A stretch of 22,261 bases of DNA, taken from the IMG/VR virus record IMGVR_UViG_3300027797_001606, positions 1 to 22,261 of that record. The stretch is one strand, 5' to 3'. Under the pieces are notes generated by a model. The model did no database searches, was not told the DNA's origin, and was given only the letters and a program-made list of their open reading frames with translations. Positions 1-22,261 of this stretch are shown here, one piece after another. Within the stretch, counting starts at the first letter, position 1, and every line of letters starts with the position of its first letter. A program made the position numbers and the translations under genes. The stretch is from a virus.

Positions 1-1227
1 ACGATCGCTATCAGACAAGCCACTGCCAACATTAACTCGTATGTGTCTTCCATTGTCATCTCCTTCACAGATTATAGCACCCAGTCGGCCTAGATTGCGA
101 CCAGTACCTTCTTCAAATCCCACAATGCTCAGGTCAACTGTGATTGTGGGTTTCCATTTCATCCACGAATCGGTGCGTTTGCACAGGTACGGTGCATCCA
201 TGCTCTTGATCATGATGCCTTCAAATCCACCCTCCACGGCAGCTTCGGCATAGCGTTGCATGATGTCATGTCCTTCGGCTGTGTCCAAATCCACATCCAG
301 GCCATTCATGATTTGGATGGGACCATCCGCAGGCAGTCGGGCACGTACACGTTCCAACATTTCAATGCGTTTGTGCTGTTGTGCATTATAGTGACCTTCG
401 ATAAAACTGTCCAGCGGTATGATATCAAACACATGATACACCATGCCATCTGTCACAGCATCCGATTTGCGGTGTGCTTGTTTCATCAGTTTTTGGAAAC
501 TCTCGCCCACAATCTCGCCATCCAGCACATAACTATAACTGGTGTGGTCTGGTAAGCCCAATGCCTTGCGATTGTCTTCAATTGCCTCGGCAATCTGCGG
601 AAAGTTTTCAAACTGTTTGCCATTGCGGCTGTACAGTGTAACATCCATGCCGTTGACCACTGCCAACACACGCACACCATCCAGTTTGCATTCCAGGCGC
701 TTGATGCCTTTTAACTTCTTGGGTTGGTCTGTGGAGTCTTGTGCCAACTGGCAACTGAACACAGGAATCCGCCATTCGGTCCGGCCCAGAACTTTGTTCA
801 AGGTCTTTTCTGAGATCCCGCATCGCAGGTCTTTGGTGATTACACGTCTGCAGAGATTGTTCCACTCTATACTATCAAAGCGTTTCATTGTTTCTGCAAT
901 AGCATCTCTGGCACGATGGCCGGATATTGATCGTGTGCGCAGGCCTTCCAGCAAGCCCCAGAACACAGGCCAAGGGTTTTCAGCATGTTCGATGCCTGAA
1001 CTTTCGGGCACCTGTTTCACATGGAATGTGTAGTAGGGATTGTAGGCTTGGTAGCAGTTGAACAAAAAACACTGGGCATTGGCACTGCCCAGTTTTGAGG
1101 CCATCAAGGCCTTTTCAATCACACGCTCTTTGTGCAAGCGACTGTCAGAACTTTCAAGGTCCCTTATCCAATCAGCTGCCACAGTGATACCGTTGAATTG
1201 AGTGTGTGTGAAGTCAATATCATTCAT
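1..1227 (-). CDS. ATP-dependent DNA ligase (T4 gp30-like), C-terminus cut by window edge
   Basis: Seals nicks in duplex DNA through a covalent enzyme-AMP intermediate, a core phage replication/repair function. The frame is open from the ATG at 1227 to base 1 (409 codons), so the C-terminal end is missing; T4 ligase is 487 residues. Nucleotidyltransferase motifs appear in order: motif I K181-L-D-G-V-R with the adenylated lysine K181 (T4 uses K159), a DGE motif III at 236-238, motif IV EGIMIK at 336-341, and motif V WMKWKP at 355-360. The first 150 or so residues form the helical DNA-binding region typical of this family (GIEHAENPWPVFWGLLEGL, then the CGISEKT segment). It starts 12 bases after the preceding gene's stop and has no clear Shine-Dalgarno. 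The family is certain from the motifs; ATP rather than NAD use is inferred from the T4-like architecture. Confidence 0.93.
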   Translation of the reverse strand, partial: MNDIDFTHTQFNGITVAADWIRDLESSDSRLHKERVIEKALMASKLGSANAQCFLFNCYQAYNPYYTFHVKQVPESSGIEHAENPWPVFWGLLEGLRTRSISGHRARDAIAETMKRFDSIEWNNLCRRVITKDLRCGISEKTLNKVLGRTEWRIPVFSCQLAQDSTDQPKKLKGIKRLECKLDGVRVLAVVNGMDVTLYSRNGKQFENFPQIAEAIEDNRKALGLPDHTSYSYVLDGEIVGESFQKLMKQAHRKSDAVTDGMVYHVFDIIPLDSFIEGHYNAQQHKRIEMLERVRARLPADGPIQIMNGLDVDLDTAEGHDIMQRYAEAAVEGGFEGIMIKSMDAPYLCKRTDSWMKWKPTITVDLSIVGFEEGTGRNLGRLGAIICEGDDNGRHIRVNVGSGLSDSDR

Positions 1228-1239
1228 ATATTTACAGGG

Positions 1240-1665
1240 TTACCATGAACTGTTATAGAATACTTTAAAACCCATGAACATTTCTGCACGGGCTATTTGG
1301 ATAAATTTTAAATCATCATTATAGTAATAGTCATCCGCATCGTTGCCAAAAAAGAATCCTGATGTGCCTGGCAGTTCACGCTCTTTTACCACATACTCCA
1401 GCAACTCCAGGTCGTCAGCGTCAAGTTCCAGTTCAACGCCGTTGAAGTTGTCCAGTTCACGCAGTTCATTGCCTTCACGAGCCAACCACAGTCGAGCCAT
1501 CCAGCCATGCAGATTGGGGTGTTTGCGCCAGTAGGCAATTTCTCTTGGCCGATTCACCGTGGGGTTGATGTGATCTTTTATTTCGTTGTCCCACTCTGCA
1601 CCCTTGTAAAATTCTTCTTGCTGGCCTGCCCGAGCGGCCACGTATGCGTACATGTCAAGTCCCAT
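1240..1665 (-). CDS. conserved phage-type hypothetical protein beginning MGLDMYAYV
   Basis: I chose the ATG at 1665 (141 residues) because it is preceded by a GGGGG purine run six bases upstream and because the opening MGLDMYAYVAAR is a familiar start for a widespread phage/bacterial family of unknown function. The frame is also open further upstream. The protein is acidic and aromatic-rich, with a YWRKHPNLHGWM segment in the middle and a GFFFGND..DDYYYND stretch near the C-terminus, both typical of that family as I remember it. No enzyme motif, signal peptide or membrane segment is visible. The stop of the small membrane gene upstream (1667) lies one base before this ATG, so the pair is probably translationally coupled. 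Function unknown. Confidence 0.8.
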   Translation of the reverse strand: MGLDMYAYVAARAGQQEEFYKGAEWDNEIKDHINPTVNRPREIAYWRKHPNLHGWMARLWLAREGNELRELDNFNGVELELDADDLELLEYVVKERELPGTSGFFFGNDADDYYYNDDLKFIQIARAEMFMGFKVFYNSSW

Positions 1666-1666
1666 G

Positions 1667-1792
1667 TTACCCCCAAATACTTTCAATAATAGCACAAATG
1701 AAGACTGCCAGGGCTCCAAAAAACAGCACAGGCTGAATGATAAAAAATATCACAAATGCTTCGAAGAACTTGCGATCTTTAAAACGTTTCAT
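1667..1792 (-). CDS. 41-residue single-span membrane protein
   Basis: A very short frame with good gene signals. An ATG at 1792 follows GGAGA at seven bases, and the stop TAA lies one base before the start of the next gene (TAACATG). The product begins with a basic stretch (MKRFKDRKF) followed by a continuous hydrophobic run of about 25 residues (AFVIFFIIQPVLFFGALAVF), then ends IIESIWG. That is a single transmembrane helix with an N-in basic anchor. Function is unknown; small membrane proteins in phage early regions include superinfection-exclusion and lysis-inhibition factors, but nothing here identifies which. Confidence 0.7.
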   Translation of the reverse strand: MKRFKDRKFFEAFVIFFIIQPVLFFGALAVFICAIIESIWG

Positions 1793-1804
1793 TGTTTGTC
1801 TCCG

Positions 1805-2026
1805 TTAATCAAGTGGAACATTTTTCATTGGCTCAGTACCCGTCCAGTGAGCCTGGGTGACACACACGCCTCGATACTGTATGCCCATTGGGTGCTCACC
1901 TTTTTTGGGCAGTGTTTTGATTGCCCGCTCGCATGCAGTTTTGGTGGGCATGGCCACGGGCACTTTGTCCATGAAGTTGCCGCCAGGGCTGAGCATGGCC
2001 ACGATCAAGATCCATTCGTTTATCAT
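1805..2026 (-). CDS. 73-residue protein with N-terminal hydrophobic segment
   Basis: The ATG at 2026 overlaps the upstream stop as ATGA and has GGAGG at six bases, which decides this start over longer in-frame possibilities. The first 15 residues (MINEWILIVAMLSPG) are hydrophobic and could be a signal or anchor segment. The rest is soluble-looking with two cysteines (TACERAI and GVCVTQ) about 24 residues apart, which could pair if exported. This layout, a short hydrophobic leader and then a K/T..ACE.A segment, recurs in small phage exported proteins. Function unknown. Confidence 0.72.
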   Translation of the reverse strand: MINEWILIVAMLSPGGNFMDKVPVAMPTKTACERAIKTLPKKGEHPMGIQYRGVCVTQAHWTGTEPMKNVPLD

Positions 2027-2304
2027 GCGGCCTCCAACATGTTGGCGGGCACCTTCCACAGTACGACACCGTCTTTGACTGTGACATACTTGATGGCAAC
2101 CTTGGTCACTGTGCCTGTCACAGTAACACCACGTTTGGTGCTGTGAAACTTCACTGTGTCACCTTTGGTGAACTCACGAATTTTTACAGAGCGAAGCTGG
2201 GCACGAGCATACAGCACCGCATCGTTGATGCTGGTCAGTTGGTCGTTTGTAAAATTACCAAACATGATGGCAGAATTGATTTGTTGAATTGAGAGTTGTT
2301 CCAT
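2023..2304 (-). CDS. small hypothetical protein with KOW/SH3-like C-terminal half
   Basis: 93 residues from the ATG at 2304, preceded by GGAG nine bases upstream; a TTG 15 bases earlier is less likely. The N-terminal half is helical (SIQQINSAIMFGNFTNDQLTSIN). The C-terminal half reads as alternating beta strands (FTKGDTVKFHSTKRGVTVTG, then VTKVAIKYVTVKDG), the pattern of a small beta-barrel such as KOW or SH3-like domains that often bind nucleic acid. This is a fold guess from the hydrophobic pattern only. It begins two bases after the upstream stop at 2307 and overlaps the next gene by four bases, so it sits inside a small-gene operon. Confidence 0.75.
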   Translation of the reverse strand: MEQLSIQQINSAIMFGNFTNDQLTSINDAVLYARAQLRSVKIREFTKGDTVKFHSTKRGVTVTGTVTKVAIKYVTVKDGVVLWKVPANMLEAA

Positions 2305-2306
2305 GA

Positions 2307-2579
2307 TTAATTGCTCCAAAAAGATTCGCTAGAGGGTGAACAGAAGTAAGGCGTATCATAACGTTCCTGGTATGTCTTACCAGTCATCATGTTGCGTTTG
2401 GTAACCCAAGTCTCATGGGGTTCCACAATGAAACCCAATTTTGTTTTGGATTCAATTACAGCACGGATATAGGCTCTGGTAACAGGGGCAAATTCTTCTT
2501 TGGCAACAAGACGCTTGCCTTCTTTGACCCGCTTGTCAGATTTGTAAAGTTCTAATGTGTATTCAACCAGTGCAGTCAT
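2307..2579 (-). CDS. 90-residue hypothetical protein
   Basis: Start chosen at the ATG at 2579, where AAAAAAGGAGCC supplies a strong Shine-Dalgarno seven bases upstream and the promoter at 2610-2638 would give a leader of about 24 bases. The frame stays open to a TTG at 2642, but that lies upstream of the predicted transcription start. The protein is basic and mixed alpha/beta (TALVEYTLELYKSDKRVKEG, KLGFIVEPHETWVTKRN), with no recognisable catalytic motif, signal or membrane span. It is the first gene after a near-consensus sigma-70 promoter, so early expression by host RNA polymerase is likely. I do not recognise the family. Confidence 0.75.
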   Translation of the reverse strand: MTALVEYTLELYKSDKRVKEGKRLVAKEEFAPVTRAYIRAVIESKTKLGFIVEPHETWVTKRNMMTGKTYQERYDTPYFCSPSSESFWSN

Positions 2580-2596
2580 CTTTGGCTCCTTTTTTA

Positions 2597-2740
2597 CTAC
2601 AATAACTCTATTATATACAAAACGGAATTTTTGGTCAACCAAAATGTAATCACTGCAATCACCAGCAGTTCTGCCACAGTGAATTTAGTACTATAGTATA
2701 CCCGTAGTACTTGTTGTTTAAGTTGGTTTACCCGGTTCAT
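2597..2740 (-). CDS. 47-residue small membrane protein, apparently leaderless
   Basis: The frame runs from the ATG at 2740 to TAG at 2597. The -10 box of the promoter at 2747-2775 ends six bases before the ATG, so the expected transcription start coincides with the start codon and no Shine-Dalgarno is present: a leaderless mRNA if real. The product has a basic N-terminus (MNRVNQLKQQVLRVYY), then a hydrophobic stretch (VAELLVIAVITFWL) and a hydrophobic tail (VLYIIELL), which fits one membrane helix. The second promoter (2610-2638) lies inside this frame. Alternatively this is an untranslated leader that happens to be open. Confidence 0.45.
   Translation of the reverse strand: MNRVNQLKQQVLRVYYSTKFTVAELLVIAVITFWLTKNSVLYIIELL
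2610..2638 (-). promoter_or_regulatory. sigma-70 promoter P2
   Basis: On the minus strand: TTGACC (2633-2638), a 17-base spacer and TATAAT (2610-2615). The -10 box is perfect, the -35 matches 5 of 6, and the spacing is optimal. Predicted start near 2603 gives a short leader with a GGAG Shine-Dalgarno for the gene at 2579. It lies inside the 47-residue frame. Confidence 0.8.
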
Positions 2741-2795
2741 GCTGTTATTATAGCATTTGGGCAATTATTGGTCAAGTACTACCTAAGTACTACTT
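2686..2795. repeat. four TAGTACT repeats flanking promoter P1
   Basis: The heptamer TAGTACT occurs four times in about 110 bases: at 2686-2692 and 2705-2711 on the plus strand and at 2775-2781 and 2786-2792 on the minus strand. The inner copies extend to a 10-base inverted repeat (GTAGTACTTG at 2704-2713 against CAAGTACTAC at 2773-2782). The outermost copy sits in a dyad, AAGTA-N-TACTT, at 2785-2795. Two copies lie upstream of and against the -35 box and two lie downstream of the start point, an arrangement typical of operators. No cognate regulator is identified in the window. Confidence 0.55.
2747..2775 (-). promoter_or_regulatory. sigma-70 promoter P1
   Basis: TTGACC (2770-2775), 17-base spacer, TATAAT (2747-2752) on the minus strand. 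It is the same quality as P2 and begins with the same nine bases, TTGACCAA followed by A/T. It would start transcription at or next to the ATG at 2740. A TAGTACT repeat abuts the -35 box, so regulation by a bound protein is plausible. Confidence 0.78.
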
Positions 2796-2796
2796 T

Positions 2797-3651
2797 TTAG
2801 GTTTGCACGTCTGCCCGAGCTTGGGCTACTGTGTACCCGTATTGACTGGTTGACACCAAGGGCGGGATTGCATTGGGTTGGCTGGGCACCGCTGTGTCTG
2901 GAGTTATTCCTGCAGATTCAAGTCCTGCTTTGTTACCACCTTCAATCAAGGCAGCCACCATGGCCTGACCCGACTGGTTGGAGGTATCAGCAATGCTACT
3001 CAAGAAATCAAACGCCATGCCCACTTGCCGATCTTGTCCGTAACCGGCCAAGGCAGGAATGAAAGCAGTGATAGGCAACTGTGCGCCGGCAGTGAGTGTG
3101 GTGTAGTCAATGCTGGCTTGAGTTTGGAAGATGCTTTCGTTGGCACTGTGTTGTACCATTGCAGTCCAGGCAGTGTTCAAGGTGGTGGTTGCAGTGCCCA
3201 TGGCAGTGATGGCTGTGCCAATGGCCGCGTTGGCCTCAGTGATTAATCTGGCCAAGGCTGCATCATACGTGGCATAGGTTGGTGTGTTGTAAGGAGCAGG
3301 AAGAACAATAGTGGGCGGCACACCATAGGTGTTGGTAGACACCAGAGTCTTCATATAAGAATAAATGAGATTGAGTGTGGTCAATGTGCCGGCTGTGAGT
3401 TGTGCCGAAATGGCGGAAGTTACAGAAGTCAAATAATCGTTGTAAGGAATGCCGGCTGCTGATCCAAAAAAGTCCGTGGTCAGGTATGTGCCACTGGGTC
3501 CCGATCCTTTGGCCAAGGTGTTCTGATAATATGTGGCCACCTCAGCAGGTATAGGTGTAGGAGTGTTGGCCGCCAATGGTAATCCGTTGAGTGTGGTTAC
3601 TTTTTCCTGTGCTGTTTTTGACGCTGCCGCGGTCTGTGTTATGGTGCTCAT
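2797..3651 (-). CDS. Ala/Thr-rich probable virion protein
   Basis: 284 residues, start ATG at 3651 overlapping the previous stop as ATGA. Composition is strongly biased to Ala, Thr, Ser, Pro and Tyr, with almost no Cys. There are long helical stretches (LTEANAAIGTAITAMG) and a C-terminal part with a GYGQDRQVGMAFDFL segment. I recognise no enzyme motif, signal peptide or membrane span. Such low-complexity, Thr/Ala-rich proteins next to a PAAR tip protein are usually baseplate or tail components. The assignment rests on neighbourhood (3648-5086) and composition only. It is the last gene of its run; promoter P1 and the TAGTACT sites start right after its stop. Confidence 0.75.
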   Translation of the reverse strand: MSTITQTAAASKTAQEKVTTLNGLPLAANTPTPIPAEVATYYQNTLAKGSGPSGTYLTTDFFGSAAGIPYNDYLTSVTSAISAQLTAGTLTTLNLIYSYMKTLVSTNTYGVPPTIVLPAPYNTPTYATYDAALARLITEANAAIGTAITAMGTATTTLNTAWTAMVQHSANESIFQTQASIDYTTLTAGAQLPITAFIPALAGYGQDRQVGMAFDFLSSIADTSNQSGQAMVAALIEGGNKAGLESAGITPDTAVPSQPNAIPPLVSTSQYGYTVAQARADVQT

Positions 3652-4802
3652 TGTAGTATGGCCGCTAATTTTGGTACTGTGGTATTGCTGATACCTTTGA
3701 CCTGTTGGAATGCAAGTTGCAGTGCGCGATTGGCCGCAGCATTGGCCGCAGGTATGATTTTTGCCAACTGGTCACAACCCACTGGAGTCAATGCACCTGA
3801 GTTCAATATGGGTTCAACTGCGCTGTTGACATTGCCATCCACATCGTAGATCAGCACAGGCCCGTCAGGTGTGGGCAAGGTCAAACTGGCATAACTGGTG
3901 GGAAATATTTTAACAGGATCCAACAAGTCAGCCATGGTCTCAATGTTGGGCAAGGTGACACCCAAGATATCCAACACATTTTGCAAACAATCACCAGTGA
4001 CATTTAACAATGCAGGGTAAGCGGCTTTTTGTAAAGTATCAAATTGATTTGGAGTCAGCCCGTTGGGTTTGTACAAACTCTGAACATCGTTGTTGACCAA
4101 GGCCGCAATGGCCCCATCGGTCAGGCCTTGAGCTTTGAGTGCTGTGGTCACACATGGTGTGGTACCATTCAACATGTTGCCTTTGATTGCCAGTTGCTGT
4201 AACAACGCCGCCGGAGTTCCAAATTGTTCAATATTGTCCAATGCAAATAAATCACCATCCAATGCCAAATCGTCGCCAAACGAGGCCAATGCTGGATTGA
4301 CCTGTGTGAGACCTCCAGTGATTAAATCTGTCATGTTTTCAAATGTTGGACCAAGATAGTCAGTGCTGTTGGCATTGACTGCACTGAGGATAATTCCGTT
4401 GGTTAGAGTAAGATAACCTTGTGCGGCTCCAAATGCCTGTGCAAATTTTCCAAAGTCGCCACCGCCCAGGTACGTGCTGGCACTGCTGGCGATGGTACCG
4501 GTGTATCCAGTGTTGCCCACAGTCCAGGCTATGTTGCTGGACACCGAGTCTCCCAAGGCAGGACAATAGTTGCCTGACACGTTGGCACCCAATGTTTTAA
4601 GATTGGCTATGGTGTTGTCACTGATGTTTAGACTCACATTGCTCACTGCCGCATTGATTGTGAACAACAAATTGGCAATAGGTGCCAACGCATTGTAACT
4701 GGCAATGTTGTTGGACAAGTTGGTATTGGCCGTGATGGCATTGCCTGCGTAAAATCCCAGACCTGCTGTGAGTTGTAGTGGTGTTGCTACAGATTCTGCC
4801 AT
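3648..4802 (-). CDS. Asn/Ala/Leu-rich probable virion (tail/baseplate) protein
   Basis: 384 residues. The ATG at 4802 shares its A with the stop of the PAAR gene (TAATG), and the stop overlaps the next start as ATGA, so the three genes 5086-2797 are coupled. The protein is rich in Asn, Ala, Leu and Thr, with an N-terminal LTAGLGFYAGNAITANTNL and regular hydrophobic/polar alternation that suggests extended beta structure early and helices in the middle (DGAIAALVNND, ANAAANRALQLAFQQ). Few charged residues and four scattered cysteines. No known motif. Position directly after a PAAR spike-tip gene suggests a baseplate or tail-tip partner, which is inference. Confidence 0.75.
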   Translation of the reverse strand: MAESVATPLQLTAGLGFYAGNAITANTNLSNNIASYNALAPIANLLFTINAAVSNVSLNISDNTIANLKTLGANVSGNYCPALGDSVSSNIAWTVGNTGYTGTIASSASTYLGGGDFGKFAQAFGAAQGYLTLTNGIILSAVNANSTDYLGPTFENMTDLITGGLTQVNPALASFGDDLALDGDLFALDNIEQFGTPAALLQQLAIKGNMLNGTTPCVTTALKAQGLTDGAIAALVNNDVQSLYKPNGLTPNQFDTLQKAAYPALLNVTGDCLQNVLDILGVTLPNIETMADLLDPVKIFPTSYASLTLPTPDGPVLIYDVDGNVNSAVEPILNSGALTPVGCDQLAKIIPAANAAANRALQLAFQQVKGISNTTVPKLAAILQ

Positions 4803-5086
4803 TATGCCGCCCTCACCGTGGGGCTGCCGGCTACCCTAGGATGTCCGCAGGTGTCGGCGTCGCCGTCACGTATGACCGGTTTCCCTCCCACACGTACTGT
4901 GCCTGACCCACCCGAAGTCACAGCTGAACAATGTATGCCACAGCCATTTTGTCCACAACAAGGATGTGGTGATACTGAAATACCAGGCACAACAATGGGA
5001 CGACCGTTTACTCGCACAGAAGCCACACCTGCGGAGTTGACTCCACCTGATGAGTTTGGATCCCCTTGTCTTTGTACTGCTGGCAT
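4802..5086 (-). CDS. PAAR-domain protein (tail spike tip, T4 gp5.4-like)
   Basis: 94 residues, the size of a stand-alone PAAR protein. PAAR proteins form the conical, metal-capped tip on the trimeric central spike of contractile tails. Visible hallmarks are the opening MPAVQRQGDPNSSGG, repeated short beta units with glycine turns (SVRVNGRPIVVPG, TVRVGGKPVIRDGD), and the His/Cys-rich metal-binding segment HPCCGQNGCGIHC with a later DTCGHP. The C-terminal SPTVRAA is also typical. The cysteine count is higher than in many members, perhaps giving an extra bound metal. The start at 5086 lies one base after the upstream stop. This gene is the best evidence that the phage is a myovirus. Confidence 0.9.
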   Translation of the reverse strand: MPAVQRQGDPNSSGGVNSAGVASVRVNGRPIVVPGISVSPHPCCGQNGCGIHCSAVTSGGSGTVRVGGKPVIRDGDADTCGHPRVAGSPTVRAA

Positions 5087-5087
5087 G

Positions 5088-5384
5088 TTATCCCATTAAA
5101 ATTTTACTGCGCACAGGTTTGATGCCTGTTGTGGCTTCCAAATAACTGTCCCCAACGTCTTCACGCACAGGGGCAATCATGGCTACACTAGATATATTTA
5201 CCGTGACATCCGACTCGGGATCTGCGGTAAACAATGAATTCATCAGTTGTATGCCCTGCTGTCCCGGCACCACTGCCACAGGCTTGCTGATGGTGTAAGT
5301 GACAGCATTGTAGCCCACAATTTTTGCCACAATCTCTTCACCATAGCCCATGCGCATGGTGTATGTTTTTCCTACTTCAATCAT
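5088..5384 (-). CDS. small hypothetical protein with LSm/SH3-like beta pattern
   Basis: 98 residues from the ATG at 5384, which overlaps the methyltransferase stop as TAATG and has AAAGGAAA upstream. The start MIEVGKTYTMRMGYGEEIVAKIVGY has the look of an Sm-like or SH3-like strand pair, a short strand, a glycine turn with GEE, then VAKI. Further strands follow (AVTYTISKPVAVVP, DVTVNISSVAMIAPV). That fold suggestion is from pattern only. It sits between a methyltransferase and the PAAR gene in a coupled run, so it could be a virion assembly accessory or an RNA-binding protein. Function unknown. Confidence 0.72.
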   Translation of the reverse strand: MIEVGKTYTMRMGYGEEIVAKIVGYNAVTYTISKPVAVVPGQQGIQLMNSLFTADPESDVTVNISSVAMIAPVREDVGDSYLEATTGIKPVRSKILMG

Positions 5385-5986
5385 TATATTTCCTTTTTAA
5401 CTATTGCCAACTGATAATTTACCAGGCCCAACTTGAGCCTGTGATAAAACATGTTCACAAAGGCATCTATGCTTTGTTTGCAACGACCCAAATAGTGCTG
5501 ATTATCTTCCCACAAGTAGTCATCAAACAGCATGACACCGCCGGGGCGCAACAATCCAAAGCACATCACAGCATCTGCCAGGGCATCATCTGCGTTGTGA
5601 CTACCATCCACATAGATAAAATCATATTGTCTTTGATCCACAATCAGTTGTGCCAATGCAGGGAAACTCATGTTGGCCAGCACTTCTAGTGTTTGGCCAG
5701 GCTTCTTGACTTCAGCAGTGTTGGATCTGAAACGTTGTTCTATACTGCGGTCTTCGGGGATGGAGTCACTACTGAATGCTGTTACCACGCGGTCAGCAAA
5801 TGGGTCAATGCAGGTAATGGTACCTGTGTCTGCTAACATGTTCTCCAACATCCAGCAGGTACTGCGGCCTTCGTGGCTGCCTATTTCTAATATGCTGTCA
5901 ACTGTTTTTTGTTTTTGTAAGTAGTTGGTGATGTAATCAAAGTTGACCAGTGCATTGCTGAACCAGTCAGATGAGAATTGTGGCAT
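5384..5986 (-). CDS. class I SAM-dependent methyltransferase (Methyltransf_24-like)
   Basis: 200 residues. A Rossmann SAM-binding motif is clear: ILEIGSHEGRST at 32-43, then an acidic residue ending strand 2 (CIDPFAD, D61). The segment IYVDGSHNADDALADA at 124-139 and the strand LLRPGGVMLFDDYLW at 145-159 are characteristic of the cephalosporin-hydroxylase/Methyltransf_24 group, many of which act on sugars or small molecules. The D127-G-S-H and D155-D156 residues are the expected metal/substrate site of that group. The substrate cannot be read from the sequence; glycan or O-antigen related modification is one option. Its ATG overlaps the glutaredoxin stop (TAATG), so it is the distal gene of the nrdA-nrdB-grx run. 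Confidence 0.85.
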   Translation of the reverse strand: MPQFSSDWFSNALVNFDYITNYLQKQKTVDSILEIGSHEGRSTCWMLENMLADTGTITCIDPFADRVVTAFSSDSIPEDRSIEQRFRSNTAEVKKPGQTLEVLANMSFPALAQLIVDQRQYDFIYVDGSHNADDALADAVMCFGLLRPGGVMLFDDYLWEDNQHYLGRCKQSIDAFVNMFYHRLKLGLVNYQLAIVKKEI

Positions 5987-6207
5987 TACAGCAACCTTTG
6001 GCGTAGTTCTTGGAATCCGCCCACATACTCTTCATCCAAAAAGATTTGTGGCACTGATCTAGCAGTCGGCACTGCTTCTAATAATTGTTCGCGAGTCCAA
6101 TCGTGGCTGATGTTGCGCACTTCATATTCTATGCCTTGACTTTCCAACAGGCTCTTGGCTTGTTCGCAGAAGGCGCATTGGTCTTTTGACCATACTATGG
6201 CTTTCAT
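5986..6207 (-). CDS. glutaredoxin
   Basis: Start set at the ATG at 6207 (73 residues) because AAGGAAAA lies just upstream and the sequence then begins directly with the first strand, MKAIVWSKDQCAFC; the longer frame overlaps nrdB. The dithiol active site is C11-A-F-C14. The cis-proline loop SVPQIF (P53) and the GG-F glutathione-binding turn (63-65) are in place, and 73 residues is normal for a phage glutaredoxin. In the T4 model, glutaredoxin reduces the C-terminal cysteines of the ribonucleotide reductase large subunit. Here it follows nrdA and nrdB directly, the expected partner arrangement. Confidence 0.93.
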   Translation of the reverse strand: MKAIVWSKDQCAFCEQAKSLLESQGIEYEVRNISHDWTREQLLEAVPTARSVPQIFLDEEYVGGFQELRQRLL

Positions 6208-6217
6208 GTTGTTTTCC

Positions 6218-7318
6218 TTATAAATTGGGTAATTCGTCGTAGTCCAGTTGATCACTCATGACGCCGATAACGTAGTTAGTTGATTCATTCTCCTGGAGTG
6301 CAGTTTGTTTCTTTGATGTGTCCACATGCTTCATGAACCAAGGAATGGGTGTGCTACGCGGTGCAGGCTCCAGATACTTGACACCAATTTCTTTGAGTGC
6401 GCCCACTGCTGTGTAGTCCACAAAGTCCTTGAGAATGTTGGCATTGAGTCCAATCACAGGACCTTTCTGGAACAGGTAGTCGGCCCAGGCCTTTTCTTCA
6501 CGAATCACATCCAGGTACAACTGATACACTTCGGCTTCACATTCTGCCTTGGCAGCGGCAAATCGCGGATCTTCTTTGACCACTTGATTGATCATCCAAG
6601 CAGTCCAGTCTTTGTGCAGGATTTCATCTTGCAGGATCAGGCTGATGATGTTGCCATTGCCAATAAAGATACGGTTCTCTACCATGGCCAGGCTTGTGGC
6701 AAAACTTACCATGAAGCGGAATGCTTCCAAAGCATAGCTGGCATTGAGTGCCAACCAAATTGCACGGATGTGTTCACTTTCTGTGATTATTTCGCCTGCT
6801 TCTTTACGACAGTTGATCACATGCAATGCATCGTAGTAGTTGCCCACACTAGACGCCATGTCCACAATCTCTCGGGTGTCGTGAATGGTGTTGAACACAT
6901 CTTTGGGCACGTTGTAGATGTTGCGGATGATGTGACTGTAACTTCTACTGTGAATATTTGTTTCAAAGAAACTCCAATTGTACATCAAGGCTTCAAGTTC
7001 AGGGATACCCACCACAGGAGTAAACACCTGTGCTGGTCCGCGCCCTTGTAAACTATCCAGGGCTGTTTGGCGTAGTAGGTTTGATGTGAAGATGTGCTTC
7101 ACAGTTTCACTTGATTCTTTGAAGTCGTTGGCATCTTTGGTCAAGGACACTTCTTCAGGAATCCAAAAGAAGCCACGTGCCTCTTGTTCAAACTTCACAA
7201 GTTTGTTGTACTTGACTTCTTCAAAGCGTTGGATTGTTACAGGTCCTGCTGGGTCAAGAAACATCTTGCGATGCAGGTAGTCAGTTTTGGTGGCGAGATT
7301 GTATTGGGCTTGGCTCAT
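6218..7318 (-). CDS. nrdB: class I ribonucleotide reductase small subunit
   Basis: Carries the diiron-tyrosyl radical cofactor that starts ribonucleotide reduction in NrdA. The ATG at 7318 (366 residues) overlaps the nrdA stop as ATGA; a TTG nine bases earlier is less likely. Against E. coli NrdB (from memory): W52 (EcW48), D88 in ALDSLQGR (Ec84), E119 (Ec115), H123 (Ec118), radical Y127 (Ec122), E in ALEAFRF (Ec204), E and H in QDEILHKD (Ec238/241), and the tail tyrosine in STNYVIGVM (Ec356). All ligand types are present. The oddity is one extra residue between the ligands: E119-T-N-I-H123 where E. coli has E-T-I-H. Together with nrdA and glutaredoxin it forms a deoxyribonucleotide-supply operon. 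Confidence 0.96.
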   Translation of the reverse strand: MSQAQYNLATKTDYLHRKMFLDPAGPVTIQRFEEVKYNKLVKFEQEARGFFWIPEEVSLTKDANDFKESSETVKHIFTSNLLRQTALDSLQGRGPAQVFTPVVGIPELEALMYNWSFFETNIHSRSYSHIIRNIYNVPKDVFNTIHDTREIVDMASSVGNYYDALHVINCRKEAGEIITESEHIRAIWLALNASYALEAFRFMVSFATSLAMVENRIFIGNGNIISLILQDEILHKDWTAWMINQVVKEDPRFAAAKAECEAEVYQLYLDVIREEKAWADYLFQKGPVIGLNANILKDFVDYTAVGALKEIGVKYLEPAPRSTPIPWFMKHVDTSKKQTALQENESTNYVIGVMSDQLDYDELPNL

Positions 7319-9630
7319 AATTTGCAACTTTCGCAGTCTTCCGCATCATCAAAGTCAATGACTTCCAAGGGTGCGTCTTCCTTGGCGGCTTTGGCACCTT
7401 GCTTGTTGATTAGACTGTAATAGAATGTCTTGATACCCCAGTGATGTGCTTGCATGAGATTTTTAGCAATCAATGTGGTAGGTACTTTGCGATCTGCAAA
7501 GTGTGCAGGATTGTAGAATGTGTTGGTTGATATTGACTGATCAATGTACGCCGCCAACACAGCGGCCGTTTTCAAATAACCCACACAATCCTTTTGCGCC
7601 CACATCATTTGATATTTGTTTTTAAGCCTATGGTATTCGGGTACCACTTGTGTAAGGCTACCTGCTTTTGATTCCTTGACTGAGATAAGGCTCATGGGCA
7701 TTTCAATGCCATTGGTGCTGTTGATCACAACTGAACTGCTCTCCACAGGAGCCACTGCCATCAATGTGGCATTGCGTACACCATACTGTTTCATATTTGT
7801 ACGCAAGGTTTCCCAGTCAAGTTCTGGAGCAAAGTCTGTCAATTCATTCACACCCCGGGCACGTCGTTCCCAGGGAAATACACCTTGTCCATAACGTGTT
7901 TTGTCCGAGTCCAGGCATGGACCACGTTCCCGGGCTAGTTCAACGGTGGCTTCGGTCAGGTAGTAGGCTTGATGTTCCATCCACGTCTTGACTTCAGCCA
8001 AGGCGTCCTTTTCTCCGTACTGCATACCACGCTTGGCGTGCCAGTAGGCAAGGTTGGTGATTCCGATACCCAAGGGCTGGATCTCATCGTTGGAGAGTTG
8101 AGACTGGATGGAGAGAAAGTCTTGATAGTCAAGAATGTTACACAGGCTACGCTGAAGTATGCGACAAGCACGACGCATGTCTTCTGGATTACGGAACGCA
8201 CCCCAGTTGATTGAGCCCAGTGTGCAAAGAGCGATACGACCATCACGGTCATCCAAACGCTTAAAGGGCTTGGTAGGCAGCAGGATTTCACAGCAGAGAT
8301 TGCTTTGATAAATGGTATGATATTCAGGATCAAATGGGCCTTGACTCATGACATTGTCAATAAACACTAGGTAGATGCGTCCAGTATCAGTACGTTCTTT
8401 GAGAATGCCTGACCGGAACACTTCTTCTGCAGCCATTACTTTCTTTCTAAGTCCACCCTGATTTTCGTATTTAACATACAGTTCTTCAAACAACTTGGTG
8501 TTGCTATAAAAGGCTTCATACAAGTCTGGCACTTGGTTAGGATCAAAGAACGTGATGTTTTCTTTGTTCTTGAAACGTCTCCAGAAAAACGCACTCAGCA
8601 CCACACCATAGTCCATGTGTCTGACTCGAGTTTCTTCTGTGCCTTGGTTGTTTTTGAGCACAATGAGATCATCAAACTGCAGATGCCAAATGGGATAGAA
8701 CACCGTGGCACTTGCATTGCGGATACCACCTTGACTGCAACTACGCAAGTCGCCAAACCATTTCTTCAAGAACGGAATCATGCCAGTGTGCATGATTTCG
8801 CCGCCACGGATTGGCGAACCTAATGGACGCAAGCGTCCAATCTCCAAACCAATGCCAGCACGTTTGCTGGCATACTTGGCCATCATCTCACCAGAAGCGA
8901 ATATGCTATCAAGATCGTCGTCACTCCTGATAAGCACACAGGAACTAAACTGTTTAGTAGGAGTGCCGAGCCCTGCAAGCACAGGTGTAGCAAGAGTAAA
9001 CAAACCATCACTGGCGGCTTGATAATATTCTTTGATATAACGCATTCTAGCTGTGTTAGGCTCTTCTTTGTGAAATACTGTAGCTGCGGCCACCATGTAT
9101 CTAACTTGAGGGGTTTCATATGTTTGTCCTGTGCTACGATTTTTTACTAGATATTTTTCAATCAGTTGTTCCACTGCGGCATAACTGTATGACTCATCCT
9201 TGGCATGATCAATCATGTCATGCATACGATTCCAGTCGTCCTCTGAGTACCACTCCAGCAGTTCGGGAGTGTACAGGCCAGTGGCCACGTTGGTCTTCAC
9301 GATTTCATACAGGTGAGGGGGATCGTAGGAACCGTATACATCTTTGCGTAGCATGCTGAGTCGTTGCTTGCCTGCCACATACTGATAGTTGGTATGCCCA
9401 ACATCAGGATTTGACTCCACGTCAATTAGATCCACAATGGCACGTAAGGTAATACCATCAATTTCTTTGGTGGTAATACCATCATAAAAGTGCAACTGTG
9501 CTTTGATCTCCACCATGCTCTGGCTAACATCTGCTATGCCTGCGCATACTTTGGCAATTTGTGTCTGCCATTTCTCCAATGCAAGTGGCTCACGAAGGCC
9601 ACTGCGCTTTACAACTGTAATGCTTTTCAT
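7315..9630 (-). CDS. nrdA: class I ribonucleotide reductase large subunit
   Basis: Reduces ribonucleoside diphosphates to deoxy forms. Full length at 771 residues (E. coli 761), uninterrupted by an intron or intein. An N-terminal ATP-cone begins MKSITVVKRSGLREPLALEK. Active-site residues are all present: C231 (FSSC), N444-L-C446-C-E448, C469 (IALCTLG), radical-transfer tyrosines Y737-Y738 (KTFYYS), and the C-terminal shuttle pair C766-E-S-C769. The residue after the radical cysteine is another cysteine (C447), where E. coli has Leu. The ATG at 9630 follows AGGAAGAG. The upstream gene's stop is inside that ribosome binding site, and no separate promoter is obvious. Confidence 0.97.
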   Translation of the reverse strand: MKSITVVKRSGLREPLALEKWQTQIAKVCAGIADVSQSMVEIKAQLHFYDGITTKEIDGITLRAIVDLIDVESNPDVGHTNYQYVAGKQRLSMLRKDVYGSYDPPHLYEIVKTNVATGLYTPELLEWYSEDDWNRMHDMIDHAKDESYSYAAVEQLIEKYLVKNRSTGQTYETPQVRYMVAAATVFHKEEPNTARMRYIKEYYQAASDGLFTLATPVLAGLGTPTKQFSSCVLIRSDDDLDSIFASGEMMAKYASKRAGIGLEIGRLRPLGSPIRGGEIMHTGMIPFLKKWFGDLRSCSQGGIRNASATVFYPIWHLQFDDLIVLKNNQGTEETRVRHMDYGVVLSAFFWRRFKNKENITFFDPNQVPDLYEAFYSNTKLFEELYVKYENQGGLRKKVMAAEEVFRSGILKERTDTGRIYLVFIDNVMSQGPFDPEYHTIYQSNLCCEILLPTKPFKRLDDRDGRIALCTLGSINWGAFRNPEDMRRACRILQRSLCNILDYQDFLSIQSQLSNDEIQPLGIGITNLAYWHAKRGMQYGEKDALAEVKTWMEHQAYYLTEATVELARERGPCLDSDKTRYGQGVFPWERRARGVNELTDFAPELDWETLRTNMKQYGVRNATLMAVAPVESSSVVINSTNGIEMPMSLISVKESKAGSLTQVVPEYHRLKNKYQMMWAQKDCVGYLKTAAVLAAYIDQSISTNTFYNPAHFADRKVPTTLIAKNLMQAHHWGIKTFYYSLINKQGAKAAKEDAPLEVIDFDDAEDCESCKL

Positions 9631-9636
9631 CTCTTC

Positions 9637-10062
9637 CTAACGAATTTTTTGTTTTATTTGTTCTTGACTGACACACCGTCGGGGTTTTGATCGTCCCAGA
9701 CTGATATTTACGACTTGATCTGGATCCCAATTCAGTATATATTTCTCTTGGGCAACCAGGACTAAATTGTCGCTTTGATACTCAATCATGCAGGCATCCT
9801 GCATGTCTTCACGGTCTAGCATAGCAATAGTATACAGTATTCCCAAGCCTCTTGCAACCGGACAATACTGGTCATCACTCAACAACTGCCAAGGATCGGG
9901 CCAATCTGCTTGGTCGTCCCAGTGCAAATGATAGGCAGTCCAGGGAGTCTGGAACCACCAGGCGTTGATTTTGATTAAAGCAGGCTCTGAGTCCAGTGTT
10001 TGACATTGCTGTCTTAACTGTGCCCAACTCTCCAGCCGCTCACTGAAGTTTCTAGGCCACAT
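9637..10062 (-). CDS. Trp-rich hypothetical protein
   Basis: 141 residues from the ATG at 10062, six bases after the tail-fibre stop, with no good Shine-Dalgarno, so translation may depend on coupling. It is unusually rich in tryptophan and acidic residues (NAWWFQTPWTAYHLHWDDQA, DWPDPWQLL). The C-terminus turns basic (GRSKPRRCVSQEQIKQKIR). No signal peptide, membrane span or known motif. Its place between a tail fibre and nrdA does not settle whether it is a virion accessory (for example a fibre chaperone) or a metabolic gene. I do not recognise a family with a known function. Confidence 0.7.
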   Translation of the reverse strand: MWPRNFSERLESWAQLRQQCQTLDSEPALIKINAWWFQTPWTAYHLHWDDQADWPDPWQLLSDDQYCPVARGLGILYTIAMLDREDMQDACMIEYQSDNLVLVAQEKYILNWDPDQVVNISLGRSKPRRCVSQEQIKQKIR

Positions 10063-10068
10063 TGATTG

Positions 10069-11808
10069 TTAAGTGCTGCGTCCTAGGTGTGTCAAACTGT
10101 AATAGATCAATCCGGTACGTCCAGCCGCATAAGACACTGTGATGGTACCAGCAACGTCAGTCACCGCCAGTGTTACATCTGTGTGAGAATTTTCCACGTA
10201 ATCGTCTACTGACTGTAGCGTATCTCCAGCTGAATCATCTGGATCGTTCACAATAGTCATGGTGCCTGTGCGCACTGAGGTATCTACCACAATGGTGTAG
10301 TCCATCTTGAATGCTTTGATAAACACTGTGTTCACTGTGAACAATGTGGTGTTAGTAGCGCCAGCAGTGATAGTGGCTTGCTGTCCAGTTTCTCTAATGA
10401 AACTGCCCATTTGTATTTGAGCAGAGTTATCAATGGCAATGGCAGCAGGAATAGTGCCAGTGGTTGTGTTGTATAATTTTATTCTGGGATATGTTGCAGC
10501 CTGTGCCAGACTGCGTTCAAACATGTCGCCCAGGCTGACATTGCTGATCGAATCAATGGTCATCACTGAGGATGCTGGATTTCCTGCACCATTGAAGTGA
10601 TTGCCTACATCATAAAAAATATTGTATCCAGTGGCGTTCATGTTGACACCATAAAAATAAACACCTTCTTCGTAGATGTTGTCAAATATGTTGTTGGTCA
10701 CCCGAACACCTTGTGCGCCGCCATTGCTGAGGCTGGCGCCGCCCAGTAGTATACCTTGATACAATGTATCAAATGAACCAGCGGTAAAAACTGCGCTCTT
10801 AATTTGTTGAGCGGTGTTAACTCCCCAGGTAAATCCTGAAAATGCAAAACCTTCAAATTCAATTTGAGTACATGGCAAACTTGGTGTACTGGCAAAATCA
10901 ACTGCCCGGGTGTTGGCTGTGGTCACTGTAAGGTCAGCCGTGGTCAATGGTCCAGCAATGTTCACATGAAACACACATTGATTTGCTTTTTCCACCAACA
11001 GACCATTGTTGAGTTTGTTGGTGACAATACTGATCTCTGAAATGTCAATATTCTGTGGCGGGGTGGCACCATTGGTGGCAATGTTGGCCCCAGTTTGTTG
11101 CATGCTGTCTGCTGTGCGCATGACATAAGTGGGTAAAGTGGTGGCTGTCCAATAGTTAGTGTCAGTAACAGAAATTCCAGTGGCCGGCACAGGAGCAATG
11201 CTTCGATAATATGTGGTATTAGATGTGTTGTATACCAACACACCAGATGCGTATGCAGTGTTGGCTGCCCAATTTTGTATGTTGAAACTGATGACGGAAC
11301 CTTCAAGTCCTTCACCATACATTGATGCAAAACTTGGAACATTGATGGTGTCAGTCACAATGTAAGTTCCGGCTGGGAAAAACAATCCACGACGTGTTTG
11401 TGTGTTGTTTTGTACACAGTACAACTGATACAGAGCACGGTTGATGGCCGCTGTATCATCAGTTACCCCATCGCCTGTGGCGCCAAAGTCTGTGACCACA
11501 ACAAAACTGTCCAATCTGTTTTGAAGGCTTTGAGTTATGGGAGATCCTGGGGTGGGACCTGTTTGTACAACGTAGCCGGCTGCTGTGCCTTGATAGGTGT
11601 ATTGGTCAGAAAAACTCAAGATGTCTGAAAATTCAGTGAGAACTTCTGTGTTGCCCACAACAGGAGCACCTTCTTCCAGTGTGCCGTTACCAATGAATAG
11701 TCTGCGCTCGTCAACAACCCATCCCAGTTCGGCGCCGGCTAAAGGTTCGGGTAGGTCTACTGCTAGACCTTTGCGGTTGGTGATTCTTGATATTTGTACG
11801 ATTGCCAC
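10069..11808 (-). CDS. tail fibre/tailspike with pectate-lyase-like beta-helix
   Basis: 579 residues starting at GTG 11808, supported by CTAAGGAAT upstream. The N-terminal 50 residues (ISRITNRKGLAVDLPEPLAG, then GW..DERRLFIGNGTLEEGAP) are the short virion-anchoring repeat typical of T4-like aquatic phage fibres. Residues 103-125 contain VVTDFGATGDGVTDDTAAIN, the hallmark opening of Pectate_lyase_3/glycosyl-hydrolase-28-type right-handed beta-helices. The middle (about 230-460) is a run of short hydrophobic strands with Asn and Gly turns, as in a beta-helix, and the end is beta-rich (TMTIVNDPDDSAGD). Likely role: receptor recognition, possibly with depolymerase activity on surface polysaccharide. 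A candidate late promoter lies at 11833-11839. Confidence 0.88.
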   Translation of the reverse strand: MAIVQISRITNRKGLAVDLPEPLAGAELGWVVDERRLFIGNGTLEEGAPVVGNTEVLTEFSDILSFSDQYTYQGTAAGYVVQTGPTPGSPITQSLQNRLDSFVVVTDFGATGDGVTDDTAAINRALYQLYCVQNNTQTRRGLFFPAGTYIVTDTINVPSFASMYGEGLEGSVISFNIQNWAANTAYASGVLVYNTSNTTYYRSIAPVPATGISVTDTNYWTATTLPTYVMRTADSMQQTGANIATNGATPPQNIDISEISIVTNKLNNGLLVEKANQCVFHVNIAGPLTTADLTVTTANTRAVDFASTPSLPCTQIEFEGFAFSGFTWGVNTAQQIKSAVFTAGSFDTLYQGILLGGASLSNGGAQGVRVTNNIFDNIYEEGVYFYGVNMNATGYNIFYDVGNHFNGAGNPASSVMTIDSISNVSLGDMFERSLAQAATYPRIKLYNTTTGTIPAAIAIDNSAQIQMGSFIRETGQQATITAGATNTTLFTVNTVFIKAFKMDYTIVVDTSVRTGTMTIVNDPDDSAGDTLQSVDDYVENSHTDVTLAVTDVAGTITVSYAAGRTGLIYYSLTHLGRST

Positions 11809-11827
11809 AGTGTGATTCCTTAGGGTA

Positions 11828-12544
11828 TCACATATTTAGCAAGTAATACTGTTCGACCTTTTTCCACCATTGATCACGGTAATGCTCAAACTCCCGTCCT
11901 TCCAGCACAAATTCTTGGTACTCGGGAGGTTTTACCATGTTCATTTGCTCATCTAGTTCGGGTTTGACACACATCAAAACTACGCCTTTTTTGATTTTTG
12001 TCCCGTGTAGTTCGTTGTGTGCTTCGGCATAGGCACACAACTGCACAAAATAATCATCGATCCACTCGCGCTTTTTGGGTTTGTTGGTCTGCTTGTAGTC
12101 TAGGATGGCTTCTTCATTCAGGTGTATACCAGCGCCGTCTGTAGTACCTGCATACACTTTTGGGAAATACAAAGGAACTTCGATACCCCAAAATTCCGAA
12201 ACATTTTTTAAACCATGTTCTATAACCTTGTGGGCCATGGCATGACTTGCCCACGAGAATGGATTTGTGCCACGTTCTTTGATCACACCGTCTCGAACAT
12301 ACTGTTCAAGGTAGGTGTGCATACGTGTGCCACGATTGGCAGCTTCTGTTGTGATGGCCTGTGCTTGTTCGTGTCCCACTCGATTGCGCCAGTTTTGCAA
12401 GGCCTTTTTGCTTTCTTCGCTTTTGGTAGCATCAAGTATTGTGGTCACTGATGGTAACCGGTTGCCATCGGGAGTGGCATACAGTCTACGCCCGTTGACG
12501 TTTTCCCGGGGAATGGGCTGATAGTCAAATTTTGGATTGTACAT
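11828..12544 (-). CDS. PD-(D/E)XK exonuclease (RecB/MGME1-type)
   Basis: 238 residues. Motifs of RecB-family nucleases are visible: the helical opening PSVTTILDATKSEESKKAL with NWRNRVG, the H76 segment RGTRMHTYLEQY, E122 in GIEVPLYF, D136 in GTTDGAG, and the catalytic ILDYKQTNK (D149, K151) followed by QLCAYAEAHNEL (Q168, Y172). This order matches phage and mitochondrial MGME1-like single-strand DNA exonucleases of about 240 residues. Its ATG at 12544 lies 20 bases inside the end of the upstream radical SAM gene with no Shine-Dalgarno, so it is probably coupled. A role in recombination or DNA end processing is expected; a link with the radical SAM genes is only positional. Confidence 0.87.
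   Translation of the reverse strand: MYNPKFDYQPIPRENVNGRRLYATPDGNRLPSVTTILDATKSEESKKALQNWRNRVGHEQAQAITTEAANRGTRMHTYLEQYVRDGVIKERGTNPFSWASHAMAHKVIEHGLKNVSEFWGIEVPLYFPKVYAGTTDGAGIHLNEEAILDYKQTNKPKKREWIDDYFVQLCAYAEAHNELHGTKIKKGVVLMCVKPELDEQMNMVKPPEYQEFVLEGREFEHYRDQWWKKVEQYYLLNM
11833..11839 (-). promoter_or_regulatory. candidate late promoter (CTAAATA) for tail fibre
   Basis: Minus-strand CTAAATA whose last base lies 24 bases before the GTG start at 11808. It resembles the T4-type TATAAATA late element and shares GCTAAATAT with the site at 17604. No -35 box is needed for this class. It overlaps the end of the exonuclease gene. Confidence 0.45.
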
Positions 12545-13805
12545 GCGTTAAGTGGGAATTGTATATGTGTTGATGTGCGTGTGTCAACAAGTTAAAAAGT
12601 TTTGAATTTAGTACATAACTGTTGACCTTGGTTCGATTATCATAATCTGCAGTAAATTTAAGATAGTCTACAAAAGCCAATTCGGTATCTCGAGTATTGT
12701 TTTTTAAAATTTCAAGCATTGATATAAAATATTCATGCAATACTCGAGTGAGTTTGTATTTTTTAAATATGTTGTGGTCAACACACTTTTCCAGCGTCTG
12801 AATTAATATTGGTCGATACTGTGATGGAAGATTTTCCATCATCAGGTGTATTGGCTGATACAGATGTATACCGTTCAAACTTAGTTCAATCTGTGTTTGA
12901 TCTGCCCAGTTTTCCCACCAATCAAGATAATCCACAGCGTAAAAAATATTGTTCAATGAAAATACCGGAGTGACTTGAAATAAGAATTTTTCAGGATTTT
13001 GTGTGATTACCAAAGCAACTGTTTTTAAATTATTTTCAATTTTGTCAAACCGCGCAGGCCATCGCACATAATGATAATTGTCGCCTATGCTGTCAATGCT
13101 TGCTAAAACTTCTACTCGCCAAAACTGAGATAATTTTTCAACAAGGTTTTCTGTGAGATTTACCGTGAAATTGGTAGTTATTCTCAACCCGGTTGTGCTT
13201 GCTAAATTTTCGTCAATCAACCAATCAATTAATTTTAAAAATCCAGGCTGCAACATTGTTTCGCCGCCAATGGGATGCACAATAAATCTTTTATTGTCTT
13301 TGTGTTTAACGCGAATCATATTGGTTATCTCATTCCAATACAATTCATTCAATGAGATGTCACTGTCAGCCCCGGGGCTAACAGGAAAATCCATTATTTT
13401 TGCCCATAAGTTACTGTCGTCAGAATTGCAACTCCGACACGCCAAATTACACAAATTACTGAACCTCATTCCAAATTGGAATTCGTCAGTTTTGTTGCTC
13501 TGTTTAAATTGTTCCAATTCGTCCACTGAATAATGTGACATTAACTTTACACGTTCGGATTGTGCTTGATTGTTTTCTTCTAAATTACACCGCCAGCAAG
13601 ACTCTGGCAGCTTGCCCGATGCCATACTTGTTTTTATATTTTCTATAAAATTAAAATCCAACTCTTTATTTGAAAAAGAAGTGTCCAAATTACAACAAGT
13701 TGTGACTTTAAATTTACCATGATTCATTCTAAAATCTGACCGACTAATTGGTGCAACACAAAATGCAGAGTTATTTTTAATCCATTTAATGGTTTCTGTA
13801 CTCAT
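12525..13805 (-). CDS. radical SAM protein with N-terminal twitch (auxiliary Fe-S) domain
   Basis: 426 residues. The radical SAM cluster motif is C119-N-L-A-C123-R-S-C126 (CX3CX2C), followed by later core-like segments (HPIGGETMLQPGFLKLIDWL). Upstream lies an N-terminal cysteine set: C16 (FCVAP), C37-C38 (TTCCNL), C70 and C73 (ESCWRC). This fits the N-terminal twitch layout of radical SAM proteins, which would hold an auxiliary [4Fe-4S] cluster. Related twitch/SPASM enzymes modify peptides, sugars or small molecules; the substrate here is unknown. It is visibly A+T-rich compared with the flanking virion genes. The ATG at 13805 overlaps the IscA-type gene as ATGA, and the 3' end overlaps the exonuclease by 20 bases. 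Confidence 0.86.
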   Translation of the reverse strand: MSTETIKWIKNNSAFCVAPISRSDFRMNHGKFKVTTCCNLDTSFSNKELDFNFIENIKTSMASGKLPESCWRCNLEENNQAQSERVKLMSHYSVDELEQFKQSNKTDEFQFGMRFSNLCNLACRSCNSDDSNLWAKIMDFPVSPGADSDISLNELYWNEITNMIRVKHKDNKRFIVHPIGGETMLQPGFLKLIDWLIDENLASTTGLRITTNFTVNLTENLVEKLSQFWRVEVLASIDSIGDNYHYVRWPARFDKIENNLKTVALVITQNPEKFLFQVTPVFSLNNIFYAVDYLDWWENWADQTQIELSLNGIHLYQPIHLMMENLPSQYRPILIQTLEKCVDHNIFKKYKLTRVLHEYFISMLEILKNNTRDTELAFVDYLKFTADYDNRTKVNSYVLNSKLFNLLTHAHQHIYNSHLTHVQSKI

Positions 13806-14125
13806 ACTCTAAAACTTTCTCCGCAACCACAGCGGTCGCGTTCGTTTGGGTTGCTAAACTCAAAACCTTCATTCAGGCCTTGACGTACATAATCTACCTG
13901 TGTGCCTCGCAAATATACATCATGTTTCTTATCGACCAGTACACAGAAATTGTTCTGAGCATAATTTATAGTACCAGCATCAGGGTCATATTGTTTAACG
14001 TATTCTAACACGTAAGCAAGCCCTGAGCAACCTGTGGTTTTTACGCCCAGTCGTATGCCAGCGTAGCCTTTGGTTTGCACCAATTTTTGTATTTTGTTTT
14101 GAGCCTGGTCGGTTATGGTTATCAT
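13802..14125 (-). CDS. A-type Fe-S carrier (IscA/HesB family)
   Basis: Small Fe-S/iron carrier that passes clusters to apo-enzymes. I chose the ATG at 14125 (107 residues, same length as E. coli IscA) because it begins directly with MITITDQAQNKI; a longer frame to 14191 would overlap the upstream gene. The three invariant cysteines are present: C33 in TTGCSGLAY and C99-G-C101 in RCGCGESF. The SNPNERDRCGCGESF ending is standard for the family. It lies between two radical SAM genes, which need [4Fe-4S] clusters, and downstream of iscU. Among IscA, ErpA and SufA types the sequence alone does not decide. Confidence 0.93.
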   Translation of the reverse strand: MITITDQAQNKIQKLVQTKGYAGIRLGVKTTGCSGLAYVLEYVKQYDPDAGTINYAQNNFCVLVDKKHDVYLRGTQVDYVRQGLNEGFEFSNPNERDRCGCGESFRV

Positions 14126-14141
14126 AATATTTGATGAAATT

Positions 14142-15917
14142 TTACATAAATTCTGAACAAACATCTTCTGCCCATTTAACAAACTCAGCATAATTTTTAA
14201 ATATTTCTTTTAATGGCACCGTAGATTTGTCTTTGCATGATTTTACAATATGTAGTAAAAATTCTTTTCCGTGGTTTTTAAAGAGGTTTGCTGCACTTGC
14301 ATGTGCATCGGCAGCAACTGGTGCTATTGTTTCCCCTGCAAAAGATATTGTATAAACAAAATTATTGTCAACTGTCCAGTTGTGGTAAAGGTTGTCGCGC
14401 AACCTACAATAATTTTCACTTGTCAATAAACTGTCAGTTATCAATTCAAGTTTTTCACGTGTCAAGTTTAAATGTAAGTTTATCACAGACAATGCATGCA
14501 TAAACACACTTGTTACTTGCATTTCAACTAAATCAAGTTGACTAAAACTGATACATTTTTTTGGCATCACTGACGAATAAGTACGATGTCCCCAGTCCAG
14601 TCTGTTGCTTTCTATGTATTCGAATTGAAATTTATTTTGATAATTGGGGTCGTACAACGCAGGACTTGACGCCAGCGGCTCATTTAAAAAAATTATAGGT
14701 AATATGTTCTCTTCAATTAGTTGTAATAGAGTCTGTTTCCAGGTTTCTGGCGTTTGTCCAGGCAATCCATAAATTATCTGTGCTTTGATAATCAGATGCG
14801 GATGTGTTGTTTTTAATTCACGGGCTATTTTTACATGTTCGTCCCATCCAATGTCAGGACGATCAATGTTTTTCAGTACTTGTTGATTTGTATCCTGCAA
14901 TGAGAAATTTAAAGTTCTTGTGATCAGTCTACCTCTTGCCAAGGCATGGAATATTTTTAAATTGTTATTTTTGTTTAATTTGCTGTAATTGCCTTGAATT
15001 ATAAATTTGTTGTTTCCTTTGATATTTTTTTCAGCAAAATATTCAACCATGTCAACATCTTCGTTGTACAGTCCAACATTGGCATCCGACAGGTACACAT
15101 TTGTAAGGTCTAATTCTTCAAACAAATCAATTTCTTGTTGGTAAGTATTTTTCCGTCTTGATACCTTGGTCCCAAGTCCACCATTCCAGTCACAAAATGT
15201 ACACGAATATGGACAACCTCTTGTGACAGTATAAGGCATCCATACTTCTTTTTTAACTAATTTAGCTTGTTCTTTGAGTTGAGTTGCCATAACAGTAAAC
15301 ATATCTTTGTTATGAATGTAAGGACTGGTTTCGATCATTTTTACAACCTTGTAATCAGCAATGGTAGTTTTACCAGTTTTATGATTTTGCCAAGCACAAT
15401 TCGAAGTATTAAATGCAATCAATGGTTTTTTGGTTACTAAATGGGTTACAATATCAGCAAATGCCACTTCTCCTGGTCCATACACTGCATAATCAATGTA
15501 ATGATGATGTGTAAAAAATTCTTTGTTAATGTTAACATCAATGCTGGGGCCACCAGCAATGATTTTAAAACCATCCTTTAATTTACTTTTAATTCTTGAC
15601 AGTTGTTCACACAAATAATCATGATTCCAAATGTAATGACTGGTACATAGTATGTCTACGTCAGTCTGTTCAATTTGTTTGATTAATTCTTCGTCAGATA
15701 TTTCTTGTTGTATAGGGATCAACCATTCTAATTGATCTTTTATTTCTGGGCAAAACAATTCAATTTGCATTTTGAATTGTAATACCAGTGGGTATAACCA
15801 AGCCTTGGGCCAGTCTACAGGATTAGCATGATAGAATAATATTTTTAATTTGTTTGTTGTTGGCACATATTGGTCGTTTTGTTCAACAAAATTAAGTGGT
15901 TGAAGGAATGTCATCAC
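14142..15917 (-). CDS. B12-binding-type radical SAM enzyme
   Basis: 591 residues. A cobalamin-binding-type Rossmann domain occupies roughly 24-165: strand LKILFYHANP, then IDVDILCTSHYIW-like alternation, GFKIIAGGPSID at 116-127 and YGPGEVAFADIV at 146-157, the GGP and G.GE marks of these proteins. A link region (SPYIHNKDMF) leads to the radical SAM motif C235-P-Y-S-C239-T-F-C242 in TRGCPYSCTFCDW. The usual DxHxxG cobalt-ligand motif is not evident, so B12 could bind base-off or not at all. Family members do methylations, ring contractions and rearrangements; the substrate is unknown. The gene is strikingly A+T-rich (one sampled 60-base line at 14941 has 14 G+C). Its ATG lies 26 bases inside iscU. 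Confidence 0.88.
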   Translation of the reverse strand: MMTFLQPLNFVEQNDQYVPTTNKLKILFYHANPVDWPKAWLYPLVLQFKMQIELFCPEIKDQLEWLIPIQQEISDEELIKQIEQTDVDILCTSHYIWNHDYLCEQLSRIKSKLKDGFKIIAGGPSIDVNINKEFFTHHHYIDYAVYGPGEVAFADIVTHLVTKKPLIAFNTSNCAWQNHKTGKTTIADYKVVKMIETSPYIHNKDMFTVMATQLKEQAKLVKKEVWMPYTVTRGCPYSCTFCDWNGGLGTKVSRRKNTYQQEIDLFEELDLTNVYLSDANVGLYNEDVDMVEYFAEKNIKGNNKFIIQGNYSKLNKNNNLKIFHALARGRLITRTLNFSLQDTNQQVLKNIDRPDIGWDEHVKIARELKTTHPHLIIKAQIIYGLPGQTPETWKQTLLQLIEENILPIIFLNEPLASSPALYDPNYQNKFQFEYIESNRLDWGHRTYSSVMPKKCISFSQLDLVEMQVTSVFMHALSVINLHLNLTREKLELITDSLLTSENYCRLRDNLYHNWTVDNNFVYTISFAGETIAPVAADAHASAANLFKNHGKEFLLHIVKSCKDKSTVPLKEIFKNYAEFVKWAEDVCSEFM

Positions 15918-16287
15918 TGTGTTTTTTTCTGTAATCTTCCACGGCGGCTTTTATAGCATCTTCAGCAAGAATAGAACAATGAATCTTGACTGGTGGCAAT
16001 GCGAGTTCTTCAGCAATCTCTGAATTTTTAAGAGCTGCGGCCTGGTCAAGCGTTCGTCCTTTAACCCACTCGGTAACAAGAGAGGATGAGGCAATGGCAC
16101 TCCCGCATCCGTATGTTTTGAATCTGGCATCTGTTATAATTCCGTTTTCAACTTTGATCTGCAATTTCATCACGTCACCGCAGGCCGGTGCTCCTACCAT
16201 GCCTGTGCCAACAGAGTCGTCAATTTCAAACTTGCCCACATTACGTGGATTTTCATAATGATCAATTACTTTTTCTGAATAAGCCAT
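15892..16287 (-). CDS. iscU: Fe-S cluster scaffold IscU
   Basis: 131 residues from the ATG at 16287, which has GAAGGAAA upstream and reproduces the canonical MAYSEKVIDHYENPRNVG start. All functional residues are present: C36, D38, C61, H103 and C104, in GAPACGD, YGCGSAIAS and KIHCSIL; the LPPVK site for the HscA chaperone is at 97-101. From memory, identity to E. coli and betaproteobacterial IscU is very high, with only a short extra C-terminal tail (HSDDIPSTT). IscU builds [2Fe-2S] and [4Fe-4S] clusters from sulfur delivered by IscS, which is not in the window, so host IscS would have to serve. It is the first gene of a five-gene run. Confidence 0.97.
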   Translation of the reverse strand: MAYSEKVIDHYENPRNVGKFEIDDSVGTGMVGAPACGDVMKLQIKVENGIITDARFKTYGCGSAIASSSLVTEWVKGRTLDQAAALKNSEIAEELALPPVKIHCSILAEDAIKAAVEDYRKKHSDDIPSTT

Positions 16288-16303
16288 GTGATTTCCTTCG
16301 CTG

Positions 16304-16332
16304 ATTATAGCGTATTTACTGACAAGTGTCAA
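16304..16332 (-). promoter_or_regulatory. consensus sigma-70 promoter of the iscU cassette
   Basis: TTGACA (16327-16332), 17-base spacer, TATAAT (16304-16309) on the minus strand: both hexamers perfect and the spacing ideal. Predicted start near 16297, about 10 bases before the iscU start codon, just upstream of the GAAGGA ribosome site. A dyad TGACA-AG-TGTCA (16320-16331) covers most of the -35 box and could be an operator. Confidence 0.85.
16313..16318 (-). promoter_or_regulatory. candidate late promoter element inside the iscU promoter
   Basis: TAAATA within the 17-base spacer, 25 bases before the iscU ATG. It has the same spacing as the sites upstream of 11808 and 17579. If used by a phage late sigma factor, the cassette would be read late as well as by host polymerase. 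Confidence 0.35.
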
Positions 16333-16347
16333 TGAGAATGATTATAC
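16333..16347. promoter_or_regulatory. Fur-box-like site upstream of iscU
   Basis: Plus-strand TGAGAAT-G-ATTATAC. The 7-1-7 form of the Fur consensus is TGATAAT-N-ATTATCA; the first half matches 6 of 7 and the second 5 of 7. The site abuts the -35 box and overlaps the stop codon of the upstream gene. Fur is the proteobacterial iron-responsive repressor, so iron-dependent control of a phage Fe-S cassette is a testable idea. A+T-rich intergenic sequence can give partial matches by chance. Confidence 0.35.
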
Positions 16348-16695
16348 GCCGCGGTCTTTGCCAGCGGCTGATTTGGCCGACGCAGCCACAATGTCTTGCG
16401 CCTTGTTCACAGGCATTTGAGTTGCACCAGTGTTGGCACCTTTGTACATGATCACACCAGGGTTGTTGGGATCAATTGGTTCCAGTACTGAGTCCAATGG
16501 GGGTGTGCTTACTACACTGATCACATTTCTTTGATTGACCGGGAAGCCCAGGCTTTGAGCAGCTGATATGAATGCATCAGTGCTGATTTGTTTTTGTGCG
16601 TTTTCGTTGTCGGCTCTGCCTGAAAGAAAATTCACCAGGCCCATCAGCTTGTTTGGGTCCAGTGAACTTGAATTTTCGACTTCGTCGATTCTCAT
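16342..16695 (-). CDS. 117-residue hypothetical protein, structural-module neighbour
   Basis: Starts at 16695 sharing a base with the upstream stop (TAATG). It opens MRIDEVENSSSLDPNKLMGL and continues VNFLSGRADNENAQKQIST; the middle is soluble (DAFISAAQSLGFPVNQRNVI), and the end is a flexible Ala/Ser/Lys tail (SAKSAAGKDRGV). No cysteine, no membrane span and no catalytic motif. A GVIMYKGANTGATQMPVNKAQ segment sits near the end. It ends the run of genes from 18730 and its stop codon lies in the Fur-like site ahead of iscU. It is probably a head- or scaffold-associated small protein given its neighbour, but I do not recognise a function. Confidence 0.72.
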   Translation of the reverse strand: MRIDEVENSSSLDPNKLMGLVNFLSGRADNENAQKQISTDAFISAAQSLGFPVNQRNVISVVSTPPLDSVLEPIDPNNPGVIMYKGANTGATQMPVNKAQDIVAASAKSAAGKDRGV

Positions 16696-17579
16696 TATCT
16701 ACGTGCTCGTCCCAGTGCGGCTCCAGCTGGTGCGGGTTCTTCAGCATCCATTTCGGCCCCCAAGTCAGCACCCACATCTGCGCCCACATCTGCGCCCACT
16801 TCGGCGCCCACATCTGCGCCCATTTCGGCGCCAGCAACTGGAGCGGCACCTGGCATGCCGCTGGCAGCCATGCTGGTGTCTAATGCAGCTGGTTGACCAG
16901 TCACAACACCCAAGGCTGTTTCCAGTTGTTGTTTGGAACCTTGCAAGTTTTGCACAAGGCCTTGCAATGCCGCAGTGACATCACTGTTGAATTGTGTGGC
17001 TTGTTCAATGCCAATTTGATTACGGATTGAGTCAACCAAGGCAGGTAGTTCTTTGAATTGCATCTCTGTTGTGTCTTCCAACATTGATTGCATTTTGTCT
17101 ACCATGTCTTGTGCAGCCAACACAACTTGTGCCTGCTGGACTTCTGATTCTTTCAACAATTGATATGCTCTACGCAAGCGACTTTCAGCCGTCAAGGTAG
17201 CTTGGGCATTGATTAATTCTTGTTCTTCAGGGGAAGGCTTCTGGCCTTTTGACAGTTTGTCTTTGGCTGCCTTGAGCTTGGCAGCAGCAGCTGGGTCTGT
17301 CATTGCCATGGCACCTGCAGGAGGTGCCATTTCTTCGCTCACACGGTGAGCCAGTGCCTGTTCCATCATGACCAGTTTCAAGTAAGCAGGGTTGCGTTCA
17401 CTGGTATGCCGACTTGAGCTGCGCTGATGTTCAGCAATCACACCACGCACACGCTTCAGCATGATCTGGGCTTCGCGCACTGTAATCTTGTTCACAGGCA
17501 TCTTGGTGCCGAAGTAACTTTCAAATACTTTAGCTACTTGGCGGCTTTTTTTTGGCGTGGCCAGTTCGGTTAATTTCAT
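16695..17579 (-). CDS. helical, scaffold-like protein with GAxx C-terminal repeats
   Basis: 294 residues from the ATG at 17579 (ATGA overlap with the previous gene and AAGAGGA upstream). Residues 1-85 are basic and helical. Residues 95-225 are rich in Ala, Glu, Gln and Lys with coiled-coil spacing (AAKLKAAKDKLSKGQK, RLRRAYQLLKESEVQQAQ). Residues 250-278 are a tandem GADV/GAEV/GADL repeat, acidic and flexible, before AEEPAPAGAALGRARR. The basic-helical-acidic low-complexity layout resembles prohead core or scaffold proteins of T4-like phages, which is why I propose that role; there is no diagnostic motif. The repeat is coded by 12-base units and may vary in number between relatives. Confidence 0.75.
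   Translation of the reverse strand: MKLTELATPKKSRQVAKVFESYFGTKMPVNKITVREAQIMLKRVRGVIAEHQRSSSRHTSERNPAYLKLVMMEQALAHRVSEEMAPPAGAMAMTDPAAAAKLKAAKDKLSKGQKPSPEEQELINAQATLTAESRLRRAYQLLKESEVQQAQVVLAAQDMVDKMQSMLEDTTEMQFKELPALVDSIRNQIGIEQATQFNSDVTAALQGLVQNLQGSKQQLETALGVVTGQPAALDTSMAASGMPGAAPVAGAEMGADVGAEVGADVGADVGADLGAEMDAEEPAPAGAALGRARR
16755..16832 (-). repeat. 12-base tandem repeat coding GAxx units
   Basis: Degenerate in-frame repeat with plus-strand core gcgcccacatct, coding GAEM, GADV, GAEV, GADV, GADV, GADL and GAEM. It lies inside the scaffold-like gene. The unit length is a multiple of three, so copy-number change would keep the frame. Confidence 0.8.
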
Positions 17580-18031
17580 TTGGCAAATCCTCTTAGTTGT
17601 AGATATTTAGCCGAATTTAAACATTTTTCAAGTTCTTGATTCAGCAGGGTAAGATTTTCAATTTTGGGTGCAAGTTTGGTGCGCACCATTTCACGGAATT
17701 CAGGTCGGTTGCTGCCATCTGCTTGCCCGTTACGACAATAGATATCAGCAGTCAGCGTTTGTTTTTTGTTGTCTAATATACGGATGTTTTGTGCCAGTCG
17801 GTGTTGTTGTAAATGATCAGCCACACACCATGACATGGCAGTTCGTTTACTGCTGAATGTGCTCACAAGATCGTCACTGTGATAATACACAGCAAATCCT
17901 GCTGGGTTGGGCTTGACATGATAACGACCAAACGCTACATATCCACCATGTTCATCGTCAATGATCAGTTCAGTGTACACACGTTTGAGTTCACGCTCAG
18001 CAAAGCGTTCTAATTTTTGATCACGAGTCAT
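17576..18031 (-). CDS. 151-residue hypothetical protein
   Basis: The ATG at 18031 overlaps the upstream stop as ATGA; an in-frame GTG 30 bases earlier is less likely. The N-terminus is charged and helical (MTRDQKLERFAERELKRVYT), followed by a strand-rich middle (DDEHGGYVAFGRYHVKPNPA, FAVYYHSDDLVSTF) and a helical C-terminus (KLAPKIENLTLLNQELEKCL). The middle contains SSKRTAMSWCVADHLQQHRL. I recognise no motif or family. It is flanked by a coiled-coil membrane protein and the scaffold-like gene, so expression with the late structural genes is likely. Confidence 0.75.
   Translation of the reverse strand: MTRDQKLERFAERELKRVYTELIIDDEHGGYVAFGRYHVKPNPAGFAVYYHSDDLVSTFSSKRTAMSWCVADHLQQHRLAQNIRILDNKKQTLTADIYCRNGQADGSNRPEFREMVRTKLAPKIENLTLLNQELEKCLNSAKYLQLRGFAK
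17604..17610 (-). promoter_or_regulatory. candidate late promoter (CTAAATA) for scaffold-like gene
   Basis: Minus-strand GCTAAATAT with the TAAATA ending 24 bases before the ATG at 17579, the same nine-base core and spacing as the site ahead of the tail fibre. A leader of about 17 bases with AAGAGGA would result. Confidence 0.45.
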
Positions 18032-18294
18032 AGTGTTTTTACATAGTGAGTGGCCAGCCACCCCACAACACCCAACAGCGCACCGATGATGCCTATGCCC
18101 CAGGCAATCAGCTGGTCGTTGCGTTTTTCGCCCATTTTACGCACTATACCATGCACGTCTGACATCATGTGTTTGACTTCGCCGACTTCCCGTTCTACTG
18201 TTTCTATCTTGAGTTCCAGCATGCGGTAACGTTCTGCGCACAGTTCAACGTGTGCTTCGAGACTTTTCTTTTCAATATCTGTAGTATCAACCAT
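18028..18294 (-). CDS. coiled-coil plus C-terminal membrane-anchor protein (possibly holin-like/XhlA-like)
   Basis: 88 residues. Residues 8-55 are a heptad-patterned helix (EAHVELCAERYRMLELKIET, VEREVGEVKHMM). Residues 62-84 are one transmembrane helix (LIAWGIGIIGALLGVVGWLA) ending with a short basic tail HYVKTL. That layout is shared with XhlA-type hemolysin/holin accessory proteins and with some spanin or anti-holin partners, but no lysis gene is visible beside it, so function stays open. Start ATG at 18294 overlaps the upstream stop by eight bases with GGAG upstream. A CATAAATA element lies 18 bases ahead. Confidence 0.75.
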   Translation of the reverse strand: MVDTTDIEKKSLEAHVELCAERYRMLELKIETVEREVGEVKHMMSDVHGIVRKMGEKRNDQLIAWGIGIIGALLGVVGWLATHYVKTL

Positions 18295-18730
18295 GTTCAG
18301 GCTCCAATGGCGTATTTATGGCAGTAAACCAAATGTTCTGATTGGTGCCTTGAGCATGCAGTGTGGCAGTGTCAATTGTGTGTTCGCCCAGTCCGGTGAC
18401 CATGGGCACACCTTCACAGTCAGCCACAAGTCCTGCTAGATTGTCACTGTCAATGCTGCTGCTGAGTACTCCTTCAGCTTCTACTTCAAATTCAAAGTGC
18501 CAGCCGTCCGGTTGTTTTTTGGGCAACACCACATTCATAGGTTGTGTTCTCAGGCTGACGATTTGCAATAGACTTTCCCAGTTGCGTTGTTGATTTCTGG
18601 CCTGATTCCAGTGTTCAGGAGTTTCAAGTCTCATGCCCGACTTGGTGGTGTAAGGCAGCTGTTGGGGACGAAAATGTCCTGTGACACCAGTATGGGTACA
18701 ATCAAAAAGGGTGCGGCACATGACTTTCAT
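18287..18730 (-). CDS. conserved phage hypothetical protein (GVTGHFRP family)
   Basis: 147 residues from the ATG at 18730; alternatives at 18739 and 18721 cannot be excluded, and the frame further upstream runs into the terminator. The opening MKVMCRTLFDCTHTGVTGHF and the ARNQQRNWESLLQ segment are conserved features that I recall from many aquatic T4-like phages with no assigned function. A WHFEFEVEAEGVLSSS strand-rich middle and GTNQNIWFTAIN near the end suggest a compact alpha/beta protein. It begins just after the terminator at 18749-18783 and has no Shine-Dalgarno. GTAAATAT at 18738-18745 would start transcription almost at the ATG. Confidence 0.75.
   Translation of the reverse strand: MKVMCRTLFDCTHTGVTGHFRPQQLPYTTKSGMRLETPEHWNQARNQQRNWESLLQIVSLRTQPMNVVLPKKQPDGWHFEFEVEAEGVLSSSIDSDNLAGLVADCEGVPMVTGLGEHTIDTATLHAQGTNQNIWFTAINTPLEPEHG
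18313..18320 (-). promoter_or_regulatory. candidate late promoter (CATAAATA)
   Basis: Minus-strand CATAAATA, 7 of 8 to the T4 late element TATAAATA, with its last base 18 bases before the ATG at 18294. It lies within the end of the upstream gene. Confidence 0.45.
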
Positions 18731-18748
18731 TATGTGCATATTTACGGC

Positions 18749-18783
18749 CAAAAAGAAACCCTGGATTTTTTACATCCAGGGTT
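18749..18783 (-). terminator. Rho-independent terminator after the 136-residue gene
   Basis: Minus-strand hairpin with a perfect 10-base stem AACCCTGGAT / ATCCAGGGTT (18774-18783 and 18757-18766), a seven-base loop and then TCTTTTT. It is the only clear intrinsic terminator I found. It closes the unit that starts at 19258. Confidence 0.9.
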
Positions 18784-18803
18784 GAATTTTCACTATCTAG
18801 TTA

Positions 18804-19214
18804 TTATGCCAAATTAGTGAAACTAGCAGTTGAGCTGACGTTGCCAGTTGGGATACCAATGTTCAAGCCGCCTGTGGCATTGGCTGTTTGAGCAGCGGCA
18901 ACCAAGGTAGCTGTGGTGTAAGCACCACTTGGATAGATAGCCAAGTTGATTGTGCCAGCTGTTGCACCTGCTTGATAAAAAGCAATTGTGCCAGTCTGTT
19001 GAATTGCTTGCAACACATTGTTCAAGTAACCGTTGACGTTACCAGCATTGGTAAGTGCAGCGTTTGCTGTCAATGAGAAGAATTGCAATTGTGGGCCAGA
19101 CAACATCACTGGGCCTTGGGCCGCAACGTTTGCTGTTCCTACGATGTCTCCGTTTGACACATCCAGTGCAAATACTGGTTGTGTAGTTCCATTTACTTTT
19201 GTAAACTGTGCCAT
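18804..19214 (-). CDS. small Ala/Thr/Gly-rich virion protein, possible decoration protein
   Basis: 136 residues, ATG at 19214 with AAAGGA upstream. Very low charge, rich in Ala, Thr, Gly, Asn and Val, no cysteine; strands (TINLAIYPSGAYTTATLV) and glycine turns dominate. It sits alone between a perfect TATAAATA late promoter and a strong terminator, the only single-gene unit in the window. That arrangement suggests high-level late expression, as for capsid decoration or tail tube-like proteins. The exact structural role is not readable from sequence. From memory, short proteins with this FALDVSNGDIVGTA-type opening occur in other aquatic T4-like phages. Confidence 0.8.
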   Translation of the reverse strand: MAQFTKVNGTTQPVFALDVSNGDIVGTANVAAQGPVMLSGPQLQFFSLTANAALTNAGNVNGYLNNVLQAIQQTGTIAFYQAGATAGTINLAIYPSGAYTTATLVAAAQTANATGGLNIGIPTGNVSSTASFTNLA

Positions 19215-19257
19215 GATTTTTTTCCTTTAGGTTAAGTGGTCTTGTTGGACCTGCTTT

Positions 19258-19265
19258 TATTTATA
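19258..19265 (-). promoter_or_regulatory. T4-type late promoter TATAAATA
   Basis: Exact match to the T4 late promoter element on the minus strand, inside the 65-base intergenic gap, ending 43 bases before the ATG at 19214. T4 late promoters need only this -10 element, read by gp55-loaded polymerase. The rest of the gap (19215-19257) is an untranslated leader with no other signal I can see. Confidence 0.7.
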
Positions 19266-19279
19266 CTTTCGGCAAAAAA

Positions 19280-21289
19280 TCAGCCGGCTGGCGGATTGTT
19301 TCTAGCCTTGTTTCTAGCGGTAAAGTCAAATCTATTCACAGCTTTGCCGTAGCCTGCAGGGGTAGCAAACACCCATCCTTCATTGCCAGGAACCTGTTGA
19401 TCCAATTTGCCCAGTAGATCCAACTTAAGATCGTGTAATAATTCAAACAATACAAAGGCCGCTTGTAGCGCACTTCTGTTGGAAGTGGGACTGTCAAGAT
19501 ACTGTTGTATATTGCTGTATTTTTGCGCAGTTTGTGTGCTCTGTAGCCATGCTTCAAATCCCGGGACCAAGTCGCTGAAATTGCCTGTGTAGGCACGGTC
19601 GTTGGGGTCAACACGTCGATTGATATAGTCCACTGCCAGTTTGGCAAAGTCAGTTATTTTCATTGCACGTAGTTCAGCAGGATTAAACAACATATTGATA
19701 GCAGGTCCTTGTGCTTGCAACACTTGTTTGATCTTGGACACATAAGGGTTTTCTTTTGCCACAGGCTTGGCATATATGGGCAGTATCAAAAACAAACCAG
19801 GTACCTCATTGAATTTCACGCCTTTCAACGGTTGTTTTTCTGCCCCAGCATCTTCGAACATGGTGTGAACTGCTACACCAACTTCACTGTTAACGATTGA
19901 TTTCCCCAGTGTGCTGTCTACAGGAATTCTGTAAGTCACAGTATTAGGTCTGAATACCAGCAGTCCAGCAGACTGATAAACCACGCCTGGCTCAATTTCT
20001 TGTTCTGTAGCCGGCAAAGGTTGATTAGTTTGGCCCCAGTACATCAGGTCACCCTTGACATAGCCTCTGAAATTTCGAGGAGTGGCTGCTTCCAACAGCG
20101 GCCAAACTGTTTGATAAGTGGGCAGTAATGTTTGCACTCGATTTGCTAGATTGCCCTTGGCGGCAGCATTGGCATCACGCTGTGAGAGATTGTTGGCAAT
20201 GGCCCGGGTGCTGGTAAACAAGCCATCATAGCCCACAGCACCAAATCCCGAATCATCTGTGAGCACAAACTCGCCAGTGGCAGGCTTGCGGCCAAATACC
20301 ACAGCAGGCTTGCCGTCCCATTTTACACTTGCTGTGGTTGAATCTTTGTTAAAGGCAGCCACAATGGCCAGGGCTTTCTTCACACCTGCTGTGCCTTCTC
20401 TAAACACATAGTCTTCCAGGTGTTCAATACCCTTGGCTCTGCCGCCCACGCCCACTGCGGCTGCTTCGTAAATGGTGTATGGATTGGCGCCGCCACGTTC
20501 TACTAGTGGTTGCATGCCTTGGTTGACAATTCTATCACGCAGTCGTGCCAGGAAGTAAGTGTCTGTGTGTTCCGTCACAGCATCAGGTTGCGGCAGGCCT
20601 TCTTTGTTCAGGTAGTCACGAAAGTCTTTGACCTTGGCTTCTTTGTCTGGGTCTCGGGTTAGAGCGGCAAAAATGCTTTCTACATTTTTGAGATCGTTCT
20701 TTGTGCGCCCACGACCCAACAATGTTTGGGCCACACGGTCTGGATCCATGCCGCCGTCCACCAATTGATTGCTAGTACGACTGAACATGCCATTGGCACC
20801 CACTTTGAGTCCCAGTTGCTTGGCAATACTGCTCATCAGCACATTACGATTCATGCCTTTGTACGCTGAACCTTCGCCGCCTGAGTAGAAGAATGTGCCC
20901 CAGTCCAGATTGGGAAAGAACATAAAGTCAGTTTGTACATAGCCCAGTTCAGGACGTCCTTGTATGGGTGTGCGCAAGTGAACTTCGCCACCTTTTTTGA
21001 TCCATTCAGCAGGCGGCAGTTTGTGGCTCACTATCCATTGTGTTAAAGTTGCAGCCAACTGTTCTTTTGACATTTCGCTGGTGTCTACCGCAAGATCCAT
21101 GTCACCTGATGTAGGCGCTTTGCCTGTGCTACCCAACCAACGATCACGTGGAAATTGCAACCCAGTGAGTTGTTCAATCCAGGCCACGGTAGCAGGCACA
21201 TCACTTTGATTGATGCGACCTGTGAGTGGCTGCCCATCTGCGTCTTTGAATACATTGCCGCCTTCTAGTAGTGTGCGTAGGCTTTTCAT
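19280..21289 (-). CDS. two-domain nucleotidyltransferase: Pol-beta-type NTase plus KxDG ligase-like domain
   Basis: 669 residues, ATG at 21289 overlapping the upstream stop as ATGA. N-terminal domain: G53-S-T-G-K in WLGSTGKAPTSGDMDLAVD with D63-M-D65, and a third acidic residue D121 in LGYVQTDFMFF. This is the Gx(S).DxD...D signature of the Pol-beta/MNT nucleotidyltransferase fold. C-terminal domain (about 300-560): K323-W-D-G in ASVKWDGKPAVVFGR, the motif I of covalent nucleotidyltransferases (ligases and capping enzymes), followed by DDSGFGAVGYDG and RGYVKGDLMYWG, which looks like motif III. Residues 170-300 are a helical linker. The substrate is unknown; RNA or DNA end modification or repair is a reasonable guess. 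I recall similar KWDGxPA proteins from other phages without assigned function. Confidence 0.82.
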   Translation of the reverse strand: MKSLRTLLEGGNVFKDADGQPLTGRINQSDVPATVAWIEQLTGLQFPRDRWLGSTGKAPTSGDMDLAVDTSEMSKEQLAATLTQWIVSHKLPPAEWIKKGGEVHLRTPIQGRPELGYVQTDFMFFPNLDWGTFFYSGGEGSAYKGMNRNVLMSSIAKQLGLKVGANGMFSRTSNQLVDGGMDPDRVAQTLLGRGRTKNDLKNVESIFAALTRDPDKEAKVKDFRDYLNKEGLPQPDAVTEHTDTYFLARLRDRIVNQGMQPLVERGGANPYTIYEAAAVGVGGRAKGIEHLEDYVFREGTAGVKKALAIVAAFNKDSTTASVKWDGKPAVVFGRKPATGEFVLTDDSGFGAVGYDGLFTSTRAIANNLSQRDANAAAKGNLANRVQTLLPTYQTVWPLLEAATPRNFRGYVKGDLMYWGQTNQPLPATEQEIEPGVVYQSAGLLVFRPNTVTYRIPVDSTLGKSIVNSEVGVAVHTMFEDAGAEKQPLKGVKFNEVPGLFLILPIYAKPVAKENPYVSKIKQVLQAQGPAINMLFNPAELRAMKITDFAKLAVDYINRRVDPNDRAYTGNFSDLVPGFEAWLQSTQTAQKYSNIQQYLDSPTSNRSALQAAFVLFELLHDLKLDLLGKLDQQVPGNEGWVFATPAGYGKAVNRFDFTARNKARNNPPAG

Positions 21290-22251
21290 AGTTGTCTAAT
21301 TTTTTTCAATAGTGTTCTGCTGGGATCAAAATTGCGACTCCAAGTTAAAGATTCGTTGAGTTTACTTGCCAGTGCCAATTTTATAGCAGCTTGGGTATCT
21401 GTACCCGGTGGTACTTTGGCCGCCAATGCCGCAGCCTGTTGTGGTGAATAACCAAGTCTTACCAGTGCTTGTTCTACATCGGATGGCTGTTGAGCAGCTG
21501 GGGGTTGTTGAGCAGCTGGAGGTTGTTGAGCAGCTGGAGGCTGCTGTGCCGGGGCAGGGGGCGGAGTTTGCTCAACAGACGATCCCAGCACGAATCGTCT
21601 ATATTCCTGCACATGAGCCGGATTGCTGGGGTCAAAAGGTTGGCCTAACACAGTAATTCCGCCATTGGCATTTATTTTTACAGTGTCTCTACCGCCTCTA
21701 CCAGCGGTGTTTTTAAAAGCCAAGTAGGCTGCACGATGTTCTGGATTGGCACCATTGTAGGGTTTTCCACCTATGGTTATTTTGCCCACCAGTCGTTGAT
21801 GCTCTGGATTGGCAGCATCATAAGGTACACCATCTATGGTTATTTTGCCTGTGCTGTCTGTGTATACTTCGTTCTTGGCATCCTTGGGCAGCAAATAACC
21901 CAAGCCCACCTTGTTGGCATTGTATGCCTGCATTGCATTGGCAATAGCGCCACCTATGTTGGCTTTTCTTCCTTGTGGCGCACCCATTTTGACCTTGCCG
22001 GCAGCTGCCAGTTCTGAATCACTTCCTGTGGCAGCTGCAGGCGCCGTTGCCGGTAGCTTACTAAACGGAGCCATCTGATCTTGTGCTATTTTTGCGGCAG
22101 CCGCTTGTTTAGCTTGTCTGATGTCTGCTGGAGTTTGAGCAGTGGTCACACTAGGCGCAGCCGGTGCTGGATCAATTCCTGTGGCAGGACTTGCTACAGG
22201 AGCACCTGTAGTTGACATGTTTGTCGGCATCATAGCAGGTTGCGCAGGCAT
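21286..22251 (-). CDS. low-complexity protein with NPxH repeats and a UBA/RuvA-C-like segment, possibly 5'-truncated
   Basis: At least 321 residues. The frame stays open through 22261, so the ATG at 22251 may be internal. Residues 1-90 are Pro/Ala/Thr-rich linker. Residues 136-222 hold three copies of a unit of the form KITIxGxPYxxxNPEHxxxY. Residues 235-257 are QQPPAA repeats. Residues 258-297 (DVEQALVRLGYSPQQAAALA, then KLALASKL) match the three-helix UBA-like pattern of the RuvA C-terminal domain: paired helices around an LGY turn. A basic tail, SRNFDPSRTLLKKIRQL, follows. Its role is unknown; the modular, flexible design suggests a scaffold or adaptor. Translation is coupled to the nucleotidyltransferase gene. 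Confidence 0.72.
   Translation of the reverse strand: MPAQPAMMPTNMSTTGAPVASPATGIDPAPAAPSVTTAQTPADIRQAKQAAAAKIAQDQMAPFSKLPATAPAAATGSDSELAAAGKVKMGAPQGRKANIGGAIANAMQAYNANKVGLGYLLPKDAKNEVYTDSTGKITIDGVPYDAANPEHQRLVGKITIGGKPYNGANPEHRAAYLAFKNTAGRGGRDTVKINANGGITVLGQPFDPSNPAHVQEYRRFVLGSSVEQTPPPAPAQQPPAAQQPPAAQQPPAAQQPSDVEQALVRLGYSPQQAAALAAKVPPGTDTQAAIKLALASKLNESLTWSRNFDPSRTLLKKIRQL
21489..21542 (-). repeat. three 18-base tandem repeats (QQPPAA units)
   Basis: Near-identical 18-base units at 21489-21506, 21507-21524 and 21525-21542 on the plus strand (gttgagcagctggaggtt), coding the Pro/Gln linker before the UBA-like segment. A fourth, diverged unit follows toward 21560. Confidence 0.9.
21731..21849 (-). 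repeat. two 56-base imperfect direct repeats coding NPEH units
   Basis: 21731-21786 and 21794-21849 share ctctggattggca-type and ctatggttattttgcc cores and code KITIDGVPYDAANPEH and KITIGGKPYNGANPEH. A more diverged third copy lies around 21605-21655 (GQPFDPSNPAH). This is intragenic duplication of a protein module rather than a mobile element. Confidence 0.8.
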
Positions 22252-22261
22252 ATTGGCTAAT

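Follow-up and report, generated by a model that had tools for sequence, protein, structure and literature searches.

The stretch of DNA analyzed here (hereafter the window) spans 22,261 bases and comprises an entire IMG/VR virus record; the locus under study is a unit on its minus strand in which a 47-codon gene is followed by a gene for a 91-residue product (Table 1). The 47-residue product carries a hydrophobic stretch and gave zero matches to Pfam and PHROG, while the 91-residue product matched these collections only at E values of 0.05 to 0.1. Upstream of P1, the two outer copies of a repeated heptamer form, when read on the minus strand, a direct repeat that recurs every 11 bp (GTAGTACTTAG GTAGTACTTGACC) and whose second copy extends into the −35 box. 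Each copy is at the same time the core of an odd dyad, AAAGTA-N-TACTTT, the two dyads having their centres 11 bp apart and abutting the −35 of a near-consensus promoter, and the farther unit is placed directly after the stop codon of the preceding gene. Zero units of this kind were found upstream of P2. In many relatives, at the place corresponding to window positions 2304-2330, a separate promoter with GTAATACTTGAGTATTAC serves the 93-residue gene, and the unit there contains the stop codon of the preceding gene; in the window this promoter is absent and the gene follows directly.

Table 1. Coordinates of the genes, promoters and candidate sites at the locus, as positions in the window.
Feature	Positions	Strand	Remarks
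Operator unit 1 (candidate), GTAGTAC	2776..2782	-	Abuts the −35 box; 13-bp dyad at about 2773-2785
Operator unit 2 (candidate), GTAGTAC	2787..2793	-	11 bp further upstream; 13-bp dyad at about 2784-2796
Promoter P1	2747..2775	-	TTGACC (2775-2770), 17-base spacer, TATAAT (2752-2747), TG before the −10; same core in relatives
47-codon gene	2597..2740	-	ATG at 2740, 6 bases after the −10; no room for a Shine-Dalgarno sequence
Third heptamer, GTACTAC	2704..2710	-	Inside the 47-codon gene; GTA-YTA-C codons in 12/12 close orthologues; candidate site
Fourth heptamer, TAGTACTA	2686..2693		Inside the 47-codon gene; not a GTANTAC dyad; 4/12 close orthologues; probably incidental
Promoter P2	2610..2638	-	TTGACC, 17 bases, TATAAT; within the end of the 47-codon gene; at the same place in several relatives
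Next gene in the unit, 91 aa	2307..2579	-	Downstream of P1 and P2

The original prediction had drawn attention to four copies of TAGTACT within about 110 bases around P1, and this cluster is real. The heptamer occurs at 2686 and 2705 on the plus strand and at 2775 and 2786 on the minus strand, and nowhere else in the window. Given that the copy at 2686 overlaps its own complement at 2687 (minus strand), five matches were counted, compared with a mean of 1.10 in shuffles of the window, and a count of five or more was reached in 0 of 100 shuffles. TAGTACT is also the sole 7-mer of the window with four copies in 110 bases and zero elsewhere; five other 7-mers have four copies in 110 bases, but with 2 to 7 further copies each. 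As had been proposed, the copy at 2775 abuts the −35 box of P1, and the 10-base inverted repeat ascribed to the inner pair is present at 2704-2713 and 2773-2782. Repeated 7-mer clusters were also seen at 16771-16830 and 21488-21575, in coding sequence, where they come from repetitive peptide stretches.

Because the window is the entire IMG/VR record, the rest-of-genome check was made in relatives. The 47-codon gene is conserved: it has 12 close orthologues, the window included, as well as 3 that are more distant. The copy at 2704-2710 appears as GTA-CTA-C or GTA-TTA-C, representing Val-Leu codons, in all of the close orthologues, and the copy at 2686 is TAGTACT in 4 of them and TAT-CGT-ACT in the other 8. 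At P1, the full pair was present in 8 of the 12, a single exact unit in 3 and none in 1. Among the 7 close orthologues found by protein, the pair was present in 3, one exact unit in 3 and none in 1, which is a point against reading the pair as an operator. The three distant orthologues have the promoter and zero GTANTAC. The comparison with relatives indicates that the unit is the odd dyad GTA-N-TAC with A/T flanks and not the heptamer. The four heptamers are therefore a mixture in which the outer and inner pairs are separate matters, and only the outer pair can be assigned with confidence to the element, because the inner copies are Val-Leu codons in one case and, in the other, a heptamer outside the GTANTAC form and restricted to 4/12 close orthologues.

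The P1 transcript probably begins at the ATG of the conserved 47-codon gene as a leaderless message, a start that had been predicted and that agrees with the 6-base distance between the −10 and the ATG. The same distance was found at 7 other of 47 site-bearing promoters, and its constancy among the close orthologues is partly by construction since that comparison required TATAAT 5 to 7 bases before the ATG. It had further been proposed that all four sites act jointly, with looping, on a small autoregulated unit. Although the four heptamers in 110 bases and the GTANTAC form of the third copy in every close orthologue would suit such an arrangement, we consider it extremely improbable, as the fourth copy is not a GTANTAC dyad and is poorly kept, the third is explained by its codons and a regulator gene was recognised nowhere in the unit. 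What stands of the proposed small regulated unit is a regulatory site cluster at P1; the four copies as one bracket do not, and looping via the inner pair goes with them, both inner copies lying in coding sequence. Autoregulation is likewise not borne out, since no DNA-binding gene was recognised in the unit and the element precedes many unrelated genes of related phages.

When viral contigs were scanned with the 19-base form of the tandem element, AGTACTTNNGTAGTACTTGAC, 22 stretches were returned, and the reversed pattern returned 0. These stretches precede several different genes, some of them common between stretches, and each has, by eye, a −10 of at least 5/6 at 16 to 17 bases. When ten of the 22 records were searched whole with up to 3 mismatches, all ten matched and the reversed control gave 0 in every one. 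Nine motif-chosen records were then taken in stretches, giving 785,903 bases and 161 promoters called as TTGAC with at least 5/6 of TATAAT, a definition by which weak promoters are missed. Within 62 bases upstream of these promoters lay 41 of the 66 occurrences of GTAGTACT, compared with 0.74 expected. Related forms behaved similarly in the same records, with 39/64 occurrences upstream of promoters for GTAATACT, 21/60 for GTATTACT and 24/44 for GTACTACT, and the reversed controls gave 0/76 (TCATGATG) and 1/27 (TCATAATG). A total of 47 promoters in the motif-chosen records carried GTANTACT. What these forms share is the unit GTA-N-TAC; among 70 units read, A precedes it in 54 and T follows it in 58.

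A second sample was chosen by protein, using 80 of 291 loci from relatives of a neighbouring 92-residue protein, of which 47 loci with 179 promoters were left after the removal of 4 already known by motif and of near-duplicates. In this sample 152 of 236 occurrences of GTANTACT fell directly upstream of promoters, compared with 5.3 expected. They came from 36 of the 47 loci, and the reversed form TCATNATG lay upstream in 0 of 171. Among larger related records, most of them reached through another protein, the exact tandem GTANTAC-N4-GTANTAC was present in 14/26, with a reversed control of 0/26, although 14/26 overstates independence because in some cases a single phage is represented by more than one record (G026 and G027 have coordinates in common). 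Its absence from the other 12 is a point against the operator reading. From the opposite direction, 56 of 59 non-redundant tandem pairs (counted without those less than 140 bases from an end) adjoin a promoter with at least 5/6 in both boxes; one of the remaining pairs has a −35 of 4 of 6 and two have weak matches only. By comparison, random positions in the pair-holding sources had a near-consensus promoter adjoining in 982 of 20,000 cases (4.9%).

A further sample was chosen by the element GTAATACTTGAGTATTAC itself and comprised 74 loci from at least 120 stretches; 77 occurrences were reduced to 52 by dropping 5 at edges and by de-duplication. A near-consensus promoter accompanied 39 of the 52, 7 had a −35 of 4 of 6, and 6 had none or a weak one. 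Of these six, L371 combines a poor −35 with a perfect extended −10, and the other five look like one kind of gene end: L336, L345, L355, L360 and L388 have GTAATACTCAAGTATTAC at gene ends beside a AGTACTCATTTT-like stretch, without a sigma-70 promoter of this type, which is perhaps another use of the site. The element is thus concentrated at promoters beyond chance, as would be expected of a repressor operator. The check on the site elsewhere and in relatives was in this respect favourable; in the other respect it was not, since the dyad at P1 is degenerate or absent in L114 and L165-L167 with the promoter intact.

The architecture of the element was compared at 218 non-redundant promoters from the motif-chosen and protein-chosen sets. 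GTANTAC was found at 53 of them, and six control dyads were found at 2 to 5 and never paired. The distance between neighbouring units was 11 bp in 28 of 35 cases and 14 bp in 5. The commonest positions relative to the −35 were −18 (23), −7 (18), −29 (7), −17 (6) and −28 (5); further ones fell around −40 and −51. An unprompted scan for palindromic dyads ranked AAGTA-N-TACTT first in G001, G002, G022 and G028 and AGTA-N-TACT second in G031. In these five records, with the counts in the order in which they are listed, GTANTAC lay upstream of 12/47, 9/38, 9/37, 14/64 and 11/44 promoters; the corresponding counts were 4/73 in G012, 1/71 in G030 and 0/43 in G011.

Elements of this kind, directly after stop codons and in some cases before a terminator-like hairpin, raise the possibility that the repeat works as RNA, as a hairpin ending the preceding transcript (a terminator or processing site), and not as a DNA operator. 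The mean folding energy of the element, −5.5 kcal/mol compared with −1.5 kcal/mol in mononucleotide shuffles, agrees with this model and is a point against the operator reading. However, the two units have complementary middle bases in 7 of 28 pairs (6.9 expected), the unit closest to the promoter adjoins the −35 at a constant position, and an Rfam search of the window gave zero matches; we regard the RNA model as very unlikely.

In a different model, the tandem site would be bound by an activator contacting polymerase both from about −40 and from a position at least one helical turn farther upstream. The positions listed above, which are roughly one helical turn apart, would suit an activator as well as a repressor, and L371, with its element at a poor −35 and a perfect extended −10, resembles an activator-dependent promoter; both are points against a repressor. 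By contrast, site-bearing cores are no weaker than site-less ones (TATAAT in 36/38 compared with 30/41, and TG in 38/38 compared with 31/41), 0 of the 59 pairs served a promoter with a −35 of at most 3/6 and a perfect extended −10, and the far sites scatter over −36 to −47. The cores are strong unaided, the exceptions being the 7 of 52 with a −35 of 4 of 6 and the poorer L371. Repression is likelier than a needed activator because promoters needing a factor could have weaker boxes, and we regard the activator model as unlikely.

We favor, with a probability of about one half, the reading that the element is a tandem operator recognized by a DNA-binding protein that most likely represses strong phage promoters. 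Since the centres are 11 bp apart, the two dyads would lie on one face of the DNA; a regulator dimer would probably sit on each dyad, with the pair bound cooperatively, and the regulator occupying the unit next to the −35 would obstruct RNA polymerase and so keep it off P1. In each of the five large site-bearing records, this protein would control a set of 9 to 14 promoters out of 37 to 64 called, and the 47-residue gene would be one among many genes under its control. The site-bearing promoters may be early, because they have strong cores and mostly short genes of unknown function behind them.

The regulator itself would be phage-encoded, because the 19-base form is nearly absent from bacterial genomes: in 257 billion bacterial and archaeal bases it matched once, compared with about 1.9 matches expected by chance according to our own arithmetic. 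In the search for the motif in host chromosomes, the sole genome-contig match lies before groEL of a Nonlabens assembly, with no −10 nearby, and it was set aside. This result also bears on the idea that the site belongs to a host regulator borrowed or evaded by the phages, with site-less relatives infecting other hosts, a model compatible with repression or activation. That only some of the related records have the element (14/26) and that none of the phage gene families compared separates site-bearing from site-less records cleanly would both be accommodated by a host protein; against it stands the exact 19-base form occurring in host sequence no more often than chance, and we judge a host origin improbable.

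Several candidates for a phage-encoded regulator were considered and rejected. A 61-residue protein of ribbon-helix-helix appearance and a 58-residue helix-turn-helix (HTH) protein lie near two operators, but among G001-G009, the window and L006-L028 they were confined to G001. An HTH_39 winged-helix protein has 278 viral-contig relatives, of which 80 were kept, and these lead also to tandem-less records such as G011, G012 and G030. A ParB-like family and a 110-residue protein (an antisense reading) looked specific, but each was present in 2 of 3 site-less records, and further queries taken from G022, G031 and G028 added nothing beyond that ParB-like family and a single antisense frame. The member of this family at L048 (G001 67079-68246) and its relatives form a highly divergent ParB-like or DGQHR-like group that matched nothing in PHROG, with one copy found per record having it.

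Tandem operators of the Arc and MetJ type, in which one ribbon-helix-helix dimer binds each sub-site and binding is cooperative, are alike in having short palindromic sub-sites about one turn apart at a promoter, as in the 11-bp spacing reported above. They differ in sequence, and the RHH_1 profile found a ribbon-helix-helix gene in 0 of 7 records at E values up to 10. The early promoters of T4 are comparable in that near-consensus sigma-70 promoters occur here in phages with T4-type replication genes, the replicative helicase and clamp loader of G001 matching PHROGs at 5e-71 and 1.9e-75; T4, however, modifies the polymerase and is not known to place a repeated operator at its early promoters. 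The PhoB box shares the 11-bp period, being a direct repeat of directional CTGTCAT-type units. It differs in that here A, and not T, precedes GTANTAC in 54/70, the units are symmetric and the −35 is intact. A Pho-box-like repeat, CTGTAATACTACTGTAAC, does occur before the pstS-like gene of G001 (L047) and is not the GTANTAC element. This locus (G001 40843-43335) places a porin-like and a pstS-like gene in a phage record, and the first 75 residues of the porin gave no useful match in the PDB as a host clue. The nearest printed motif found is the LexA box of Xanthomonadales, TTAGTArwawTACTAa (PMC2248561), yet its spacing differs. The two share AGTA and TACT half-sites, and as printed there the LexA box has four bases between them compared with one here, other flanks, and one dyad instead of a tandem (PMC2248561).

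Among named phages, megablast of the window gave zero matches and the neighbouring 92-residue protein gave none. A composite promoter query returned 24 records with partial matches only, none covering more than 80% of the query. The best match of NrdB was to Xanthomonas phage X1 (58.7%), of which a 41,083-base stretch has 6 occurrences of GTANTACT, 3 of the reversed form and no tandem. A description of the element was absent from the searchable literature, as queried with the motif letters and general terms in a body of text in which most subscription journals were outside the search.

In G012 and G011, related records without GTANTAC pairs, GTTG-N8-CAAC marks 4 promoters each (L284-L300 and L315-L326), and at the corresponding place relatives such as L111-L113 carry GTTGC-N6-GCAAC; this is possibly a swapped operator. 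It is conceivable, though we hold it as doubtful, that a clade of large T4-type phages has its own regulator of about ten strong promoters acting via tandem GTANTAC operators, and that in relatives this operator has been exchanged for another (TGTTG-N8-CAACA, for example) with the promoter core kept, amounting to an immunity-like specificity system. Phages of this type are not known to have one. If this were true, strong promoters in phages with T4-type replication genes would be under operator control, and the element would mark co-switched genes in many uncultured phage fragments and would point to host-takeover and counter-defence genes among proteins without a family. In archaeal viruses, a regulatory sequence has reportedly already been used as bait for anti-defence genes (PMC11065993).

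Promoters of this class share a conserved spacer, AATAATTNCCNAANTGC, and have CAT some 6 bases beyond the −10; behind it comes either an ATG start or a leader with AAAAGGAG.

Follow-up and report, generated by a model that had tools for sequence, protein, structure and literature searches.

A polymerase X-like domain joined to the uncharacterised family DUF6267 in one phage protein: a possible capsid-packaged repair module of T4-like phages

A freshwater phage gene at positions 19280-21289 (minus strand) encodes a 669-residue protein with an ATG start and two sets of nucleotidyltransferase motifs. The window, i.e. the whole stretch of DNA analysed, comprises 22,261 nucleotides, and its record is a 22-kb fragment. 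The N-terminal domain of the protein is polymerase X-like, as assigned by the predicted fold only, and the C-terminal domain belongs to an existing, uncharacterised family, DUF6267. The protein is best explained, with a probability of roughly 0.45, as a "fill and seal" repair module of two enzymes, which is probably packaged in the capsid and, in the fused lineages, made as one precursor; here we infer the catalysis, DNA as the substrate, the packaging, the cleavage and the timing. More tentatively, T4-like phages may carry a capsid-packaged module of a polymerase X and a ligase, in which the fused form would be a polyprotein cut by the prohead protease and DUF6267 would be the ligase. The features of the gene and its surroundings are as follows.

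19280-21289, minus strand: the whole gene, with polymerase X-like domain, linker and DUF6267 domain (ORF, Pfam, AlphaFold model).
21263-21289, minus strand: putative leader MKSLRTLLE, residues 1-9, whose L-L-E abuts a conserved GG (leader statistics).
20579-21262, minus strand: polymerase X-like domain, palm and thumb, residues 10-237 (VIA, Foldseek).
21095-21133, minus strand: GS...SGDMD, residues 53-65, with D63 and D65 as the predicted first two metal-binding aspartates (conservation, with S or T at 54).
20927-20929, minus strand: D121 in VQTDFM, the predicted third catalytic aspartate (invariant in the alignment).
20846-20869, minus strand: SAYKGMNR, residues 141-148, aligned with the F-N-K-N-M-R283 segment of Pol beta (conservation; VIA alignment range).
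20429-20578, minus strand: linker, residues 238-287, largely predicted disordered (pLDDT <50 over most of 238-277).
20498-20506, minus strand: L262-V-E264, candidate interdomain prohead-protease site (no variation at L262 or E264 within the window clade).
20465-20473, minus strand: I273-Y-E275, the second [LI]xE of the linker (motif scan).
19310-20428, minus strand: DUF6267 domain, residues 288-660, predicted ligase-like covalent nucleotidyltransferase (PF19782; weak Foldseek matches; PA5oct structural match).
20312-20323, minus strand: motif I, K323-W-D-G (K, D and G invariant).
20045-20065, minus strand: motif III-like G409-Y-V-K-G-D414-L (D414 invariant).
19400-19747, minus strand: helical insert between motif III and motif IV, residues 515-630 (AlphaFold model).
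19331-19381, minus strand: motif IV, E637-G-W-V, and motif V-like K649-A-V-N-R653 (E637, G638 and K649 invariant).
21286-22251, minus strand: proline-rich upstream gene, whose stop codon overlaps the 5' end of the 669-residue gene in an ATGA; member of a conserved neighbourhood (ORF list, relatives).
16695-17579, minus strand: neighbour gene of the head/virion structural family phrog_14154, E 3e-13 (PHROGs).

Elsewhere in the window, positions 12525-16332 encode, consecutively, a NifU-like protein, a small protein that by eye presumably resembles the A-type iron-sulfur carriers, and two radical-SAM-like proteins, which form an iron-sulfur and radical-SAM gene cluster in phage DNA.

Conservation was evaluated in an alignment of 99 rows, comprising fused, polymerase-only and DUF6267-only relatives with identities down to about 20%. 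In the N-domain, G53, G56, G62, D63, D65, Q119, D121, G145 and R148 were invariant in all 46 rows, whereas position 54 was either S or T and position 144 was K in 42 of the 46. In the C-domain, K323, D325, G326 and D414 were invariant in 74/74 rows, and so were E637, G638 and K649 in all rows extending to these positions, one row ending early. H290, E292, D293 and H475 were likewise invariant. The invariance of the catalytic positions argues that both halves would be active enzymes and not relics. The sequence-only reading had placed the two active sites at G53, S54, D63, D65, D121 and K323-W-D-G, and these positions proved exact, with its GDLMYWG segment at residues 413-419; K323 and the DxD, whose conservation in homologues it had proposed to check, are retained in every row of the respective domain. 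A chance match of the motifs was also considered, and was ruled out by the invariance across the 99 relatives together with the predicted fold.

The AlphaFold model calculated from the 99 rows reached a pLDDT of 89.3, with the linker mostly disordered. Its pTM was 0.61, and therefore the mutual placement of the two domains is not fixed by the model. An earlier calculation with 27 close relatives had yielded a poor model (pLDDT 68), for whose C-domain VIA gave no usable match. In both VIA runs, ligases were absent from the top rows because polymerase X chains fill the list.

For the N-terminal half, VIA superimposed residues 15-204 onto residues 139-335 of Pol beta (Z of about 10, rmsd 3.5, 162 aligned residues), and the matches for this range were DNA polymerases beta, lambda and mu and TdT. 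Foldseek also matched the N-domain to Pol mu, TdT, lambda and beta with a probability of 1.00, yet with an E of only 0.008. In Pol beta numbering, SGDMD presumably falls at D190/D192, D121 at D256 and R148 at R283. Thus, by the criteria for family X, the three catalytic carboxylates (GS, SGD-x-D and the third D) are present and the palm and thumb fold is matched. The N-terminal 8-kDa/helix-hairpin-helix part is absent, only about 14 residues preceding the match to Pol beta 139, and the fold comparison with DNA polymerase X indicated that the fingers are absent as well.

At the sequence level, the Pfam Pol X models had no match in 30 N-domain members at E 10, the first 285 residues had no family match in Pfam, NCBIfam or PHROGs, and PDB sequence-profile searches with the N-domain and the C-domain returned spurious matches only, with no Pol X or ligase. 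The Pol-beta fold of the sequence-only reading is thereby narrowed to a polymerase X-like domain, and its C-terminal part to DUF6267. Membership of the N-domain in RlaP (PF10127) was rejected, as none of 30 members matched and the RlaP of Agrobacterium phage Atu_ph07 is a separate, distant gene.

For the C-terminal half, the sole Pfam match of the whole protein was DUF6267 (PF19782), at residues 288-660 (E 4.2e-25; 89.3 bits against a cut-off of 27). PHROGs assigned the 669-residue protein to phrog_455, and NCBIfam gave no match. Pfam gives the family no function, and a literature search for DUF6267 found no paper. The DUF6267 half contains the covalent nucleotidyltransferase motifs I (KxDG), III (D414), IV (E637-G638) and V (K649), motif V reading K-x-V-x-R and not K-x-K. 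In the Foldseek search, for which the query was the model of the whole protein, nearly all of the listed rows outside Pol X were nucleic-acid ligases, with weak scores (E 0.035-0.6, best probability 0.69); these included the DNA ligases of T. gammatolerans and P. furiosus, an archaeal RNA ligase, a fungal tRNA ligase and the ASFV ligase. Since 16-20 residues remain after motif V, an OB-fold as in DNA ligases is not possible. The motifs and the Foldseek matches lend weak support to a ligase fold and to the prediction that the DUF6267 half is a covalent nucleotidyltransferase of the ligase type. The window phage also encodes an ATP-dependent DNA ligase (window 1-1227), and a further ligase would therefore need a special reason.

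Taken together, the predicted fold is consistent with both nucleotidyltransferase families that had been proposed from the sequence, and the claim of two different folds in one protein is supported, with conserved residues in both halves and a fold match that is clear for the N-domain and weaker for the C-domain. As to what the protein does, a combined end-processing and ligating machine remains the most natural reading, whereas nothing was found that points to the toxin or defence role proposed along with it. A transfer of NMP to a protein or small molecule, for host takeover or as a toxin, instead of to nucleic-acid ends, is a very improbable explanation. Both folds are also known in enzymes that nucleotidylate other targets, and a HIGH-type cytidylyltransferase domain of unassigned substrate frequently accompanies DUF6267, either as its partner or fused to it, but the fold matches are to polymerase X and polynucleotide ligases, and the pairing of these two would otherwise be hard to explain.

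The distribution of the two domains was surveyed in IMG/VR. A scan with the whole protein detected 513 stretches encoding relatives, and the best 80 of these, as well as the window gene, are all fused. A scan with the N-domain profile detected more than 560 relatives; among the 80 kept, 64 have the two domains as separate genes in the same locus, as the split-gene check proposed in the sequence-only reading had envisaged, 11 are fused, and for the other 5 the DNA examined contains no DUF6267. The split pairs mostly adjoin each other directly, many with a four-base overlap. In a maximum-likelihood tree of 49 N-domains, five changes between the fused and split states were needed; a minimum of three is required by branches with good support, and none of the bootstrap trees gets by with a single change. 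Fusion is thus one of several arrangements, fusion or fission having occurred, as judged from the tree, at least three times: the two types are indeed joined in the protein described here, but in distant relatives they usually reside in adjacent genes.

Two ORFs (L135:2078-5362, 1094 aa, and L165:7944-11759, 1271 aa) additionally carry a HIGH-type cytidylyltransferase-like domain after DUF6267, the match in the latter being just under the Pfam cut-off. These proteins may therefore combine three nucleotidyltransferase folds. Among cellular genomes, taken one per species, the single match was L279:4986-5951, next to a helicase-like gene in a Methylophilaceae MAG, on what is probably a phage contig. 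The N-domain gene there begins MLVREILIEGGNVF.

Separate genes were also found in named jumbo phages. In Sinorhizobium phage Phosso and Atu_ph07, an N-domain gene immediately follows a KxDG ligase-like gene, and in PA5oct and its relatives the upstream KxDG gene is separated from the N-domain gene by two others. The motifs of these KxDG partners are E-K-[LI]-D-G, IE[VI] or FEI, EG[VY]V and K[VI][VF]D. The 446-residue KxDG protein of PA5oct matched the 669-residue model by structure (E 3.5e-5), which is stronger than the hhalign comparison of DUF6267 with the jumbo KxDG family (probability 16-18%, with HLED, KxDG and PN-x-I-x-Y aligned). Gene order, motifs and the PA5oct structural match suggest that the jumbo-phage genes are a distant form of this pair. 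In Atu_ph07, the module is followed at L083:7591-9434 by tandem related genes with the N-termini MRLFQLLE and MRWHQLIE, which by eye presumably recall ADP-ribosyltransferases.

These jumbo partners bear on a second explanation, an RNA-repair pair in which the N-domain would restore lost nucleotides and DUF6267, as an RNA ligase, would reseal tRNAs cut by defence nucleases. The Atu_ph07 partner resembles Pfam RNA_ligase below the cut-off (E 9.8e-4), BFVD labels a 324-residue Atu_ph07 protein an RNA ligase, and the PN-x-I-x-Y segment is common to the jumbo partner and DUF6267. The tRNA and RNA ligases among the Foldseek matches and the missing OB-fold after motif V point the same way, and the concept itself has been proposed for RlaP and RNA ligase pairs in jumbo phages (PMC7824862). 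However, the N-domain resembles DNA polymerase X, its 30 members do not match the RlaP profile, the RlaP gene of Atu_ph07 is separate and far off, and DNA suits a packaged repair pair at least equally well. We thus regard RNA repair as possible but somewhat doubtful.

In cyanophages, DUF6267 occurs alone, beside or fused with a cytidylyltransferase-like protein (T4-GC190), and no N-domain was seen in the cyanophage loci examined. In S-PM2 (L085:4980-6759), the DUF6267 annotation runs through GC71 into the beginning of a second gene, GC190, a discrepancy for which a frameshift, the annotation or a sequence difference are possible causes; BFVD assigns a 591-residue S-PM2 protein to the cytidyltransferase-like kind. 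In S-PM2, S-SM1, S-SZBM1, Melnitz and the window clade, the module is located downstream of the replicative helicase, at a distance of one to a few genes; in the window clade the helicase was called by a DnaB-like match (phrog_19). In Phosso, Atu_ph07 and PA5oct, it lies downstream of the primase/helicase region. The genes that flank the module at its opposite end in the window include the head-protein family phrog_14154.

The T4 gp21 protease cleaves after L/I-x-E, and capsid targeting is conferred by residues 1-10 of IPIII, in which positions 4 and 7 serve targeting and positions 8 and 10 processing (PMC9026906). Leaders of this kind are found in many DUF6267 proteins (e.g., MLNFSGFLAE|D, MKSFTKYLNE|S and MISFKTFIAE|A). 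The full 4/7/8/10 register was observed in 36 of 98 non-redundant DUF6267-alone proteins, the corresponding figures being 30 of 1304 for other genes and 0.3% for leaders after shuffling, and [LI]xE occurs in 77/87 DUF6267 leaders as against 28 expected when the same letters are shuffled. For the non-redundant N-domains that have a leader before the GG, E stands at P1 in 44/45 and L, I or V at P3 in 45/45, and three further N-domain proteins begin M-GG or M-SG without a leader. These patterns suggest that GG is the mature start of the N-domain.

In the fused protein itself, the leader is 9 residues long, with L7-L-E9 before GG, and lies outside the exact IPIII register. In fused representatives, [LI]xE was present within 30 residues ahead of the DUF6267 core in 17/17, as against 7.2 expected from shuffling and 20% in other 30-residue segments of the same proteins; owing to the relatedness of the 17, these counts are not independent of one another, although the separate fused groups are represented. 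With T4-type cleavage motifs at its N-terminal end as well as in the linker, the fused protein may represent a precursor from which the two domains are released by cleavage.

The same T4-like leader was also seen in cytidylyltransferase-like and 5'-nucleotidase-like (NT5C) proteins of these loci. The leader-bearing proteins (L229:9200-10507, L216:4924-5517, L223:5354-5884 and L206:4843-6207) include a cytidylyltransferase and zeta-toxin-like kinase, NT5C proteins and a RimK-like ATP-grasp protein, and from their leaders these enzymes possibly form a wider packaged set.

As for virions, an annotation based on ESI-MS/MS lists the product of the PA5oct N-domain gene among the structural proteins. 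T4-GC190, the cytidylyltransferase encoded beside DUF6267, is contained in S-SM1 virions (PMC3037559), and the corresponding cytidylyltransferase in those of S-SZBM1, whose virion table is without the DUF6267 protein (PMC9146016). In S-SZBM1, the cytidylyltransferase detected in the virion has the leader MRFRQFIIE|A and the DUF6267 protein has no leader. This pattern is as the leader idea predicts, although the sample is very small and low coverage would be an alternative explanation. For the fused protein itself no direct virion evidence was found, the mass spectrometry being confined to relatives and neighbours.

An S77 prohead protease was detected in 5/5 named phages searched and in two related contigs. 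Searches for Gp23, S77, S78 and the T4 portal in the window-clade contigs (74-261 kb, which may be incomplete) gave no T4-type protease, capsid or portal. The 261-kb relative contig, which may itself be incomplete, has T4-like baseplate genes near its start. Its genome has a fused gene and also encodes a 540-residue protein (L286:18094-19716) with an N-terminal HIGH-type motif, GGFHPFHAGH, and weak matches to cytidyltransferase and ParB-like families.

These data also bear on whether the protein is packaged at all. It might instead be a replication-associated repair enzyme made during infection, the [LI]xE leaders reflecting something else; this would fit the position of the gene close downstream of the replicative helicase, the existence of leaderless DUF6267 proteins, one of them missing from the S-SZBM1 virion table, and the failure to find a prohead protease in the window-clade contigs. 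We nevertheless consider it unlikely, in view of the leader and linker statistics, the annotation of the PA5oct N-domain as a virion protein and the presence of the partner protein in two virion proteomes.

In the preferred reading, a packaged fill and seal module, the polymerase X-like half would use two-metal catalysis to add nucleotides to a gap or an end, and the DUF6267 half would activate and join the nick via a lysine-nucleotide intermediate. The halves are encoded by separate, often overlapping genes in most T4-like phages, and here they would be made as one precursor. The L-L-E leader and the linker [LI]xE would lead to entry into the prohead, trimming and possibly a split by a T4 gp21-type protease, and the protein, delivered with the genome, would mend nicks, gaps or ends of the incoming phage DNA.

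Parts of this design have precedents. In bacterial LigD, which acts in NHEJ, a polymerase and a ligase likewise share one polypeptide, but the LigD polymerase belongs to the primase (AEP) superfamily and not to polymerase X. The T4 internal proteins and Alt have a short N-terminal [LI]xE leader, as here, and many DUF6267 proteins fit the same 4/7/8/10 register; the T4 internal proteins are packaged and cleaved, whereas packaging and cleavage of the proteins described here are predicted. The cyanophage T4-GC71 proteins (PF19782/phrog_455) are of the same family as the C-domain, but in cyanophages DUF6267 stands alone or with the cytidylyltransferase-like T4-GC190, not with a polymerase X-like domain. 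The RlaP and RNA ligase pairs are a functional analogue, combining a nucleotidyltransferase of the Pol-beta superfamily with a ligase; the N-domain does not match RlaP, and Atu_ph07 has both, in different places. The closest known design, likewise a fusion of Pol X and ligase, is PgVPolX of Phaeocystis globosa virus, in which a Pol-beta core is joined to an NAD+ ligase and which performs gap filling and ligation in vitro (PMC5537341). The ligase of PgVPolX is NAD+-dependent and recognisable by sequence, and the protein belongs to an algal giant virus and a base-excision-repair context, whereas here the ligase part is DUF6267, the palm and thumb core was found by fold and the leaders resemble capsid-targeting ones. 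The whole would be a new variant among polymerase-ligase repair modules.

DUF6267 has a wide distribution among phages of marine and fresh waters and among T4-like phages, including cyanophages. The present analysis provides a testable function for this uncharacterised family and for a polymerase-like partner that family libraries do not recognise. The processing of a fused precursor by a capsid protease would be an unusual route to equal amounts of two enzymes. If the pair is packaged, these phages would bring a break-repair kit along with the genome, which would be relevant to DNA damaged by ultraviolet light or cut by nucleases in sunlit water and to escape from host defences.
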